From NCBI RefSeq assembly GCF_000739915.1, contig NZ_BBJT01000004.1, forward strand, positions 310,001 to 374,000: DNA of 64,000 bases. Reading direction: 5' to 3'. Positions 1 to 64,000 of the stretch are shown here, one piece after another. The translations under genes and the position numbers were made by a program. Source of the DNA: Paenibacillus chitinolyticus NBRC 15660. GTDB taxonomy: Bacteria > Bacillota > Bacilli > Paenibacillales > NBRC-103111. The notes under the pieces were generated by a model, which saw nothing but the letters and a program-made list of their open reading frames with translations, was not told the DNA's origin and did no database searches. Each line of letters opens with the position of its first letter. Position 1 is the first letter of the stretch.

Positions 1-196
1 CGGCACCGGGCAGCTCTTCCAGAATAACTAGAGGCTTCTTGCCGTCCGCCGTCAGTTCGGCGAAAGCTCCGTCCCGTTTCAGCAGTTTAAGTCCGATCAC
101 GTCCTGGTAAAACGGAAGAGATCTGGAGAGGCTGCCGACTTTAATATGCACATAACCGATTTCAGTCCGGGGGTCGATAACAGGCGTCATTGTCAT
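1..196 (-). CDS. VOC-family dioxygenase, CatE-like (5' part only)
   Basis: This is the N-terminal part of a vicinal-oxygen-chelate protein that runs off the left edge. The 65 visible residues contain IGYVHIKVGSLSRSLPFYQD followed by VIGLKLLK and ELTADGKKPLVILEE. That is the first beta-alpha-beta-beta-beta module of the family and closely resembles Bacillus CatE/YfiE (catechol 2,3-dioxygenase-like). The first metal ligand would be the His of YVHIKV. I chose the ATG at 196 because GGGTGA lies 5 bases upstream; an ATG at 190 is also possible. The gene is transcribed away from thrS, and its upstream region carries two palindromes (see 258-299) that could be operators. The substrate cannot be told from this fragment. 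Confidence 0.75.
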   Translation of the reverse strand, partial: MTMTPVIDPRTEIGYVHIKVGSLSRSLPFYQDVIGLKLLKRDGAFAELTADGKKPLVILEELPGA

Positions 197-257
197 AAGA
201 GTCACCCTTTCAATCAAGATTATTTATGCAGCGTATTGATCAAGACAAAATATATTT

Positions 258-299
258 AATTACTTTTTGTAAGTAATTATAGTTTAATTACTCAGTAAT
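258..299. promoter_or_regulatory. Two palindromes upstream of the VOC gene, possible repressor operators
   Basis: Positions 258-278 hold AATTACTT-N5-AAGTAATT, a perfect 8-base inverted repeat. Positions 287-299 hold ATTACTCAGTAAT, a perfect 13-base palindrome. Both contain the half-site TTACT. In Bacillus the catDE dioxygenase operon is repressed by MarR/DUF24-type regulators that bind TTAC-type palindromes, so an operator role is a reasonable inference. No regulator gene is visible in the window. Confidence 0.5.
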
Positions 300-307
300 G
301 TCCAATG

Positions 308-352
308 ACAAAAAAACAGGGAGCGCCTCTATTGAGGTTCCCCCTGTTTTTG
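308..352 (-). terminator. Rho-independent terminator of thrS
   Basis: An imperfect 17-base stem (AAAACAGGG... pairing with ...CCCTGTTTT, loop AATA) is followed on the minus strand by a run of seven T. It lies about 75 bases downstream of the thrS stop. The plus strand also ends in T5, so it may work in both directions. Confidence 0.75.
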
Positions 353-427
353 CGGTTTTATAGACGCTATTTGCAGAAAATCGACGCTTCGGCCGTATGG
401 CTCCACAGCGCTATAGCAGCCGCCTGC

Positions 428-2362
428 TTATCTGGACTTGTTGGCGATATCCTCTTGAATGAGGCCGACCACATGCGCCAGGCTGTGAACGCCCAGGTCG
501 CCTTCGCCGCGTTTGCGGACGGACAAAGTGCCGGAGTTCATTTCGTTCTCCCCTACAACGAGCATGTACGGCGTCTTCTCCAGCTGCGCTTCGCGGATCT
601 TGTAGCCGAGCTTCTCGTTGCGGTTGTCCGCTTCCGCCCGGATTCCGGCCGCAAGCAGCTTCTCCGTCACGTCATTGGCATACGCCTCGTAAGACGGCGA
701 TACCGGAATGACTTTGGCCTGTACCGGCATCAGCCAGGTCGGCAGCGCTCCAGCGTAGTTTTCCAGAAGGAATGCCGTCATCCGTTCCATCGTGGAAATA
801 ATGCCGCGGTGGATAACGACCGGACGGTGCTTCTGGCCGTCTTCGCCGATGTATTCAAGCTCGAAACGCTCCGGCAGCAGGAAGTCCAGCTGAACGGTGG
901 AGAGCGTTTCTTCTTTCTTCAGCGCCGTGCGGATCTGAACGTCCAGCTTCGGACCGTAGAAAGCCGCTTCCCCTTCCGCTTCGTAGAACGGCAGGTTCAT
1001 CTCTTCCACAACCTCGCGGAGCATGCGCTGGGACATTTCCCACATCTCGTCGTTCGGGAAATATTTCTCCGTATCCTTCGGGTCCCGGTAGGACAGACGG
1101 AAACGGTAGTCCTTAATGCCGAAATCCTCGTACACATGACGGATCAGGTTGATAACGCGGGCGAACTCTTCCTTGATCTGATCGGGACGGCAGAAAATAT
1201 GGGCGTCGTTCAGCGTCATCGCGCGTACGCGGTGCAGGCCGGTCAAGGCGCCGGACATCTCGTAGCGGTGCATCATGCCCAGCTCCGCAATACGGACCGG
1301 CAGCTCGCGGTAGCTGCGCATGTCGCTCTTATACACCATCATATGATGCGGGCAGTTCATCGGACGGAGAACGAGTTCCTCGTTGTCCATGACCATTTTC
1401 GGGAACATGTCCTCGTGGTAGTGATCCCAGTGTCCGCTTGTTTTGTACAGCTCCACGTTAGCGAGTACCGGCGTATAGACGTGCTGATAGCCCAGGCGCT
1501 CTTCCAGATCGACAATGTAGCGCTCCATAACGCGGCGTACTTTGGCTCCGGCAGGAAGCCAGATCGGCAGCCCTTGGCCGACTTCTTTGGAGAACGTGAA
1601 CATTTTCAGCTCCCGGCCCAGCTTACGGTGGTCGCGTTTCTTCGCTTCTTCAAGCAGATGGAGATGCTCGTCCAATTCCGCTTTCTTAGGGAATGCCGTT
1701 CCGTAGATGCGCTGAAGCATCTTGTTCTTGGAATCCCCGCGCCAGTATGCGCCCGCAACGCTTAGCAGCTTGAAGGCCTTGATTTTGCCGGTGGAGGGCA
1801 GATGAGGTCCGCGGCAGAGGTCGAAAAACTCGCCCTGATCGTAAATGGTCAGCACGGAGTCTTCCGGCAGGTCGCGGATCAGCTCCAGCTTAAGCGGATC
1901 GCCGAGCTCCTCGAAAATCGCGATCGCTTCTTCACGGCTGACCACACGGCGGACGATCGGCAGGTTTTCCTGAACGATCTTGGCCATTTCTTTCTCGATC
2001 TTCGTCAGATCTTCCGGCGTCAATGGATTTTCGATATCGATATCGTAGTAGAACCCGTCTTCGATGACAGGACCGATGCCGAGCTTCACGGCACGTTCCC
2101 CGTACAGACGCTTGATCGCCTGGGCCATCAAGTGGGCGGTGCTGTGGCGCAGCACTTCGACTCCCTCTTCGGAATCCAGCGTTACGATTTTAAGCTCGGC
2201 ATCCTCTTCGATCGGAGCGTTCAAATCGACCTGGCGGCCGTTCACTACGCCGATCACCGCATTTTTTTTGAGGCCCGTGGAAATGGATTCCGCTACCTGC
2301 TCAACCGTTGTACCCGGGGCGTATTCTTTCACGGAACCGTCCGGAAAAGTTAATTTAATCAT
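428..2362 (-). CDS. thrS: Threonyl-tRNA synthetase
   Basis: ThrRS charges tRNA-Thr with threonine using ATP. The 644 residues match the usual bacterial length and domain order. They begin with a TGS domain ([18 protein letters not shown]), followed by the editing (SAD) domain with [15 protein letters not shown] near residue 73. Next is the class II catalytic core with the motif [14 protein letters not shown], whose Cys and two His bind the catalytic zinc, and motif 3 in [16 protein letters not shown]-terminal anticodon-binding domain ([17 protein letters not shown]) ends the protein. The ATG at 2362 follows AGGAGCTGACGAATC. The gene stands alone downstream of a T-box leader, so uncharged tRNA-Thr should control it. 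Confidence 0.97.
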
Positions 2363-2700
2363 GATTCGTCAGCTCCTTAGCTCTATAAATTTCAAAAAAA
2401 AGAGCGCAAAAAAGCACACACATCCCGAAAGGGACGAGTGCGCTCGACTCGTGGTTCCACCCTCATTCGATTCACCGCCTGGATTTATGCGGACGAATCC
2501 TCATTCAGCATCCGGTAACGGGAATGAATCGGCTAAGCTTACTTCCGGACCGGACGTCTTGCGTCCGCTCTTGTTCGGTTTCCGCTTTGCGGCTCTCGAA
2601 GGGGTGAACATACCGTACATCTGCAGGGGATTTCAGCCGGGGCCCCATTCTCTGGCAGCAGTGTGACAAGCGGTTCGTGTCTTCGGTCAAAGCCTTTGAT
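2363..2700 (-). promoter_or_regulatory. T-box leader of thrS
   Basis: On the minus strand the leader contains the T-box core AGGGTGGAACCACG (2450-2463). A strong terminator hairpin follows (stem arms 2414-2426 and 2431-2443, loop TTTC) with T6 at 2408-2413, then the thrS ribosome site. The length of about 340 bases from the promoter fits stem I plus the antiterminator/terminator. I could not place the specifier codon with confidence. By family knowledge, uncharged tRNA-Thr pairing stabilises the antiterminator. Confidence 0.88.
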
Positions 2701-2706
2701 TCCCTC

Positions 2707-2735
2707 ATTATAAGCCTGCCGCGGAATCAGGTCAA
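2707..2735 (-). promoter_or_regulatory. SigA promoter of thrS
   Basis: On the minus strand TTGACC (2735-2730) and TATAAT (2712-2707) are 17 bases apart, close to consensus. The -35 overlaps the stop codon region of ytxC, so thrS has its own promoter and does not depend on read-through. Confidence 0.8.
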
Positions 2736-3701
2736 GGGGGACGGGGACCCGCTGTCCGAGTTCCCCGCCAGCTTCGTCCGGCATATGCCGCAGTAGGAGC
2801 AGATGGTCGCGCGGGACTCGAAAATCTGCATAATCGTGCGGATAACGGGCAGATCCGGTTCCCGCGTGTGAATATAAATCGTCGCCGGCGATACCGAAAT
2901 CAGCGTCGAGACGATCATATCTTCGAAGCTGATATCCTTCTCGATCATTTCCAGCGTAAAGGACGCTTCCATCTTACTGGTGTCGATCGGCTGCATATGT
3001 TCATCCAGAATTGTAAATTCGGCGCCTTCCTTATGTACCAAATGAGCTGCTGCCGTCTTCGTTTCCTGGATATAGACGAAATACTGGAGCAGAGAAATAA
3101 ATTCCTGATACTGCTGGTCCATTACATATTCGTCGATGGCGTACTCGACGACCTCTTTCAGCTCGTCCATGTATTCCTGCAGCCGGAACGTAATGAAACC
3201 CGGCAAGTTTACGGACTGCCCTTCCTGCAGCAGAGCTTTCAAAGGCTCGCTGATTTTGCCCGCCCGGAGCTTCATGCCGTCGATCGGCCCCCAGTCCAGG
3301 TAATCGTCCAAGCCGTATTCGCCCGCGGCGCTTCTCCCGTCTTCCTCACCGTTCAGGAATTGGCGGCAGTAACGGCCGATTTTAGCCGCTTCTTCAAGAT
3401 CTTTATAATGAAAGGTATTCACCAGCAGCTTCCGGATCAGCCTCTCTTCTTCACCCTCCACGATTTGCTCGGCGGCTGCGGCTGCGGCTGCTTCGATAAC
3501 GGGCTCGGACTTCGGCTGATGCTTTTTGCCGCCTATTGTTCCCTCTATCCGCAGCATCGTGTACTGTTCCAACGTGTCACGGACGACCCGGAGCGGGTTA
3601 CCTTCCTGATTCAGAAGCGCTAGGCGGCTTTCTATCCGGCTTTGCAGCGCAGAAATATCAAACACGGCGGAATTGTTGAATACAAACTGTACGATAGACA
3701 T
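2727..3701 (-). CDS. ytxC: YtxC-like sporulation-associated protein
   Basis: This 324-residue protein resembles the YtxC family (PF08812), which in Bacillus also lies directly upstream of thrS. That synteny is the main support. The sequence is soluble, acidic and helix-rich, with an Ala run (EAAAAAAAEQ) near residue 70 that looks like a flexible linker. The C-terminus carries a Cys pair (CSYCGIC) that could bind metal. The ATG at 3701 follows AGGAAGGAGTGAGCCC, an excellent ribosome site, so upstream in-frame starts are unlikely. The family is called a putative sporulation protein but its biochemical role is unknown. Confidence 0.8.
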   Translation of the reverse strand: MSIVQFVFNNSAVFDISALQSRIESRLALLNQEGNPLRVVRDTLEQYTMLRIEGTIGGKKHQPKSEPVIEAAAAAAAEQIVEGEEERLIRKLLVNTFHYKDLEEAAKIGRYCRQFLNGEEDGRSAAGEYGLDDYLDWGPIDGMKLRAGKISEPLKALLQEGQSVNLPGFITFRLQEYMDELKEVVEYAIDEYVMDQQYQEFISLLQYFVYIQETKTAAAHLVHKEGAEFTILDEHMQPIDTSKMEASFTLEMIEKDISFEDMIVSTLISVSPATIYIHTREPDLPVIRTIMQIFESRATICSYCGICRTKLAGNSDSGSPSPLT

Positions 3702-3820
3702 GGGCTCACTCCTTCCTGACGCTGAATTCCTTCTAAAAGTATATGGTCGGCCGGAGGCGGATATACAACCAACTCTTGACATGTCCAAAGGCCGTTCAAT
3801 TCGGGAAAATAAGGCCGATC

Positions 3821-3875
3821 TTAAACATTCCTTAAGAAATTCAGCGCGGTTTTGTTAAGAACAACCTCCTATAAT
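3821..3875 (+). promoter_or_regulatory. Tandem TTAA repeats and -10 element upstream of the two-component genes
   Basis: TTAAAC (3821), TTAAGA (3832) and TTAAGA (3855) are spaced 11 and 23 bases apart, which is one and about two helical turns. They are followed by TATAAT at 3870-3875. Tandem hexamers at 11-base spacing are the usual binding pattern of OmpR/PhoP-family regulators, and no good -35 sits at the right place. I infer an activator-dependent, perhaps autoregulated promoter. The rest of 3702-4048 shows no gene. Confidence 0.4.
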
Positions 3876-4048
3876 AATCTCTATGGAAGCTTGTTGATGG
3901 AGGTGCCGCTCCCCGAATAACGGAATTGCCAATCCCTTCTTCCTGTGCTAACGTCGCAATAGCTTGTTTTATACGAATGGAATCAAGGGAAAGCAGGGTC
4001 CGGTACACGGCGGCATCCGTTTTCCGGCACATAAAGGAGCGCATAGTC

Positions 4049-4750
4049 ATGGGAAAAGAAACGATTCTGGTCGTAGACAATGAAAAAGAAATCGTGGAAC
4101 TCATCCGTATTTATTTAACCAACGAGGGGTATGAAACGGTTTCGGCCGGGGACGGTCTGGAAGCCTTGGATGTGCTGAAAAGCCGGGAGGTCGATCTGAT
4201 TATCCTCGACATTATGATGCCCCGTATGGATGGCGTCCAGGCGTGCCTGGAAATCCGGAAGGAGAAAAACATGCCCATCCTGATGCTCTCCGCAAAAAGC
4301 GAGGATATGGACAAAATTCTCGGATTAACCGCCGGGGCGGACGATTATTTAACGAAACCGTTTAATCCGCTCGAGCTGATGGCACGGGTGAAATCCCAAC
4401 TGCGCCGGTATAAAAGATTAAACGCCCCCATGCCATCCGAAACGCTTTCAAACCGTATCGAATTGGACGATCTGATTATTGATACGGCTACGCACGAAGT
4501 TCATGTGGAGGGGCGGCCGGTCAAACTGACTCCCCGGGAATTTTCAATCCTGGAGCTGCTGGGGCGCAACCGGGGAATCGTGTTCAGTACGGAGCGCATT
4601 TATGAGACGGTCTGGAACACCCCGTACTTCGAATCGGACAACACCGTCATGGTGCACATCCGCAAAATCCGGGAAAAAGTGGAGAGCAACCCAAGGCAGC
4701 CGAAATACATCAAAACCGTTTGGGGGGTAGGCTACAAAATTGAAACCTAA
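4049..4750 (+). CDS. OmpR-family response regulator, VanR-like
   Basis: This 233-residue regulator has a receiver domain and a winged-helix DNA-binding domain. Visible active-site residues are the acidic pair in VVDNEKE (D10 and E12), the phospho-acceptor D54 in LIILDIMMP, and K103 in DYLTKPF. The C-terminal part (LTPREFSILELLGRNRG ... MVHIRKIREK ... KTVWGVGYKIE) is a typical trans_reg_C domain. The receiver is most like VanR. The ATG at 4049 follows AAAGGAGC. The stop overlaps the TTG start of the sensor kinase by 11 bases, so the two are translationally coupled. The signal and targets are unknown; nothing next door looks like a vancomycin-resistance gene. Confidence 0.9.
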   Translation: MGKETILVVDNEKEIVELIRIYLTNEGYETVSAGDGLEALDVLKSREVDLIILDIMMPRMDGVQACLEIRKEKNMPILMLSAKSEDMDKILGLTAGADDYLTKPFNPLELMARVKSQLRRYKRLNAPMPSETLSNRIELDDLIIDTATHEVHVEGRPVKLTPREFSILELLGRNRGIVFSTERIYETVWNTPYFESDNTVMVHIRKIREKVESNPRQPKYIKTVWGVGYKIET

Positions 4751-6581
4751 TCGAAGCCGGAAGTTCGGGAAGATTTGGGGACTGCTGGTGCGCGGCATCG
4801 TTCGTCCCGTTATTTTGTGCAAGCAAAATGTGATGCGCAGCCTGCGAATGCAGCTTATCCTGGCGTTCGCTTTATGTATTGGGGTCGCGATCGCGGCCGG
4901 GGGCCTAGTGTCCGAGCTTACTAAATCTTGGCGGACGGCAAGCAGCATCTCTTATATTCAGGACAAAGAGATTACGGCAAACCAGGTTCGCCGTCTTGTG
5001 GAACGCCTCGAACAGATTCAAAAGTACGGCGGCGATACCGACAGGTACCCTGCCGCTAAAGAGGAGTCGGCCTTGAAGCACTTGCCAAGCACCGATCAGG
5101 AGCTCCAAAGCCAGAAGGAGACCGAAGATACCGGTACCGGTATAGGCTCCGGACCGGATCGGCAGGCGGACTCCGGAAGCTCTGCCTCTTCCACCGCACC
5201 GAAATCGGCTGCCCCGTCTCCAATGCCGGAATCCGCCGTCCCGGATGGGACGGGCACGAACGGCAAAGCGGCTCCGGAGCCCGCCGGTCCAGGCGCAGCG
5301 GAAGCGGACAGCAAAAAAACGCCGACACCGGGCAAGGCCGCCGAGCAGCCGGCGCCCTCCTTTTTTCCGGTAAATCCGGCGGATATTCAGTCTCTTCTGG
5401 ACGATGAAGCCGACAGGCCCGGAAGAAAATCGCTCTATATTATCGATGCAGCCGGCAAGGTACTGTACCGAACAAAAGGAAGTGGAGAAAGCCGGTTCGA
5501 TATCCCGCAGCTGGTCGGCAGCGCCATGGATTCAGAAGGCACATTCCGGGAGAGTCACGAAAACCGCGAGTTCACGTTCATGTACCCGATTCTTTTAAAC
5601 GGCACTCAATCATTTCTCGTAGCCAAGGCGGTTCCCGAAGCTCAGATCTCTTATTACGAGCAGGATACCTCTCTTCCCCTGATCGCCGGGATCGCTACCT
5701 TCCTGGGACTCTTCTATTGGATTACCCGGCGGAAAATGCAGCTTATCGAAGAAATGGCGCAGGGACTTGTCCAAATGTCCCAAGGTAATCTCGCTCATCG
5801 GGTTCCCGAAAGAAGTCATGACGAGCTCGGTGTGCTCGCCGGACATATGAACTCCATGGCTTTCGATCTTCAGCATTCTCTGGAAGAAGAGCGCAAATCT
5901 CAGCGGCTGAAAAACGAATTGATCACCAATGTTTCCCACGATCTCCGCACGCCCCTTACGCTCATCATCGGTTACCTTCGGCTTTTGAAGGACAAGGATT
6001 ACAAAGACGAGGAGCAGGCGGCGAATTATATGCAAATCGCTTACGGGCGCGCGGAAAAACTTAAGATTCTCATTGACGAGCTGTTCGAATTCAGCCGGAT
6101 GACGAACGAGGGCGTGCCGCTCGCCAAACAATCGGTCTGCGTAAACGACCTGATCTACCAGCTTTCGGAGGAATATATCACGATCGCGGAACAGAACGGC
6201 CTCACCCTCCGCCTCGTTCTCCCGCCTATGCGGCTGTTCGTCTCCATGGACCCGGATCAGATGATCCGCGTCTTCGAAAATCTGCTCACGAATGCGGTCA
6301 AATACAGCCCCAAACCGAGCACCATCGAGGTGATCGTTCAGGAGGAAGGACGCGACGTTAAAGTGACGGTGATCAACGAAGGTGATCTATCGGAAACGGA
6401 GGAGCTCGATCGCCTGTTTGACCGGTTTTACCGGATGGATGCCGCACGTTCCTCCGATACAGGCGGCTCCGGGTTAGGCCTCGCCATTGCCCGCAGCATC
6501 GTCGAAGCTCATGACGGCCGCATTTGGGCGGAGAACCGCGGCAAATCGATTATGTTCCATGTGAAACTTCGCCGGTATTAA
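4740..6581 (+). CDS. Sensor histidine kinase with Pro/Ser/Thr/Ala-rich extracellular insert
   Basis: The partner kinase of the upstream regulator has 613 residues. A first membrane helix lies at about 39-58. A large extracytoplasmic loop follows, with a low-complexity Ser/Pro/Ala/Gly/Thr stretch at about 124-206 and then a folded part (YIIDAAGKVLYRT, about 233-300). A second helix lies at about 311-328, then HAMP (329-382). The H-box is NVSHDLRTPLTLIIGY with phospho-acceptor H400, and the HATPase has N box FENLLTNAVKYSP and G boxes (GGSGLGLAI). The start is a TTG at 4740 inside the regulator gene; an ATG at 4833 has no clear ribosome site. The low-complexity insert may span the cell wall, which is an inference. 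A bidirectional terminator follows. Confidence 0.9.
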   Translation: MKPNRSRKFGKIWGLLVRGIVRPVILCKQNVMRSLRMQLILAFALCIGVAIAAGGLVSELTKSWRTASSISYIQDKEITANQVRRLVERLEQIQKYGGDTDRYPAAKEESALKHLPSTDQELQSQKETEDTGTGIGSGPDRQADSGSSASSTAPKSAAPSPMPESAVPDGTGTNGKAAPEPAGPGAAEADSKKTPTPGKAAEQPAPSFFPVNPADIQSLLDDEADRPGRKSLYIIDAAGKVLYRTKGSGESRFDIPQLVGSAMDSEGTFRESHENREFTFMYPILLNGTQSFLVAKAVPEAQISYYEQDTSLPLIAGIATFLGLFYWITRRKMQLIEEMAQGLVQMSQGNLAHRVPERSHDELGVLAGHMNSMAFDLQHSLEEERKSQRLKNELITNVSHDLRTPLTLIIGYLRLLKDKDYKDEEQAANYMQIAYGRAEKLKILIDELFEFSRMTNEGVPLAKQSVCVNDLIYQLSEEYITIAEQNGLTLRLVLPPMRLFVSMDPDQMIRVFENLLTNAVKYSPKPSTIEVIVQEEGRDVKVTVINEGDLSETEELDRLFDRFYRMDAARSSDTGGSGLGLAIARSIVEAHDGRIWAENRGKSIMFHVKLRRY

Positions 6582-6633
6582 TTACCGCCTGTTTCTGAAA
6601 GATCGACTTCATGGCCAGGCTCCACGGAAACAA

Positions 6634-6677
6634 AAAGAAACCCGGAAGACCGTTGTAGACGGCTTCCGGGTTTCTTT
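6634..6677. terminator. Bidirectional terminator between the sensor kinase and mqnC
   Basis: A perfect 15-base stem (AAAGAAACCCGGAAG pairing with CTTCCGGGTTTCTTT) has a 14-base loop. T-rich sequence follows on the plus strand and AAAA precedes it, so it serves both convergent genes. Confidence 0.85.
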
Positions 6678-6714
6678 GCTTTTTTTGAGAAAGGGAAATC
6701 TATGTTAGATACGA

Positions 6715-7848
6715 TTAGTTCTGCATAATGAAGTCTTTTTCAACGACAGAGTTCTCGTCGTACACGCGGAGAATCTCATACTTCGTATTGCGCTGGGCAG
6801 GAATTTTGCCTGCGGTGCGGATCATTTCCAGCGTGGAGGAAATGTTCACTTTATGGGTGGTCCCCGCAGCCGAAACGACATTCTCTTCGATCATGGTGCT
6901 TCCGAAGTCATTGCAGCCGTAATGCAGCGATTGGCGGCCGATTTCGGGGCCCATCGTTACCCAGGAAGACTGGAAGTTCGGAATATTGTCGAGCATAATG
7001 CGGGAAATGGCCAGCATTTTCAGGTACTCTTCCGGCTTCGTTTTCTCTACGCGCAGATTCGTGTTGTCCGGCTGTACCGGCCACAGGATGAAGGCCAGGA
7101 AGCCCAGCGAATCGTAGCCGTTCTGGATGCACTTATCCTGCGCTTCTCTCACGCGAAGCAGGTGCATGGCGCGCTCTTCCATCGTCTCGCCGAAACCGTA
7201 AACCATCGTCGCGGATGTATTCATGCCCAGACGGTGAGCCGTTTCCATGGCATCCATCCAGTCGCGCCAGGAGCCTTTTTTCTTGGAAATTTTCATACGG
7301 ATGCGGTCGTCCAAAATTTCCGCGCCTCCGCCGGGCAGAGAGTCCAGTCCGGCGTCCCGCAGTTGACGGATCACTTCTTCCAGCGATAGGCCGTTCGACA
7401 CATCTTTCATCTTCCAAATTTCCGCCGGAGAGAAAGAATGCATCGTAATATCGAAGCGCTGCTTGATCTCGCGCAGCAGATCCGTATAGTAGCTGAACGG
7501 CAAATCCGGATTCGTGCCGCCCTGCATCAGAATCTCGGTTCCGCCTACATCTAGCGTCTCCTGGATTTTACGGAAAATATCTTCATTGGTAAGTACGTAT
7601 CCTTCCGTAGAACCGGGAGCTCTATAGAATGCACAAAATCTGCAATAAACGTCACAAACGTTCGTGTAGTTGATGTTGCGGCCTACTACAAACGTAGTGA
7701 TCGGTTCAGGATGGTGCCTCAGCATAATTTGGTTAGCGACATGACCCATTTTCTCGATCTGGTCGGATTCGAGCAGTGTGACACACTCCTCCAGATCAAT
7801 TCGTCCGCCTGCAAGGGATTTATCCAGAATGCGGTCGATCGGATTCAT
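6715..7848 (-). CDS. mqnC: Cyclic dehypoxanthinyl futalosine synthase
   Basis: MqnC is a radical SAM enzyme of the futalosine route to menaquinone. It cyclises dehypoxanthine futalosine to the spiro compound cyclic DHFL. The 377 residues hold the radical SAM motif in NVCDVYCRFCAF (C65, C69, C72, binding the 4Fe-4S cluster). They also hold GGTEILMQGGTNPDLPFSYY and the C-terminal signature SWVTMGPEIGRQSLHYGCND, matching MqnC rather than MqnE. The ATG at 7848 follows AAAGGAGTGAATGCC, so the 19 in-frame residues upstream are not translated. The gene stands alone; no other mqn genes are in the window. The presence of MqnC implies the futalosine route rather than the classical menFDHBEC route used by Bacillus subtilis. 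Confidence 0.93.
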   Translation of the reverse strand: MNPIDRILDKSLAGGRIDLEECVTLLESDQIEKMGHVANQIMLRHHPEPITTFVVGRNINYTNVCDVYCRFCAFYRAPGSTEGYVLTNEDIFRKIQETLDVGGTEILMQGGTNPDLPFSYYTDLLREIKQRFDITMHSFSPAEIWKMKDVSNGLSLEEVIRQLRDAGLDSLPGGGAEILDDRIRMKISKKKGSWRDWMDAMETAHRLGMNTSATMVYGFGETMEERAMHLLRVREAQDKCIQNGYDSLGFLAFILWPVQPDNTNLRVEKTKPEEYLKMLAISRIMLDNIPNFQSSWVTMGPEIGRQSLHYGCNDFGSTMIEENVVSAAGTTHKVNISSTLEMIRTAGKIPAQRNTKYEILRVYDENSVVEKDFIMQN

Positions 7849-8036
7849 GGCATTCACTCCTTTCTGACTTCCGCACACGAATTTAGGTATGAATTCGCGG
7901 CTCACGATATACTATGTGAAAAAAGTTACATGTATAAAAAAACATTATCACCATTGTAACATAACGCCCCAAATCCGGCTACGGGAAAAATAGGCCTTTC
8001 GGCTATCTTTCGTACTTGATTTCGGTAAAAAAGAAA

Positions 8037-8094
8037 AAGCAAGCGAAGCGGCACCCGTTTCATCCGAACGGAATATACCCACTTGCGCTTGCTT
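8037..8094 (-). terminator. Terminator of the metA-metI-metC operon
   Basis: On the minus strand AAGCAAGCG and CGCTTGCTT form the base of a long imperfect hairpin. TTTCTTTTTT follows immediately, 24 bases after the metC stop. Confidence 0.75.
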
Positions 8095-8117
8095 CTTTCG
8101 AGCCCTCAGACAGCCGC

Positions 8118-9275
8118 TTATCCCTGCAGATGAGATAAAGCCGCGTCCAGGTCCGCTATTATATCGTCGATGTCTTCCAGACCGACGGAATACCGCACGA
8201 GCCCGTCCGTAATTCCCCGCTCCAGCCGCACCTCGCGCGACATCGCGGCATGAGACATCATCGCCGGGTAGGACAAGATGCTCTCGACCGCGCCGAGAGA
8301 GACGGCGACCAGCGGGATCTTGACCTCGCTCAGAAGCTTCCTGGCGCGCTCGCCCCCGTTCACGTCGAACGAGACGACGGCGCCGTAGCCGCTCGACTGC
8401 TTCTCGTGAATCTCGCGGCCCGGATGGCCCGGCAGCCCCGGATAGTACACGGCCTCGACCGCCGGGTGACTGTCCAGCCATTCGGCCAGACGACGGGCGT
8501 TCTGCTCGGAGCCTTCCATGCGCACCTTGAGCGTCTTCATGCCGCGCATAAGCAGCCAGCTGTCCTGTGGTCCGAGCACGTTGCCCAGGCCGTTCTGGAT
8601 CTGCTTCATGCGGCGTCCGAGACTCTCGTTAGCCACCACGGCCAGGCCGGCCAGCACGTCGCTGTGACCGCTCAGGAACTTCGTCGCGCTGTGCAGCACA
8701 ATGTCGACACCTTGCTCGATCGGACGCTGATGGTACGGCGTCATGAACGAGTTGTCGAGCATCGTGAGCAGCCCGTTTTCTTTCGCCCATGCGCAGATGA
8801 CCGAGATATCGGTAATCTTCAGCGTCGGGTTGGACGGCGTCTCCAGGAAGACCGCCTTCGTGTTCGGCTTCAGCGCCGCCTTGACCTTCTCCGGATCCGT
8901 CATATCGACGAACGTCGTTTCGATATTCATCCGGGTCAGAATCGCGGTGAGCAGCCTGTACGTTCCGCCGTACACATCTTCCGTACAAATTACATGGTCC
9001 CCACTCGACAGCAGGAAGAAAGCCGATGAGATGGCCGCCATCCCCGAAGCGAACGCAAATCCCCGCGCTCCGCCTTCCAGCAGAGCGATATAGTCTTCCA
9101 GCGCCTGACGGGTCGGATTGCCCGAACGGGAATAATCGAACTCCGGCGGATTATCCAGCGAGAAATGATGAAAGGTAGATGCTTGATAGATCGGTACGCT
9201 GGAAGCGCCCGTCGTTTTATCGATTTCTCCACCGAAGTGGATAATTTTCGTTCCTAGTTTTTTGTCGGTACTCAC
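8118..9275 (-). CDS. metC: Cystathionine beta-lyase (PLP)
   Basis: MetC splits cystathionine into homocysteine, pyruvate and ammonia, the second transsulfuration step to methionine. The 385 residues are a Cys/Met metabolism PLP-dependent enzyme (fold type I). They contain YSRSGNPTRQALE, FASGMAAISSAF, VFLETPSNPTLKI and the PLP lysine K199 in LHSATKFLSGH. The start is GTG at 9275, overlapping the metI stop as GTGA, so translation is coupled. In Bacillus subtilis metI and metC have the same order. Beta-lyase and gamma-synthase are hard to separate by eye. The call of beta-lyase for this second gene rests on gene order and the closer match to Bacillus MetC. Confidence 0.85.
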   Translation of the reverse strand: MSTDKKLGTKIIHFGGEIDKTTGASSVPIYQASTFHHFSLDNPPEFDYSRSGNPTRQALEDYIALLEGGARGFAFASGMAAISSAFFLLSSGDHVICTEDVYGGTYRLLTAILTRMNIETTFVDMTDPEKVKAALKPNTKAVFLETPSNPTLKITDISVICAWAKENGLLTMLDNSFMTPYHQRPIEQGVDIVLHSATKFLSGHSDVLAGLAVVANESLGRRMKQIQNGLGNVLGPQDSWLLMRGMKTLKVRMEGSEQNARRLAEWLDSHPAVEAVYYPGLPGHPGREIHEKQSSGYGAVVSFDVNGGERARKLLSEVKIPLVAVSLGAVESILSYPAMMSHAAMSREVRLERGITDGLVRYSVGLEDIDDIIADLDAALSHLQG

Positions 9276-10441
9276 GCTTGATTGTCTCCTTCCACCTCAG
9301 CCTGTGCATGTTCCAGAGCCTGCGCCAGGTCGGTAATAAGATCGTCCACATGCTCGATGCCGACCGAAAAACGCAGCAGCCGGTCGTCGACGCCTACTTT
9401 TTCCCGGATTTCGAGAGGAATATCGGCGTGCGTCTGAACGGCCGGGTACGTCATAAGCGACTCCACTCCGCCGAGGCTTTCCGCGAACGCAATAAGCTTA
9501 ACGTGCCTCAGAATCGGCTCCACTAAACGCGCATCCGTTACCTTAAAGGAGAAAATTCCCGTGTTGCCGGACGACTGTCTGTTCTGGACCGCATAACCCG
9601 GATGGGATTCGAGCGCCGGATAGTATACATCCGTTACAAGGGGATGCCACTGCAGATAACGGGCGATCGTCGTCGCGTTATGTTCGTGCCGCTCCATGCG
9701 CAGAGCGAGCGTTTTCATCCCTCTCATAAGCAGCCAGCTGTCCTGCGGACCGAGCACGGCGCCGATGGAATTGTGCAGGAACGCCATTTGTTCGGAAAGC
9801 TCCTGCCCCTTGGTCACGATCAGACCGGCCAGCACATCGTTGTGGCCGCCCAAATATTTGCTCGCGCTGTGGATGACGATATCCGCGCCAAGCTCGATGG
9901 GACGCTGCAGATAAGGAGTGAGCAGCGTGTTGTCCACGATGGAGAGAATCTGTTTGTTCTTGGCCCAGCCGCAGACGAGTTTCAGGTCCGTCACCATCAT
10001 GAGCGGATTTGTCGGCGTTTCGATCAGAATCGCCTTCGTGTTCGGGCGGTAGGCTTCTTCCAGCGCTTCGACGTCGTTCGTGTCCACATAGGAAGCGCTC
10101 ACGCCGAAGCGGGACATGATCTGCTCCAGCAGACGGTATGTACCGCCGTAAAGGTCCAGAGACACAATTAGATGGTCTCCCTGGCTGAACAGCGTGAAAA
10201 TGGTCTGCAGCGCCGCCATGCCCGAAGAACAGGCAAAGCCGGCGTCTCCGGATTCCAGATCGGCAATAGCATCCTCCAGCACACTGCGGGTCGGGCTTTT
10301 CGTGCGGGCATAATCGAATCCGGTGCTTTCTCCAAGACGCGGATGACGGAACGCGGTTGCCTGGTACACAGGGAAGCTGACCGCTCCGGTCGTTGGTTCG
10401 GAAACCGAACCGATTTGGGCCAATCGACTTTCGATGTTCAT
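9272..10441 (-). CDS. metI: Cystathionine gamma-synthase / O-acetylhomoserine thiolyase (PLP)
   Basis: MetI joins O-acetylhomoserine with cysteine to form cystathionine, and in Bacillus also accepts sulfide. The 389 residues are a fold type I PLP enzyme. Motifs are DYARTKSPTRSVLE, FACSSGMAALQTIF, ILIETPTNPLMMV and the PLP lysine K195 in IHSASKYLGGHND. The ATG at 10441 follows AAAGGAGAGATTCCACGC, 38 bases after the metA stop, so it is the middle gene of the SAM-riboswitch operon. It supplies cystathionine to MetC, encoded directly downstream with a 4-base overlap. The acyl donor is expected to be O-acetylhomoserine because the upstream MetA carries the acetyl-CoA-type Glu111. Confidence 0.87.
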   Translation of the reverse strand: MNIESRLAQIGSVSEPTTGAVSFPVYQATAFRHPRLGESTGFDYARTKSPTRSVLEDAIADLESGDAGFACSSGMAALQTIFTLFSQGDHLIVSLDLYGGTYRLLEQIMSRFGVSASYVDTNDVEALEEAYRPNTKAILIETPTNPLMMVTDLKLVCGWAKNKQILSIVDNTLLTPYLQRPIELGADIVIHSASKYLGGHNDVLAGLIVTKGQELSEQMAFLHNSIGAVLGPQDSWLLMRGMKTLALRMERHEHNATTIARYLQWHPLVTDVYYPALESHPGYAVQNRQSSGNTGIFSFKVTDARLVEPILRHVKLIAFAESLGGVESLMTYPAVQTHADIPLEIREKVGVDDRLLRFSVGIEHVDDLITDLAQALEHAQAEVEGDNQA

Positions 10442-10479
10442 GCGTGGAATCTCTCCTTTAAGGTATCATTCGTTCTATA

Positions 10480-11424
10480 CTATAGACAGGCACTAAGCGC
10501 GCTGAGTTCACGACCCGCATTAAGATCATACGGCGTTTCCTGGTAAACGTAATAGTTCAGCCAGTTGGAGAACAGAAGATTCGCATGCGCTCTCCACGTG
10601 ATCATCGGCTTCTTGCTCGGATCATCGTTCGGATAATAATTTCTCGGGATCGCCACGTCCATGCCTTTATTGACATCGCGGTCGTACTCCCATTTCAGGC
10701 TCAGCGGATCATACTCGGAATGTCCCGTTACGAAAATTTGCTTGCCGTCCTTCGTCGCCACGATATAAATGCCGGATTCTTCCGACTCCGATAAAATCAC
10801 GAGCCGCTCATCATTCTCGATGTCTTCACGGCGCACTTCCGTATGTCTCGACTGGGGAACGAAGAAGAACTCGTCGAACCCGCGGAGCAGCTTCACGTTT
10901 TCTTCCGTAATCATGTGCGGGAAAACACCGAACACTTTTTGGTCCACCGTGTACTTCGGCACGTCGAAATGATGATAAAGTCCGGCCTGGGAAGCCCAGC
11001 ATATATGAAGCGTCGAGGTTACGTTGTCTATGCTCCAGTCCATGATATTCTTCAGCTCATCCCAGTAATGAACATCCTCGAAATCCATTTGCTCAACGGG
11101 TGCCCCGGTAATGATCATTCCGTCGAATCTTTCGTCTTTGATATCTTCAAACGTTTTATAAAACATCTCCAAGTGCTCGGGAGAAGTGTTTTTAGAGGTG
11201 TGGGTTTTAGGGTGCAGCAGGACAAATTCGACCTGAAGAGCCGTATTGGACAGGAGACGCAGCAGCTGGGTTTCCGTTGTTTCCTTCGTCGGCATCAGAT
11301 TCAGAATCGCAATCCGCAGAGGGCGGATATCTTGATGGTAGGCAACCGTCTCATCCATCGCAAAAATATTTTCTTGGTTCAGCACTTCTTTAGCCGGAAG
11401 ATTATCAGGTATTTTAATCGGCAT
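10480..11424 (-). CDS. metA: Homoserine O-acetyltransferase, MetA type
   Basis: MetA activates homoserine as the first committed step to methionine. The 314 residues match the MetA (HTS) family. The catalytic residues fall at the standard numbers: C142 ([10 protein letters not shown]), H235 and E237 (VTGHSEYD). Residue 111 is Glu (ITGAPVE). In this family Glu111 marks acetyl-CoA use and Gly111, as in Escherichia coli, marks succinyl-CoA, so I predict O-acetylhomoserine as the product despite the usual succinyltransferase label. The ATG at 11424 follows GAGGAGGAATGACCG. The gene is first in the operon metA-metI-metC under a SAM-I riboswitch. Confidence 0.93.
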
Positions 11425-11447
11425 CGGTCATTCCTCCTCGAAAGAAA

Positions 11448-11487
11448 TTAAAACAGGCCTCTCTCAAAAAGTTGAGAAAGGCCTGTT
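11448..11487 (-). terminator. SAM riboswitch expression-platform terminator
   Basis: A 14-base stem (AACAGGCCTCTCTC pairing with GAGAAAGGCCTGTT, one mismatch) is followed on the minus strand by TTTTAATTTC. It lies just before the metA ribosome site and should form when SAM is bound. Confidence 0.82.
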
Positions 11488-11504
11488 CATCCCTATGCAA
11501 CATG

Positions 11505-11640
11505 CTCCTCTCTCATCTCCCAGAAGCCGCTATTCATACGGCTCCCGCAAGAATTAGCACCGTGCATTGCCCCTCGGGGGTTACAATGTCGGTTGCCGGG
11601 TATCATCGGGCCAGTCCCTCCACCTACTCTTGATAAGAAA
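11505..11640 (-). promoter_or_regulatory. SAM-I (S-box) riboswitch of metA-metI-metC
   Basis: On the minus strand the S-box core is plain. CTTATCAAGAG (11637-11627) is followed by GTGGAGGGACTGGCCC, then GATGATACCCGGCAACC, and further on GCAATGCACGGTGCTAAT, CGGGAGCC and GGGAGATGAGAG closing P1. By family knowledge, SAM binding ends transcription at the following terminator. It governs all three genes because the intergenic gaps are 38 and -4 bases. Confidence 0.95.
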
Positions 11641-11659
11641 GTTTATTCAGTTATCTCCT

Positions 11660-11687
11660 ATCTTAAAGGTTACCGGGCAAATGTCAA
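11660..11687 (-). promoter_or_regulatory. SigA promoter of the metA operon
   Basis: On the minus strand TTGACA (11687-11682) and TAAGAT (11665-11660) are 16 bases apart. Transcription would start about 10 bases before the riboswitch P1 stem. Confidence 0.75.
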
Positions 11688-11882
11688 GTGCTTTTTGAAA
11701 AGTTGCACATAATAAACTTGCTAAGCGAAAAATGAATGTCTTTCATAACGTTCGCAGCTATTGGCGCATGTGTGGCGTCTCATGACGGTCGCCTCCTTAG
11801 CGCAGGCCGTATTCCGTATGAACCCTCCAAGCTGTTTGTCCGATCGTCCGCCCGCACCTCACCCCCTTCTCCGGCATAGGAT

Positions 11883-11907
11883 AAAAAATCCCCAGACCAC
11901 GGGGATT
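11883..11907 (-). terminator. Small terminator-like hairpin between metA and corA
   Basis: AATCCCC and GGGGATT form a perfect 7-base stem with a 7-base loop, followed by T6 on the minus strand. No minus-strand gene lies upstream. It may insulate the metA promoter from antisense transcripts or end a short unrecognised RNA. The remaining sequence of 11688-11936 shows no gene. Confidence 0.5.
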
Positions 11908-11936
11908 AGCAGGAGAAAAGTACCAGAGTTTGATGC

Positions 11937-11965
11937 TTGAATCGTGGAAAATGTAGGTATATACT
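11937..11965 (+). promoter_or_regulatory. SigA promoter of the corA unit
   Basis: TTGAAT (11937-11942) and TATACT (11960-11965) are exactly 17 bases apart. Transcription would begin near 11972, leaving a leader of about 180 bases before corA. Confidence 0.7.
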
Positions 11966-12008
11966 AGACAAGTATTCGACACGGAATGATAAAGGGGGGA
12001 ACATACGG

Positions 12009-12140
12009 ATGGACGGGGACCGACCGAGAAGTAGACGCTTTACCCGGTACGATCAAAATCGAATAGCAGCGAACCGGGGCCGGCACTCCAGCGTCCGTAG
12101 TTTCCCTACGGACCGGAGTGCTGTGCGCCGTTTCGCATAA
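12009..12140 (+). CDS. Possible 43-residue Arg-rich leader peptide upstream of corA
   Basis: An ATG at 12009 preceded by AAAGGGGGGAACATACGG opens 43 codons, about a quarter of them Arg, with no hydrophobic segment. The stop (TAA, 12138-12140) abuts the corA ribosome site AGAGGTGAAA. The 3' half contains a strong hairpin (12083-12122). Magnesium transporter genes in other bacteria have translated leaders, such as corL upstream of corA in Salmonella, so a regulatory leader is possible. It may equally be a chance ORF; I know no homologue. Confidence 0.35.
   Translation: MDGDRPRSRRFTRYDQNRIAANRGRHSSVRSFPTDRSAVRRFA
12083..12122 (+). promoter_or_regulatory. Strong hairpin in the corA leader
   Basis: GCACTCC...GTCCGTAG pairs with CTACGGAC...GGAGTGC around the loop TTTCC, with two unpaired or mismatched bases near the middle. 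It lies about 30 bases before the corA start and has no T-run, so it is not a simple terminator. It could control translation or transcription of corA together with the overlapping leader ORF. Confidence 0.5.
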
Positions 12141-12153
12141 AGAGGTGAAACGG

Positions 12154-13092
12154 ATGAAAACACGCCTGGTACACAAGGGCGCTTTTACGCTGGTTGATGA
12201 CATTCACGAAGCGCTGACACCACCCGAATCCGGTTTTTACTGGATCGATGCGGATGTGGACGATCTGGAGCAGCTGCAGCCGCTCTTCCATCTTCACGAT
12301 CTGGCCGTAGAGGATTGTCTCAGCGAAGAAGAACAGCGGCCCAAAATCGAAATTTACGACACGCACTATTTTATTGTAATCAACAGCATCCGGTTTGATG
12401 ATGAAGAAATCTTTCTTCGCGCACTCAATATTTTTCTGGGCAGGCATTTCATCATTACCGTTACGAGACAGAAAATCCAGGAGCTTCGTGCCATCAAACC
12501 CTTTCTCTGGGATGAAGAGGTTAACAGCCCGGACCGCTTCCTGTATCATCTGGTTGACCTCGTCGTTGACAACTACGTCATTGTCGGGGACCGGATCGAA
12601 GATAAGATCGAGAAGCTTGAAGAAGATATCCTGATGCACACGAAAAAATCTCATTTGAACGAGATCGTCGGACTCCGCGGGGAAATTTTATGGCTGAAAA
12701 AAATGCTTGTGCCGCAGCGTGACGTCGTGGCGACATTAAACCGCAAAGAACTGAAACTGATCGATAACCAACTGCAAAAATATTTCGGCGACATTCACGA
12801 AAATGCCGTCAAAATCGTCGACACCTTCGATACGCTCCGCGATCTCATGGGCAACTTACGAGAAGCTTACCAGTCCAGCGTAGCGAACCGCGCGAACGAA
12901 ATCATGCGTATTTTTACCGCACTGACCACAATCTTTATGCCACTGACCTTTATCACCGGTATTTTCGGAATGAACTTCACCGATATTCTCGGGCTGCTGA
13001 CTGTTCCATATGCGGATTTATTCATTTTCGGATTTATGGGTGTACTCGGGCTGTGCATGTTCCTACTCTTCCGTAAAAAAGGGTGGATTTGA
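12154..13092 (+). CDS. corA: CorA-family magnesium/divalent cation transporter
   Basis: CorA forms a pentameric channel for Mg2+ and Co2+ uptake. The 312 residues have the large N-terminal cytoplasmic funnel, a long stalk helix, and two C-terminal membrane helices (about 255-275 and 288-307). The signature GMN lies in GIFGMNFTDI between the helices. The C-terminus (FRKKGWI) carries the usual basic end. The ATG at 12154 follows AGAGGTGAAACGG. It is monocistronic, with its own promoter, a structured leader and a strong terminator. Confidence 0.93.
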   Translation: MKTRLVHKGAFTLVDDIHEALTPPESGFYWIDADVDDLEQLQPLFHLHDLAVEDCLSEEEQRPKIEIYDTHYFIVINSIRFDDEEIFLRALNIFLGRHFIITVTRQKIQELRAIKPFLWDEEVNSPDRFLYHLVDLVVDNYVIVGDRIEDKIEKLEEDILMHTKKSHLNEIVGLRGEILWLKKMLVPQRDVVATLNRKELKLIDNQLQKYFGDIHENAVKIVDTFDTLRDLMGNLREAYQSSVANRANEIMRIFTALTTIFMPLTFITGIFGMNFTDILGLLTVPYADLFIFGFMGVLGLCMFLLFRKKGWI

Positions 13093-13122
13093 CTATGCAG
13101 AATGACGACGTTGACCTAACAA

Positions 13123-13172
13123 AGCATCGGCTTCCATTGTTCTTGACCAAGAACGAAGTGGAAGCCGATGCT
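13123..13172. terminator. Bidirectional terminator between corA and the PBP gene
   Basis: AGCATCGGCTTCCA...GTTCTTG pairs with its complement around a 3-base loop to give a stem of about 22 bases. TATTTTTG follows on the plus strand, and convergent genes end on both sides. Confidence 0.85.
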
Positions 13173-13187
13173 ATTTTTGTGCCTTTT

Positions 13188-15188
13188 TTATTTTTTGGGT
13201 GTGCTGAGACCGCCGACATACTGGTCGTAGGCTTCGTAAATCTTGGCCGCGATCGGTGACGCCCCGTAACGGCCGTAACCGCCTTCCGGCACGACAACGG
13301 CAATGGCCAGCTTAGGATTTTGAGCGGGCGCGAAGGAAATGAACACCGCGTTATCGACAGTTCCGCCAGAAACCTGCTGCGTCGAAGTACCGGTTTTACG
13401 CGCTACCGGATACGGCAGTTTGTCGATGCCTTCCGCTCCGCTTTTCATCCCGTTGATAACCGTATCCCAGTAGGTTTTGGGAAGATCGACTTGATTCAGA
13501 ATCTCCGGTTCGTAGCCTTTGACGACCTTGCCGTCGGAATCGAGGATTTCTTCCACGAACTGCGGTTTCATTCTTTTGCCGCGGCTCCCCAAGGTAGCAG
13601 CAAATTGAGTTAGCTGCAAAGTGGTGTACTTTTCGTTTTGTCCCCAAGAAGCATAAACCATGGCGGATTGATAACTGCTTGTTTTGGCGGCGGCATCGAT
13701 TTCTGAGAAACCTTCTATTTCTCTAGGCAACCCACTGCCTGTCAGAACGCCCAAACCAAATTCCGCCATATGTTTATCCCATAACTCACCCGATTTTTTT
13801 TGATATTTGTTATAGAACGGAATTCCTATCATAGCGGACATATAAGTATTGGAAGATACTTCGATTGCTTTTGTGGGACCCATGATTCCGTAGCTGTGAC
13901 CATCCGAGTTACGTATGGTACTTTTATCTTTACCGAACGAAAACGATCCGGTGTCGTTATAAGTGCTTCCGGGACTTAGAAATCCTTCTTGAAGGCCCAC
14001 TAACACACTAAGCGGCTTAATCGTCGACCCCAGATATACGAGAGAAGACGGATGCTTCTTCTGCTCTTTTTCCGGAAAGTTGGCCGGCGAAGTCCGAATG
14101 GTTCCGTTATTGATAAAATATTCAAGCTGCTTATACGTCTCGGTAGACATTCCACCGGTCCACAAATTGGTGTCGTAGTCCGGCATGGAGGCCATAGCGA
14201 CCACTTTGCCCGTATCGACTTCCATCGCTACCGCATAACCGGAACGGGCGTATGGGGCTGCAAACTTTGCATACCCGGATGGCGGGCTATGCAGCCATTT
14301 CAACTGATCCATGATCGCCTGCTGGGCCGCAAGCTGCACGTTGGTATCGATCGTTAGCCGGAGATTCTGCCCCTTCTCCGGTTTTTCCAAAGTCCCGTTG
14401 CCGACAATTTTACCGGCCGCGTTGACCGGATAACTCTTCTTACCCGGTTTTCCGCGCAGTTCATCCTGATACATCATTTCAAGCCCGTCAAAACCAACCG
14501 TTTCCCGAAGCAAATAGCCTTGGTCCTTCCTGCTCTTATAAAAGTTAAGATTTGCGGTATCATCGTATTTTTTCAAGTAGCCTACGAGCTGAGCAGCTAT
14601 TTTCCGCTGGTCATACATGCGGATGCTTTCCTCGACAACCTCCACGCCGTGAAGCTCATCCCGGTGGGAAAGAAGGTAAGCAACCTCTTCCTTGTTTAAA
14701 TTGGCTTTTATTCTTCTCGGCTCCGAATAAGGTGTTTTGGGTTTGATCTTCTGCTTGTTGATATCAAAATCCAGATCCATGGCTTTCATGATATCTTCCG
14801 TAGTCATCTTGGGCAGATTCTTGTCGCCAAGCTCACCCAGAATCTTTTCAAGCTTCTTGGCCGTCTCTATGATCGGATCTTGATTTTTGGTGCCGCCTTC
14901 GACACGAAAATACAGCGATTCCGTGGAATTGGAAGTGGCAATCGGCACCCCGTCTTTGCTCAATATATTGCCGCGTATGGGGGGAATGGCGGTATCCGTA
15001 TTCATCCCATTCGTTTTTGCAATTTGAAGTTCAGGACCTTTAACGAATTGAAGGTAGGAAAGTTTAACGATAAGCACACAAAACAGGGCGAAAGTAGCGA
15101 AGAAAAAAATATTGATCCGGAGTGTAAAATGAATGCGTTTGTCCGCTTCTCTTTTGGCGGGGTCCTGCTCGGTATAAGGCGATTTCAT
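13188..15188 (-). CDS. Class B penicillin-binding protein (PBP2/MrdA-type transpeptidase)
   Basis: This membrane-anchored D,D-transpeptidase cross-links peptidoglycan. The 666 residues start with a cytoplasmic tail and one membrane helix (about 25-45), then a PBP dimerisation domain (about 60-270) and the transpeptidase domain. Catalytic motifs are SxxK at S388-K391 (GSTIKPLS), SxN at S445-N447 (VSSNTYM) and KTG at 598-600 (RKTGTST). Length and motif order fit the elongation-type PBPs (PbpA/PbpH/MrdA). The ATG at 15188 follows GAGAGAGG; a GTG at 15206 is an in-frame alternative. It stands alone, without rodA or mreBCD nearby. Confidence 0.92.
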   Translation of the reverse strand: MKSPYTEQDPAKREADKRIHFTLRINIFFFATFALFCVLIVKLSYLQFVKGPELQIAKTNGMNTDTAIPPIRGNILSKDGVPIATSNSTESLYFRVEGGTKNQDPIIETAKKLEKILGELGDKNLPKMTTEDIMKAMDLDFDINKQKIKPKTPYSEPRRIKANLNKEEVAYLLSHRDELHGVEVVEESIRMYDQRKIAAQLVGYLKKYDDTANLNFYKSRKDQGYLLRETVGFDGLEMMYQDELRGKPGKKSYPVNAAGKIVGNGTLEKPEKGQNLRLTIDTNVQLAAQQAIMDQLKWLHSPPSGYAKFAAPYARSGYAVAMEVDTGKVVAMASMPDYDTNLWTGGMSTETYKQLEYFINNGTIRTSPANFPEKEQKKHPSSLVYLGSTIKPLSVLVGLQEGFLSPGSTYNDTGSFSFGKDKSTIRNSDGHSYGIMGPTKAIEVSSNTYMSAMIGIPFYNKYQKKSGELWDKHMAEFGLGVLTGSGLPREIEGFSEIDAAAKTSSYQSAMVYASWGQNEKYTTLQLTQFAATLGSRGKRMKPQFVEEILDSDGKVVKGYEPEILNQVDLPKTYWDTVINGMKSGAEGIDKLPYPVARKTGTSTQQVSGGTVDNAVFISFAPAQNPKLAIAVVVPEGGYGRYGASPIAAKIYEAYDQYVGGLSTPKK

Positions 15189-15406
15189 AAGCCAGCCCTC
15201 TCTCACAATCTATACGTTCAAGTGTAGCAAAACCGCCCTTTATTTACAATTGAACGGAACCTCCAGACTGGTTACAAAAAGGTTAAGATTTAGGAGGGGA
15301 TCGGGGACAGGCGAATCGAAATCGCTCTCTTTCCGCTAATGCAATGAAATTTCCGGATCACGGGTCAAAACTGCCTGTTTATCGCTGTCTGTTTGGCGTG
15401 TCGCGG

Positions 15407-16435
15407 CTATCCGGCTTTTTGCCCGCTATCCCGTTCCCTCGCCGCTTCCTCCTTCATCTTCCGTGTTTTGAATCTCAGCAGCCGCAGCCATTCATAGACG
15501 CCGTCTGCCGTCTGGGCATCAGGCAGCTGCTCCCCGTATAAGCCCTGGAGGATGGGCTTCAGGTAGCGGTCTCCCATCTCGGCGAACAGACGCTCCGCCT
15601 CGGCCAACTGCTCGGAAGGCACTTTGGCAAGCTCGCTCTCAATGCCTGCAAGCACCTCGTAGCCCTCCCGCTCCAGCTCTTCCAGCAAGGCAACCAGTTC
15701 CCGGGAAGTAAAAGAGAGCTCCGTCCGGATCTGTGCCAGACTGCCGCCGCTTGCCATCGCTTCCAGAAGTCTGCGTTTCCCCGACTGGCGAGCCGCTTCT
15801 TTCTGCACCCGGCGTTCCAACTGCCGGTTCATCCAGGCTTCGAACTGCGGACGGTCTGTCGCGCCCGCGACCCAATCCAGCGGAAAATCCGTCTGGCGCT
15901 GCTTGTCCCTCGTGATGCGCAGTACATCGCCGCCGTACTTGGAAGCCCGGTTCTGCCCGAAACCTGGAATATGAAGCAATTCCTCCAACGATTGCGGGCA
16001 AAAAGCGGCGATCATCTGAAGCATCCGGTTGGATGCCAAAATAAACGGAGAGCGGCCTTCTTTGAAGGATTGTTCGCGTCTCCAGGCTCTTAGCTCATCA
16101 TAGACGGCTTCATCAGCGTTAAGCTCGCCGTAATATTGAAGCAGTTGCGTCATCTCCGCTTTGGCGGACAACCCCGTCTGCTCTTCACCGATTCCCCGGA
16201 GCAGAGGTTTGTAACCTTCCGCAAGCTTGAGTTGAAGCCCTTTCCTGATGGCATGGACAAGTTCCTCCCAAGAGATGCCTTCATACCAGATATCCTGGAC
16301 CGGCTTGCCGTTGTCGTTCACTTCATTCCACATCGCCTGCCAGATTCCCGTCTTCTCGCCGGCAAAAAATTGAGCCTGCCTGACTTTTCCTTCCTCCATT
16401 TGTTTCTCCAAAGTCGTCAAATAAATCACGTTCAT
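15407..16435 (-). CDS. HRDC domain-containing protein
   Basis: The 342-residue protein contains an HRDC domain at about 107-180 (YDELRAWRREQSFKEGRSPFILASNRMLQMIA ... LLHIPGFGQNRASKYGGDVL). This is the fold found at the C-terminus of RecQ helicases and RNase D, where it binds nucleic acid. No helicase or nuclease domain is attached. The N-terminal part is unassigned. The C-terminal part (about 215-330) looks helical and includes a possible helix-turn-helix (SLAQIRTELSFTSRELVALLEELEREGY). The ATG at 16435 follows AGAGGAGGAAAAGT. A role in DNA or RNA metabolism is likely but not shown. Confidence 0.75.
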   Translation of the reverse strand: MNVIYLTTLEKQMEEGKVRQAQFFAGEKTGIWQAMWNEVNDNGKPVQDIWYEGISWEELVHAIRKGLQLKLAEGYKPLLRGIGEEQTGLSAKAEMTQLLQYYGELNADEAVYDELRAWRREQSFKEGRSPFILASNRMLQMIAAFCPQSLEELLHIPGFGQNRASKYGGDVLRITRDKQRQTDFPLDWVAGATDRPQFEAWMNRQLERRVQKEAARQSGKRRLLEAMASGGSLAQIRTELSFTSRELVALLEELEREGYEVLAGIESELAKVPSEQLAEAERLFAEMGDRYLKPILQGLYGEQLPDAQTADGVYEWLRLLRFKTRKMKEEAARERDSGQKAG

Positions 16436-16479
16436 ACTTTTCCTCCTCTATTTTCACGTTGAATAAGGCCCGGGAACGC

Positions 16480-16530
16480 AAAAAGCACCTCTCCTTGTGC
16501 GTAATAAAACGCAGGTGGAGAGGTGCTTCC
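16480..16530 (-). terminator. Terminator of the PP2C-like gene
   Basis: AAGCACCTCTCC...GTGCGT pairs with ACGCA...GGAGAGGTGCTT around an AT-rich loop. TTTTTGCG follows on the minus strand. It separates the phosphatase gene from the HRDC gene. Confidence 0.75.
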
Positions 16531-16593
16531 TCTGTGTACTGAGCTATATCCATATCCTACCATACATGAATCAATTTCACAAGAGTCTCTCTT

Positions 16594-17478
16594 TCAACGA
16601 ACAGTCTTGCTATCCGATCGGCTTTCTTTGGAAAAGGAAAGTAAAATCCCGGTCTTATCGTCCGAACGTTTGAAACGCTGCACGCTGCGGCATTCCGGAT
16701 CGTCTTCCTCGAATGCCTCCAACTCGTCCACATAAGCTTCCAGCCCCGTCCTGATTACCGCACGGACCCACTCCTCCGTGCTGTGCCGGTGCTCTTCCCG
16801 CCACGGATAAATCCCGTCCGTGACGAGCAGCAGGTGCGCCAGCCCCGAACGGGCGATATTCCCGCTCTCCAGGTGCCGGGCCAGCGCGTCATCACCGTTG
16901 ATGACGCTATAGCCGCCGGGCCGGTTGGCGCGCCTGCGGTTCGCCCGCAGCGCTTCCGTCACTTCCGGCGGCTGGACCCTGCGCTCCCACTCGCCGGGAT
17001 ATTCCCGGCGCCAGAGCGCCAGTGCGCGTTCGTCGTGGGGCTCCACGGAGTCCCGCGTCACCGCACGCACTACGCCGTCTTCGTAGACGGCGTAAACCAT
17101 GCAGTCGCCTGATTGCACCCAGGCGACGCGATCTTCGTCCACGCGCACGACGGCGTGGACGGCACCCCACCGGCTGCCGGTGTCTTCGGAGCGCTCCTGC
17201 CCTTGCAGGCGCTCCATTTCTTCGTGCAGCCGCGCATTCGCCTCGAGCGTCGTACGCTCGAGATCGGCCTTGCCGGCGCCGGCGAAGCAGGCCGCCACAA
17301 GCGCCGACGCGATATGGCCGGCGGTGCGGCCTCGCGCGTCCCGGTACGCCGTCAGGCCCGAGACGCCGTCGATCACGCCGAACAAGCCTTCTTCGGGCGC
17401 CAGAAGCAGCGCATCCTCGTTGCACACGCCTTGTCCCTGCCGGATAACACTCTCGACCTTACATTGAAGCTGTGGCAT
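16594..17478 (-). CDS. PP2C-like serine/threonine phosphatase
   Basis: The 294 residues show the PP2C (PPM) motif series for a two-metal phosphatase. These are NEDALLL, a metal-binding Asp in GVIDGVSG, SGDCMVYAVY, LVTDGIYPW, and the C-terminal DDKTGILLSF (the usual DDxT motif). The ATG at 17478 follows GGGGAGAAGCGGA. The gene is monocistronic and no Ser/Thr kinase lies near. The substrate is unknown. The region is unusually GC-rich (about 16900-17400), which produces several long overlapping reading frames that I regard as shadows. Confidence 0.85.
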   Translation of the reverse strand: MPQLQCKVESVIRQGQGVCNEDALLLAPEEGLFGVIDGVSGLTAYRDARGRTAGHIASALVAACFAGAGKADLERTTLEANARLHEEMERLQGQERSEDTGSRWGAVHAVVRVDEDRVAWVQSGDCMVYAVYEDGVVRAVTRDSVEPHDERALALWRREYPGEWERRVQPPEVTEALRANRRRANRPGGYSVINGDDALARHLESGNIARSGLAHLLLVTDGIYPWREEHRHSTEEWVRAVIRTGLEAYVDELEAFEEDDPECRSVQRFKRSDDKTGILLSFSKESRSDSKTVR

Positions 17479-17662
17479 TCCGCTTCTCCCCTTTTTTAAA
17501 CAAGCTTCATGCTTCGTTCGTTCACCGAAGCCTGGACCTTTGTCGGGGTCCCGACTCGTCCCGGGGTCCGTTACGCCGGTCCGGTGTCCGATGTACAATT
17601 GGTTTATAAAGAAGGTCGCTTACATGACCGGTATTTTCTTAAATAAAAGGAGGCAGCCCGCC

Positions 17663-17767
17663 ATGACCAAAACCGCACAAGACCACCGCGTTCAGAAAAG
17701 CGTACGCATCGTTCTTTCTATCCTTCTTCTGGGCTCCAAATCCGCCCATTTTCCCGAGAAATTATAG
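17663..17767 (+). CDS. Possible 34-residue peptide with a strong ribosome site
   Basis: AAAGGAGGCAGCCCGCC precedes an ATG that opens 34 codons with a basic N-terminus and a short hydrophobic stretch (VRIVLSILLLG). It then ends SAHFPEKL. The AGGAGG is a perfect match, which argues for translation, but I recognise no family. It could be a small membrane-associated peptide or the remains of a longer gene. Confidence 0.35.
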   Translation: MTKTAQDHRVQKSVRIVLSILLLGSKSAHFPEKL

Positions 17768-18021
17768 AGATACACCTCAGTTTTAGAACACTCTGCCATT
17801 CATATATAACAACGCGCAACTTCCCGGTACGGGTATATAGTGCGCCCCGCTGCCCGAGTTTACGGCCAGTTCGAATCTATCCCGCTTGTTTCGTTCCGTT
17901 TTTCGAAAATTTACCGTTTGCCCTTATCATACCGCAAAACGCCCGAACCGGACAAAATTCTTTCCTTCAAACAACATTCAAAAGCGGAATCATCTTTTTT
18001 TCCCCACTTTCGGAACCGGTC
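17768..18021. other. Intergenic region without recognisable gene
   Basis: The stretch contains no ORF with a ribosome site and no clear hairpin. It lies between a doubtful small peptide and the promoter at 18022. Confidence 0.5.
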
Positions 18022-18051
18022 TTGGACGCCGGGCCCCACTTCCGATATAAT
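18022..18051 (+). promoter_or_regulatory. SigA promoter of the DUF3055-like gene
   Basis: TTGGAC (18022-18027) and TATAAT (18046-18051) are 18 bases apart, 33 bases before the start codon at 18085. Confidence 0.75.
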
Positions 18052-18084
18052 CGGGAGTATTAACCGGTAAATGGAGTGAACGTG

Positions 18085-18378
18085 ATGTCCGAATTCGATT
18101 TTTTATATGACCATACCGAAGATACCTCGACCCGTTTTGTCTGCTTTGTAGGCTCGTCCCTGCACCGCTTCGATCTGGCGGTCACGAATACGAACCGTTT
18201 TTACGGCAAAAAAATGATCACCGATCTGCAATCCGGCAAAACCGCCATCATCGGTCCGGACGATTTGAATGAAGAAGGCTATCTCGAACACGTGTATAAA
18301 ATCTCCGAGGAAGAAGCCGAAGAGCTTCGCTCTTTCCTTTTCCAGATCGTGGGTACTGTCAATTTCACGGATATTTGA
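18085..18378 (+). CDS. Small conserved protein, DUF3055-like
   Basis: The 97-residue soluble acidic protein (DFLYDHTEDTSTRFVCFVG ... RFDLAVTNTNRFYGKKMI ... GKTAIIGPDDL ... ISEEEAEELRSFL) resembles the DUF3055 family of Bacillales, whose function is unknown to me. The ATG at 18085 follows GGAGTGAACGTG. A good SigA promoter lies just upstream, and the next gene follows after 72 bases on the same strand, so the two may be co-transcribed. Confidence 0.65.
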   Translation: MSEFDFLYDHTEDTSTRFVCFVGSSLHRFDLAVTNTNRFYGKKMITDLQSGKTAIIGPDDLNEEGYLEHVYKISEEEAEELRSFLFQIVGTVNFTDI

Positions 18379-18450
18379 GGCCTCCGGGGGAGAAAATGGG
18401 AAAAGACCACCGGCAGCGCTTAAACAGGCCGCCCGATCAGGAGGATTCCC

Positions 18451-18714
18451 ATGGGTGATGAATTTTTAAAAGAAGAAAGCCGGGGCGCCGATCTGTCCAC
18501 CGTCGAGTCCCAGCGGAACGATACGATCCCCGAAGAATTTCCGGAAGGTCCTTACGGCTCGTCCGTTCTAAGCGAATCTCTCGGCAAAAGCACTCCTTGG
18601 CGGGATGACCAGCGTCCAACGAACCGGTTCCGCTACGAAAACCGCGAGCTTCATTATGGAATCGAGCGGGATTATCCCGGCGACGACCAGTCGGAAGAGA
18701 CACCCGGACCTTAA
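18451..18714 (+). CDS. Hypothetical 87-residue hydrophilic protein
   Basis: Very acidic and polar, with no hydrophobic segment and many Pro, Gly and charged residues (GPYGSSVLSESLGKSTPW, RFRYENRELHYGIERDYPG). It is probably intrinsically disordered. The ATG at 18451 follows ATCAGGAGGATTCCC, an excellent ribosome site, which together with position after the DUF3055-like gene supports it as real. I recognise no domain. Confidence 0.6.
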   Translation: MGDEFLKEESRGADLSTVESQRNDTIPEEFPEGPYGSSVLSESLGKSTPWRDDQRPTNRFRYENRELHYGIERDYPGDDQSEETPGP

Positions 18715-18790
18715 GACGCTCGCACCTTACGAGGTCCCACCGCGATGCGCTTGGCATGACGATTGTCGATCTCGCTCCGTTCAAAGCAAA

Positions 18791-18840
18791 AATCCCCGCA
18801 CCGGGCCTCTAAGGCTTCCGGTTGCGGGGATTGTTTTTTT
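18791..18840. terminator. Bidirectional terminator
   Basis: AATCCCCGCA (18791-18800) pairs with TGCGGGGATT (18823-18832) with additional CCGG pairing inside. T7 follows on the plus strand and T5 on the minus strand. It ends the small-gene pair on the plus strand and the DUF350/ATP-grasp operon on the minus strand. Confidence 0.85.
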
Positions 18841-18854
18841 CCAACGGATGATAC

Positions 18855-19244
18855 CTAAATAATCAAACTGCTCATGGAGAACGCGACACCGACATAGATC
18901 GCGCACAGCATAATACCTACTGCCACGTTGCCTTCCTTAAGCTGCTCGGACAGTTTAATGCCCGGCGTCAGCAAGTCGAAAACGAAGTAAGTGAGAAGCA
19001 GGCAGACGTAACCGATCGCAAACCACATCGCCATATGAAGGATCGAAGAATTCGTGTAAGCCGCGACACCCAGAATAATGGCCGTTCCGAAAAATTTCCC
19101 GCCCAGGACCAGACCTACCGCCTTATTGCCTTTGCGGAGCTCCTCCATGTCGTTAAACGGCGTAATCCAGTTAAAAATGACCATGCCAATAACCTGTAAA
19201 GCCACAATGACAATAAAGCTGATTAAAATATTCAAGGCGATCAT
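18855..19244 (-). CDS. DUF350 (YjfL-type) membrane protein, first copy
   Basis: The 129-residue polytopic membrane protein is built from two DUF350 repeats. Each has a hydrophobic segment, an F-x-x-x-TP turn, a charged helix and a glycine-rich helix (FNWITPFNDMEELRKGNKAVGL; FDLLTPGIKLSEQLKEGNVAVGI). Four membrane helices are likely. DUF350 is the family of Escherichia coli YjfL, which sits with a PspA homologue and a glutathionylspermidine-synthase-like gene. Here it is the last gene of such an operon. The ATG at 19244 overlaps the preceding stop as ATGA. The molecular role is unknown. Confidence 0.88.
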   Translation of the reverse strand: MIALNILISFIVIVALQVIGMVIFNWITPFNDMEELRKGNKAVGLVLGGKFFGTAIILGVAAYTNSSILHMAMWFAIGYVCLLLTYFVFDLLTPGIKLSEQLKEGNVAVGIMLCAIYVGVAFSMSSLII

Positions 19245-19918
19245 TCCGCCCACCCCCTGAACTTGGACATGGCCAAATCATAATTCGAGAAATCGTGCAC
19301 TTCTTCAAGGACGATTTTCACGCGTTTCTTGTCTTTAATCGCCGTATAGCGCTCATCGGAAATCGGCTGCTTCACTTTATGACCCGATGGCATAGAGACG
19401 ACGGCGAAGTCCCGGTGTTTATCCCCGTACTGCGTCTTGTAGACGCCGATGAGATCGACCTCGGTTTGAATTTCGGTTTTGAGCTGGCTCATGTCCGTCT
19501 TTGCCGCACTTTCGGTTTTAAATGTTTTCAGCGGTGTCCAACCCGAAAGCTTGACATCGTTCTTCCCGTCATCTCCGGTTTTCATTTCCGCGGTCATAAA
19601 GCTCAGCACCCAAACCTGATCTCCCGTTGCGAAATTGCCGTCGTTAGGCAGCATATCGTTGTTCGGAAGCAGCGTCATGTCGCCCCCGATGAGATCCCCT
19701 ACTTTGGCCTGCTCGACTTTATAATCCCACGGAACTACGCTGGATTCGGTTGTAGCCCCGCCGGATGCGGTCGCGCCGCCGCTCGTGTTTTTCTTATCGG
19801 AGCATGCCCCGATTAGTCCGAAAACGAGGAGAAGGGCAAGCGCCGAGAAAATTCCGATCATGACCCGGCTCCGCTTCTTGCCTGATCCGTATCTGCTGTT
19901 CATCGCAGGTCTGCTCAT
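19241..19918 (-). CDS. Putative lipoprotein of the ATP-grasp/DUF350 operon
   Basis: The 225 residues begin with a basic tail, a hydrophobic segment (about 19-38) and a lipobox GLIGAC with the acylated Cys at 39. A Ser/Gly/Thr linker follows, then a folded domain of about 165 residues (WDYKVEQAKVGDLIGGDMTLLP ... VWVLSFMTAEM ... HKVKQPISDERYTAIKDKKR). I do not recognise the domain. In position it corresponds loosely to YjfK of the enterobacterial cluster, but I cannot show homology by eye. It overlaps both neighbours by ATGA, so it is tightly coupled to the ligase and the DUF350 protein. Confidence 0.75.
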   Translation of the reverse strand: MSRPAMNSRYGSGKKRSRVMIGIFSALALLLVFGLIGACSDKKNTSGGATASGGATTESSVVPWDYKVEQAKVGDLIGGDMTLLPNNDMLPNDGNFATGDQVWVLSFMTAEMKTGDDGKNDVKLSGWTPLKTFKTESAAKTDMSQLKTEIQTEVDLIGVYKTQYGDKHRDFAVVSMPSGHKVKQPISDERYTAIKDKKRVKIVLEEVHDFSNYDLAMSKFRGWAE

Positions 19919-21120
19919 TTCTGTTCAACTCCTATCGCCACAAAATGACTCGCATTGCCGGTAATCAAACCTCCGGCACGGCCCAGAAGACCGCACGGCT
20001 GTCCGTCGATGACAAACATTCCGGTAAGCAGCCGATATTCCCCATGGGTGAGTGAAATTTGCGGCAAGTCCGCCCGCGCCTGATACACATTCGTAAAAAG
20101 AGTGCTTGTATCGAAGCCGTCCTCATCCTGGATATCCATTTCGCCCGAAACGCCGTACATCCGCACGGAGCCACCTTCGCGGCCGAACATCGATTTGGAC
20201 ACGTAACTGCTTTCCAAAACCGGCTGATTGTAAGTCGGCAGCATATAACGCTCGATGGTCCGGTGCTCTCCCGGCGTAAACAACGGGGCCATCATCTCAT
20301 GGAGCCCCCAGATCACGGCCTGTAATCCCTTGGATTGCAAAATTATCGCGTGAAGAGGATTAAACAGCCGCAAATGACCGTTCTCAATGGAGTACGCGAG
20401 AGCTTCCCCTCCGTCGTCCACACCCATCCATTCTTTCGGATAGAGGGCAAACATGCTTCGGATTTCCCGGTTCTCCCCGTCTTTGAGAATGCCTTCGTCC
20501 ACCCACAGATCCAGACAATCCACCGGCCGGACTTCAAGTCCGCTGTGACGGATCAACATATCGATCGTGCCCGAATCTTCCAAGTGTTTGCCGTAATCTA
20601 TGCATGCGGCAGCCTCCGGCATCTCTTCCGACCAAGCTTGGCGGACGAGATCCGGCATTGCCGTATTGGGACTGTGACCGCCGTACCGGCTGCACATCCA
20701 CGGAGTGACAACGGATGCCTCCACGTATCCGGTCGGGGTATCGGCATTCAGCTCCAGAAGCTTGATATCCCCTTCCTGAGATATGCTGAAGTCAAACCGC
20801 GCATAGCGGCTGAGAAGCCCCTTCGGTCCCGGTTCCAGTCCATCCAGACCGTCCCAAAGCACCTCCGGGATGCTCAGCATGTCGTACAAATCCCGCCGGC
20901 CGATAACAAACCGTGCCCCTTTATCGAAAATGTCCCACAAGAGTCTCGACGCTTGGTTCAGCTCTTCGTAAACGCCGCGGTCCATAAGAACAAGCTGGTC
21001 GATCCAGTACTGCTCCTGCTCCAGATCGGCCCATGTAAAACCCATCCGGCCCAGCTCGGCTACATAAGCCTCGCGGTCCTTATGCGGCTGTCCGAGTACC
21101 CTGAATGTCCGGCTGTCCAT
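19915..21120 (-). CDS. Glutathionylspermidine-synthase-like ATP-grasp ligase (YjfC/YgiC type)
   Basis: The 401 residues match the GSP_synth family, an ATP-grasp-like fold that joins a carboxylate to an amine using ATP. Visible key residues are R108 and D110 (ARFDFSI), E123 and N125 (LLELNADTPTGYVE), the Lys/Gly loop SKSMFGREGGSV (about 308-319, K309), and the C-terminal GLLGRAGGLITGNASHF. There is no N-terminal amidase (CHAP) domain, as in Escherichia coli YjfC and YgiC but unlike Gsp. The true substrates of YjfC/YgiC are not known; a peptide or polyamine tag on an envelope molecule has been proposed for such clusters. It overlaps both neighbours (TGATG upstream, ATGA downstream). Confidence 0.88.
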   Translation of the reverse strand: MDSRTFRVLGQPHKDREAYVAELGRMGFTWADLEQEQYWIDQLVLMDRGVYEELNQASRLLWDIFDKGARFVIGRRDLYDMLSIPEVLWDGLDGLEPGPKGLLSRYARFDFSISQEGDIKLLELNADTPTGYVEASVVTPWMCSRYGGHSPNTAMPDLVRQAWSEEMPEAAACIDYGKHLEDSGTIDMLIRHSGLEVRPVDCLDLWVDEGILKDGENREIRSMFALYPKEWMGVDDGGEALAYSIENGHLRLFNPLHAIILQSKGLQAVIWGLHEMMAPLFTPGEHRTIERYMLPTYNQPVLESSYVSKSMFGREGGSVRMYGVSGEMDIQDEDGFDTSTLFTNVYQARADLPQISLTHGEYRLLTGMFVIDGQPCGLLGRAGGLITGNASHFVAIGVEQK

Positions 21121-22082
21121 CAGCTTCCGCTGGAAGAGCTGCCCGACGAGCTGAATCCGCCCGACTTGCCGCCGATGCTGCCGGACGACGAGGACGAGGA
21201 TTTACTCGATGAACCGGAGGATACGGAGCCTGAAGAGCTGGATGTTCCGGATTTCGTGCTTGAGGAGCCGCTGCTCGTCGAGCTCTTGCCGGTCGAAGAA
21301 GATCCTGTTGTGGACGAGCTCTTGCTCGAATTGTTCCGCGAATTAATCGTCGATTTGCTGTTAAAAGCTCCCGTTGTGTTCGAGGTTTTTGGCTTAACCG
21401 TCGAATTCGCGGTTTGCTTGTTCTGAAACTTCGTCGAATCGTACGTCGGCACCGAATAAGGCTTCTTCGTCCGGTAATCGTAAGACGGCCGTGAACTGGA
21501 CCAGCCGCTCGACGAGTAGGAGCCGCCGCTGTTGAAGATCAGATGATACAGCATCAGGTCGGTCCAGTTGAGGCCGTTGTTGTACACGATCGGAGCGGCT
21601 GTGCCGACTCCCGCCCCCGTGCCGCCCGTACCTACGCCCGCGGAAGGAGTAGGAGTCGGGGTCGCTCCCGCTCCCGGTTTATCCAGCTGTTCCGGGAGCG
21701 GAATGTTCCAGTCCGCGCTCGGATCGAAATAAGTTTTGACATCCTCGTTGGACCATTCGATGATTTGCGGCTCGGCCGCTTTGCTCTCGGCATAAACCGC
21801 CGGAACCAGCAGCAGGTTGGCCGCCAGCACGACGCCGAGCGACGTGTTCAGCACACGAAGCGGCTTCGGGGTACGCGTCCTGCGGGCGGCACGCGCCTGC
21901 GCCGCTTTGTCCGCGTCAGCCGCCCGTGCGGCAAGCACCGCTTCGGGTGAGCCTGCTTCAGGCGCACCCGCCGCTTCCGCTGCAACCGCTTCCGAAGCGC
22001 TCTCGCCCGCCGCAGCGTTGAAGTTTGCATTCTCTTCCGTATCGTTAAGCCCGCCTGCGTTGTTGTTCAGATTGTCGTTCAT
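21120..22082 (-). CDS. Ser/Gly-rich membrane or exported protein paired with the ATP-grasp ligase
   Basis: The 320 residues show an acidic, Asn/Ala-rich N-terminus of about 70 residues and a basic patch (RRTRTPKPLR). A hydrophobic segment (about 78-98) follows, ending in VYAES, a possible signal-peptidase site. Next come a Pro/Gly/Thr linker and a short hydrophobic motif (NWTDLMLYHLIF). The last 115 residues or so are more than half Ser, Gly, Thr and Lys. Escherichia coli pairs its YgiC/YjfC ligases with Ser/Gly-rich YgiB/YjfM proteins, so this is a candidate ligase substrate; that is an inference from position. The ATG at 22082 follows TTGGAGGGACTTGCA; an upstream ATG at 22115 lacks a site. 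Confidence 0.78.
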   Translation of the reverse strand: MNDNLNNNAGGLNDTEENANFNAAAGESASEAVAAEAAGAPEAGSPEAVLAARAADADKAAQARAARRTRTPKPLRVLNTSLGVVLAANLLLVPAVYAESKAAEPQIIEWSNEDVKTYFDPSADWNIPLPEQLDKPGAGATPTPTPSAGVGTGGTGAGVGTAAPIVYNNGLNWTDLMLYHLIFNSGGSYSSSGWSSSRPSYDYRTKKPYSVPTYDSTKFQNKQTANSTVKPKTSNTTGAFNSKSTINSRNNSSKSSSTTGSSSTGKSSTSSGSSSTKSGTSSSSGSVSSGSSSKSSSSSSGSIGGKSGGFSSSGSSSSGS

Positions 22083-22107
22083 TGCAAGTCCCTCCAATTC
22101 TGACTTC

Positions 22108-22326
22108 TTACTCACTCGCTTGCTTATTAATTGGCAGTACCAGCACTTCCAGTTTCTGATTCTCTACATCGAGTCTTCCTTCGATCATTTCGTACTCTTT
22201 GCCGCCGACATACAGAAAATTGGCATGCTCCATCATCGCCAACATCGTCGCATTCCAATTACGCTCATCAATCGTCTTCAATTCGCCGTTTTCCAATTTT
22301 TCAATAATCAATACGTTAGCTTCCAT
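22108..22326 (-). CDS. Hypothetical 72-residue protein, first gene of the ECF-promoter operon
   Basis: Small soluble protein with a beta-rich look (ANVLIIEKLENGELKTIDERNWNA ... FLYVGGKEYEMIEGRLDVENQKLEVLVLPI). No recognised domain. The ATG at 22326 sits seven bases after GAAAGGATG; an ATG at 22335 is too close to that site. It lies 26 bases before the Ser/Gly-rich protein and about 40 bases after the expected transcription start, so it is the promoter-proximal member of the operon. Confidence 0.65.
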   Translation of the reverse strand: MEANVLIIEKLENGELKTIDERNWNATMLAMMEHANFLYVGGKEYEMIEGRLDVENQKLEVLVLPINKQASE

Positions 22327-22374
22327 CGTTTTCATCCTTTCAAAATGCGGTTAGGAAATTATCATGCTATTTCT

Positions 22375-22400
22375 AACGTTTGAGCGGCGATTTTGTTTCA
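22375..22400 (-). promoter_or_regulatory. ECF (SigW-type) promoter of the ATP-grasp/DUF350 operon
   Basis: On the minus strand TGAAAC (22400-22395) and CGTT (22378-22375) are separated by exactly 16 bases. The Bacillus SigW consensus is TGAAAC-N16-CGTA, so only the last base differs. It lies 49 bases before the first start codon. The rest of 22401-22616 holds no gene I can support; a short CCGGC-AA-GCCGG hairpin near 22565 may help to end ypcP. Confidence 0.7.
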
Positions 22401-22616
22401 TTTTTTTCCGAAATGCTGTAAACAGTTCACTCCCTAACATACCAAAAACATGAAATGGTGGGAACCCTTTTGCGACATTTTAATAAGAAGAAAAGGCGGA
22501 ATTAACAATCAAAAAGCGATCCGCCGGCAGCAGCCGAACGAATCGCCTTCCAATTCCAAAAGGGCCGGCAAGCCGGACTGCAAGTGCTGTACTTTACACG
22601 TTCCCTTTCATTTCTC

Positions 22617-23504
22617 TTACAAAAAAGCCGGCTGGCTGACCAGTTTGGCCAATCCCTTGAACTCCAGCTCCTCGAACTTCGTGAGCACCCGCTCGTGATC
22701 GATGGCCCAGCAGCACTCCTCCAGTGCGCAGGCGACCGGAACCTTGAGGAAAATCGTCGCCAGCTCCCTGGACAGATGCAGCATATCGAGCTGCGCCTCG
22801 ATCTTCGCCCGGACCCCTTTCGGCAGTTCAGACAGATTCTCCAGAATGCCTTCGATGGTGCCATACTGCTGAATAAGCTTCAGCGCCGTTTTCTCTCCGA
22901 TGCCTTTTACGCCCGGATAGTTGTCGCTGGTGTCGCCCATCAGCCCTTTCATATCAATAATCTGGGCCGCTGACAGATTCCGCTCCTCCAGCAGCAGGTC
23001 CGGTGTGTAAACGGCGTAGTTGCCGTGGCCTTTTTTCATAATAATGACGCTTACGCTGTCGTCCACGAGCTGAAGCAGATCGTGGTCCCCGGTCAGGATG
23101 AACACATCCGCCGAATCTTTGTACGCTTGCGCCAACGTTCCGATACAGTCGTCCGCTTCATAGCCGCTCATCCCCACATTCGGCACTCCGAAGCTGTCCA
23201 CTACTTCTTTGACAAGGTCAAATTGGGGAATCAGGTCTTCGGGCGCTGCGGCCCGGTTAGCCTTGTAATCCGTGAACTGCTCGGTACGGAACGTTTTGGA
23301 GCCCATGTCCCAGCATACGATGACGTGCGACGGCGAAAAGGTCTGGACGGCGTCCCAGAAATACCGCACGAAGCCGTACACGGCATTCGTCGGCACTCCC
23401 GCGCTCGTCCGTTTAATATATCCGGTCACAGCCGATGCGTAGTAAGCCCGGAACAGCAGCGCCATTCCGTCCACCAGCAGGACTGCAGGTCTGGTTTGTG
23501 TCAC
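22617..23504 (-). CDS. ypcP: 5'-3' exonuclease, YpcP-like
   Basis: The 295 residues match the 5'-3' exonuclease domain found at the N-terminus of DNA polymerase I, but stand alone as in Bacillus YpcP. Metal-binding acidic clusters are visible: LLVDGMALLFRAYY, the helical arch (FRTEQFTDYKANR), GYEADDCIGTLA, ILTGDHDLLQLV and LMGDTSDNYPGVKGIGEKTA (H3TH). Such enzymes remove RNA primers and 5' flaps. I chose GTG at 23504, which follows GGGAGAGATATTT and gives the N-terminus usual for the family; ATG at 23522 has a poorer site. An extended -10 (TGATATAAT on the minus strand, 23557-23549) lies upstream. Confidence 0.88.
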   Translation of the reverse strand: MTQTRPAVLLVDGMALLFRAYYASAVTGYIKRTSAGVPTNAVYGFVRYFWDAVQTFSPSHVIVCWDMGSKTFRTEQFTDYKANRAAAPEDLIPQFDLVKEVVDSFGVPNVGMSGYEADDCIGTLAQAYKDSADVFILTGDHDLLQLVDDSVSVIIMKKGHGNYAVYTPDLLLEERNLSAAQIIDMKGLMGDTSDNYPGVKGIGEKTALKLIQQYGTIEGILENLSELPKGVRAKIEAQLDMLHLSRELATIFLKVPVACALEECCWAIDHERVLTKFEELEFKGLAKLVSQPAFL

Positions 23505-23619
23505 AAATATCTCTCCCATCATGGGCCGAACCCTGATTCTTCCCCTCTATTATATCACACGGGGGCAAGCCTTCCTTTACAAGAAACGGTTGATAGAGGG
23601 GACAATTGTTTCCATCTTT

Positions 23620-26600
23620 TCAGAAAAAGCTCCAACCCGGCAGCCAGCGCAGCCATCCGGTGTACGAATCATCCACGACCAGACCCGAAAGCAGCGGATA
23701 AAAGACCGCGAACAGCACGGCTGCGCCGGCCAGATACACGTAAATCCATCGTTTCAGCTTCGGCCTGGTCTCAATAAGGTGCCGGAGGAAGAAGGTAATC
23801 ATCAGAATCATAAACGGAACCATGGCGAAATAATGGTAAATAAACGTCAGCCTCGGTACAAGCATCCAGGGCAGATACTGAGATGCGTACGCAATCAGCA
23901 AGAACCGGAGCGGCTTGTTTTTCGTTTTAACGGCTGCCCACAGGGCAAGCAGGACGCAGATAAGCCCCGGCCACCAGACGAGAGGATTGCCGAACGATAC
24001 GATGCTCGACATACTGCCCGGCGGAACGAACTCCCCTTTGTAGTACCAGATCGGCCTGATCATCAGAGGCCATTCCCACCAGCTTGAAGAGAACGGATGG
24101 GTCGCGACCAACCCGCTGTGATAACTGTACATATGCTGCTGGTACGTGATCACATCGGCAAATCCGTGACCCGGACCCGGCACCAGCATAAACGGAATAT
24201 AGGACGCGGCATAAATGGCGGCCGGAATAAGTACATAGAAGACCACGCAGAAAAGCAGAGTGTACACCGTATTCCGCGGGAATTTACGAACGATTCGCGT
24301 CCACCTTTCCCGGTCGTCGTCGCTGCTCTCCGAGGTATGAAAACGCTCGAATACGCCCGGAATACGCGGCTGCCCGGTTTCACCGGAAACGGCGGATACG
24401 CCTGACGCATCGGCTGCTCCCGCCGGTCCTCCCCCGTTCCATACCCTATCCGGCCCCTCCGCCGTAGATGCCTCACGGCTCCACTCGGCAAGACTGCGGC
24501 GCGCCTGCCTGTACTCGCCGAACCGCTCCCAGAGCGACAGGGCAAGCATCACGGCAAGACCCGCTCCGCCGTAGATCACAATCCACTTGGAGGCGGCGCC
24601 GATGCCGAACGTGACGCCCGCAAGCCCGAGCGGAAGCAGCGTTTTGCGAAGCGGTACGTCATAAAAGCTCAGTGTCGTATAGCGGTACATGAAGGCAAAC
24701 ATCAGCATGATAAAAAATACGCCGTACACGTCGATGGTAGAAATCCGCGTTTGGGCAAAGTGCATAAAATCGACGGCGAACAGGAACGTCGCCATTGCCG
24801 CATACTCCGTCCGGCCGAACAAACGCTTCGCCATCACGTACATGAGCGGCAGCATCGCGACGCCGAACAGCGTGCCGACAATGCGCCAGCCGAACGGATT
24901 CATTCCGAACAGGGCGATACCCGCCGAGATCAGAATTTTGCCCAGAGGCGGATGCGTGCTCTCATAAGGCTCAATCCGGTGCAGATGCTCGTAAGCCGTC
25001 CGGGCGTGATAGATTTCGTCGAAATAAGTGCCGTCTTTATAGCCCGGAGCGGACGGTACAATCGCCTGCTCATCGAATATTTTCCGGTGTTCCCCGGAAT
25101 TTTGCGTATCGTCTCCCGGAAGAACGCTGACCGGCAGAGGGGTGTCGGACGCGCCGTCGAAGAAGGCCGCCTCATGCAGAGCGAACCCGGTAGCGAGCGG
25201 CGTAATCTTCACATACCGGGCATTCCGGTCCGTCTTCACGACGTTCCAGGTAAATACCTTGGTATAATCCGATTTCACGTCGATCGGATCATTCCAGGTG
25301 ACGCCGTCCATGGAGAATTCATACCGGAATTCGCCTTCTCCGGCGCCGGCAAAATCATGGATGCGCGTCAGTTGCTTCGTCGCGCCGAGATCGGCGACGA
25401 CCGTATCCGTCTGACTCGCAGGCTTCCAGAACGTCTGGGGCGCGTCGAACGACCCCAGGTTGACCAACGCGATCACCGCATAGACTGCGGTGATTCCGCC
25501 CATCAGCCAGCCGTCCTTCTTCGTCAGAAGCGGCTGTCTGGCGGCCACGGCTCCGTCCCGGTCCCACGCGACGGAACCACGGTTCATTAAGCCGGCGAAG
25601 AGCCCCTTCCCGGCGGCGGCACCGGCTTGAGGCCGGGTGTCCGCACCGGCGGATTTCTTCGCCCATGTGCGCGCAGCCTGCCACGCCATCACGAACAGAA
25701 TCACGTTCAGCAGGGAGACCAGCATGAGAACCGGATCGTGTTTGGGGATGTGGAACACCCCCTTCACGCTTTTCCAGAGCACATAGCCCACATTCGCGAA
25801 ATGCGTCACAGAAAAACCGGCGAACAGCACAAGCAACCTCCGGTCCTTCGACCGCAAATAAGCGGCCAGCAGCAGGAGCAGCCCGTAGAACAAATACCGT
25901 TCGTGCATTTTGGTCATCAGCATAAACGCGCTTGTGGCGAACAGGAACCCCGCGTACAAGCCCGCGCCCTTCCTGCCCATGTTTTTGGCGAAGAAAACCA
26001 GAACGAACAGGAGCGACAGCACAAACAACAGCGTGCCCCAAGCCCCGTAGGTCAAAGAGAAGAGGCGGCCGTCAACAGACTCGAAATTGCCGCCGAGCAG
26101 CGCCAGCAGGTTGAAGGCATTCAGCGAAGCGTACGGATATGAAGCCAGCGTGCCGAAATACAGCTTGGGCAGCCAAAGCGGCTCCATCTTCCAGGCGAAA
26201 GGCAGGGCCGGCAGCAGAAAGGCAGCCGCTCCGGCGGCTGCGCTGACCGCAAGCTCCCGCCCGAACCCTTTGTGCCGGACCCGCCAGAGCAGAGCCAGCA
26301 GGAAGAACGGGCCGAACAGCAGGCCCTGCGGTTTAAGCAGAACCGCCAGCCCCAGGTAAACCGCCGCTGCCGGGAACTTTTTGTCCTCCACGCGCAGCAG
26401 GGACAGAAGAACGAAAAGCATAAACAGCGAATCCACCTGGCCCCAGGCCGCCGAATTGATCCATACGGCCGGATTCAGCATATACAGCGAAGCCAGCACG
26501 GCGGCCTGCCGTACATTTGCGGACCGCAGAGCCAGCCGGTACAGAAGAACCGAAGCCAGCAGATCCGCCAGCATTGGAGGTGTTTTCAGCAGGACCAGAG

Positions 26601-26892
26601 ACAGTCCCGTTCCCCATCCGATCCCGAACAGATGATGGGCGGCGCCGATAAGGTACAGGATATACATATACCCCGGCGGGTAATCCAGAAAATAGCCCGG
26701 GTCGGTATAAAGATTTCCGAATCCGACCGTAAACGCCCGGTCCGCCCACGCCATAAACGTGCGCACATCGGCGTCGTAGCCAAAAACATTCGGAGCCACG
26801 AGAAAGCGGATGAGAACGGCTGCCGCCAGCGCCAAAGCGAAAATAGCGTGCCGAACATTCGCCTCCTTGGGCATCGTTTCCCCGATTTGCAT
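23620..26892 (-). CDS. Large two-part GT-C glycosyltransferase (PMT family fusion)
   Basis: The 1090 residues form a double polytopic protein. Residues about 1-420 are a GT-C-type transferase (YDADVRTFMAWADRAF ... YTDPGYFLDYPPGYMYILYLIG) with around ten membrane helices. After a helix near 465-480, a soluble segment (about 490-580) looks like an F5/8 type C (discoidin) carbohydrate-binding fold (FRYEFSMDGVTWNDPIDV ... ARYVKITPLATGFALHEAAFF). Residues about 605-1090 are a protein O-mannosyltransferase-like module (DEIYHARTAYEHLHRIEP then YESTHPPLGK; PMT 4TM region at the end). A lipid-linked sugar donor and an envelope acceptor are expected. A Gly/Ala-rich cytoplasmic loop (about 850-890) is low complexity. 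The ATG at 26892 follows GGGAGTGAACGC. Confidence 0.85.
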   Translation of the reverse strand: MQIGETMPKEANVRHAIFALALAAAVLIRFLVAPNVFGYDADVRTFMAWADRAFTVGFGNLYTDPGYFLDYPPGYMYILYLIGAAHHLFGIGWGTGLSLVLLKTPPMLADLLASVLLYRLALRSANVRQAAVLASLYMLNPAVWINSAAWGQVDSLFMLFVLLSLLRVEDKKFPAAAVYLGLAVLLKPQGLLFGPFFLLALLWRVRHKGFGRELAVSAAAGAAAFLLPALPFAWKMEPLWLPKLYFGTLASYPYASLNAFNLLALLGGNFESVDGRLFSLTYGAWGTLLFVLSLLFVLVFFAKNMGRKGAGLYAGFLFATSAFMLMTKMHERYLFYGLLLLLAAYLRSKDRRLLVLFAGFSVTHFANVGYVLWKSVKGVFHIPKHDPVLMLVSLLNVILFVMAWQAARTWAKKSAGADTRPQAGAAAGKGLFAGLMNRGSVAWDRDGAVAARQPLLTKKDGWLMGGITAVYAVIALVNLGSFDAPQTFWKPASQTDTVVADLGATKQLTRIHDFAGAGEGEFRYEFSMDGVTWNDPIDVKSDYTKVFTWNVVKTDRNARYVKITPLATGFALHEAAFFDGASDTPLPVSVLPGDDTQNSGEHRKIFDEQAIVPSAPGYKDGTYFDEIYHARTAYEHLHRIEPYESTHPPLGKILISAGIALFGMNPFGWRIVGTLFGVAMLPLMYVMAKRLFGRTEYAAMATFLFAVDFMHFAQTRISTIDVYGVFFIMLMFAFMYRYTTLSFYDVPLRKTLLPLGLAGVTFGIGAASKWIVIYGGAGLAVMLALSLWERFGEYRQARRSLAEWSREASTAEGPDRVWNGGGPAGAADASGVSAVSGETGQPRIPGVFERFHTSESSDDDRERWTRIVRKFPRNTVYTLLFCVVFYVLIPAAIYAASYIPFMLVPGPGHGFADVITYQQHMYSYHSGLVATHPFSSSWWEWPLMIRPIWYYKGEFVPPGSMSSIVSFGNPLVWWPGLICVLLALWAAVKTKNKPLRFLLIAYASQYLPWMLVPRLTFIYHYFAMVPFMILMITFFLRHLIETRPKLKRWIYVYLAGAAVLFAVFYPLLSGLVVDDSYTGWLRWLPGWSFF

Positions 26893-27050
26893 GCGTTCAC
26901 TCCCTTACAGCTTTGTAAAATCCAGCGTATTTCTTCCTATTATGGAGGAACGGTCCCTTGGTTGGCAAACACATTTACCTCCGGTGCCTTCGCGCCCCCT
27001 GACGACTCCGCACCTCCCGTACCGGTTTCCGTCCGCAAGCACACCAAAAA

Positions 27051-27099
27051 ACCGGATCTCGGAACATCGCCCACAGGCAGACGTCTTCCGATCCGGTTG
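27051..27099 (-). terminator. Terminator of the DndB-like gene pair
   Basis: AACCGGATCGGAA (minus strand, 27099-27087) pairs with TTCCGAGATCCGGTT (27065-27051) with one bulge. T6 follows. It lies 20 bases after the second gene's stop. Confidence 0.75.
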
Positions 27100-27119
27100 T
27101 TCGTTTACTCGTTGTCCCT

Positions 27120-28292
27120 CTAAGCCAGCTCGGCCGATTTCAACCCGTCCGGCTCGATGCCTTCCAGGAAAAAGCTCACGAGCTTGCCGTGCTTGCGCAG
27201 AGATTTTTCATGAATGAGATTTAATTTGCCGTTATCCAGCGAGCCGAAAATATAGACCAGCTCTTCATTGCCATGCGACCAGTCGAAGCCTTCGAGAATC
27301 CGCAGGCACGACGTCCATTCCGGGTTGTACACTCCGTCACGGAACAAGAACTGGTTCGCATACAACGCAACGCTTTCCTGCATAACCCGGTTGGCGGAAG
27401 TGACCTGGACAAGCCCGGGCTGCTCCGGCATCATCGGCAGAATCGTGTTATAGAACTGGTGCAAAATTTCCACGTACGTGGCCGTTTCCTTGCGGATTTT
27501 GCGCTGCAGCTCGTAAGACGACTGCATTTTGCCCGAAAAGAGCATGACCGCCGTCGAATACATCCACGACAGACACGTGAAATTCCGGTTGAAAGCCGTC
27601 AAATTGCTGCGCTTCTCCACGCCGGCCTCTTTCAACAGCATGTTATGGTCGACAACCTGCTGGATTACAAGATTGAGCGGATCGACGGAGTCGAACGAAT
27701 GCCCGAGCTCTTTGCTCACGAGCTGCACCTTCGAGTTGATATCCCCGAAAAGCTGCTGCTCCTCCACCTCGTTAAGCCCGATGTAGATTTGTACGGCCAG
27801 TTCGCTTTCCATCAGCCCCAGCCGCCGGGCCTCCATTTGCTCCAGCAGACCGCTTACCTGAGCGATTTCGTCGGCCAGCTCCCGGTTGTCCGTTTCTTTG
27901 CGGTGCCGCACTCGCAGGGAAGCCAGCTTGCGCTCGGTGCGCTTCACTTCCTTCTGCATCTGTTCATTGACAAACCCCAGCGCCAGAATCCGGTGCTGCC
28001 CGTCGATAATACTTAGCTTGGACCCGTGCCGCAGGTACAGCTCCTCGCTCGTGCGGGTAAGCTGGCTCACATCCCGAAGCGACAGCGTGACCGGACCGAA
28101 AAAGACCTGGTCGAGCTCTCGCTCCTGAAGATAGTTCGAGATTTTACGGCGCTGCATCTTGCTCAGCTTGCGCTGTACAATCGCATCAATCATCGTATAG
28201 TTGAGCAGGTCCTGCACTTTAAGGGCTACAGTCGCGAGACCGAAACGTTCGCAGAACGGGTGAATCGTCATTCGCAGGCATAATCCATCCAT
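27120..28292 (-). CDS. DGQHR-domain protein, DndB-like (second of pair)
   Basis: The 390 residues carry the DGQHR motif (KLSIIDGQHRILAL, about 92-105) and the family motif QQLFGDINSKVQLVSKEL (about 180-197) seen in DndB and other DGQHR proteins. A helical Lys/Arg/Glu-rich segment (about 113-160) lies between them. DndB is the transcriptional regulator of DNA phosphorothioation (dnd) clusters, but no dndA, dndC, dndD or dndE is nearby, so I do not assign that function. The ATG at 28292 overlaps the upstream stop as TGATG, so the two proteins are made together and perhaps act as a heteromer. Confidence 0.83.
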   Translation of the reverse strand: MDGLCLRMTIHPFCERFGLATVALKVQDLLNYTMIDAIVQRKLSKMQRRKISNYLQERELDQVFFGPVTLSLRDVSQLTRTSEELYLRHGSKLSIIDGQHRILALGFVNEQMQKEVKRTERKLASLRVRHRKETDNRELADEIAQVSGLLEQMEARRLGLMESELAVQIYIGLNEVEEQQLFGDINSKVQLVSKELGHSFDSVDPLNLVIQQVVDHNMLLKEAGVEKRSNLTAFNRNFTCLSWMYSTAVMLFSGKMQSSYELQRKIRKETATYVEILHQFYNTILPMMPEQPGLVQVTSANRVMQESVALYANQFLFRDGVYNPEWTSCLRILEGFDWSHGNEELVYIFGSLDNGKLNLIHEKSLRKHGKLVSFFLEGIEPDGLKSAELA

Positions 28293-29428
28293 CAGCCGAC
28301 ATCCTCCTTATCGCTGATCAGGAACAGATGCTGCTCCTGGTAGAACGAGCGGATATATTGATAGGCCTTCATAATCCGCGAACGGCGCGGAAGCCGGTCC
28401 TTCTCGTCTCCGCTGAAAATCGCGTTCCAGTCGATATGAGGCAGGATTTTCGTCGCGTATTCCAGCGCGTAGCGGTTGAACTTCGCGCTTTTGGTCGCTT
28501 CCTCGTGGAAGAAGAGCGCAAGCGCGATTTGAATGTTCTCCGACCAGGCAGGCTCGCCCTTTACCGGTTCCGGCAAATATTTCAGCAGCTGCTGGAAGTA
28601 AAAGGAACTGATCGAAAGATGATCCGTTACTTCTTCTTCCTCATAATGGTAGCCGTTATTGCGGGCGCCGGACTTCATCCGCCCTTCGAACAGGGCAACC
28701 AGAATTTCGATCAGAAGGTGATACGTGAACAGGAATTCCGGCGCTTTTCCCCGCTCGGAAAACATATCGACCGGGATGTGCTGCATCACCGGAGCCTTCT
28801 CTACGAGCTGCGAGGCGGTCACGTGGTAGAAACGACGCTGGTCCCGGAGAACGGCCAGATTTCCGCCGATTTTGCGCGGAAGCTTGTTAATGTCCGAGAA
28901 CAGCTGGCGTTCCTGGCGCGCGTCGATGTCCAGATAGATCATCGTCGAAACCGGGAATGCGTACAGACGGCTCAGTTTTTCCGTGATTACTTCCATCCGG
29001 TCGTATTCCCTGCGGTCTTTGGCGCGCGCCATCTGGCTTTGAAGCGTTTCCATCAAACGCTGGAAGGCCGCCAGCCTATGCTGTCCGTCGACGACATACA
29101 ACTTTTCAATCGGCTGAAGTTGGAACACGTGCTGCTCGGAGTCGTAGCTGCCGGCCCCCCTTGCCGAGAAAATAACACCCGGGAAATAAATCGGCTGATG
29201 ATTATCCAGATAAAGCGAAACATAATCCATCAGCTTGCTGAGATTGCGCGGAATGATAGCACGCTGAACTTCCAGATCCACCTCGTAAATAGAAAAAAGC
29301 TTGCTAATAGGCAATGTTGTCGAAAGCGTCGCTTGTCCAAAAGTTTGGCCGAGCACACCCGGAATTTCCACAAGGGAAGAAGGCTTCTGTTGGGACAGCA
29401 GCTCGGACAGCGAAAAGATAGAATCCAT
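28292..29428 (-). CDS. DGQHR-domain protein, DndB-like (first of pair)
   Basis: The 378 residues contain KLYVVDGQHRLAAFQRLMETL (DGQHR at about 110-114) and RQLFSDINKLPRKIGGNLAVL. The overall layout matches DndB: N-terminal PISKLFSIYEVD, IIPRNLSKLMDYVS and a helical C-terminus. It is a paralogue of the gene downstream, with low identity outside the motifs. The ATG at 29428 follows AAAGGAGTTAATT. Bacterial DGQHR proteins are often linked to modified DNA; here the pair is solitary, so its nucleic-acid target and job are open. Confidence 0.83.
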   Translation of the reverse strand: MDSIFSLSELLSQQKPSSLVEIPGVLGQTFGQATLSTTLPISKLFSIYEVDLEVQRAIIPRNLSKLMDYVSLYLDNHQPIYFPGVIFSARGAGSYDSEQHVFQLQPIEKLYVVDGQHRLAAFQRLMETLQSQMARAKDRREYDRMEVITEKLSRLYAFPVSTMIYLDIDARQERQLFSDINKLPRKIGGNLAVLRDQRRFYHVTASQLVEKAPVMQHIPVDMFSERGKAPEFLFTYHLLIEILVALFEGRMKSGARNNGYHYEEEEVTDHLSISSFYFQQLLKYLPEPVKGEPAWSENIQIALALFFHEEATKSAKFNRYALEYATKILPHIDWNAIFSGDEKDRLPRRSRIMKAYQYIRSFYQEQHLFLISDKEDVG

Positions 29429-29524
29429 AATTAACTCCTTTCAACCCTGTTTCGTAGAGGAACCTCTATTACTTTACTCATTCTTGGCAGAATTTCCTTC
29501 TTTAAAACGGGTCTTTTGGAAAAT

Positions 29525-30718
29525 TTATGTATTTCTCTCTCTTTCGCTAATCGACTGCCATATTTCGCCGATTCTAGACACGGCTTCCCGAAGGCGTTCT
29601 TCTGACTGGACAAGCGCTATGCGCACATAGCCTTCACCCTCCGCCCCGAAAGCGTCTCCGGGGATCATCGCTACTCCCGCACGCTCTAATATTTCCCGAG
29701 AAATATGTCGGGAAGTCCATCCCTGCGGAATTTTCGCCCAGACGAACATCGTCGCCTTAGGCCGGGGGACATGCCAACCGATTTGGCGCAGGCCGTCCAC
29801 GAGCGCATCCCGTCTCCGTTCGTATACCTCCGAAATGGAAGACGGAAACGACGTCTCCTCCTCCAGTGCTACGACGGCGGCCTGTTGAACAGGCAGGAAA
29901 ACGCCGTAGTCGATGTTGGACTTCAACCGGCGCAGAGCGCCCACCGCTTCCGCATTACCGGCCAGAAAGGCGATCCGGCAGCCGGCCATATTGAAGCTTT
30001 TGGACAAGGAATGAAATTCCACCGCCCTCTTCTTCGCGCCTTCCAGCTCAAGAATGCTCATCGGTTTGTAGCCGTCATACGCAAGCTCCGAATAGGCCAG
30101 GTCGTGCACGATCAGAAGATCGTAACGCTCCGCAAAGGCCAGCGCTTTCTCGTAAAAAGCCCGGTCCGCCGCCTCGGGGATCGGATTGCCGGGATAGCTC
30201 AGCAGCAGGAAAGAAGCCTTCTCCGCCGTTTCCGGCGGGATGCTCTCCAGATGCGGAAGAAACCCGTTCGATTCCCTCAAAGGCATCAGAACGGGTTGCA
30301 CGCCGGCCAGAACGAGGCTGGCCGCATAAATCGGATAGCCGGGATCGGGCACAAGCGCCGTATCGCCGGGATCGCACAGGGCCATCGCCAGATGGGCCAA
30401 TCCGTCCTGCGAGCCCATCAGGGCCAGTACCTCGCGCTGCGGGTCGAGCGTGACCCCGAACCGGCGGTGCATCCAGCCCGCGGCTGCCCTGCGGAATTCG
30501 GGCGTTCCCTCCGAGCCCGGATAGCCGTAGGCCCGCGGATTTCTCACGGCATCCGCCAGGGCCTCGATCACACGCGGAGAAGGCGGAAGGTCGGGACTTC
30601 CGATTCCAAGGTCGATGACATCGACGCCGCGTTCCTCCGCCTCCCTTCTCCACTGGGCGACCTCGGCGAAAATCGCCGACCCCAGACTGTCTAATCTTGT
30701 CGAGCCGTATGCTTTCAT
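29525..30718 (-). CDS. Class I/II aminotransferase, DapL-like
   Basis: The 397 residues are a fold type I PLP enzyme of the aspartate aminotransferase superfamily. Motifs are IDLGIGSPDLPPSP, YGYPGSEGTPEFRRA, MGSQDGLAHLAMAL, LSYPGNPIPEAA, the Asp/Tyr pair in VHDLAYSEL, the PLP lysine in FHSLSKSFNMAGCRIAF, and the Arg binding the substrate carboxylate near YVRIALV. The closest annotated group is LL-diaminopimelate aminotransferase and related enzymes, but Bacillales make diaminopimelate by the acetylase route, so the substrate remains uncertain. The ATG at 30718 follows AAGGGGGAAACATTCCGA. It lies 29 bases after the site-2 protease gene and may be co-transcribed with it. Confidence 0.8.
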   Translation of the reverse strand: MKAYGSTRLDSLGSAIFAEVAQWRREAEERGVDVIDLGIGSPDLPPSPRVIEALADAVRNPRAYGYPGSEGTPEFRRAAAGWMHRRFGVTLDPQREVLALMGSQDGLAHLAMALCDPGDTALVPDPGYPIYAASLVLAGVQPVLMPLRESNGFLPHLESIPPETAEKASFLLLSYPGNPIPEAADRAFYEKALAFAERYDLLIVHDLAYSELAYDGYKPMSILELEGAKKRAVEFHSLSKSFNMAGCRIAFLAGNAEAVGALRRLKSNIDYGVFLPVQQAAVVALEEETSFPSSISEVYERRRDALVDGLRQIGWHVPRPKATMFVWAKIPQGWTSRHISREILERAGVAMIPGDAFGAEGEGYVRIALVQSEERLREAVSRIGEIWQSISERERNT

Positions 30719-30747
30719 TCGGAATGTTTCCCCCTTGAATCGACTTT

Positions 30748-31821
30748 TTAATAAGCGGCCGCGGGCAGTACCCGGTGGACCCAGTTCATCATAGCCAGCA
30801 GATACACGGCGAGCGCGAAATAAGCCGCACCGAACTTCCAGCGTGAAGCCGTGGGAACCTCGTAATAGGCATCGTTCTCGAACGGCTCCAGTTCGACATC
30901 GAAGTGCAGAACCAGATGCAGGCCGTCTTCACGCGTAACCCGTTCGATTTTAACCACCTGGACACGGTGAACCACGGCCTGCCGGGGCAGGGCGAATTTC
31001 GTTTCGAATTCGATCGCGTCCCAGGAGGTATGCACCATTTGCACGCCTGCTTCATCCCCGCTCAGCTCGGAGTAGGTCGTAAAAGCAAGATCGCGCCGGT
31101 GATCCTCTCCCGGAATCATATACCCGTGTGCCAGCAAATGGTGGGCCGTCATGTCAAAACGCGGCTGAAAATGCATAATCTGAGGCTTATCGCGGAATTT
31201 GACGAATTTTTTGTATAAATCCCAGGCAAACAAAGCCCAGATGATCAGAAACAGGAAGCTTCGCAAATAAAGGATAACGACCAGTCCGCCGATCAGGCCG
31301 ACCAGCCACAGCCAGCGGGTCACAGCGGTCGAGATACGTCCCCCGTCCAGCGGATGGATAGGAAGAAGGTTGAGCAGGTTCAGAAAAAATCCGGTATACG
31401 CGATCGAAATCAGCAGGTTGGAGTCGGTGTACACACCCAGGGCAAATGCCGCCGTAGCCCCGATCGTTCCGAGCAGCGGCCCGCCATAGGCGATATAAGC
31501 TTCCGTAACGGCATCCCTCGGATTGCGCTTCATGCTGATCAGCGCGCCCAGAAACGGAATGAAAAGAGGCGCCGTGACCGGAAGCCCTTTCTTCTTGGCC
31601 GCGAGCACGTGGCCGATTTCATGGATAAAAATCATCGCTACCAGCCCGATAGCGAACGGCAGCGGAGCAATGATCGCATAACTGGCGATCGTAATCGCGA
31701 TCGAAATAATCGTCGCCCCGAACTTTCCGAACTTTCCGAATTTCAGCAAAAAAGCCCCGATGGCTCCAAGAACCCAGAGCGGATTTTTTTTAGATGATTT
31801 GGACGATTGCTTATCAGGCAA
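30748..31821 (-). CDS. Site-2 protease family protein (M50 metalloprotease)
   Basis: The 357-residue membrane protein has the M50 zinc motif HEIGH (FIHEIGHVLAAKKKG) in a membrane helix and the third-ligand motif HPLDGGR. Six membrane helices or more are likely, plus a soluble C-terminal domain of about 120 residues and a last membrane helix. The sequence IAYGGPLLG and PLFIPFLGALI are usual for the family. Such proteases cut membrane helices or act on lipoprotein remnants. A TTG at 31821 five bases after AAGGGGTGA seems the best start; GTG at 31830 is the alternative but lies within the ribosome site. The N-terminus has a short repeated basic/aromatic run (KFGKFGKFG). Confidence 0.87.
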   Translation of the reverse strand: MPDKQSSKSSKKNPLWVLGAIGAFLLKFGKFGKFGATIISIAITIASYAIIAPLPFAIGLVAMIFIHEIGHVLAAKKKGLPVTAPLFIPFLGALISMKRNPRDAVTEAYIAYGGPLLGTIGATAAFALGVYTDSNLLISIAYTGFFLNLLNLLPIHPLDGGRISTAVTRWLWLVGLIGGLVVILYLRSFLFLIIWALFAWDLYKKFVKFRDKPQIMHFQPRFDMTAHHLLAHGYMIPGEDHRRDLAFTTYSELSGDEAGVQMVHTSWDAIEFETKFALPRQAVVHRVQVVKIERVTREDGLHLVLHFDVELEPFENDAYYEVPTASRWKFGAAYFALAVYLLAMMNWVHRVLPAAAY

Positions 31822-31869
31822 TTCAGTCACCCCTTTCCGGAAACGGACAGTCCCTGCGGAACTTCTCCG

Positions 31870-32226
31870 TTACCCCCACGCCTTCTCGAAGTCGGCTTCC
31901 TTAAAACCTACGGTAACCTTGCTCCCGTCCGTTACGATCGGCCGCTTGAGCAGTTTGCCGTTGGATGCAAGCAGAGCCAGCTGCTCGTCTTCCGTCATGC
32001 TCCCGATCTTGTCTTTCAGTCCCAGCTCCCTGTATACTTCTCCGCCGGTATTGAAAAACTTTTTGAGCTCCAACCCGCTGTTGCGGACAAGGACGCGAAT
32101 TTCCTCCACGGTCGGCGGCTGTTCCATAATCGGAACGGTTACCGGATCAAGCCCTTTGGCGCGCAGCCATTTCAGGGCGCTGCGGCACGTGCTGCATTTG
32201 CTGTATTCATAAATTGTTACGGACAT
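31870..32226 (-). CDS. ArsC/Spx-fold reductase-like protein (YusI/YffB type)
   Basis: The 118 residues have the thioredoxin-like ArsC fold with the N-terminal CSTC motif (YEYSKCSTCRSALKWLRAKG) and the conserved RPIVTDGSKVTVGF near the C-terminus. It is closer to the YusI/YffB group than to true arsenate reductases or to Spx, and no ars genes are nearby. The exact reaction is unknown; a thiol-dependent reductase role is the family expectation. The ATG at 32226 follows AAAGGAAG. Confidence 0.82.
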   Translation of the reverse strand: MSVTIYEYSKCSTCRSALKWLRAKGLDPVTVPIMEQPPTVEEIRVLVRNSGLELKKFFNTGGEVYRELGLKDKIGSMTEDEQLALLASNGKLLKRPIVTDGSKVTVGFKEADFEKAWG

Positions 32227-32293
32227 AAAAATAACTTCCTTTCATGGACAATAATGGTAGCTGACGGTCTGCGGTTCGCGTATCCGAAAAAAA

Positions 32294-32319
32294 CCTCCGC
32301 TGCCGATGCGGCGGGGAGG
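32294..32319 (-). terminator. Terminator downstream of the RluA gene
   Basis: CCTCCCCGC and GCGGAGG form a stem with a small loop on the minus strand, followed by T7 (32293-32287). It is about 265 bases after the rluA stop. Confidence 0.75.
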
Positions 32320-32582
32320 CTGGTTTAAAAAGAATCGCGGCCTGCTTGCCGTATGCTCTTATACGCAGGACTGCCGGAAAAGTTCCACCGGGCGGCCCCG
32401 CGGGCAGACGGCGCATGGCTGGGCGGTCGGCAAAGCCGGCGGTGATAAGCGGCTTTGCGCCTGCTCCCGTACGTCGTAACCGGCAGCCTAATCCTGCCGG
32501 CGCCCGGCTGGGTGCAGGCAGGACTGCGGACCCCGCAGCAGCTTACGGCGCCGGGCAGCAAAGCCCGCGTGGCGCAGAGAGC
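32320..32582 (-). other. GC-rich 3' region between rluA and its terminator
   Basis: About 260 bases, distinctly GC-rich and full of short inverted repeats (for example CCGGCGCC, GCCGGC). It lies after the rluA stop and before the terminator. No start with a ribosome site is visible. It may be a long untranslated tail or decayed coding sequence; I see no gene in it. Confidence 0.5.
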
Positions 32583-33725
32583 CTATTCGCAGGCGTCGAG
32601 AACCGCCTGCATGTCCGCCGGCAGCGGAGCGGTGAACTCCACCCGCTCCCGCGTGCCCGGGTGGACGAAGCCCAGCCGGTACGCGTGCAGCGCCTGCCGG
32701 GCGAGCGCCGGGCCCGCCGCGTCGTCTGCTGCCGGAGACGGCGCGGCAGAGGGCGCTCCCGGCATTCCGCCGGAGACGTCCGCTCCGGGGGCCTCACCCG
32801 CGGCGAAGTCCGCCGCGGGCGGACGTGCAGGCTCTCCGGCAGCGCTGTCCGCCTCCGGGGCACCGTATACGCCTTCTCCGGCGGCACAACCCTCCGCCGC
32901 ATCGCGCGCCTCCCCGGAAGGGCTGCCTTCACTCTTACGGGCCGGAGCGTCCGCCTCCGGGCCGTACATCTTGTCACCGAGGAGAGGGTGCCCGAGGTGC
33001 TTCATATGGACGCGGATTTGATGCGTCCGCCCGGTTTCCAGCATCAGCCGCACAAGTGTGATGCCGTCGTAGCGCCGCACCGTCTCGTAGTGCGTGACGG
33101 CGCGATAACCGGACGGCGTCACGATGCGGACGTGCGGCTGTTCCGGATCGCGGTCGATCGGAGCGTCGATCGTACCCCGGTCCTCCGCTACCGTGCCGTG
33201 CACAATGGCCAGGTACTCCTTCGTTATGCTGTGAGCAATCATCTGCTCCGAAATCTGCTGGTGCACATACGGATTTTTCGCAATCGCGAGCACGCCCGAA
33301 GTTTCCTGGTCCAGCCGGTGAACCGGCCGGAAGCGGACGTTTTCCCCCCGCTCTTTCCAGTGATGCACGGCGGCGTTGGCCACCGTATTCAAATAATGCC
33401 CGTGGGTCGGATGCACGATCATCCCGGACTCTTTATTGACGATGAGCAGGTGCTCGTCCTCGTACAAAATTTCTAGCGGAAGGTCTTGAGGCAAAATATC
33501 CTCCGACTCTTCCTCCTGCATCCGGATCTCGATCACGTCTCCGCCGTTCACTTTGATGCTGATATATTCGCGCTTGCCGTTGACGGTGATTCCCTGCTCC
33601 GTCAGCTTGAGCCTGGAGAGCAGTTTCCGCGAGAGACCCATCCGGTTCTGCAAAATCGTTTTCAGATAAAAACCCTCCTCATCGGGAGGGACCACATACG
33701 TTAAAGGACTGTAATAATTCATCAT
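32583..33725 (-). CDS. RluA-family 23S rRNA/tRNA pseudouridine synthase with a low-complexity insert
   Basis: The 380 residues start with an S4-like RNA-binding domain (LSRKLLSRLKLTEQGITVNGK), then the RluA catalytic domain with HRLDQETSGVLAIAK. The catalytic Asp is D140. Family motifs KEYLAIV and LETGRTHQIRVHMKHLGHPLLGDKMYG follow. Between residues about 256 and 341 there is an Ala/Gly/Pro/Glu-rich insertion, after which the normal C-terminus resumes (RQALHAYRLGFVHPGTRERVEF). The insertion sits in a surface loop near the end of the fold and should not break the active site. The ATG at 33725 overlaps the upstream stop as ATGA, giving coupling to the adenosyltransferase gene. Confidence 0.9.
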   Translation of the reverse strand: MMNYYSPLTYVVPPDEEGFYLKTILQNRMGLSRKLLSRLKLTEQGITVNGKREYISIKVNGGDVIEIRMQEEESEDILPQDLPLEILYEDEHLLIVNKESGMIVHPTHGHYLNTVANAAVHHWKERGENVRFRPVHRLDQETSGVLAIAKNPYVHQQISEQMIAHSITKEYLAIVHGTVAEDRGTIDAPIDRDPEQPHVRIVTPSGYRAVTHYETVRRYDGITLVRLMLETGRTHQIRVHMKHLGHPLLGDKMYGPEADAPARKSEGSPSGEARDAAEGCAAGEGVYGAPEADSAAGEPARPPAADFAAGEAPGADVSGGMPGAPSAAPSPAADDAAGPALARQALHAYRLGFVHPGTRERVEFTAPLPADMQAVLDACE

Positions 33726-34291
33726 TTTTTCCGGCGGAACACCTCGGCGCTGCGGACATACTCCACGTCCGTCTGACCTTCCCGGAAGTTGGCCGTGCGG
33801 GCAATCGTGAAGAAGAGATCCGACAGGCGGTTCAAGTAACGGCGTACCTCCACGTTGATCTCCTGGGTGCGGGCCAGTGTCACGACGCGTCTTTCGGCAC
33901 GGCGGCATACCGTCCGGCAGATGTGAAGCGCAGCGGAACCCCGGCTTCCCCCCGGCAGAATGAACCGTGTAATATCGGGCGTCTCGGCATCGTATTTATC
34001 GATCCAAGTCTCCAGATTGTCCACCATCTCCGCCGTCACTTTAAAAGGCCTCAGCTCCTGCTTGAGCAGCGCGAGATCCGACCCGCAGTCAAACAGCTCA
34101 TGCTGGACCGTAAGCAGGTCCTCCAGCAGATCGCCAAACTTCTCCGGGTCCATAAAGCTCATCGCCTGCCCCAGATAACAGTTCAGCTCGTCTACCGTTC
34201 CGTATGCTTCCACCCGTTCGTCGTCTTTATCGACACGTCCGCCGATGACGCCCGTTTTGCCGGCGTCCCCTGTTCTCGTATAAATTTTCAC
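33722..34291 (-). CDS. ATP:cob(I)alamin adenosyltransferase, PduO type
   Basis: This enzyme moves the adenosyl group of ATP to the cobalt of reduced corrinoids, making adenosylcobalamin. The 189 residues hold the PduO signature: N-terminal IYTRTGDAGKTGVIGG (ATP-binding loop), VEAYGTVDELNCYLGQA, RFILPGGSRGSAALHICRTVCRRAERR, and YLNRLSDLFFTIAR. It matches Bacillus YvqK. The start is GTG at 34291 after GGAGGAATACAG. It lies 177 bases after the end of cobQ, so it extends the cobalamin locus, perhaps from a separate promoter. Confidence 0.92.
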   Translation of the reverse strand: MKIYTRTGDAGKTGVIGGRVDKDDERVEAYGTVDELNCYLGQAMSFMDPEKFGDLLEDLLTVQHELFDCGSDLALLKQELRPFKVTAEMVDNLETWIDKYDAETPDITRFILPGGSRGSAALHICRTVCRRAERRVVTLARTQEINVEVRRYLNRLSDLFFTIARTANFREGQTDVEYVRSAEVFRRKK

Positions 34292-34468
34292 CTGTATTCC
34301 TCCCGCTCACGCCAAGTATCTTTCTTATATTCAGGGTAAAAATCAAACATCGCCCGTTCGCTTCATCAGCTCCGAAAGGCTCTTTTTCTTATCATAGCTT
34401 CCCCGGACAGGCAGTGCAAATGGATTCGATCCGAAATTCGCTCTCTCCGGAAACTTGTCCGGACGCTT

Positions 34469-36157
34469 TTACTCAGCGGTTAATCCCGCCATCTCGTACA
34501 AGAGATCCATGTCAATATGGTTGCGAACGTGATCCGCGAGCCGGTCGAACGCTTCCTCCCGCTTTTCGCGAAAACGCAGTTCGGCGGAAAGAGGCTCCCA
34601 GCCTTTGCTTTGCCGAGCTTCGTTCAGCCAGCATCTGCGGAAATCGTCGTTATGAAGAATGCCGTGCAGATACGTTCCCCAGACCCGTCCTTCGAAAGCC
34701 GAAGCTCCCTCCGGATGCAAACCTTCCGCCGCACCGGCTTCATCCCCGGAACCCGTCAAGGAAGCGCGAAGGCGAAAGGGGCGCTCCGACGTTTCGTCCG
34801 TCATCCTTGTCACGCCCATATGAATTTCATAGCCGTCGACCGGCAGATCCGGCTTTTCGCGAAAAAGTCCGCAGCTTCCTTCGGCACGCACCGTTTTTTT
34901 CTCCGGCCTGAATTCGGTCGCCACCGGCAGAAGGCCGAGTCCTTCCCGGTCCCCCCTATAATCGGATTCCGTTCCGAGCGGGTCCGAAAGTGCCTCGCCC
35001 AGCATCTGGTAGCCTCCGCATATCCCTGCAACCCTGCCTTCAGAACCCGCGTGACGGACGATTTTGTCGGCCAAGCCGCTTTCCCGCAGAAAAAGAAGGT
35101 CGCTCATCGTGTTTTTGCTCCCCGGCACAAGCACGATATCCGGATTCCCCCATTCGGCGGCGCTGCCGACGTAACGCACGGACACATCCGGCTCTTCGTG
35201 CAGCGGATCGATATCCGTGAAGTTGGAAATCCGGGGCAGCCGGACGACCGCGATATCGAGCACATCCGGCCGCTGACCGTCCTGCTGTGCGGCCGGAGCC
35301 GGTTCCAGCCTTCTTTTGGAATCCAGCGAAGCAGAATCTTCGTCTTCAATCCCCAGCTTCGGATAGTAAGGGACGACGCCGAGAACTGGTTTTCCCGTCC
35401 GTTCCTCCAGCCAGTCCAATCCCGGCTTCAACAGGCTGACGTCTCCCCGGAATTTGTTGATGACAAATCCCTTTACCCGCTCCCTCTCATCCGGCTCCAG
35501 AAGCTCCAGCGTCCCGACGATCGACGCAAACACCCCGCCCCGGTCGATATCCGCCACGAGAATTACAGGGGCGTCGGCCCATTTCGCCATCCGCATGTTC
35601 ACGATATCCCGGTCTTTCAGGTTGATCTCCGCCGGACTTCCGGCTCCTTCAAGCACAACGAGGTCAACCGTCCGACGCAGCCGTTCTAGCGCCTCACACA
35701 CGACTTTCTCCGCCAGGGGCAGGTAAGATTCGCGGTATGCTCTCGCGTCCATATCCTGATAAGGCTTGCCGTGAACAACGACCTGGGAGCGCATATCCTG
35801 AGACGGCTTCAGCAGAATCGGGTTCATATCGGTCGTGGCCGGTATGCGGCACGCATCGGCTTGTACGCCCTGTGCCCGCCCGATTTCTTTGCCGTCTGGA
35901 GTCACGTAAGAGTTCAGCGACATGTTCTGCGACTTAAACGGCGCCACGCGGTGGCCATCCTGCACGAAAATGCGGCACAGAGCCGCCGTCAAAATGCTTT
36001 TGCCGACATCCGAAGCCGTCCCCTGTACCATAAGGGTTCTGGCCCGCGTTCCGTCCGTCCCGCTCCCGCTGGCCTCCGGTTGATCCGCTTCACGGTCGCG
36101 GTGAGTCGAGACCGTACCTTTGCGTCCTTCTGTATGAGTGGAATTCCTCATGTTCAT
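34469..36157 (-). CDS. cobQ: Cobyric acid synthase
   Basis: CobQ/CbiP amidates four side chains of adenosylcobyrinic acid a,c-diamide using glutamine and ATP. The 562 residues have an N-terminal extension of about 40, then the dethiobiotin-synthetase-like ATPase domain (MVQGTASDVGKSILTAALCRI; SQNMSLNSYVTPDGKEIGRAQ; ILVADIDRGGVFAS). A class I glutaminase-like domain follows with the nucleophile Cys in VAGICGGYQMLG and the His in WGTYLHGI. It is slightly longer than usual because of small low-complexity insertions near 290 and 470. The ATG at 36157 overlaps the cobD stop as ATGA. Confidence 0.93.
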   Translation of the reverse strand: MNMRNSTHTEGRKGTVSTHRDREADQPEASGSGTDGTRARTLMVQGTASDVGKSILTAALCRIFVQDGHRVAPFKSQNMSLNSYVTPDGKEIGRAQGVQADACRIPATTDMNPILLKPSQDMRSQVVVHGKPYQDMDARAYRESYLPLAEKVVCEALERLRRTVDLVVLEGAGSPAEINLKDRDIVNMRMAKWADAPVILVADIDRGGVFASIVGTLELLEPDERERVKGFVINKFRGDVSLLKPGLDWLEERTGKPVLGVVPYYPKLGIEDEDSASLDSKRRLEPAPAAQQDGQRPDVLDIAVVRLPRISNFTDIDPLHEEPDVSVRYVGSAAEWGNPDIVLVPGSKNTMSDLLFLRESGLADKIVRHAGSEGRVAGICGGYQMLGEALSDPLGTESDYRGDREGLGLLPVATEFRPEKKTVRAEGSCGLFREKPDLPVDGYEIHMGVTRMTDETSERPFRLRASLTGSGDEAGAAEGLHPEGASAFEGRVWGTYLHGILHNDDFRRCWLNEARQSKGWEPLSAELRFREKREEAFDRLADHVRNHIDMDLLYEMAGLTAE

Positions 36158-37269
36158 CGGCCGCCCCTTTCAAGGGAAATTTCACCGGCTTGAGCCGCTT
36201 TCAGCACGTCTGACAAAGCGGCAAGCATGCGCTCGTTATCGCTGCGGAGTTTGACCGCCGTACGGAAATAACGCGTGCCGAGCCCTTCGAAAAGCGAAGC
36301 ATCCCGGATGAGAACCCCGCGTCTGCCCATTTCTTCTTGAAGGATGCGGACATTGATTGGGCTCTGCTCCGGAAGCGCGCACAACAAATAGTTGGTGTCG
36401 CTCGGCGTTACCTCAAGCCCTAGACCCGCAAGTCCGGCGGCGAGCCAGGGACTCTCTTCCTGCAGCCAGGAGATGATTTTCGCATGAAAAGCCTCGTCCT
36501 CCAGGACGGCGCATCCGATAAGCTGGGCGAAATAATTGACGCTCCACGGCACCTGCAGACGGGACATCCGGCCGATGACATCCGGATGAGCGACAATGAA
36601 GCCGAGCCGGGCCCCCGGGATCGCGTAAAATTTCGTCATGGAGCGGATCACGGCGACATGCCTGGATTCGGCCGCAAGCCGCAGAAGCGTCACGTTTTTT
36701 TCGTCGGGTACGAAATCGAGAAACGCCTCATCCAGAATGAGCGGATGCCCGCTGCCCGCCAAATCGTTCAGCAGTTCCTGCGGGATGAGCCTGCCCGTCG
36801 GATTGTTAGGCTGTCCCAGGAACAGCAGATCCGATCGCTTAAGCGCTTCTTCGGCATCCGCCTTTTGCAGCCGGAAGCAATGCTCCGCACGCAGCGGAAT
36901 CCCGTGGATACGGCCTCCCGTTTTAAGCACCGCATCCTCGTATTCGCTGAAAGAGGGACGGGCAAGCGCCGTCACCTCCGGCTGCAGAACGCGCACGATA
37001 AGATCAATCAGTTCGGCGGCTCCGTTGCCCACCAGCACGGATTCCGCGGGAACTCCGTATTTGGCGGCAATTTTTCCTCTAAGCTCCCTGACGGCCGGGT
37101 CCGGATACCGGACAATATTTTTCCAGCCTGACCGCAGCACTTCCTCCACCGCATCAGGCGGACCGAACGGATTCATATTCGAACTGAAATCGAGAAACTG
37201 TTCCCGGCCGCGCCCGAACTTTTCCTCCGCCGTCCACACATCCCCGCCGTGTCCGTATCGCTCCAGCAT
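36154..37269 (-). CDS. cobD: Threonine-phosphate decarboxylase
   Basis: CobD makes (R)-1-amino-2-propanol phosphate, the linker of the cobalamin nucleotide loop, by PLP-dependent decarboxylation of threonine phosphate. The 371 residues are histidinol-phosphate-aminotransferase-like. They contain FLDFSSNMNPFGPP, VRYPDPAVRELRGKIA, VGNGAAELIDLIVRVL, LGQPNNPTGRL, DEAFLDFV and the PLP lysine in VIRSMTKFYAIPGARLG. The ATG at 37269 follows GTGGGGGAATCACT; an in-frame extension of 41 codons upstream lacks support and covers a terminator-like hairpin. It overlaps cobQ by four bases. Confidence 0.9.
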   Translation of the reverse strand: MLERYGHGGDVWTAEEKFGRGREQFLDFSSNMNPFGPPDAVEEVLRSGWKNIVRYPDPAVRELRGKIAAKYGVPAESVLVGNGAAELIDLIVRVLQPEVTALARPSFSEYEDAVLKTGGRIHGIPLRAEHCFRLQKADAEEALKRSDLLFLGQPNNPTGRLIPQELLNDLAGSGHPLILDEAFLDFVPDEKNVTLLRLAAESRHVAVIRSMTKFYAIPGARLGFIVAHPDVIGRMSRLQVPWSVNYFAQLIGCAVLEDEAFHAKIISWLQEESPWLAAGLAGLGLEVTPSDTNYLLCALPEQSPINVRILQEEMGRRGVLIRDASLFEGLGTRYFRTAVKLRSDNERMLAALSDVLKAAQAGEISLERGGR

Positions 37270-37314
37270 AGTGATTCCCCCACTTTTTTTGTCATGTCCT
37301 GTCCGTTTATATGC

Positions 37315-37336
37315 AAAAAGGCCGGGAGTCCGGCTA
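37315..37336 (-). terminator. Terminator-like hairpin inside the cobalamin operon
   Basis: On the minus strand GCCGG-ACTC-CCGGC is followed by T5. It lies between cobS and cobD. It may reduce expression of the last genes or be a partial terminator. The surrounding gap 37270-37446 shows no other feature. Confidence 0.5.
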
Positions 37337-37446
37337 ACGAATCCATCCCGCCTCTTTTTTGGTTCCTTTCGGGAAGCCTGCCTGCTCCGCACGCTCCTTT
37401 TACCCTTACGGCAAAAAGCCTTTTCGCAGGTATCCGCGCATCTAAA

Positions 37447-38304
37447 CTAGGTCAAATGCAGCACGAAAGCGGCGGCAAGCAGCAGCAAAACTTCCAGCAG
37501 CTCATTTAAAGCCCCGTAGGTGTCCCCCGTCAGCCCGCCGAGCTTTTTAGCCATCCAGACCGCCAAGACTCCTCCAAGCGCAAACGTGACCATGAGGAGC
37601 ATAATTCCCCACAATACAGGCCCCGCCCCTTCCAAAACATGCAGAGAAGGCTTGAGCGGAAGCGTCCCGCCCGATTGACGGAAAAACGCGACCGCTCCGG
37701 CGCTCAGAAATAAAGCGATTCCCGCGCCCAGAAGCGCGAAGGGCTTTTTTTCTCCTTCAAAAAAACCGCCCAGACCGCCTCCGCTCCGCGCATACGGCCA
37801 TAAAGCCACGGCTGCGGCCATGAAGGTCCGGCTCCAGACCGGAACAAGCAGCAAAATCCAGCTCCCGGTGAGAGCGCCGCCCGTCAGCAGCGGCACCATT
37901 ACGCTCCACTTGAGAACCATGACCGCGACACATACAATGACGCCCATGGCTCCGACACGGCTGTCTTTCATGATTTCCAGCATGCGCTCCCTCGAACGGT
38001 GGCTGAGCAGCCCGTCGGCCGTATCCATCAGTCCGTCCAGATGCAGCGCTCCCGTCAGCCCGATCCACAGGCACAGAAGAAGCGCGGCAGCGGGCAGAGG
38101 GGGAAGCGCCTTCTCCAGCACCCAGCCGGAGCCGGTAAGGAGGAGGCCCAGGATCATCCCGACCACCGGGTAAAAAGCGAGGCTCCGCCGCAGAACGGCC
38201 GGTGTCCACTCGATCCTTACGGGAAGAGGCAGCCGGGTAAGAAACTGGATGGCCGTGACCAGTCCAAACAGCCAGAGCTTTAATTCAGCAGCCAGATTGC
38301 GCAT
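37447..38304 (-). CDS. cobS: Adenosylcobinamide-GDP ribazoletransferase (cobalamin synthase)
   Basis: CobS joins adenosylcobinamide-GDP with alpha-ribazole in the membrane, completing the cobalamin skeleton. The 285 residues form six or seven membrane helices. They carry the family motif LHLDGLMDTADGLLSHRSRERMLEIMKDSRVGAMG (split here: ALHLDGLMDTADG, Asp residues binding Mg2+; MKDSRVGAMG). The ATG at 38304 follows GGAGGGGTTCT and overlaps the end of cbiB by 25 bases, showing tight coupling. Confidence 0.92.
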   Translation of the reverse strand: MRNLAAELKLWLFGLVTAIQFLTRLPLPVRIEWTPAVLRRSLAFYPVVGMILGLLLTGSGWVLEKALPPLPAAALLLCLWIGLTGALHLDGLMDTADGLLSHRSRERMLEIMKDSRVGAMGVIVCVAVMVLKWSVMVPLLTGGALTGSWILLLVPVWSRTFMAAAVALWPYARSGGGLGGFFEGEKKPFALLGAGIALFLSAGAVAFFRQSGGTLPLKPSLHVLEGAGPVLWGIMLLMVTFALGGVLAVWMAKKLGGLTGDTYGALNELLEVLLLLAAAFVLHLT

Positions 38305-39407
38305 AGAACCCCTCCTGCCAGCCAGCCCGTCGCCCCGTAGAGCAGCCGGACCGTGCCGTCGATGTCTCCGCGGTTCCGCGGCCGCAGCGGCCAGCCCATG
38401 CGCGCCCGCTCGCTGACCACGGTTCCGTATGTATTGCGTCCGCCCAGCTCAATTCCAAGTGCGCCCGCGACCGCCGACTCCGGAATTCCGCTGTTCGGGC
38501 TCGGATGAAGCCGGGCGAAACGGCCTACCGAGCGGGCCGCCCGAAAAGCGCTCATCCGTGGCTGCACGGCAGCAGCCAGAATCAGCAGGATTCCGGTCAG
38601 TCTGGCCGGAATCCAGTTCATCACGTCGTCCCACCGCGCGGAGGCCCAGCCGAAATGCACATACCGGTCGTTCTTGTAGCCGACCATGGAGTCCAGCGTG
38701 TTCGCCGCCCGGTACAGCATCGCCAGAGGCGCTCCGCCGATGAGGGCGAAGACCAGCGGCGAAACGACTCCGTCGACGGTGTTCTCGGCGACCGTTTCCA
38801 CGACGGCGCGCGTCAGCTCGCCTTCGTCGAGGTTTTTGGTGTCGCGGCCGACGATATAGCCCGTATATTTGCGGGCGGCGGCCAAATCTCCCGCTGCCAA
38901 GGGTACCGCTACCAGCCGTGCGGCATCTTTCAAGCCTTTGACGGCTATCGTCGTCGAAATAAACCACGTCGTCACCGCGTAACCCAGCCACGGATGTATC
39001 GCCGCGACTATGGCCGTTACGGCCGTCATGGCGGCAAATGCGGCCAGCATGACGGCTGCGGCCAGGACAATCCCCCGCCGCTTCAAGGAGCGCGGTGACA
39101 GAGCGGCCGCTTGTCCGGCCGTGTCAAGGGGCGCTCCGGCCTCCAGAGGCACGCCTTCAGCAGCCCCGGCCACGGCCCTAGTCTCGGCCCCGGTCTCAGC
39201 TCCCGCCTCGGCCTGGCCCCCTCCGGTGCATTCCGGCGCGCTCTTCCGCGATGCCGGCTCTTTCCTCAGCTTCCGTTCCAGAAAGCTGATCAGACTCCCG
39301 ATGCGGATCACCGGGTGCGTCGGCCACTTCGGATCGCCGATCACAAGGTCGACGGCAACAGCCGCCAGCATCATCCACAAGATTTCTTTCAGCGAATAAA
39401 AAATCAT
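38280..39407 (-). CDS. cbiB: Adenosylcobinamide-phosphate synthase
   Basis: CbiB (also called CobD in other naming schemes) attaches aminopropanol phosphate to adenosylcobyric acid. The 375 residues are a membrane protein with VDLVIGDPKWPTHPVIRIGSLISFLE at the N-terminus and GRDTKNLDEGELTRAVVETVAENTVDGV in the middle. ANTLDSMVGYKNDRY and HPSPNSGIPESAVAGALGIELGG are strong family signatures. An Ala/Gly/Glu/Thr-rich insertion occupies about 50-108, between the first motif and the next membrane helix. The ATG at 39407 follows AGAGGGAACTC, nine bases after cobU. Confidence 0.92.
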   Translation of the reverse strand: MIFYSLKEILWMMLAAVAVDLVIGDPKWPTHPVIRIGSLISFLERKLRKEPASRKSAPECTGGGQAEAGAETGAETRAVAGAAEGVPLEAGAPLDTAGQAAALSPRSLKRRGIVLAAAVMLAAFAAMTAVTAIVAAIHPWLGYAVTTWFISTTIAVKGLKDAARLVAVPLAAGDLAAARKYTGYIVGRDTKNLDEGELTRAVVETVAENTVDGVVSPLVFALIGGAPLAMLYRAANTLDSMVGYKNDRYVHFGWASARWDDVMNWIPARLTGILLILAAAVQPRMSAFRAARSVGRFARLHPSPNSGIPESAVAGALGIELGGRNTYGTVVSERARMGWPLRPRNRGDIDGTVRLLYGATGWLAGGVLCAIWLLN

Positions 39408-39416
39408 GAGTTCCCT

Positions 39417-40010
39417 CTATTCAAACCGGTAAGCCCGGCTTTTCAGCTCAATGGGTATCCCGGCGGTCACCAGAAAAACCCGGCCGCAAACTTGTGCCAG
39501 CCGCTGATTCATCCGGCCGGCCAGATCGCGGTACAACCGCCCGAGAGGATATTCGGGCACAATACCGCTCCCGACTTCGTTGGTGACGAGCACGAGCGGT
39601 CCCTCGTAGGCTTCAACCGTCCGGACAAGCTCGTCCACTGCGGCGTTCACTTGTTCGGCCGCATCCGGCGAAGACTCCTCCTTCAGGAGACGATTGGAAA
39701 GCCACAGCGTCAGACAGTCCACCAGGACGACGCCCCGGCCTCTTTCGCCGCTGCAAGCTTTCAGCGCGGCGGACAGCTCCATCGGCTCTTCCGCCGTAAT
39801 CCAGGGGAAGCCGGACTGCTCGCGCTGCGTGCGGTGCAGAGTGATCCGCTGCCGCATCTCCTCGTCCCAGATCTGGGCCGTAGCGAGATAAGTCCCGTGT
39901 GCGGCAAGCCGCGAAGACAACTGCTCGGCAAACGAGCTTTTGCCGCTTCTGGCGCCGCCCGTCACGAGGACAGCTCCCGCTCCCGGTTTATGTTCTTGCG
40001 CCAGATTCAT
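39417..40010 (-). CDS. cobU: Adenosylcobinamide kinase / guanylyltransferase
   Basis: CobU phosphorylates adenosylcobinamide and then transfers GMP, giving adenosylcobinamide-GDP for CobS. The 197 residues begin with the P-loop VTGGARSGKSSFAEQLS, then YLATAQIWDEEMRQRITLHR, VVLVDCLTLWLSNRLL and VTNEVGSGIVPEYPLGRLYRD, all typical. The ATG at 40010 overlaps the cobT stop as TGATG. An in-frame upstream extension of 93 codons lies inside cobT and is not real. Confidence 0.93.
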   Translation of the reverse strand: MNLAQEHKPGAGAVLVTGGARSGKSSFAEQLSSRLAAHGTYLATAQIWDEEMRQRITLHRTQREQSGFPWITAEEPMELSAALKACSGERGRGVVLVDCLTLWLSNRLLKEESSPDAAEQVNAAVDELVRTVEAYEGPLVLVTNEVGSGIVPEYPLGRLYRDLAGRMNQRLAQVCGRVFLVTAGIPIELKSRAYRFE

Positions 40011-41059
40011 CAGCCCCGCGACACTCCGGCGCTTTCGAAGGAAGCCATCTCGCGCATGATTTTGCCCGCCGCATCCATGAGCGTGAAGCAGAGCGCAGCC
40101 CCGGTCCCTTCTCCCAGTCTCATATCCATATGAAGCATGGGGCCGAGCCCGACCGCTTCCAGCATCCGACCGTGCCCCTGCTCGTGAGACTGATGGGAGG
40201 CGATCATATACGGCTGGGACTCCGGAGCCAGCCGCGAAGCAACCAGCGCGGCGGCCGAGGAGATGAAACCGTCGATCACGACCGGACAAGCGTTCTTGGC
40301 CGCGCCCAGGATGACTCCGGTCAGACCCGCGATTTCAAGGCCGCCGACTTTCGCCAGCACATCGAGCGCATCGTCCGCATCCGGCTTGTTGACCTCGATG
40401 GCTCTGCGGACAACTTCCTGCTTGTGCAGCCAGCGGGCATCGTCGATGCCTGTTCCGCGTCCTACCGCTTCTTCAACGGCGATGCCCCCGAGCACGCTCA
40501 GCAGCGCGGAGCTGGCCGTGGTGTTGCCGATCCCCATCTCCCCGGTCGCCAGAACCCGTACGCCGCGTCCGGCCAGCCCGTCTGCCACTTCAATTCCGAC
40601 GCGGATGGCCTGGAGAGCCTCTTCGCGGGTCATGGCGGCTTCGCGGGCCATATTGGCCGTGCCTTTACGGACTTTGCGGGAGAGAAGGTCCGGATGCTCC
40701 AGGTCTGCGTTGACGCCGATATCGACGCATACGACTTCCGCTCCCGCGTGCCGGGCCAGCACATTGACGGCCGCGCCGCCCTGCAGGAAGTTCATCACCA
40801 TCTGGCGGGTCACTTCCTGCGGAAACGCGCTGACGCCTTCTTCGCAGACGCCGTGGTCGGCCGCCATGACGACGATGGCCTTGCGGCTCATATCGGGCAT
40901 AACCTCTCCGGTAATCCCCGCAAGCTGGCGTGCCATATCTTCCAGCTTGCCGAGGCTTCCCGGCGGTTTAGTCAGATTATCGAGATGGACGGATGCCGCA
41001 TCCTTCGCTTCCTGACGGAGCGGACGAATAGCGCCGATTACATCCTGAAGTTCGTTCAT
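40010..41059 (-). CDS. cobT: Nicotinate-nucleotide:dimethylbenzimidazole phosphoribosyltransferase
   Basis: CobT makes alpha-ribazole phosphate from nicotinate mononucleotide and a lower-ligand base. The 349 residues match the family. Visible motifs include LDNLTKPPGSLGKLEDMARQLAGI, VVMAADHGVCEEGVSAFPQEVT, GGAAVNVLARHAG, GEMGIGNTTASSALL, GRGTGIDD and MRLGEGTGAALCFTLMDAA, where the catalytic Glu lies in LGEGTGA. The ATG at 41059 follows AGAGGAGGAACAAAT. A hairpin (ACCGCCC-TGC-GGGCGGT, 41103-41119) sits in the 75-base gap to the ABC ATPase gene. Confidence 0.93.
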   Translation of the reverse strand: MNELQDVIGAIRPLRQEAKDAASVHLDNLTKPPGSLGKLEDMARQLAGITGEVMPDMSRKAIVVMAADHGVCEEGVSAFPQEVTRQMVMNFLQGGAAVNVLARHAGAEVVCVDIGVNADLEHPDLLSRKVRKGTANMAREAAMTREEALQAIRVGIEVADGLAGRGVRVLATGEMGIGNTTASSALLSVLGGIAVEEAVGRGTGIDDARWLHKQEVVRRAIEVNKPDADDALDVLAKVGGLEIAGLTGVILGAAKNACPVVIDGFISSAAALVASRLAPESQPYMIASHQSHEQGHGRMLEAVGLGPMLHMDMRLGEGTGAALCFTLMDAAGKIMREMASFESAGVSRG

Positions 41060-41102
41060 ATTTGTTCCTCCTCTGGTGTAGTGTTAGTCGGTATGTAGGT
41101 AA

Positions 41103-41119
41103 ACCGCCCTGCGGGCGGT
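41103..41119 (-). other. Intercistronic hairpin between btuD and cobT
   Basis: ACCGCCC and GGGCGGT form a perfect 7-base stem with a 3-base loop. There is no T-run, so it is more likely to influence mRNA stability than to end transcription. Confidence 0.5.
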
Positions 41120-41134
41120 CCGGATTCACTCTAT

Positions 41135-41920
41135 TCAATCTCCCCGGCGCAGCAGGATTTGAGGAATGCCGTGATCGGGATGCTCCAGGACGATCGGTTC
41201 CGTCCCGTAGACGTCCAGGATCAGTTCGCTTCTCATAATTTCCTCCGGCGTGCCGATAGATATGCCTTCTCCCTCATGAACGACGAGAAGCCGTTCGCAG
41301 TAGAGAGCGGCCAGATTCAGATCGTGAAGGACGGCGACCACCGTCAGCCCTTCTTCCCGCTGCCACTGCCGCACGTAGTCCATCAGCTGCATCTGGTAGC
41401 CGATATCCAGATAAGTCGTAGGCTCGTCGAGCAGCAGCAGGCGGGGCTGCTGCGCCATCACCTTCGCCAGCGCCACGCGCTGTTTCTGCCCTCCGCTCAG
41501 GTTCTCGACCGTCCGGTCGGCCAGCGGCTCCAGATCGAGCCGCCGCATAATCCGGTCGATAAGCGCAGCGGCGTCCTCCCGGTCTTCCCCGAGCCAGTTC
41601 TGGAAAGGGAACCTGCCCATTTCCACCACCTCACGGACGGTGAAACCGAGCGGAGGCAGCGCATCCTGCTGAAGCACGGCAAGCCAGCGCGCCAGCTCTT
41701 TGCGGGCGTAGCCCGCGACTTCCCTCCCCTGGAGAAGAATACGGCCTTCCGTAAGGGGGTCTACGCCTGAGATCAGTCTCAGCAAAGTCGATTTGCCGCT
41801 CCCGTTAGGCCCGATGACGCCGAAAAATTCGCCGGGCTTCACCTCGAAACGGATATCTTTGAGCACGCGGATTCCGCCGAAGCTTTTTCCCGCACCCTGT
41901 ACTTCGATGATCGGTTCCAT
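41135..41920 (-). CDS. btuD: Cobalamin/iron-siderophore-type ABC transporter ATPase
   Basis: The 261-residue ATPase energises the corrinoid importer. It has Walker A GPNGSGKST, a Q-loop in WLAVLQQDALPPLGFTV, ABC signature NLSGGQKQRVALAKVM, Walker B LLLLDEPTTYLD and the switch His in AVLHDLNLAALYC. By sequence it is FecE/BtuD-type. The function as a B12 transporter is inferred from the cobalamin riboswitch and the neighbouring cob genes. The ATG at 41920 overlaps the permease stop as TGATG. Confidence 0.88.
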   Translation of the reverse strand: MEPIIEVQGAGKSFGGIRVLKDIRFEVKPGEFFGVIGPNGSGKSTLLRLISGVDPLTEGRILLQGREVAGYARKELARWLAVLQQDALPPLGFTVREVVEMGRFPFQNWLGEDREDAAALIDRIMRRLDLEPLADRTVENLSGGQKQRVALAKVMAQQPRLLLLDEPTTYLDIGYQMQLMDYVRQWQREEGLTVVAVLHDLNLAALYCERLLVVHEGEGISIGTPEEIMRSELILDVYGTEPIVLEHPDHGIPQILLRRGD

Positions 41921-42957
41921 CAGCTTCTACCCCATTTCTTCTGTTTGCGCAGCAGATAAGCGAAGAACGGCGCGCCCAGAAACGCGGTGATGACGCCGAG
42001 CGGAATCTCTGTCGGGCTTAGAAGCGTCCGGGCCAGCGTGTCGGCCCAAAGGACGTAGATGGCTCCGCCTACGGCGGAAAGCGGCACGATCAGCCGGTAA
42101 TCCGGTCCCGCGATCAGACGGATCAGATGGGGCACGATCAGCCCGACAAACCCGATGACACCGGATACGGAAACGGCGGCAGCCGTCACCAGAGTCGCGG
42201 TGATCAGCACGATCAATTTCGTCCGCTCGACATGGATGCCCAGATGAGCGGCCTGACGTTCCCCGAGCGCCAGCAGGTTGAGTGTCCGAGCATAGCTGTA
42301 AAGCACAACGAAAGTTACGAGGAAATACGGAAGGAGAACGGTTGTGTACGACCAGCCTTTCATCGCGAGACTGCCCATCAGCCAGAAAATGATTTCATTG
42401 ACGACCTGTTTGGACATCGACACGAGAAAAGAAACGACGGAGCCGAGAAACGCCTGCATCACGACACCGGAAAGCAGCAGCGTCTCCATACGGATTTTGC
42501 CGTCGGTCCGGGCCAGACGCAATACGATCCAAAGTGAAACGGCTCCGGTGGCAAAACCGACGACCGGTATCGTCCACGTACCGAAAAACGTCGTCTGCAG
42601 ACCGAAGTAAATGACGAACGCCGCGCCGACGCTCGTTCCGCTGCTTACCCCAAGCGTATACGGGTCCGCAAGCGGATTGCGCAGGACGCCTTGAAAAGCG
42701 GCTCCCGCTACCGAAAGGGAGGCCCCGACCAGGATGGCCAGCATCACGCGCGGCAGCCTTACCTTCATAATAATCTGCTCCGAGGATACGGGCCAGTCCG
42801 GCGTAATTCGGTCTCCGATCCAAGGCAGCTTGCTCCCCAGAATCGAAGCGATCTGACTCACCGGCAGATGGGCCGAGCCCAGCGAAAGACTCAGCACAAT
42901 AGAAAGAAGAAGGAGTAAAACTCCTACTCCTCCCCAAAGTCCCCATTTAGGTTTCAT
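41920..42957 (-). CDS. btuC: Cobalamin-type ABC transporter permease
   Basis: The 345-residue FecCD/BtuC-family permease has about ten membrane helices. Family motifs are VRLPRVMLAILVGASLSVAGAAFQGVLRNPLADPYTLG near the N-terminus (shown here as PRVMLAILVGASL and NPLADPYTLGVSSG) and GVIGFVGLIVPHLIRLIAGPDYR before the coupling helix. The last residues are GVITAFLGAPFFAYLLRK. The ATG at 42957 follows directly after the btuF stop, with a GGTGA site inside the end of btuF. Confidence 0.9.
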   Translation of the reverse strand: MKPKWGLWGGVGVLLLLLSIVLSLSLGSAHLPVSQIASILGSKLPWIGDRITPDWPVSSEQIIMKVRLPRVMLAILVGASLSVAGAAFQGVLRNPLADPYTLGVSSGTSVGAAFVIYFGLQTTFFGTWTIPVVGFATGAVSLWIVLRLARTDGKIRMETLLLSGVVMQAFLGSVVSFLVSMSKQVVNEIIFWLMGSLAMKGWSYTTVLLPYFLVTFVVLYSYARTLNLLALGERQAAHLGIHVERTKLIVLITATLVTAAAVSVSGVIGFVGLIVPHLIRLIAGPDYRLIVPLSAVGGAIYVLWADTLARTLLSPTEIPLGVITAFLGAPFFAYLLRKQKKWGRS

Positions 42958-43965
42958 TTATTTCACCAAGTCCGGATAGATGGCTTTAGCCATTTGCAAA
43001 AGTCCCTCTGTCAGACGCGGTCCCGGACGGGTCAGCGTATTCTGGTCGAGACCGATCACCTGGTTGTTTTTAACTGCATTGATTTCGTTCCACCCGCTGC
43101 GTCCGCGAATGAGTTCTTCAAGACTTTTCTTCGTTTTGTCATCCACTACGCCTTTGGCGAATAAAATAACGTCCGGATTCTGCTGGATGATTTTCTCCTC
43201 GCTGATCTGCTTCCAGCCCGTAATGTCGGAAGCGACATTGACACCGCCCGCCAGCGTGATCAGCTCATCCATAAATTCACCCTTGCCCACTGTCCAGCCC
43301 GGGGAGAATTCGATATAGACTTTTTTCTTCTTGTCCGCCGCTACGGTTTTTACGGCATCCGTAACTTTTTGACGGTCTTCTTTCATTTTTGCGACGACTT
43401 TTTCCGCCTGTTCCTGATGATCGGTAATCTGGCCGTAGAGCTGAATATTTTTCATGACGTCGTCAAGCGTCTTCGGCTCCACCTTGAACACGTTAATGCC
43501 CATCGCGCGCAGCTTTTCGACCGATTCTTTTTTCATCGAAACGCCTGTGAAAACAATGTCGGCTCCCGACGCGATAACCGATTCCTGGTTAGGCTGCGTA
43601 ATTCCGCCCATTTTCGGCTTCGTTTTCGCTTCCGCCGGATAATCGTCAAAATCGGACACGCCGACGATTATATCGCCCAGACCGATCGCAAAAAGAGCTT
43701 CCGTCTCCGCCGGCGAAACCGACACGATTTTTCCTGGCGCTTTCTCGAACGTAAATTCCTTGCCCGTCGCATCGGTTACTTTCAAAGGATACTGCGTTTT
43801 CTTCGCGCTCGATTGCGGAGCGGTGCTTGCCGCCGGAGAGGCTGATCCCGCCGTTCCGTTATCCGCGCTTTGCTTGCCGCAAGCTGCCAGGCCGACGACC
43901 ATCGTCAAAACGAGCAGCAGCAGGGCGTATTTAAAACCCCCGGTGGTTTTTCGTTCGTTGTTCAT
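42958..43965 (-). CDS. btuF: Cobalamin-type ABC transporter substrate-binding lipoprotein
   Basis: The 335 residues have a lipoprotein signal (LLLVLTMVVGLAACGKQS; the acylated Cys is at about 29) and a class III substrate-binding fold. Motifs include FEKAPGKIVSVSPAETEALFAIGLGDIIVGVSDFDDYP, SGADIVFTG and a C-terminal KNNQVIGLDQNTLTRPGPRL. By family knowledge it captures corrinoid outside the membrane and delivers it to BtuC. It is the first gene after the B12 riboswitch. The ATG at 43965 follows AAGGGAGTAGAGAAC. Confidence 0.9.
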   Translation of the reverse strand: MNNERKTTGGFKYALLLLVLTMVVGLAACGKQSADNGTAGSASPAASTAPQSSAKKTQYPLKVTDATGKEFTFEKAPGKIVSVSPAETEALFAIGLGDIIVGVSDFDDYPAEAKTKPKMGGITQPNQESVIASGADIVFTGVSMKKESVEKLRAMGINVFKVEPKTLDDVMKNIQLYGQITDHQEQAEKVVAKMKEDRQKVTDAVKTVAADKKKKVYIEFSPGWTVGKGEFMDELITLAGGVNVASDITGWKQISEEKIIQQNPDVILFAKGVVDDKTKKSLEELIRGRSGWNEINAVKNNQVIGLDQNTLTRPGPRLTEGLLQMAKAIYPDLVK

Positions 43966-44029
43966 GTTCTCTACTCCCTTGCTGATTTAGTTTGACTTGA
44001 GGTTGTCCCACGATGTTCGCGCATGTCAA

Positions 44030-44063
44030 CAAAAAATCCCCCCTATCCGGAGATAGAGGGGAT
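44030..44063 (-). terminator. Terminator of the cobalamin riboswitch
   Basis: On the minus strand ATCCCCTCTATC pairs with GATAGGGGGGAT around a TCCG loop, followed by T6. It lies between the aptamer and btuF and should act as the expression platform. Confidence 0.8.
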
Positions 44064-44147
44064 AACTTTCAGAATCACGAGGTGAAACGGCCGTCAATCG
44101 GACGTCCTTTCCGGTTTCGCGCGATCCTCTCCTCGAAGGATATTGTG

Positions 44148-44362
44148 CTGCAAACCGGCAGGCAGGTCTCCTGACTTACGGATGGCTGACCGTCTTGCCT
44201 TCCCATCCGGCGCGGACAGTGGCATCGTAAGACGATCTCCGTATTACAGTGGCGGGACCGTGCCGGATTTGCACCGGCTTCCCTTTTCACCCTGGGCTTT
44301 GGCTCTGTTACGAGACGCCGCTTCGGGACCTGACGGTAAACGTATGAGGTTGGGCCTTCAAG
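44148..44362 (-). promoter_or_regulatory. Cobalamin riboswitch (AdoCbl type) of the btu-cob operon
   Basis: On the minus strand the aptamer core reads GGGAAGCCGGTGCAAATCCGG in part, then ACGGTCCCGCCACTGTAA, and near the end the B12 box AAGTCAGGAGACCTGCCTGCC. The arrangement and the length of about 215 bases fit the cobalamin riboswitch. Coenzyme B12 binding is expected to repress the nine downstream genes. Confidence 0.95.
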
Positions 44363-44372
44363 TTCATCCCCC

Positions 44373-44402
44373 ATTATAGGCCAAGCGGCGCCGGAAAGAC
44401 AA
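44373..44402 (-). promoter_or_regulatory. SigA promoter of the btu-cob operon
   Basis: On the minus strand TTGTCT (44402-44397) and TATAAT (44378-44373) are 18 bases apart, directly upstream of the riboswitch. Confidence 0.75.
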
Positions 44403-44475
44403 GGACTTTAGTCATCGCACCACGTGCAGTTCCCGGCGTCCGCTATGGAGTCGCGGCGGCGGCAAGGCCGTCGCT

Positions 44476-45051
44476 TCACGATTTGGCGGCGATCTTTTTG
44501 AGCACCTCGAACGACTGCTCGGGATTGCGGCTGTTCACCGCCATAAAAGCGACGAGCCCCTTGCCTTCCACGCCGTTATCCTTCATCCACTTGGAATACT
44601 GGAGGGGAATGCCGTACAGATGCGTCTCCTTCTTAGGCGCTTCGGGCGGATTCTTTTTCTTGCCGGCAGGTTCAATCGTCGCCTCGAGTACGCCCTCCGG
44701 ATAGTCTTCCTGCTTGAAATGCTCTTCCAGCGGCAAAAATGCCCCTTCGGCCGCATAAATCTTAAACTGTTCTTCGGGGATGATCAGGATACCGTGATTG
44801 CCGTATCCCATTTCGACGATCATCTTTTCATTGGAAAAAAGCGGGGACGTATTCAAATAGATGGACGGCTTGTCCCCCACAAGCGCTTTCAACGAATTTT
44901 CAAGCTTAAAAGCGGCATCGACCGGTATGCCGTCACGGGCCATCATAAAGATGGAAACATCCGCTTTGGGCTGGGCCTTCCCGCACCCGGAAACCAAGAC
45001 GGTGAATAATAGAAGCAGTACTGCAGCCGGAAACCAGCGTTTCTGTGTCAT
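44476..45051 (-). CDS. Hypothetical lipoprotein
   Basis: The 191 residues have a signal peptide with lipobox LVSGC (Cys at about 24) and a mixed alpha/beta domain (VSIFMMARDGIPVDAAFKLENSL ... ILIIPEEQFKIYAAEGAFLPLEEHF). It vaguely recalls the first lobe of solute-binding proteins but is too short. A Lys/Pro-rich stretch (AGKKKNPPEAPKKE) interrupts it. The ATG at 45051 follows GGAGGGATTTTG. No partner genes are evident; it follows the Spo0E-like gene after 54 bases and may be co-transcribed with it. Confidence 0.7.
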   Translation of the reverse strand: MTQKRWFPAAVLLLLFTVLVSGCGKAQPKADVSIFMMARDGIPVDAAFKLENSLKALVGDKPSIYLNTSPLFSNEKMIVEMGYGNHGILIIPEEQFKIYAAEGAFLPLEEHFKQEDYPEGVLEATIEPAGKKKNPPEAPKKETHLYGIPLQYSKWMKDNGVEGKGLVAFMAVNSRNPEQSFEVLKKIAAKS

Positions 45052-45105
45052 CAAAATCCCTCCGTTGCCCGATAGCTTATGCAAACGCTGCAAAAAAGCC
45101 GGCAT

Positions 45106-45366
45106 TTACCGGCTCTTCTGGACTAGATTCATATATTCGTTAATCTTATGATCAAGAAGCGTACTCATTTCAATTACGGACTCGGAAGTCATAGCCTCAC
45201 CGGACTGAACCATCTGTTCCAGTCTGTGCCGCATAAACTGAATTTCTTCTTCCAGGTGAAAGAGGGAGGCTAATTTGGCAGGTCGTTTGGATAACCAGCG
45301 TTGATCGGAAACGTCATGACTGTACCAACCCGAGTTGTCGGCCAGACGATATTCTAAATAAGCCAT
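45106..45366 (-). CDS. Spo0E-like aspartyl-phosphate phosphatase
   Basis: The 86 residues have at their C-terminal half the Spo0E helical hairpin pattern. It reads LEEEIQFMRHRLEQMVQ followed by a loop and then SVIEMSTLLDHKINEYMNLV, including the S-x-x-L-D motif used by these phosphatases against Spo0A-P. The first 35 residues are unassigned and slightly longer than in minimal family members. The ATG at 45366 follows TAAAGGAGGGATATGT. It may delay sporulation by dephosphorylating Spo0A, as known for the family. Confidence 0.8.
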   Translation of the reverse strand: MAYLEYRLADNSGWYSHDVSDQRWLSKRPAKLASLFHLEEEIQFMRHRLEQMVQSGEAMTSESVIEMSTLLDHKINEYMNLVQKSR

Positions 45367-45436
45367 ACATATCCCTCCTTTACCCTAAAGATATCAGTTT
45401 TTTCCGATTCTGAAAACTATTTTTTGGGACAAGTCT

Positions 45437-46633
45437 TTACAATTTTTTCACAAAAGACCCAATACGGTCCAAAGCCTCGTTCAGCTGTGAAACGGAAGTC
45501 GCATAGGAGCAGCGGACGAAGCCTTCGCCGCCGTTGCCGAACACTTGTCCCGGAACGGCCGCCACCTTCGCTTCTGTCAGGAGTCGCTGAGCGAACTCTT
45601 CCGAGCTGAGGCCCGTCGAAGCGATGGAAGGGAACGCGTAGAACGCTCCCTGAGGCTCGTGGCAGTCGAGACCGATCTGCCGGAAGCCTTGAACGACCAG
45701 ACGCCTGCGCTGGTTATAGGACTCGATCATCCGGTCCTTCTCCTCCAGCCCGTTGCGGAGCGCCTCAAGAGCGGCAATCTGGCCCATGATCGGAGCGCAC
45801 ATGACCGTGTACTGATGGATCTTCAGCATCGCGGAGATCAGGTCCGGATGCCCGCACATGTAGCCGACTCTCCAGCCCGTCATGGCAAAAGCTTTCGCGA
45901 AGCCGCTGACGAGAATAGTACGATCCCGCATGCCGGGCAGCGACGCGAAGCTCACGTGCTTGCTTCCGTAAGTGAGCTCCGCATAAATTTCATCGGCGAT
46001 GACGATCAGATCGTTCTCTTCCACGATCCGGGCGATCGGCTCCCAGTCCTCGTACGTCATGATGCCGCCCGTCGGGTTGCTCGGATAGCTCAGAACGAGA
46101 ACCTTGGATTTCGGCGTCAGACTTGCGCGGAGCGCCTCGGGCTTCAGCTTGAAGCTGTCCTTCGCGAAGGTCTCGATGCCGACCGGGACTCCTCCGCCAA
46201 TCGTGACGATCGGACTGTAAGCGATGTAGCAGGGTTCCGGAATGAGAATTTCATCGCCCGGCGCAATCAGCGCGCGCAGCGCAAGGTCAATCGCCTCGCT
46301 GCCGCCGACCGTTACGACAACTTCATTCGAAGGCTCGTATTTTACGGCAAAATTCGTGTACAAATACTCGGCGATCGCTTCGCGAAGCTCAGGGAGGCCC
46401 GCATTCGGCGTATAGTTCGTCCGGCCTCTTTCCAGGGAATACACGCACGCCTCGCGGACATGCCACGGCGTCACGAAATCCGGCTCCCCGACGCCAAGAG
46501 AAATAATATCCTTGCTTCCGCTTACCAAATCAAAAAAACGCCGGATGCCCGAAGGAGGAATATCCCGGACCAGCGGTGACAAATAGCCCTGCATGGATTT
46601 CGGTTTGCTTCCGATTTCTTCCTGGTTTATCAT
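45437..46633 (-). CDS. alaT: Aminotransferase, AlaT (YugH)-like
   Basis: The 398 residues are a class I aminotransferase. Motifs are ISLGVGEPDFVTPWHV, NYTPNAGLPELREAIAEYL, VGGSEAIDLALRALI, LSYPSNPTGGIM, VIADEIYAELTY and the PLP lysine in SGFAKAFAMTGWRVGYM. It matches Bacillus YugH, identified as alanine transaminase AlaT, and it lies directly after a YugG/AlaR-like regulator as in Bacillus. The ATG at 46633 is eight bases after AAAGGA; the ATG two codons earlier is too close. The stop is 70 bases from the Spo0E-like gene. Confidence 0.83.
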   Translation of the reverse strand: MINQEEIGSKPKSMQGYLSPLVRDIPPSGIRRFFDLVSGSKDIISLGVGEPDFVTPWHVREACVYSLERGRTNYTPNAGLPELREAIAEYLYTNFAVKYEPSNEVVVTVGGSEAIDLALRALIAPGDEILIPEPCYIAYSPIVTIGGGVPVGIETFAKDSFKLKPEALRASLTPKSKVLVLSYPSNPTGGIMTYEDWEPIARIVEENDLIVIADEIYAELTYGSKHVSFASLPGMRDRTILVSGFAKAFAMTGWRVGYMCGHPDLISAMLKIHQYTVMCAPIMGQIAALEALRNGLEEKDRMIESYNQRRRLVVQGFRQIGLDCHEPQGAFYAFPSIASTGLSSEEFAQRLLTEAKVAAVPGQVFGNGGEGFVRCSYATSVSQLNEALDRIGSFVKKL

Positions 46634-46645
46634 CGTCATCGTCCT

Positions 46646-47137
46646 TTATGGTGAGACCAGCATCCGATGATCATCCTCACGGTCATCAAAAATGATCCCA
46701 TCCTGTTTGTATTTTTTCAGAATAAAATGAGTTTTCGTTGACAATACCCGGTCCAGTGTCGACAGCTTGCTGGAAACGAAAGAAGACACTTCCCGCAGCG
46801 TACGGCCCTCGATCTCCACAAGCAGATCGTAAGCTCCGGACATCAGATAGACCGACTTCACTTCTGGATATAAATAAATGCGTTCCGCAATCGCGTCGAA
46901 TCCGGTTCCCCGTTCAGGCGTGATCTGCACTTCGATCAGCGCGTTCACCTTGTCGCTGTCCACTTTGCTCCAGTTGAGCACGGTGGCGTACTTCACGATG
47001 ATGTGCTCGTCTTCCATCTGGCGGATGGCCGCCGTTGCCTCATCTTCCGTAATTCCCAGCATGGTCGCGATAAGCGCCGGAGAGCGGCGGGAATCCTCTT
47101 TCAGAATATCCAGAATCTTGTGCTTCAAATCGTCCAT
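46646..47137 (-). CDS. alaR: Lrp/AsnC-family regulator, AlaR (YugG)-like
   Basis: The 163 residues have an N-terminal helix-turn-helix (ILKEDSRRSPALIATMLGITEDEATAAIRQMEDEHII) and the RAM (AsnC ligand-binding) domain (VNALIEVQITPERGTGFDAIAERIYLYPEVKSVYLMSGAYDLLVEIEG). The ATG at 47137 follows TAGTAGGAGGCTTGACG; an in-frame upstream start is not needed. It precedes alaT by 12 bases, so both are one operon, matching yugG-yugH of Bacillus where the regulator activates alanine biosynthesis. Confidence 0.85.
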   Translation of the reverse strand: MDDLKHKILDILKEDSRRSPALIATMLGITEDEATAAIRQMEDEHIIVKYATVLNWSKVDSDKVNALIEVQITPERGTGFDAIAERIYLYPEVKSVYLMSGAYDLLVEIEGRTLREVSSFVSSKLSTLDRVLSTKTHFILKKYKQDGIIFDDREDDHRMLVSP

Positions 47138-47259
47138 CGTCAAGCCTCCTACTAAGAATCGATCATGTATAAGGTCCAATGAAATCAAGCATCGGATAGG
47201 GAAAATCGTTATCTTCCATATTACACGCAGCCCCCGCCGAATTCAATAAAAAACGGAAG

Positions 47260-47297
47260 CGCAAAAAAGCCGCAAGCACGCGCTCCTTGCAGCTTCA
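47260..47297 (-). terminator. Terminator downstream of the GNAT gene
   Basis: On the minus strand GCTGCAAG and CTTGCGGC form a stem around GAGCGCGTG, followed by T6. It lies about 215 bases after the GNAT stop. Confidence 0.75.
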
Positions 47298-47509
47298 TCT
47301 CCCTGCCCCGGCAAGCGGTTCGGCATCGCCCGGCGGCGCAAAACGGCAAGGTCGCTCCCCTAGCCTGCCGGGGCTTTCGGTCTCGCGGATTTCTGCTCGG
47401 AAAGCCCTTCCCCGTACAGGCATCTCCTTATGCCCGGTCTCCGGGGCTGCCGGACGTGCTTTTGCGGGTCTTGCCGATCGCGGGAACCCGCCAACTGCTG
47501 CACTCCGCT

Positions 47510-47818
47510 CTAGCCTACTGTGCGGCTGTAGGACGACTGCTTGCCGCGGAGCAGACGAAGCATGGCCGATTCGATCCCTCTTTTGCGGTAAGAAGGCAGA
47601 ATAAGGACCGAAAGGGAGACTTCGTTCTCCCACTCCACGTCTCCGGTACAAAAGGCGATTCCGACCAGTTTCTGATCCTCGTAAGCGGAAATAAAACGGC
47701 CGTTTCCGATTTGCTTCAAACTTTTGCGATCGACCTTCTGGGAAGTTAATTCTGTATAGGATTGTATAAAGGGGTTCAGGACCCATGGTTTAGGCATCTC
47801 ACCGGACAACGAAATCAT
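47510..47818 (-). CDS. Short GNAT acetyltransferase, probably C-terminally truncated
   Basis: The 102 residues contain the first part of a GNAT fold: beta strands GRFISAYEDQKLVGIAFCTG and VSLSVLILPSYRKRGIESAMLRLL, where the acetyl-CoA pyrophosphate loop reads RKRGIESA. The final strand-helix-strand part normal for the fold is missing; the frame ends soon after. The ATG at 47818 follows GAAAGGTGG and the promoter at 47860-47888 is close to consensus. The gap of about 215 GC-rich bases before the terminator suggests that the gene was once longer. No frame in that gap restores GNAT sequence that I can see. Confidence 0.6.
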   Translation of the reverse strand: MISLSGEMPKPWVLNPFIQSYTELTSQKVDRKSLKQIGNGRFISAYEDQKLVGIAFCTGDVEWENEVSLSVLILPSYRKRGIESAMLRLLRGKQSSYSRTVG

Positions 47819-47859
47819 TCTTGCAGGCCACCTTTCTACGAACAAGTGAATCTGTGATA

Positions 47860-47888
47860 ATTATACATGATACTGTATTTTTATTCAA
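47860..47888 (-). promoter_or_regulatory. SigA promoter of the GNAT gene
   Basis: On the minus strand TTGAAT (47888-47883) and TATAAT (47865-47860) are 17 bases apart. Confidence 0.75.
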
Positions 47889-48207
47889 CGACTTCCTTTC
47901 ATATTCCACGCCTTTACAAAAAAATCCTATTTCTCCTCCGGCAGCATCGTCCTGAATATGCACAGGACAACTTACTCCTGCCATTCCGCTTTCACACCGC
48001 GCACAGTTATCGGCGCGGCCGTGTGTCATCGCATGACGGTGACTTCCGGCCCAAGGCGCCGGAGGCGAAACTCTCCGTTCCGTAAGTATGAAGTCCCCAC
48101 AAAATCAGTGAGGCATTCCGGGCCTGCCTTCATGCATACGGGCAGCCGCTTTATTTTTTATTTATAGGGACCCTCAATCTTCCTGTTCATAAAATCGACC
48201 GCATAAA
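47889..48207. other. Intergenic region with a recurring CATGACGG-type element
   Basis: No gene with a ribosome site is visible. The segment near 48021-48046 (GTGTGTCATCGCATGACGGTGACTTCC in part) resembles sequences in other intergenic regions of the window at 11770, 50920 and 56690. A 14-base sequence TTATTTATAGGGAC at 48158-48171 recurs exactly at 48241-48254. Confidence 0.4.
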
Positions 48208-48241
48208 AAAGAGCTTTCCCCGGATTCAGGAAAAGCTCTCT
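48206..48241 (-). terminator. Terminator of cysK
   Basis: GAGCTTTTCC and GGGAAAGCTC form a stem around a short loop on the minus strand, followed by T6. It is about 165 bases after the cysK stop. Confidence 0.75.
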
Positions 48242-48406
48242 TATTTATAGGGACACCGATTACGCATCGCATCCTCGCACGCGCTTATGAAAACGCCCCG
48301 GACGGCAGCCGTATTCAAGGGTACGTCCTTGATCAGACCGGCATACGGGAATTCATCCTTCCGCGATGCTGCTGCGATATGGCCGCATCCCGCCGCCTCC
48401 GACGAT

Positions 48407-49333
48407 TTATTCGCCGAAGATGCCCATGCTGAGGTACCGCTCGCCCGTATCGGGCGCGATGCACAGGACGCGCTTGCCGGGCCCCAGCTTGCGGGCCACC
48501 TGGATGGCCGTCCACACGGTCGCGCCCGCGGACGGACCGACGAGGATGCCCTCCTTGGCCGCGAGCTCACGGGTCGTGCGCAGCGCATCCTCGTCCTCTA
48601 CCCGGACGATCTCGTCGTAGACGTCCGTGTTCAAAATCTTCGGCACGAAGCCCGGCGACGTGCCGACCAGCTTGTGCGGGCCGGGCTCTCCGCCCGACAG
48701 CACCGGCGATCCGGCCGGCTCGACGACGTAGATCTCGATGCCGGGGATCCGCTCGCGCAGCACCTCGCCCGTGCCCGTGATCGTCCCGCCGGTGCCGGAC
48801 GAAGCGACGAACGCGTCGAGCCTGCCGTCCGTCTGCTCGAGAATCTCCAAGGCGGTGGTCACCCGGTGAATGTCCGGGTTCGCCTTGTTCTCGAACTGCT
48901 GCGGGATGAAGCTGCCGGGAATGCCGCGCTGAAGCTCCAGCGCTTTGGCAATCGCACCCGGCATACGCTCCGCCGCAGGCGTCAGCACCACATCCGCTCC
49001 GTAGGCCTTGAGCAGATTGATCCGCTCCTTGGTCATGTTATCCGGCATGACCAGAATCGCTTTATACCCCTTCACGGCCGCGTTCATGGCCAGTCCGATG
49101 CCGGTGTTGCCGCTCGTCGGCTCGATGATCGTCGCGCCGGGCTTCAGCAGGCCGTCTTTCTCGGCCTGCGCTATCAAATTATAGGCCGCGCGGTCTTTTA
49201 CGCTCCCGCTCGGATTGAAATATTCCAGCTTAACATAGACTTCCGCATGCTCTTCGCTTGTCAGGCGGTTAAGCCTCACGGCAGGCGTGTCTCCAATCAG
49301 TTCCGCGATGCTGTTTACCAGTTTCCCGCTCAT
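48407..49333 (-). CDS. cysK: Cysteine synthase (O-acetylserine sulfhydrylase)
   Basis: CysK forms cysteine from O-acetylserine and sulfide. The 308 residues are a fold type II PLP enzyme with the PLP lysine in NPSGSVKDRAAYNLI and the substrate loop PTSGNTGIGLA. The phosphate-binding loop is SSGTGGTITG and the C-terminal motif is GILVGPSAGATVW. The ATG at 49333 follows GGGGAGGAGACCGGAA. The product is a substrate for the metI-metC pathway encoded 39 kb away. The gene is monocistronic. Homologous cystathionine beta-synthases or isoforms cannot be excluded by eye. Confidence 0.9.
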   Translation of the reverse strand: MSGKLVNSIAELIGDTPAVRLNRLTSEEHAEVYVKLEYFNPSGSVKDRAAYNLIAQAEKDGLLKPGATIIEPTSGNTGIGLAMNAAVKGYKAILVMPDNMTKERINLLKAYGADVVLTPAAERMPGAIAKALELQRGIPGSFIPQQFENKANPDIHRVTTALEILEQTDGRLDAFVASSGTGGTITGTGEVLRERIPGIEIYVVEPAGSPVLSGGEPGPHKLVGTSPGFVPKILNTDVYDEIVRVEDEDALRTTRELAAKEGILVGPSAGATVWTAIQVARKLGPGKRVLCIAPDTGERYLSMGIFGE

Positions 49334-49427
49334 TTCCGGTCTCCTCCCCGAAGCACGATTGTTCCTCTTTCCAACGCATTGGGTTCCAAACATATACCCA
49401 CTATTTTTATAGGAATGGACAGCTCTG

Positions 49428-50759
49428 TCAAGAGTTTTCTGGATGCAGAACTTTCCTCATAAAGAGCCAGCTCAGGAATGGCGCGCTTCCGATCACAAGC
49501 AGCAGGGTATTAATCACCATCGCAGAGGTGCTTTGGGATACAACGGCAATAAACAGCAGCGTGCCCAGAATCCGCCCGGCGTTCAGCGCCAGCTCCCTCA
49601 GAATGACGAACTCCTCCCGGTGCCTCACGCTTTCCTCGTCTCTTCCGATCAGATCAAATACGGACGACGTCATCGGAATCGTAAACAACGGCAGAAAAAG
49701 GGACGTCCCGATACCGAACGCAAGCAGGGTCATATAATTCACTTTCCAGAAAAACGGAAGTATGGCCGCGATGACCATCAGCACCCCGAGGAGCATCCCT
49801 CTGCTTCTGTATTTGGGTTTGAGCACACGGCCGACCAGCCAGAAGCTGACGAAGGAAACGCCCGAAGTCACCAAAGCGTAGCTTCCGAGCTTTTGCTCGC
49901 TCGTCGTCGCGATATACACCAGCAGCGAAATCATAAACCCGAATACGCCTTCGCGAAAACCTTGAGCCATCAAAGCGGCACAAACCGGCCTCCACGGAGT
50001 ATCACCCTGCCGCAAATGACGGAAACCGTACGTCCAGCCGTATGTGCCTTCGATCTTCCGCTTTTTCAGGAAAAAGCTCACCGCCACGCCGAGAACAAAA
50101 ATACCCAGCGAGATTGAGAAGATAACCCGGTAACCGTTCGTTCCCGCCATATGAACGATGATGAGTCCCGAAATCCACGGCGCCAGCATGCCGACTCCCG
50201 CTCCCAGCAAGCCTGCCCAGCCGTTGAATTTGTCACGTGTCTCCCTGCTCGTAACCTCGAAGTAGACGATGTTGAACGCCAGCCAGAAAAAACCCGCAGC
50301 CATTCCCTGAACCGCACCGAGCAGGAAAATATAATTCACGCTGGACAGACCCAGCATCAAAACGAGCAGGTAAAAAACCGCCGACATGACAACACCCGCA
50401 CGGAGACAGTTCATTTTGTTATGCTCTTTCACCCACTTGCCCGCCACCCAGAAGGTGAGCGCCATCGCAAGCTGATGCGTGAGTGTAAACCATCCGATCA
50501 TGGCAAAATCGCTTTTGGCTTTCCATAAATAGATACTGACGAACGTTCCGGATAAGGCGTTGGCGGCCGCAAAAAGCATATTTTCTATAAGCAGCAGGGC
50601 GGACTGGGCATCCAGTCTTCCAATGGTAGGTTTCTTCTTCTCCCCGGCGGAAGCTGCGGCATCCGCTTCATGTTCCCAAGACTCCGCCGCCGGCGTTTCC
50701 TTGGCCGTTCCGAGCCAGCCTGCCAGCCGGGAGCGACCCCGCTCTTTGTCCTGCTGCAT
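49428..50759 (-). CDS. MFS transporter of unknown substrate
   Basis: The 443 residues have an N-terminal polar tail of about 50 and then about twelve membrane helices in two halves (SALLLIENMLFAAANALSGTFVSIYLW; WGHLRQ-type central loop; second half from AALMAQGFREGVFGFMISLLVYIA). It looks like a major facilitator family drug or metabolite exporter group common in Paenibacillus and Bacillus. The ATG at 50759 follows GGAAGGGATTTGAGG; a TTG at 50858 would add 33 basic residues without a good site. No linked pathway is visible. Confidence 0.75.
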   Translation of the reverse strand: MQQDKERGRSRLAGWLGTAKETPAAESWEHEADAAASAGEKKKPTIGRLDAQSALLLIENMLFAAANALSGTFVSIYLWKAKSDFAMIGWFTLTHQLAMALTFWVAGKWVKEHNKMNCLRAGVVMSAVFYLLVLMLGLSSVNYIFLLGAVQGMAAGFFWLAFNIVYFEVTSRETRDKFNGWAGLLGAGVGMLAPWISGLIIVHMAGTNGYRVIFSISLGIFVLGVAVSFFLKKRKIEGTYGWTYGFRHLRQGDTPWRPVCAALMAQGFREGVFGFMISLLVYIATTSEQKLGSYALVTSGVSFVSFWLVGRVLKPKYRSRGMLLGVLMVIAAILPFFWKVNYMTLLAFGIGTSLFLPLFTIPMTSSVFDLIGRDEESVRHREEFVILRELALNAGRILGTLLFIAVVSQSTSAMVINTLLLVIGSAPFLSWLFMRKVLHPENS

Positions 50760-50985
50760 CCTCAAATCCCTTCCTTTCGAAGCCTGATCTTCCTTATCCT
50801 GTCCAAAAGAAGGTCTCTTCAAAGAAGCAGCTAAGTTCCGCTTTTTTCCTGTTTTCAATTACCGAAACGACTCCGCTTTTGCGTGAACGCCGCAGACCGC
50901 ACCTCTCCAGCTCAACCCGCGTCATGGCGGCTGACCGTTGTCATGTGACGCCGAGCTCTGCGCCGTGAGTCTCACCCTGTGCAGC

Positions 50986-51014
50986 AAAAACGCTGCCGTC
51001 CTCGGGACGGCAGC
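50986..51014 (-). terminator. Terminator of the pspA-DUF350-zinc ribbon operon
   Basis: CGCTGCCGTCC and GGACGGCAGCG form a perfect 11-base stem with a 3-base loop, followed by T5 on the minus strand, 19 bases after the last stop. The remaining 50760-50985 holds no gene I can support. Confidence 0.85.
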
Positions 51015-51032
51015 GTTTTACGCGGATCTGTT

Positions 51033-51557
51033 TTAGTTGTCGGTTGCCGGTTGCTCTTTGGACGGATTCAATACGGCCAGAAGCTTCTCCCGGTCTTCCT
51101 CCGCCAAAAAAGTCTCGACCTTGAAACAGGACGGACACACAAATACATTCAATTTGTAGCCGGGATTCAGGAAAGCCTTGCCGACCGTTCCCGGTATGAC
51201 GGGAGCATAGCCCGTACCCGCGGTTACCTGCGTGCCCCCGTGGAGCATAAGTTCCCGGCAGGCGGAGCATTCCGGTGCTTCCTCTTGGGTATCCAGCACA
51301 TTCCGGACAGCTTCGGCGTACTCGTTGGTATAGCTGTCCTCTTCTTCCCAGTCCAGGAAATCATCCGAACCGGCCGCCGGTACAGCTTCTTCATCCGGCT
51401 CGTCCGCATCTTCTTCATCCGCTCCGAGCCGGATGCTGCGGTAATCGCTCAGTTCGTTATAGCAGTGCGGACATTCTTCTTCCGGTCCGATCTCCGGGTC
51501 CCATACGATTTCCGTCTGGCACCACGGGCATACGGTTTTCAGTTCTTCCTCGTTCAC
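51033..51557 (-). CDS. Zinc-ribbon-like acidic protein in the pspA operon
   Basis: The 174 residues have four Cys pairs: CPWC and CPHC in the first 35 residues, CSAC at about 97 and CPSC at about 141. A very acidic, probably disordered stretch lies between (about 45-85). Two zinc ribbons or one split ribbon are likely. The start is GTG at 51557 after GGAGGTGAACTGGC. It is the last gene after pspA, DUF350 and a 26-residue peptide. Its function is unknown; co-transcription with pspA suggests envelope stress. Confidence 0.7.
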   Translation of the reverse strand: MNEEELKTVCPWCQTEIVWDPEIGPEEECPHCYNELSDYRSIRLGADEEDADEPDEEAVPAAGSDDFLDWEEEDSYTNEYAEAVRNVLDTQEEAPECSACRELMLHGGTQVTAGTGYAPVIPGTVGKAFLNPGYKLNVFVCPSCFKVETFLAEEDREKLLAVLNPSKEQPATDN

Positions 51558-51577
51558 GCCAGTTCACCTCCGACAGG

Positions 51578-51658
51578 TCAATGATTCATCAAATACCAGA
51601 CGCCCAGCCCCATAAACAGCACGGCCAGAGCAAATAAGATTCCCCATAAATATTTCAT
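51578..51658 (-). CDS. 26-residue single-helix membrane peptide
   Basis: Reading on the minus strand, an ATG at 51658 about ten bases after GGAAAGGAA opens MKYLWGILFALAVLFMGLG and ends VWYLMNH. It consists almost wholly of one membrane helix. It lies between the DUF350 gene and the zinc-ribbon gene with 56 and 20 bases of spacing, on the same strand. Small membrane proteins of this kind often attach to larger membrane complexes. It is too short for usual gene finders. Confidence 0.55.
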   Translation of the reverse strand: MKYLWGILFALAVLFMGLGVWYLMNH

Positions 51659-51714
51659 CGTTCGCGTTCCTTTCCGCCATCGCCAAGCGGCCGAAGAGCC
51701 GGATCAGGGTGCCT

Positions 51715-52134
51715 TTAAGGCACGCAAGCTCCGACGACATACGAAATGGAGACGGATATCATCAGCGACAGCAGTCCCACCGCGCGATTGTCTTTCTGGA
51801 TTTCTTCGTCGATTTTAAAATACGGCGTCAAAAATTCAAAAATAAAATAAGCGGCCATCAATAGAAGGAAGCCGTATCCCGCCCAGATGAGAGAGCGGAT
51901 AAGCGAATCGTTGTTTTCGATAGCAAACCGGAACAGATTGCAGATTCCGAATATTTTACCGCCCGTAGCCATTGCCACAGAAACATTCCCGCGCTTGATC
52001 TCTTCCCAGTCATTATACTTCGTTACAATCTCGAAAATGGTAAGAAATACGATAACGGCCACGACCGCCACAGAGAAGTACGCTAGCGCTCCAAGGTAAG
52101 GATTGCTGACCAACTGATTCACCTCTTCGTACAA
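51715..52134 (-). CDS. DUF350 (YjfL-type) membrane protein, second copy
   Basis: The 139 residues form two DUF350 repeats with four membrane helices. The repeat signatures are FEIVTKYNDWEEIKRGNVSVAMATGGKIFG and FEFLTPYFKIDEEIQKDNRAVGL (each shown in part). They parallel those of the copy at 18855-19244, with which it shares the layout F...(L)T...D/E-E-I/L...N-x-(A/S)V. I chose a TTG start at 52134, seven bases after GGAGGAGG, as the earlier in-frame start lacks a site. It lies downstream of pspA, as yjfL lies near yjfJ in enterobacteria. Confidence 0.87.
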   Translation of the reverse strand: MYEEVNQLVSNPYLGALAYFSVAVVAVIVFLTIFEIVTKYNDWEEIKRGNVSVAMATGGKIFGICNLFRFAIENNDSLIRSLIWAGYGFLLLMAAYFIFEFLTPYFKIDEEIQKDNRAVGLLSLMISVSISYVVGACVP

Positions 52135-52175
52135 ATGTATGCCTCCTCCGTCGCAAGGAATGGTAAACAAGGGAA

Positions 52176-52199
52176 GAGACTGAGAAAATTCTCAGTCTC
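52176..52199 (-). other. Perfect hairpin between pspA and DUF350
   Basis: GAGACTGAGA and TCTCAGTCTC form a perfect 10-base stem with a 4-base A/T loop. There is no T-run, so it is probably a stability or processing element that sets the ratio of PspA to the membrane protein, not a full terminator. Confidence 0.6.
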
Positions 52200-52229
52200 C
52201 GCGTTAGGCATACCGCCATTATATCATGC

Positions 52230-52904
52230 TTATTGTTTTTTTTCAGCCAGCTTCGCTTTCATGGCCGCAAGCTCGTCGTCGATTCCGTCGCTCTTGCCGA
52301 GCTGGTCGAGTTCGTCGTCCAGGCTCTTGCCTTTGGAGCGGAGCTCGCCGCTTGCTTGCGCTTCGGCTTCAAGCTGAAGCACCTTCTCGGACATGCGGTC
52401 GAAGCCTTTCGCCGCGTTGTCGGTTCCGAAACCGGACATCGCCTGGTTGATGTGCTTCTGGGCTTTCGCCGCTTCGGCACGGGCGATCAGAAGGTCTTTC
52501 TTGTTTTTCATTTTCGAAAATTCGTCTTTCATATCGGAGAGCTGATTGCGGAGCTGATCCGCATTCGTTTTGGCGATGTCGTACTGACGCTTCATTTCGT
52601 CGAAACGGGTCTGGTGCTCCTTCTTGTCTTCCAGCGCGCGGCGGGCGAGATCTTCATTGCCCTGCTCCAGAGCTTTCATGGCCTGTTCCGTACGCTTGCC
52701 GACCATTTCTTCCGCTTCTTCGTACTGCTGTTTGAATTTCTTCTCGATCGCGATCTGCTTGGCTACCGCCACTTCCGCTTCCTGAATGTCCTGCTCCATG
52801 TCTCTGAGGAACTGGTTCAGCATTTTTACCGGATCTTCCGCTTTATCGAGTAAATCGTTCATCGAAGCCATCGTCAAGTCTCTAAGTCTTTTAAAAATTC
52901 CCAT
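52230..52904 (-). CDS. pspA: PspA/IM30-family membrane-stress protein
   Basis: The 224 residues match PspA (phage shock protein A; LiaH/YjfJ/Vipp1 superfamily). An N-terminal amphipathic helix (MGIFKRLRDLTMASMNDLLDKAEDP) is followed by an extended coiled coil. Family motifs are PVKMLNQFLRDMEQDIQEAE and VAVAKQIAIEKKFKQQ. PspA binds stressed membranes and forms rod- or ring-shaped ESCRT-III-like polymers. The ATG at 52904 follows GGGAGGGAATTCCAA. A perfect SigW-type promoter sits 59 bases upstream; pspA of Bacillus subtilis is also a SigW target. Confidence 0.93.
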   Translation of the reverse strand: MGIFKRLRDLTMASMNDLLDKAEDPVKMLNQFLRDMEQDIQEAEVAVAKQIAIEKKFKQQYEEAEEMVGKRTEQAMKALEQGNEDLARRALEDKKEHQTRFDEMKRQYDIAKTNADQLRNQLSDMKDEFSKMKNKKDLLIARAEAAKAQKHINQAMSGFGTDNAAKGFDRMSEKVLQLEAEAQASGELRSKGKSLDDELDQLGKSDGIDDELAAMKAKLAEKKQ

Positions 52905-52962
52905 TTGGAATTCCCTCCCGCTTTCGTTTGAATTGTGCTTTTATAACTTTCATACTTTTTCA

Positions 52963-52988
52963 TACGGGGGACCTTCAAGAACGTTTCA
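52963..52988 (-). promoter_or_regulatory. Perfect SigW-type ECF promoter of the pspA operon
   Basis: On the minus strand TGAAAC (52988-52983) and CGTA (52966-52963) are separated by exactly 16 bases, identical to the SigW consensus TGAAAC-N16-CGTA. It lies between mutS2 and pspA. Confidence 0.85.
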
Positions 52989-53026
52989 ACCATTTCCAAA
53001 TATTTTTTCCGGATGCTTTTGTCCGG

Positions 53027-55387
53027 TTATTTCAGTTCAACCACCGTCACACCGTGGCCGCCCTCGTTATAAGCTCCGATCCGGAAACTTTTGACGTGCT
53101 TGTGCCTGCGCAGATAATCCTGGATGCCCGTCCGCAGCACGCCCGTTCCTTTGCCGTGGATGACATACACTTGGGCGAAGTTGTTCAGGAACGATTCGTC
53201 CAGGAACCGGTCGAGCTCCATGATGCCTTCTTCCACGTTGGTTCCGCGAAGATCGACCTCCATGCGGATGTTGTCGTCCCGGGTTCTTTTAACCGTGGCG
53301 GCCACCTGCTGGACCGGTTTCTTCTGAGGCGAAGCCTTGATCACTTCGAGGTCGGTCTTGTTCACCTTCATCTTCATGATGCCCAGCTGCACGGTCACTT
53401 CAGACGAATTCACGATTTCCACGACGTGGCCTTTCTGGCCGAGGCTCACCACGCGCACCTCGTCGCCCGGCTCGACCTCCGCCTTGCTCCGCTCGGGGCG
53501 CTTAGCTCCCGGCTTGCGGAGCTTCGGCTCGGCCTCGTCGAGACGGCGGCGGGCCGCGATCAGCTTGTGATCCTTGATCGCGCCGGCCTCTTCCTTCGCC
53601 AGACGCCGCAGGTCGGCGATGATCTCTTCCGCTTCGCGGCGGGCTTTGGCGATCGCGTCCTGCGCTTCGCGCTCGGCTTTGAGCAGCACCTTGTCCCGCT
53701 GCTCATCCAGCTTGGCGCGCTCCGCGGAGAGCGCCGCCCGCAGCTCTTCGTTCTCGCGCCGGATTTGCTCGGCGCTGTGGCGTTCCGCTTCGGCGGTCAG
53801 CCGGTTCTCCTCCAGCGAGGCGATCATCGTCTCGACGCGCTGGTCCTCGTCGCTGACCTGTCCGCGCGCTTTCTCGATAATCGCGCGCGGAAGACCGAGA
53901 CGCTCCGCGATGGCAAACGCGTTGCTTCGGCCGGGAACCCCGACGAGCAGACGATACGTCGGGCTCAGCGTCTGCACGTCGAACTCCATGCTCGCGTTGA
54001 TCACGCCGCGGCGCTCGAAGGCATACGCCTTCAGCTCGCTGTAGTGAGTCGTCGCGATCATGCGACAGCCCATCCGGTGGATGTTCTCCAGCAGCGAGAT
54101 GGCGAGCGCGGAGCCTTCCGCCGGATCGGTGCCGGCCCCCAGCTCATCGAGGAGCACGAGGCTCTTCGGCGTCATATCGCGGAGGATTCCGATGATATTC
54201 GTCATATGGCTGGAGAAGGTGCTGAGGCTCTGCTCGATGCTCTGCTCGTCTCCGATATCGGCGAAGATGCCGTCGAAGACGCACAGCTCGCTGCCTTCCT
54301 CCGCCGGGACGAAGAGGCCGGACATCGCCATCAGGCTGAGCAGGCCGACGGTTTTTAGAGACACCGTCTTACCGCCTGTATTCGGTCCCGTCACGATAAT
54401 CGTCGTGAAGCTCCCGCCGAGTTCCAGATCGATCGGAACGACCTTATCAAGCGGGATCAGCGGATGACGCGCCTTTTTCAGCTTCAGAAAGCCCCGGTCG
54501 TTCAACTTCGGCAGCGTTGCCTTCATTTCGCGGGCAAGTCCCGCCTTGGCGAACGTAAAGTCCAGCTGCGCGAGCAGTTCGACGTCCGACAGAAGGTCTT
54601 CCTCGATTTCCGCAACCCCTGCCGTCAGCATCCGGAGAATTTTCTCCACTTCGGCTTCTTCCTTGAATTTCAGCTCGCGGAGCCGGTTGTTTAGGGTAAC
54701 GACGGCTTCCGGTTCAATGAAAAGAGTGGCGCCCGACGCGGACTGATCGTGAATCATACCCCCGAACGAAGAACGGTATTCCTGTTTGACGGGGATAACA
54801 TAACGGTCTCCGCGCATCGTCACCAGCGCGTCCTGCAGCATTTTCTGCACGGACGGGTTGCGGATCATCTGCTCCAGCTTCTCGCGGACCCTCGCTTCGC
54901 CCGTCCGCAGCTCGCTGCGCACGCGGGAAAGCTCGCTGCTCGCGCTGTCCATCACCGCCGCGTTGTCGTCGATGCAGCTCTTGATCCGGTCCTCGGTCTC
55001 CTTGTTGTCGCTCAGGAGTTCGGCCCAGCTCAGCAGCCTCGGAACAGGATGCTGTTCGTCCATCGTCTCCAGAAACTTGCGGAGCCTCCGGCCCCCGTAG
55101 ATCGTAGTCGCGATATCCAGCAGCTCGCTCGGATTGAGCATGCCGCCCACTCTGGCACGGTGCACGGCCGCACGGATATCCCGGATGCCCCCGAAAGGGG
55201 CACCGCCCTTAAGCCGGTCGACGGCGAAAGCTTCGTCCGTCGCCTGCAGGCGCAGCTTCACTTCCTCAAAATCCCCGGAAGGCTTTACCTCCGCCGCTTT
55301 TGCCGTTCCCAGCGAGGTGGCCGCGTGGCTGCTCAGTTTATGTGTGATTTTATGAAATTCCATTGTGTTAAAAGTTTTGGTATTCAA
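53027..55387 (-). CDS. mutS2: Endonuclease MutS2
   Basis: The 786 residues match MutS2, now linked to ribosome quality control and recombination control. They have core and lever helices and the ATPase with Walker A (VTGPNTGGKTVSLKT). Walker B is VLLDELGAGTDPAEGSALA, followed by ATTHYSELKAYAF. After these come a long coiled coil (about 515-630), a KOW-like part (GDEVRVVSLGQKGHVVEI) and the C-terminal Smr nuclease domain (VDLRGTNVEEGIMELDRFLDE ... VYVIHGKGTGVLRTGI). I chose TTG at 55387 because AGGGAGAATGCT lies just upstream and because family members begin NTKTxxxxEFxKI. Confidence 0.94.
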   Translation of the reverse strand: MNTKTFNTMEFHKITHKLSSHAATSLGTAKAAEVKPSGDFEEVKLRLQATDEAFAVDRLKGGAPFGGIRDIRAAVHRARVGGMLNPSELLDIATTIYGGRRLRKFLETMDEQHPVPRLLSWAELLSDNKETEDRIKSCIDDNAAVMDSASSELSRVRSELRTGEARVREKLEQMIRNPSVQKMLQDALVTMRGDRYVIPVKQEYRSSFGGMIHDQSASGATLFIEPEAVVTLNNRLRELKFKEEAEVEKILRMLTAGVAEIEEDLLSDVELLAQLDFTFAKAGLAREMKATLPKLNDRGFLKLKKARHPLIPLDKVVPIDLELGGSFTTIIVTGPNTGGKTVSLKTVGLLSLMAMSGLFVPAEEGSELCVFDGIFADIGDEQSIEQSLSTFSSHMTNIIGILRDMTPKSLVLLDELGAGTDPAEGSALAISLLENIHRMGCRMIATTHYSELKAYAFERRGVINASMEFDVQTLSPTYRLLVGVPGRSNAFAIAERLGLPRAIIEKARGQVSDEDQRVETMIASLEENRLTAEAERHSAEQIRRENEELRAALSAERAKLDEQRDKVLLKAEREAQDAIAKARREAEEIIADLRRLAKEEAGAIKDHKLIAARRRLDEAEPKLRKPGAKRPERSKAEVEPGDEVRVVSLGQKGHVVEIVNSSEVTVQLGIMKMKVNKTDLEVIKASPQKKPVQQVAATVKRTRDDNIRMEVDLRGTNVEEGIMELDRFLDESFLNNFAQVYVIHGKGTGVLRTGIQDYLRRHKHVKSFRIGAYNEGGHGVTVVELK

Positions 55388-55668
55388 AGCATTCTCCCTC
55401 ATCACATCTAGTATGATCTCTTTATTATATCCAATCCGGGACGACGAAGCTATGGAGAGTTCTTTTATAACCTCCGGTTCATGCGAAAACACCAAGACGG
55501 GCATGCTAAAAACGCGCATCCTGCCATGACCGCGGCAAGCGTACTTTACGGCTTTCGGTCCCCGGACCGCAAAAAGCGGGGAACCCGGTTCATGCGAAAG
55601 CGGGGGGAATTAAGCGCAGACCGCTGCTTTGCGCCGTTCCGTCAACAAATCAAGGAGGTGCCTTTCCG

Positions 55669-56034
55669 ATGCGATTTCTCGGTCATGTGATCAGATTTAT
55701 CGTTTCCGCACTGGTTTTGATGGTTGTCAGCTGGATCGTTCCCGGTTTTTCAGTGGGCGGGTTCGTAAGCGCCCTGCTGCTGGCCATCGTCATCGCTGTG
55801 CTGGCCTGGATTATCGAAAGCATCTTCGGCAGGCAGATTACGCCGTTCGGACGGGGAATCGTGGGCTTCCTGACAAGCGCGCTTGTCATCTGGCTGTCCC
55901 AGTTCATCGTTACGGGCGTACACGCCTCCATCATCGGTGCGATCCTTGCCGCTCTCGTCGTCGGGATTGTCGATCTGTTTATTCCGGTCTCTCCGTTTGA
56001 CAGAAAAGACAGCCGGCGCAAAAGCACGCACTGA
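55669..56034 (+). CDS. YvlD/phage holin-4 family membrane protein
   Basis: The 121 residues form four membrane helices (MRFLGHVIRFIVSALVLMVVSWIVPGF; GFVSALLLAIVIAVLAWIIE; GFLTSALVIWLSQFIV; IIGAILAALVVGIVDLF). This matches the YvlD family. In Bacillus subtilis yvlD is in the SigW-controlled yvlABCD operon. Here I see no SigW sequence upstream. The ATG at 55669 follows AAGGAGGTGCCTTTCCG, nearly the full anti-Shine-Dalgarno complement. It diverges from mutS2. Confidence 0.83.
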   Translation: MRFLGHVIRFIVSALVLMVVSWIVPGFSVGGFVSALLLAIVIAVLAWIIESIFGRQITPFGRGIVGFLTSALVIWLSQFIVTGVHASIIGAILAALVVGIVDLFIPVSPFDRKDSRRKSTH

Positions 56035-56048
56035 CCGGCGGGATGCCG

Positions 56049-56090
56049 CGGCCGGATTCACGCTCTCTCGGGCGGGATCCGGTCTTCTTC
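56049..56090 (+). terminator. Terminator of the yvlD-like gene
   Basis: GGCCGGATTC and GGATCCGGTC pair imperfectly around CACGCTCTCTCGGGCG, followed by TTCTTCATTTTT. Confidence 0.6.
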
Positions 56091-56202
56091 ATTTTTCACA
56101 TCTTATTCGATGATTTGTCATAAAGGGTTCACTTGTTAGCCGCTGACTTCCCTACCTTCCGGGTGTATGATGAGGGTGTATGATACAAAGGGAGGGAAAT
56201 TT

Positions 56203-56571
56203 ATGAAAAAAACAGCAGCACTGCTGATGGCTCTTGTCCTTGTATTCGCTCTGGCCGCCTGTGGCAAAAAAACGGATACGGCGGCAACGGACGCGAACGC
56301 GACGGCAAGCCAGGAAATTACGCTTCAAGCGTCCAACTGGAAATTCGACCAGGCTGAATATAAAGTCAAAAAAGGCGAACCGCTTAAAATTAACCTGGAC
56401 ATCAAGGAAGGCGTTCACGGCGTATCGATTCCGGATTTGAAAGTCAGTCTCGACAACAACAGCAAGAGCAAAGTCGTCACTCCGGAGAAAGCCGGCACTT
56501 ACAACATTCTCTGCAGCATTCCTTGCGGAAGCGGCCACTCCACGATGACAGCCAAGCTCGTTGTAGAATAA
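56203..56571 (+). CDS. Stand-alone CuA-type cupredoxin lipoprotein
   Basis: The 122 residues start with a lipoprotein signal (LLMALVLVFALAACGKKT, Cys at about 22), a short Ala/Thr linker, and a single cupredoxin domain. The C-terminal loop is NILCSIPCGSGHSTM, which is the C-x3-C-x3-H-x2-M pattern of the CuA centre of cytochrome c oxidase subunit II. The other His ligand is in VHGVSIP. There is no subunit-II membrane hairpin and no oxidase genes nearby. It may deliver electrons or copper at the outer face of the membrane. The ATG at 56203 follows GGGAGGGAAATTT. Confidence 0.85.
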   Translation: MKKTAALLMALVLVFALAACGKKTDTAATDANATASQEITLQASNWKFDQAEYKVKKGEPLKINLDIKEGVHGVSIPDLKVSLDNNSKSKVVTPEKAGTYNILCSIPCGSGHSTMTAKLVVE

Positions 56572-56601
56572 ATCAAACCCGCCGGCAATTTCCGGCGAAT
56601 T

Positions 56602-56655
56602 AAAAAAAGGCTTGCGGTTACGTATCGTCGATACGTCCGCAAGCCTTTTTTGTTC
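56602..56655. terminator. Bidirectional terminator after the cupredoxin gene
   Basis: AAAAAAAGGCTTGCGG...CGTATCG pairs with CGATACG...CCGCAAGCCTTTTTT in a very long stem. It serves the plus-strand cupredoxin gene and the minus-strand membrane protein gene. Confidence 0.85.
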
Positions 56656-56775
56656 TGCAAAGCAGCCGCCCCTGAAAAAGCTTCTAGATTGACCGCCGTC
56701 ATGCGGGACGGCAGTACGTGAACGCTTTTCCAGCAAGGGAGACACACCTGTCGCAGTCTTTAAGGAATTTTCGTC

Positions 56776-57351
56776 CTACGCTCCCGGAGGGTTTTCTCTT
56801 CTTCTGCGCAGCAGGGTAAAAATACCGAATGCGGCCAGAGGCGGCAGGATAGACACATAATAGAGCCCGCTTTCGGTCAGATCGACCGAAGTGAGGTGCC
56901 ACTCTCTGGCGGCCATATAGCCGAGTGCGAAAGTCAGCATCGTCAGGCTGAGCTGCAGCGGAACGAGCGGCATCCCGATTTTTTTACGGAATTCCCCAAG
57001 CCCTTTCAAAGCCCCGAGCCTAAGCAGCAGCCTTACCGGTATGCTCAGCAGCGTCTGGGCGAAAATAAGCAGCAGAGCCAGGCTGAGCAAATCCTCCGAC
57101 TGCTGGAACCAGATACTGTCGGGCAGGAACGTCCCCGCACTGAGAAGGGCCGCATAGACGCACACGAACATAATCAGCAGCGGCAGCAGGAAAAAGAATG
57201 TCACGGCCAAAGCCGTTATGACCGACTGCAAGAGAGCGGCACCCTCCGCTTTTTGTTTTCTACGAATCCATACATAAAACCAACCCAGACATGCTGCAGC
57301 CAGGATACAAGCTGTGGTCACAACGCTGCCGGCGGCTAACGTTTGTTCCAT
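56776..57351 (-). CDS. Hypothetical membrane protein
   Basis: The 191 residues contain five hydrophobic segments: VVTTACILAAACLGWFYVWI, LAVTFFFLLPLLIMFVCVYA, LSLALLLIFAQTLLSIPVRL, LSLTMLTFALGYMAAREW and VSILPPLAAFGIFTLL. There is a basic loop in the middle. I recognise no family. The ATG at 57351 follows GGGAGGGAGAAACCGT; the 43 upstream in-frame codons look like noise. It lies between cvpA and the cupredoxin gene, in the place where Bacillus has polX. Confidence 0.65.
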   Translation of the reverse strand: MEQTLAAGSVVTTACILAAACLGWFYVWIRRKQKAEGAALLQSVITALAVTFFFLLPLLIMFVCVYAALLSAGTFLPDSIWFQQSEDLLSLALLLIFAQTLLSIPVRLLLRLGALKGLGEFRKKIGMPLVPLQLSLTMLTFALGYMAAREWHLTSVDLTESGLYYVSILPPLAAFGIFTLLRRRRENPPGA

Positions 57352-57529
57352 ACGGTTTCTCCCTCCCTTGCTCCACAATCGCATCGTCGTCGCTCGCCGG
57401 GACGGAAGCAGGCTTAGGCGGGAGTGCCGCGTGCATCTGCATAGTCTTGCTTGTACGAGGAGTACCGGTGCAAATTCCAACCTCCGCGCTTCACGCCGAC
57501 CGGATCGCTGGAGAGCCGATTAAAATGAA

Positions 57530-57556
57530 TAAAAAACCTCCCTTACGGGAGGAAAT
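57530..57556 (-). terminator. Terminator of cvpA
   Basis: On the minus strand CCTCCC-GTAA-GGGAGG is followed by T6, 11 bases after the cvpA stop. Confidence 0.82.
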
Positions 57557-57566
57557 ATCCTTGAAC

Positions 57567-58115
57567 TTACATGCTTCGCTGCCACAATTTCCGGGCCCAT
57601 TCCATTACGTCATTCAGAATATAAGGAGCAAACCGGGACTCGCCGAGCCTGTCTTGAACATAGTCGGACGGCAGAATCGTCATGATATGAACCGCAACCG
57701 CGGCAATCACAAACGCTTCTATCGCTCCGAGCAGCGCTCCCGTCACCCGGTTAACGGTATGCAAACCAGGTAGCCGGGCAATCAGGTTGAGCATTCTCCC
57801 CCCGATTCCAAGGGCAAGCTTAACCAGAAAGAACAGCAGGGCGAAAGAGAGGGCATTCGCGATATAACGCTCCAAATTCAGCCCTTTTACCAAAAACTCA
57901 TATTTATCATAACCGGAAAAGGAAGAAAGGGAAAGCCATTGCAATAAATACGTGGCAACGGGCTCGTAAAAACGGACGGCGACGTACAGGGCGATAAACA
58001 ATCCGGCAATTGAAACCAGCTGGGAGATCAACCCCCGCGCATAGCCGAGAACAAGTCCTCCGGCGATAAGCACGAGGATAGACCAATCCAGTACATTCCA
58101 GGGAGGAAGAGTCAT
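57567..58115 (-). CDS. CvpA family membrane protein (YshB-like)
   Basis: The 182 residues have four membrane helices and family features (NVLDWSILVLIAGGLVLGYARGLISQLVSIAGLFIALYVA; NALSFALLFFLVKLAL; TVNRVTGALLGAIEAFVIAAV). It matches CvpA/YshB, which follows zapA in Bacillus as well. The ATG at 58115 overlaps the zapA stop as TAATG. The family is named for colicin V production in Escherichia coli; the general role is unknown. Confidence 0.87.
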   Translation of the reverse strand: MTLPPWNVLDWSILVLIAGGLVLGYARGLISQLVSIAGLFIALYVAVRFYEPVATYLLQWLSLSSFSGYDKYEFLVKGLNLERYIANALSFALLFFLVKLALGIGGRMLNLIARLPGLHTVNRVTGALLGAIEAFVIAAVAVHIMTILPSDYVQDRLGESRFAPYILNDVMEWARKLWQRSM

Positions 58116-61100
58116 TATCCCTTAGGTTCTTCCATCACAAGCTGAATCCATTCGTTATACTCCGTTTGAAGCTTCGCATACTCGTCCTGCAGCTTGCGGT
58201 GTTCTTCCTGCAGCTCGTCCCATCGCCCGCTCGTCTGTTCATGCAAACGACTCATTTCTTTGAGGCTCTGCTCCGCCTGAAGATGGGTCTGCTCCAATTC
58301 CTCCAGTTGATGCCGGAGCAGCCCGCTCCGCTTTGCTTCCGTTTCCAGTTCTTCGGTAATCCGGGCCACTTCTTGACGGAGCTGTTCGGTTTCTCCGCGC
58401 AGGCCGCCGAGTTCACCAAGGCTGGCGCGCTCCTGATCGGCCTGCTCGTCCATAAGCTGACGGTACGCGTCCAGCTCTTCCTGCAACGACCGGCGCTCCT
58501 GCATGGAGCTCTCCAGCTCCCGGCGGATGGACTGCTCCTGCAGCACCTGCTCGTGAGCCATCTGCTGGGTCGCGGCAACTTCGCGGAGGGCAGCCGTCAG
58601 CTCGGCATTCAGCGCCTCACCGGACGCTTTCGCCTGGTTCAGCTCCTCGCGCAGCTTCGCCTCTCTTGCGGCCGCTTCGTCCCGGCCGGAAACCGCCGCA
58701 TGGAGCTGTTCGGCAAGCTCTTCCGCTTTCCGCCGCTCTCCGGCGGACTTGTCGCGCTCGGCTGCCAGCTCACGTACCGCAGCTTCGCGTGCGGCCTCCA
58801 ATACGGCGGCCGTTTCCTGCAGCTTAGCCGCCGCCGCGCCCTGGCCTTTCTCCAGATCTTCGAGGAGCGCTTCCGCGTCCTGACGCGCCTGGTTCAGCTC
58901 GGTCCGAAGTGTCTCTTCACGCTTAAGGGCCCCTTCCAACTGGGCGGCAAGTTCAGCCGCCGCAAGTCGTTCTTGGGCCGAACGGCCGCGTTCCGACGCA
59001 AGTTCCTTGTCGGCTTTCTCGCGGGCGGCAGCCACCTGAGTAAGCATGAGTTCGCCCTGCTTGAGCGTTTCGGTCAGCTCTTCCTTAAGAGAAGCCTCCA
59101 GCTTGGCGCGGTCTTCACGGGCACGCTCCACTTCCAAGCGCGCTTCTTCGAGCGCCTTCTCCGCTTCACGCAGCCGCTCGTCCGCGGTGGTCTGCCCCTG
59201 CTCCAGGTCTTCCAGCAGCGCCTCGGCATCCCGGCGCGCCTGTTCCAGCTCGGCGCGCAGCGCTTCTTCGCGCTCTTCGGAGTCTCTCAAGCGGACCGCC
59301 ATTTCCTCCCGTACGGAAACCGTACGGGCTTCCGCATCCCGCTCCGCGGCTTTCGCGGCGTTGGCGGAACTCGCGGCGGCTGCCGCTTCCTCCTGTGCGG
59401 CGCGCAGAGCTTCCGACACTTTCCGCAGCTCCTCGTCCGCTGCGGTTTTATCCTGCTCGAGGTCTTCGAGCAGCGCTTCGGCATCCTGCCGCGCCCCCAT
59501 CAGCTCCGCACGGAGCGTTTCGACAAGCTTCGCGGCCGATTCGCGCGCCTGCACCGCTTCCTGCCGGGCCGCCTCAAGCGCTTCGGAGGTTTCGCGCAGC
59601 GTGGCCTCTAAAGCGGCCTTCTCCATTTCGGCCGCTTCCCGCGCCGCTCTGTCCCGCTCCGCCGCTCCCGCCGTCTCCAGCTGCTCCCGCTCGGCACGTT
59701 CGCGTTCCGCGGCAAGTTCGCGTTCCGCGGCAAGTTCGCGCCGGCCGGCGGCTTCGGCTTCCCGCTGTGCGGAAGCCAGCTTCTCCGCCGCCTCCAACTC
59801 CGCAAACTCGAGCTGTTCGGCGAAATCTCTCCGGGCGGCCGCCAGTTCCTCCGCCGCTTCGCTGCGGGAAGCCGCCAGCTCTCCGGCTTCCTGCCGGACG
59901 ACCGTAAGCGCCTGCTCCGTCTCGCGAAGGCGCGCTTCCGCGGCTTCCTTCTCGCGCTGGAGCTCCAGACGCGCACCAGACTCCCGTTCGGCCGCTTCCA
60001 TCGCTTCCAGCAGCTCCTGCTCCGCTTTCTCGCGCTCTTCGGCAAGCTCCCGGCGGAGCGCTTCCTGTGCGGCTTCCGCCTCGCGGCGTGCCGCCTCCAG
60101 CATGTCCGCCGTCTCCTTGCGGGCGGACTCCAGCTCTTCCGCCTTGCGTTCCGCCGCTTGAAGCTTCTCCGCCGCCGCGCTCTCAGCGGCCTCCCGTTCG
60201 GCTGCCGCTTCCTTGCGCAGGGCTTCCAGGCGCTCTTCCGCCTCCAACTGAGCCAATTCCAGCTCATCCGCGCTTTCCCGCTTCAAAACTTCCAGCTGCG
60301 CCGCAGCGGTTTCCATCAGCGCTTCCAGCTCGGCCGCTTTACGCTCCGCCGCTTGCAGCGCTTCGGACGCTTCGCGCAGCTTGGCCTCGGCGTCGTCTTT
60401 CTCGCGCTGGACCTCAGCACGCGCCTCGGTTTCCCGCTCGGCCGCTTCCATCGCTTCCAGCAGCTCCTGCTCGGCCTTCTCCCGCTCGGCCGCCAATTCT
60501 TGCCGGAACGCTTCACGCGCGGCCTCGGCTTCACGCTGCGCTTCCGCCAGCTTGTCCGCCGCTTCCTTGCGGGCAGCCTCCAGTTCCTGCGCTTCGCTCG
60601 CAGCAGCTTGCAGTTGTGCGGCGGCTTCGCGCCGCGCTTCCTCCAGCTCCGCTGCCGCCTCCCTTCTCGCGGCGTCGAGCTGTTCTTCGGCTTCCAGTTG
60701 AGCCAGCTCCAGTTCTTCCGCTCCTTGGCGCTTCAAAGCTTCAAACCGATCGGCGGTTTCGCGTTCCAGCGCTTCCAGACGTGCGGCAGCTTCTTGCTTC
60801 TCCACTTCCAGCCCGGACGCTTTCAGCTCCAATGCCTGTAAAGCCTCGGACGCTTCACGCAGCTTGGCCTCGGCGGCCTCTCGGCCCCGCTGGGCCTCCT
60901 TGCGCGCCTCGCCTTCCTGTTCCGCCGCTTCCATCGCTTCCAGGAGCTCTTGCTCGGCCCGTTCACGCGCCGCCTCCATCTCCTGCCGGAACGCCTCGCG
61001 AGCGACTGCCGCTTCACGCTGCGCTTCTTGGAGCTTTGCTGCCGCTTCCTTGCGGGCGGCCTCTATCTCTTCGGCCTCTCGTACGGCCGTCAGAAGCTTG

Positions 61101-63085
61101 TCTGCCGATTCGTTCTCGGCTACCGCCAGCTTCTCCGCAGCTTCCCTTCGTGCGGCCTCCAGCTTCTCCTCGGCTTCCATCTGAGCCAGCTCCAGCTCTT
61201 CGGCGCTTTGCCGCTTCAGAGCCTCCAGCTGCGCATCAGCCGCCTTCCGGGCCGCTTCCAGATGGGCCGCTTCCCTGCGCAATGCTTCAAGCTGCTCTTC
61301 TGCTTCAAGCTGCGCCAGTTCCAACCGCTCGGCCGCTTCTTTCTGCAGAACTTCAAGCTTCTCCGCAGCTTCCAGACGGTCTGCGGCCAGGCTTTCCTCC
61401 GCTTCCCGCCGAGCCGTTACCAGCGCTTCTTCGGCATTCCTCAGCCTCATTTCCGCTGCCGCTTTCTCAGTCTCCGCCGCTTCCCGCACCGCTTTGGATT
61501 CCAAGCGCGCCGCTTTGAGCGCTTCCGTAGATTCGCGGAGTTCTTCTTCCGCCGAAGCCTTGTTCGCTTCCAGCTCTTCCAGAAGCGCCTCCGCATCTTT
61601 ACGCGACTTTTCCAATTCTTCGCGGATTTCTTCCAGTTGATCGGCCGTTTCCCGGAGCTTTTGCTCGCGGCTGGCGGCCAGTTCTTTGCCCTGGGCCAGC
61701 TCGCGCTGCATATGCTCCCCGCGCTGTTTCATAAGCGCAAGTTCGGTGCGCTGCGTCTGCTCGCGTTCCCCGGCTTCGCGGAGCTGTTCCTTCAAGCTGT
61801 CCGCTGCGGCTTTTTCCCGCTCCGCTTCCTCCAGAAGCGCTTCGGCGTCTCTCTGGGCCTGCTGGAGCTCGCTGCGCAGCATTTCCTCGCGTTCGGCGGC
61901 CTGCTGCGCGTCGGCATTCAGCCGCTCTTCTCTTTCACGGCTTTCGTCCGCCTCCAGCTTCGCCAGCTCGAGTTCGTCCTTCAACTGGCGCAGCTGTTCG
62001 TCCGTGTGCTTCTGCTCGCGCGCCAGCTTCTCCAGCTCGGATGCCGCCTGCTGCCGATTCTCTTCGGCGGCGGCTTTTTCAAGCTCCAGTTCCTCCAAAA
62101 GCGCTTCGGCATCCTGCTTCGCCTGATCCGCTTCCTTCCGGACCGCGGCTTCTCTTTGGGCCGCTTCCGCAAGCTCCCCCCGCAATTGCTCCATCTGTCC
62201 GTTCTGCTGCTGCTCACGCTGCTTGGACGCCTGCAGATCGCGCTGGACTTGCTCGCTGCGCTGTTTGACCAGCTGAAGCTCGGCCCGTAGGGTCTGTTCC
62301 TTCTCTGCGGCCTCCTGGATTTGTAGAAGAGCGGCCGCCGATTCTTCTCTTGCCTGACCGGCCGCCGTTTTTTCTTGTTCCAACTGCTCAAGCAGCGATT
62401 CGGCATCGCGCTCCGCCTGCCCGATTTTGCTTTCGAGCGTCTTGATTTGCCCCGCCGCCTGCTCCAGCTCCTTCTTCCACTGATCGGCCTGGCGAGCGTC
62501 TTTTTCCATCTGCTGCTTAAGAGACGCCTGTTCCCGCTGGAGCTTCTCCGTGTTTTGCCGGGCCTGCTGAAGCTCAGACTTAAGCTGTTCTTCCCGCTTC
62601 GCTGCCTGCTGGGCCTTTTCCTTCGCCGCGTTCAACTCTCGCAGATTCTGTTCCGCCCGCTGCTTCGTCTGCTCCAGGGATGCCGTAAGCTCCTGCTGGC
62701 GCTTGGCCGCTTTGGCTCCCAGTTCCCGGGCTTCCGCCAGCTCGGCTTTGCGCAGCTGTTCCTCCTGCTGGGCTCTTTCGAGCTGCCCGCGTGCAGTTTC
62801 CACGGCGGCGTCGGCTTTGGAAAGCGCCCGCTGCAAATCGTTCAGCCGGCTTTCCGTCTCGCTGAATCTCTGTTCGACTTTGGCTTTCTCATCCGTCAGA
62901 TTGACGGCCGCAAGCACCGCGATTTTGTAGGTATCGAGTCGCGGATAGCTTTCGGCGATCTGAACCATCTGATCATTGACTTCCGCCGCCACTTTGCGCA
63001 CGTAGCCGGGGCTGTTATTGGCTTTCAATTTATATTCATTTCCATATATATCAACGATGATTTTCGTTTTTTCTTCCGAATTCAT
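58115..63085 (-). CDS. zapA: Giant ZapA-domain protein with a coiled coil of about 1550 residues
   Basis: The first 85-100 residues are a ZapA domain (KTKIIVDIYGNEYKLKANNS ... VRKVAAEVNDQMVQIAESYP ... YKIAVLAAVNLTDEKAKVE), the FtsZ-ring associated protein that is normally about 85-100 residues long. A continuous Glu/Ala/Lys/Arg/Gln-rich coiled coil then runs from about 90 to 1650. Internal repeats are plain. D-A-E-(A/S)-L-L-E motifs begin at about 227, 325, 413, 497, 1201, 1286 and 1403. The unit EQELLEAMEAAE begins at about 711, 872 and 1022, with a decayed copy near 1132. Position between pheT and cvpA supports orthology to zapA. The ATG at 63085 follows GAAGGAGGATATCTC. The frame is open for 1656 codons. 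Function as an FtsZ-linked filament or scaffold is inferred. Confidence 0.87.
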   Translation of the reverse strand: MNSEEKTKIIVDIYGNEYKLKANNSPGYVRKVAAEVNDQMVQIAESYPRLDTYKIAVLAAVNLTDEKAKVEQRFSETESRLNDLQRALSKADAAVETARGQLERAQQEEQLRKAELAEARELGAKAAKRQQELTASLEQTKQRAEQNLRELNAAKEKAQQAAKREEQLKSELQQARQNTEKLQREQASLKQQMEKDARQADQWKKELEQAAGQIKTLESKIGQAERDAESLLEQLEQEKTAAGQAREESAAALLQIQEAAEKEQTLRAELQLVKQRSEQVQRDLQASKQREQQQNGQMEQLRGELAEAAQREAAVRKEADQAKQDAEALLEELELEKAAAEENRQQAASELEKLAREQKHTDEQLRQLKDELELAKLEADESREREERLNADAQQAAEREEMLRSELQQAQRDAEALLEEAEREKAAADSLKEQLREAGEREQTQRTELALMKQRGEHMQRELAQGKELAASREQKLRETADQLEEIREELEKSRKDAEALLEELEANKASAEEELRESTEALKAARLESKAVREAAETEKAAAEMRLRNAEEALVTARREAEESLAADRLEAAEKLEVLQKEAAERLELAQLEAEEQLEALRREAAHLEAARKAADAQLEALKRQSAEELELAQMEAEEKLEAARREAAEKLAVAENESADKLLTAVREAEEIEAARKEAAAKLQEAQREAAVAREAFRQEMEAARERAEQELLEAMEAAEQEGEARKEAQRGREAAEAKLREASEALQALELKASGLEVEKQEAAARLEALERETADRFEALKRQGAEELELAQLEAEEQLDAARREAAAELEEARREAAAQLQAAASEAQELEAARKEAADKLAEAQREAEAAREAFRQELAAEREKAEQELLEAMEAAERETEARAEVQREKDDAEAKLREASEALQAAERKAAELEALMETAAAQLEVLKRESADELELAQLEAEERLEALRKEAAAEREAAESAAAEKLQAAERKAEELESARKETADMLEAARREAEAAQEALRRELAEEREKAEQELLEAMEAAERESGARLELQREKEAAEARLRETEQALTVVRQEAGELAASRSEAAEELAAARRDFAEQLEFAELEAAEKLASAQREAEAAGRRELAAERELAAERERAEREQLETAGAAERDRAAREAAEMEKAALEATLRETSEALEAARQEAVQARESAAKLVETLRAELMGARQDAEALLEDLEQDKTAADEELRKVSEALRAAQEEAAAAASSANAAKAAERDAEARTVSVREEMAVRLRDSEEREEALRAELEQARRDAEALLEDLEQGQTTADERLREAEKALEEARLEVERAREDRAKLEASLKEELTETLKQGELMLTQVAAAREKADKELASERGRSAQERLAAAELAAQLEGALKREETLRTELNQARQDAEALLEDLEKGQGAAAAKLQETAAVLEAAREAAVRELAAERDKSAGERRKAEELAEQLHAAVSGRDEAAAREAKLREELNQAKASGEALNAELTAALREVAATQQMAHEQVLQEQSIRRELESSMQERRSLQEELDAYRQLMDEQADQERASLGELGGLRGETEQLRQEVARITEELETEAKRSGLLRHQLEELEQTHLQAEQSLKEMSRLHEQTSGRWDELQEEHRKLQDEYAKLQTEYNEWIQLVMEEPKG

Positions 63086-63185
63086 GAGATATCCTCCTTC
63101 GGTTTAAACACTCGAAATCCGGCCGCCTGCATGGCGGTTCCGGTTGAAGACATCGGACTTTTCCATTTGTTTCCTTGTTTTATAG

Positions 63186-63228
63186 AAAAAAGCCGGTCCA
63201 TCGAAAAAGAATTCGATGCGACCGGCCC
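63186..63228 (-). terminator. Terminator between pheT and zapA
   Basis: On the minus strand GCCGGTCGCATCGAA pairs with TTCGATGGACCGGC (one mismatch), followed by T6. It suggests that zapA has its own promoter in 63086-63190; none is obvious by eye. Confidence 0.82.
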
Positions 63229-63264
63229 TATTTCCTTCCGTAGCCTTGATATTTCAGCGAAAGA

Positions 63265-64000
63265 TCACTTGCGGAGCTCGGCTCCGAAAGCCGATTCCAA
63301 TGCCGCCACGACACGCGCATGCGTTTCTGTGACTTCTTCGTCCTGAAGCGTGCGCTCGGGATGACGATATACCAGCGCCAGAGCGACGCTCTTTTTGCCT
63401 TCGCCCAGGCGTTCTCCCGTATAAACATCGAAAACGCGGATGGATTCCAGCAGCTCCGAAGCCGTTTCCGCCGCCAGGCGTTCCAGATCGCCTACCGGCA
63501 CAGCCGTATCGACAACGAGCGCCATATCGCGCCCTACCGACGGATAGCGGGGAAGTATGCGGTAATCCACTTCGAAATCGGCATGTTGGAGAAGCGGATC
63601 AAGCTCGGCTTCCAGCACGTAGGTGTCTTCAAGGTCCCGTTTCTTCTGAAGCGTCGGGTGCAGCTGCCCCATGTAGCCGATGGACCGGCGCTCTCCATCC
63701 GGAGTGAGCAGGAACAGTTCCGCCGTGCGTCCCGGGTGGAAGCCTTCTTTCTGTGCGGACCTGAATTCGATCGTTACGCCCAGGTAAGAAATCACCCGTT
63801 CCAGCACGCCCTTCAAATCGTAGAAGTCGGCTTTGCGGGCTTTCTGTCCCCAGTGGGCCCCACTCCAGTTACCGGTCATCGCGATGCTCAGCAGACGTTT
63901 TTCCTGCGGCTGTGCGGTCAAGGCCGTCTCCTTGGACAGGAATACCGTGCCCGTTTCGAAAATCGCGACATCATCGTTATTCCGGTTGCGGTTATAGCTC
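63265..64000 (-). CDS. pheT: Phenylalanyl-tRNA synthetase beta chain (C-terminal part)
   Basis: The visible C-terminal part of about 244 residues runs off the right edge and is open to the last base. It contains the end of the B5/core region (AMTGNWSGAHWGQKARKADFYDLKGVLERVI). The C-terminal anticodon-binding FDX-ACB domain follows (ILPRYPSVGRDMALVVDTAVP ... IRVFDVYTGERLGEGKKSVALALVYRHPERTLQDEEV). These are strong PheT signatures. It is followed by zapA and cvpA as in Bacillus. Confidence 0.94.
   Translation of the reverse strand, partial: SYNRNRNNDDVAIFETGTVFLSKETALTAQPQEKRLLSIAMTGNWSGAHWGQKARKADFYDLKGVLERVISYLGVTIEFRSAQKEGFHPGRTAELFLLTPDGERRSIGYMGQLHPTLQKKRDLEDTYVLEAELDPLLQHADFEVDYRILPRYPSVGRDMALVVDTAVPVGDLERLAAETASELLESIRVFDVYTGERLGEGKKSVALALVYRHPERTLQDEEVTETHARVVAALESAFGAELRK

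Follow-up and report, generated by a model that had tools for sequence, protein, structure and literature searches.

What would a glutathionylspermidine-synthase (GspS)-like ATP-grasp ligase modify when it is encoded, without an amidase domain, between the genes for an exported Ser/Gly-rich protein and an N-terminally anchored one? This question is raised by a locus on the minus strand of the window, the 64,000-nucleotide stretch of Paenibacillus chitinolyticus DNA analyzed here. Five co-directional ORFs (G1 to G5) span positions 18855-22335 (Table 1) and, with their conserved adjacency in relatives, confirm the single operon proposed in a first-pass annotation of the sequence. The overlapping or nearly touching genes described there are found at the G2/G3 (TGATG), G3/G4 (ATGA) and, provided that G5 starts at the ATG at 19244, G4/G5 (ATGA) junctions, but not between G1 and G2, which lie 25 nt apart when G2 begins at the ATG at 22082. 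This ATG, with GGAGGG ahead of it, is most likely the G2 start rather than the G1-overlapping GTG at 22115. The latter could still serve as a start codon, as could a GTG at 19253 for G5. Searches against Pfam assigned no family to G1, G2 or G4, while G3 matched PF03738 (E=7.2e-51, 173.9 bits against a cut-off of 29.3) with neither an amidase nor any other domain, and G5 matched PF03994, DUF350 (E=8.8e-34, 116.9 bits against a cut-off of 26), bearing out both the amidase-free ligase and the DUF350 membrane protein of the initial description.

Table 1. Features of the five-gene operon and of a second ECF-type site in the window.
Feature	Position	Strand	Description
G1	22108..22335	-	75-aa protein
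G2	21120..22082	-	exported Ser/Gly-rich protein, 320 aa from ATG at 22082
G2 tail	21123..21185	-	conserved C-terminal SGSIGGKSGGFSSSGSSSSGS-COOH, proposed ligation site
G3	19915..21120	-	GspS-like ATP-grasp ligase, 401 aa, YjfC/YgiC type
G4	19241..19918	-	N-terminally anchored protein, here lipobox-like, conserved beta-rich domain
G5	18855..19244	-	DUF350 membrane protein, 129 aa from ATG at 19244
ECF-sigma type promoter	22375..22400	-	TGAAAC-N16-CGTT, recurs in relatives' loci
Second ECF-type site	52963..52988	-	TGAAAC-N16-CGTA, upstream of pspA-DUF350 pair
PspA	52230..52904	-	PF04012 E=2.9e-56; possible regulon partner
Second DUF350 in genome	51715..52170	-	paired with pspA

The integrity of this gene set is maintained in relatives. 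The genes for G2, the close-type ligase and G4 share an identical distribution over 198 genomes sampled from the same order as the source organism: the same 94 carry all three, in each case next to one another, an association far beyond chance. All five genes stand together in each of the 41 loci read from close relatives. A ligase mostly separated from its neighbors, the pattern that by the first-pass annotation would speak against its reading, is therefore not encountered in close relatives but does appear in part further away, as no G2 or G4 homolog and a single weak match to G1 (E=7e-3) were found in 40 loci around Bacillota ligases of greater divergence. DUF350 is nevertheless retained in 39 of these 40 stretches, and a different tail protein is usually present.

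The ECF-type promoter noted upstream of G1 recurs as well. TGAAAC-N16-CGTT is located there in 18 of the 21 loci of the window's own group (set A), in each case with CGTT, and TGAAAC-N16-CGTN in 12 of the 20 loci of set B, against shuffle expectations of 0.02 and 0.00 per set, respectively; the exact N16 form is absent from 3 and 8 loci. When both strands of the window were scanned for TGAAAC-N16-CGT[AT], only two sites emerged, the second of which precedes a pspA-DUF350 pair approximately 30 kb from the operon, indicating possible co-regulation of this pair with the five genes.

By its domain and active-site residues, G3 is a predicted peptide-spermidine ligase of the YgiC/YjfC type, and comparison with YjfC (PDB 7uk6) gave E=8.9e-21. 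The GspSA synthetase-domain residues R316, D318, E330, K498, K533, R538 and R598 are invariant in 81 of 81 ligases, N332 is kept in 80, and the spermidine-side acids E341 and E391 are again kept in all 81; the G3 counterparts of these ATP, Mg, carboxylate and spermidine-side residues are R108, D110, E123, N125, K264, K309, R314, R381, E134 and E181. By numbering offset, E341 and E391 would correspond to Glu355 and Glu407 of TryS, which touch the spermidine moiety in a TryS model (PMC3581523). In contrast, conservation among the ligases does not extend to the GspSA acids D387 and D389, and the acid substrate thus probably differs from glutathione. An identification of G3 as GspSA itself was ruled out, as G3 reaches only 46.1 bits against an equivalog cut-off of 882 and has no amidase domain. 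GspSA, the best-known relative, works on a small peptide, and the GspS reaction involves activation of the peptide's C-terminal carboxylate (PMC6272389). The initial statement that no reaction is known for the related Escherichia coli proteins is outdated, since RefSeq names YgiC and YjfC peptide-spermidine ligases; the accessible portions of two papers describe YgiC as being without glutathionylspermidine synthase activity (PMC12506659) and both enzymes as characterised peptidylpolyamine synthetases (PMC12568646).

The source genome encodes AdoMetDC and spermidine synthase, and every one of the 198 sampled genomes has a match to AdoMetDC or to nspC, which provides a route to spermidine-type amines. 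In 31 ligase-positive genomes PF02675 is absent, and all 31 carry nspC (a partial match in G502). As a spermidine-type route is equally present in all 26 ligase-negative genomes, co-occurrence of ligase and polyamine route does not discriminate, and ligase-AdoMetDC co-occurrence was dropped as a test of spermidine use.

The candidate acid substrate lies next to the ligase. G2 begins with a signal-peptide-like stretch ending, as judged by eye, in AVYA-ES, and continues with a conserved EWSNEDVK..FDP core and a variable Ser/Gly/Thr linker into a tail that, like the tails of E. coli YjfM and YgiB, is rich in Gly and Ser, poor in Asp and Glu, marked by a [GS]-hydrophobic-G motif and closed by a small residue. 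We read 100 ligase loci, not randomly drawn and many of them related although all 100 ligases are distinct, and found a tail partner in 97, distributed over five phyla; L120, L143 and L162 have none within the stretch, and phage loci have one in five of five. With the partner defined as the most G/S-rich of the adjacent ORFs, which biases the counts toward the result, the last 30 residues contain the motif in 95 of 100 loci, where shuffling predicts 40.2, and in 94 the motif coincides with a G+S fraction of at least 0.3. Its strict form, G-hydrophobic-G, was observed 68 times against 16.4 expected over all sets together, while in set A it is no commoner than chance (2 of 21 against 2.0). Over the final 40 residues, the G+S fraction reaches 0.4 or more in 89 of the 100 picked partners and in 1 of the 617 remaining ORFs of these loci, a background that includes some non-genes and in which no ORF has both a Gly/Ser-rich end and the motif. 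Tail Asp+Glu content ranges from 0 to 2.0% by set versus 11.5% in a background of 656 ORFs, some of them adjacent to ligases in other loci, and this depletion leaves the C-terminal carboxyl as nearly the sole carboxylate available on the tail. In 95 of 100 loci the tail closes with Gly, Ser or Ala, and the motif often sits some residues before the very end. A strict Gly-Gly end was rejected as the signal because GS, SS, AS and other ends exist.

We propose, with a probability of about 0.5, that the operon serves as a module for amidating a protein at its C terminus, in which G3 joins a polyamine to the G2 tail and export follows. At the expense of ATP, G3 would phosphorylate the carboxylate at the end of the Ser/Gly-rich tail, and the phosphate would then be displaced by the primary amine of a polyamine, in this organism most likely spermidine. 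As G3 has no export signal and looks cytosolic while G2 is exported, ligation would have to precede or accompany export; the former is the order that we favor, and G2 would subsequently leave the cell with a positively charged tail end. The first-pass suggestion that the ligase may place a small amine on the Ser/Gly-rich protein gains support from the tail motif and the polyamine pocket, with the reaction on G2 a putative one. G4 and DUF350 may be the partners that, in the membrane or outside the cell, make use of the modified tail or monitor it, and an ECF sigma factor may turn the set on, probably jointly with pspA-DUF350, in what may be a response to envelope stress.

The contributions of G1 and G4, like an envelope role for the set, are presumed ones. 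G1 is probably cytosolic, with a predicted mixed alpha/beta fold (AF2 mean pLDDT 88) for which Foldseek returned no confident match (best E=4.7e-3); hhalign relates it weakly, as a possible shorter version, to the ~150-aa first gene product of the distant loci (E=2.9e-4, probability 41%). The G4 model (mean pLDDT 76.7, folded part mostly above 80) had no match at E<=0.001 in a fold search. Its initial designation as a lipoprotein suits the lipobox-like sequence seen here but does not extend to the family: of 20 aligned sequences inspected by eye, 8 show a lipobox-like Cys, 3 place a Cys in another context and 9 lack one at this position, such that lipidation is not a conserved feature.

Several other readings of the tail have to be weighed against amidation. 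Resemblance among tails might simply reflect the low complexity of Gly/Ser-rich sequence and be uninformative on the ligase, and indeed such ends match easily, as is evident from the yield of shuffling alone and from the chance-level strict motif in set A. The excess of both motif forms over all sets, however, and the single Gly/Ser-rich end among 617 background ORFs render this explanation very improbable. Alternatively, the tail could stay unmodified and, by docking on the ligase or DUF350, act in regulation or as a tag for localisation, with the ligase targeting another protein or a lipid. A motif that often stops short of the terminus, as a binding motif might, and a variable last residue are consistent with docking, but the depletion of Asp and Glu and the predominance of small last residues suit an enzyme seeking one carboxylate, and GspS activates precisely the C-terminal carboxylate of its peptide; we consider docking improbable.

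Unlikely, but deserving of serious attention, is the production of a small-molecule conjugate of a polyamine with a peptide or metabolite, in which case the tail protein would belong to the same response as an independent surface protein. The small peptide substrate of GspSA (PMC6272389) speaks for such a product, as does the interpretation of hss-gss clusters, in the accessible part of their description, as glutathionylhomospermidine potential (PMC9992855). Left unexplained, however, would be the similar tails on unrelated ligase-adjacent proteins and the loss of D387 and D389. The tail chemistry might also operate with putrescine, homospermidine or another amine instead of spermidine, since the pocket acids would fit several polyamines and phage Motura combines the ligase with a homospermidine synthase. 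Against this stand the AdoMetDC or nspC match in every sampled genome and the spermidine in the names of the E. coli relatives, and we judge a different amine to be as improbable as docking, if not marginally more so.

Amidation of the G2 tail by G3 would have its closest known parallels in the E. coli YjfM-YjfC and YgiB-YgiC pairs, which share the ligase family with its active-site and polyamine-pocket residues, an immediately upstream gene for a DUF1190 partner whose tail contains RGGYG (YjfM) or RGGFG (YgiB) and ends in GG and, in the yjf operon, DUF350 (YjfL). The kinship to the yjf set that was first suggested holds for the ligase and DUF350 but finds no support for G2, which was rejected as a DUF1190 relative (no PF06693 match; hhalign probability 8.5% with full-length G2 and 0.3% with its core). 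The Paenibacillus operon further differs in having no PspA (by Pfam), YjfI/CesT-like protein or YjfK among its five genes, in the family-less G1 and G4 and in its ECF-type promoter. A search with YjfM against plasmids gained close copies only. The available text of a phage-shock-protein survey describes PspA operons in which a GspS-related ATP-grasp ligase is accompanied by YjfL/DUF350 and a DUF1190 lipoprotein, as well as PspA-less variants; it mentions neither a tail motif nor a ligation substrate nor the five-gene form seen in Paenibacillus (PMC11237479). The hss-gss clusters of phages and beta-Proteobacteria, for which the accessible text suggests glutathionylhomospermidine as the product, likewise place a polyamine synthesis gene beside a GspS-like ligase, phage Motura included (PMC9992855). 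In Motura, however, a tail lipoprotein separates the homospermidine synthase from the ligase, beyond which, after one further gene, comes DUF350; this lipoprotein, ending VRGGFGSTGSSFSAGG, offers an alternative acid substrate. Open-access literature, as far as its accessible text extends, yielded no description of the tail or its ligation; an earlier one is possible in Pederick et al. 2023, which lies outside that coverage and, by its title, reportedly concerns the activity of the E. coli ligase.

Slightly more tentatively, the short GspS-like ligases of bacteria and phages may in general be protein C-terminal polyamine ligases, each amidating an exported protein encoded alongside it at its Gly/Ser-rich '[GS]-hydrophobic-G ... 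small residue-COOH' tail. This portable tag on unrelated proteins would amount to a widespread envelope modification, brought by some phages and in one instance together with polyamine synthesis. The accessible text of the literature examined states no physiological substrate for E. coli YgiC or YjfC, and the conserved tail supplies a candidate in each genome as a likely and testable target of the ligase. If true, C-terminal polyamine modification of envelope proteins would range from Firmicutes to cyanobacteria and phages, and would connect DUF350, a family that is still poorly understood, with polyamines and with stress control by ECF sigma factors.

The five open reading frames that the first-pass annotation had grouped as one operon were all recovered, in that order, on the minus strand of the window: a 75-residue protein (G1), an exported Ser/Gly-rich protein (G2), a GspS-like ATP-grasp ligase (G3), an N-anchored beta-rich protein (G4) and a DUF350 protein (G5). 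Pfam assigned G3 to GSP_synth (PF03738, E=7.2e-51) and G5 to DUF350 (E=8.8e-34), and matched no family to G1, G2 or G4. The claimed overlaps are present at the G2/G3 (TGATG), G3/G4 (ATGA) and G4/G5 (ATGA) junctions, as is the claimed promoter. Equivalent ECF-type sites precede G1 in 18 of the 21 set A loci (the window's own locus and 20 related loci from a contig scan, all 20 Paenibacillus or Cohnella), every one ending in CGTT, and in 12 of the 20 loci of set B (genomes of the same order, ligase identity 58-65%; 11 CGTA, one CGTT), where shuffling predicts 0.02 and 0.00 sites per set. In the remaining set A loci, the spacer is 17 nt (L005) or no such site was found upstream of G1 (L017, L019). 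On the nearest named contig the ligase is 98% identical to G3, by which the organism would be a Paenibacillus or a near relative. The 64 kb window has just one further TGAAAC-N16-CGT[AT] site, and it precedes pspA (PF04012, E=2.9e-56) together with the only other DUF350 gene of the genome. Because this pair sits behind an ECF-type site, one sigma regulon may be common to both DUF350 genes, and only this second promoter-like site suggests joint control of PspA and the five-gene operon.

Coordinates of features in the window and in two other ligase loci
Feature	Locus	Position	Strand	Remark
ECF-type promoter, TGAAAC-N16-CGTT	Window	22400-22375		
G2 start	Window	22082	minus	Most likely start; behind GGAGGG, 25 nt past G1
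G5 start (ATG)	Window	19244	minus	ATGA overlap with G4
Second ECF-type site, TGAAAC-N16-CGTA, with pspA and DUF350	Window	51715-52988	minus	Site at 52988, upstream of both genes
Achromobacter phage Motura module	L166	1297-4890		Almost contiguous genes for homospermidine synthase, tail lipoprotein, ligase and DUF350
Broken G4 gene	L009	7110-7822		Two overlapping ORFs; frameshift or sequencing error

Whether the ligase occurs mostly without the other four genes, a question that the first-pass annotation had made decisive, has a divided answer. Among close relatives it does not: the five genes keep their order in 20/20 related loci of the contig scan, models for G1, G2, G4 and G5 all matched in 20/20 set B stretches, and across 198 genomes sampled order-wide, 172 of them with a ligase, G2, G4 and a close-type ligase (E below 1e-150) each occur in the identical 94 genomes, as neighbours on one strand in all 94. 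In contrast, in set C (40 stretches picked non-randomly among the matches listed, each with a more distant ligase from Bacillota), HMMs detected G2 and G4 homologues in none and G1 in one (weak, E=7e-3). DUF350 matched in 39 of these 40, lying upstream of the ligase in L144. A first gene of about 150 residues, different from G1, is common in set C, and two tested examples had no Pfam match over cut-off; many of loci L105-L141 have it in one of two types, MARLEYRL... or ...RKLVDAT..., and G1 shows a weak alignment to the end of the former. Set D comprises 19 plasmid stretches from Bacillota, Pseudomonadota, Deinococcota, Cyanobacteriota and Actinomycetota, picked for diversity among the 100 matches listed (151 records matched at E 1e-3). 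DUF350 is annotated in only three of its 16 annotated stretches (L147, L150, L157) and so accompanies the ligase less strictly there than the tail protein does.

Other GSP_synth variants were also seen. Loci L044-L053 from other Bacillota, with weak PF03738 matches (<45 bits) in frames mostly of about 440 residues, look like another ligase subfamily; most adjoin a second protein of about 430-450 residues, and neither a tail partner nor DUF350 was seen among the neighbours listed. Open frames of 820-880 residues match GSP_synth in L034, L035 and L039, twice per frame in L034 and L039, as if the domain were doubled.

Sets A-D together hold 100 loci (21, 20, 40 and 19) with 100 distinct ligases, four pairs of which reach 95% identity or more in the core, and 97 distinct partner ends, the partner being the G/S-richest neighbour of the ligase. 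G2 homologues have a Ser/Gly/Thr linker variable in length and sequence and a conserved C-terminal end, SGSIGGKSSGF...GG or GS in most of set A and IGG.SS...GFGG-like in set B. E. coli YjfM ends in RGGYGRSSSARGHWGG, and plasmid-borne partners end in SRGGFGRSSARFGGGG (Indioceanicola), SRGGFGGAVSSGG (Acinetobacter), RVSGFGSFRAGGASS (Nostoc), SRGGFGGTAKGGSGS (Pseudarthrobacter) and SGLGSGKSSAGS (Geobacillus). Within the C-terminal 30 residues, [GS]-hydrophobic-G occurs in 21, 19, 38 and 17 partners of sets A-D versus shuffle-based expectations of 6.9, 8.2, 17.9 and 7.2. Strict G-hydrophobic-G occurs in 2, 14, 36 and 16 versus 2.0, 3.1, 7.2 and 4.1, so that the strict form fails in the window's own group (set A), whose motif is S-I-G-G. 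Asp and Glu make up 0, 0, 2.0 and 1.9% of these residues versus 11.5% in a separate background set (656 ORFs). The loose motif with G+S of at least 0.3 marks 94/100 partners. G+S reaches at least 0.4 in 89/100 versus 1 of 617 background ORFs (non-adjacent, at least 150 residues, from the same loci); none of the 617 combines the two features, and 49 carry the loose motif alone. After review of the six misses, a tail partner is present in 97/100 loci: the motif lies just beyond the 30-residue limit in L099, a DUF1190 tail protein lies downstream of the ligase in L163, and the tail protein is some 2 kb further upstream in L112, while L120, L143 and L162 have none within the stretch.

G2 was considered as a relative of DUF1190, the family of YgiB and YjfM; the two do not align (hhalign probability 8.5%, core 0.3%), and therefore the tail is common to bodies without detectable shared descent. 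Hydrophobic N-terminal stretches (21/21, 20/20, 37/40 and 18/19 partners in sets A-D) and lipobox-like motifs (0, 0, 21 and 16) make export of the partners most likely.

The association extends to phages, with the ligase in 78 records at E 1e-3 and a tail protein in 5/5 stretches examined, directly upstream of the ligase in Motura, Aeromonas 4_4572 and Bacillus FADO, and separated from it by one gene in AS4 and two in Acj61. In Motura, a gene annotated as homospermidine synthase, and called a homologue of that enzyme in an excerpt of PMC9992855, precedes the tail lipoprotein (DUF1190 E=4.9e-4; 20.9 bits, just under the cut-off of 22), the ligase and, after one intervening gene, DUF350 (E=4.3e-33), resembling a near-portable copy of the module.

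We aligned 81 ligases (the own locus, sets B-D minus L143, YjfC and YgiC) using GspSA numbering. Equivalents of R316, D318, E330, K498, K533, R538 and R598 are invariant in 81/81, as are E341 and E391, and N332 is conserved in 80; Asp replaces E392 in 80 and Thr replaces S337 in 77, and D387 and D389 are not conserved among the 81. TryS Glu355 and Glu407 touch the spermidine moiety, according to an excerpt of PMC3581523, and by numbering would correspond to E341 and E391. Structures exist for YjfC (7uk6, 7uk7) and YgiC (7uk8, 7uka), which RefSeq names peptide-spermidine ligases and an excerpt of PMC12568646 terms recently characterised peptidylpolyamine synthetases.

As to polyamine supply, searches of the own genome matched AdoMetDC twice and spermidine synthase strongly (E=2.2e-72). 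AdoMetDC matched in 166/198 genomes, 19 of them weakly (E about 1e-12 to 1e-15; nspC too in 18), and the remaining 32 all carry nspC, of the carboxyspermidine route, one partial (G502). Since one or the other is found in ligase-positive (172/172) and ligase-negative (26/26) genomes alike, this is compatible with spermidine use and no proof of it.

An ATP-grasp ligase requires both an amine and a carboxylate. Here the pocket retains the amine side of GspS and has lost two acids of the substrate pocket, and the co-encoded protein supplies a flexible conserved tail whose C-terminus is the sole or nearly sole carboxylate. C-terminal amidation of the tail with a polyamine, before or during export, is the simplest account of the sequences and our candidate reaction. 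We can only guess that a tail so charged might bind anionic wall or membrane polymers, or signal through DUF350.
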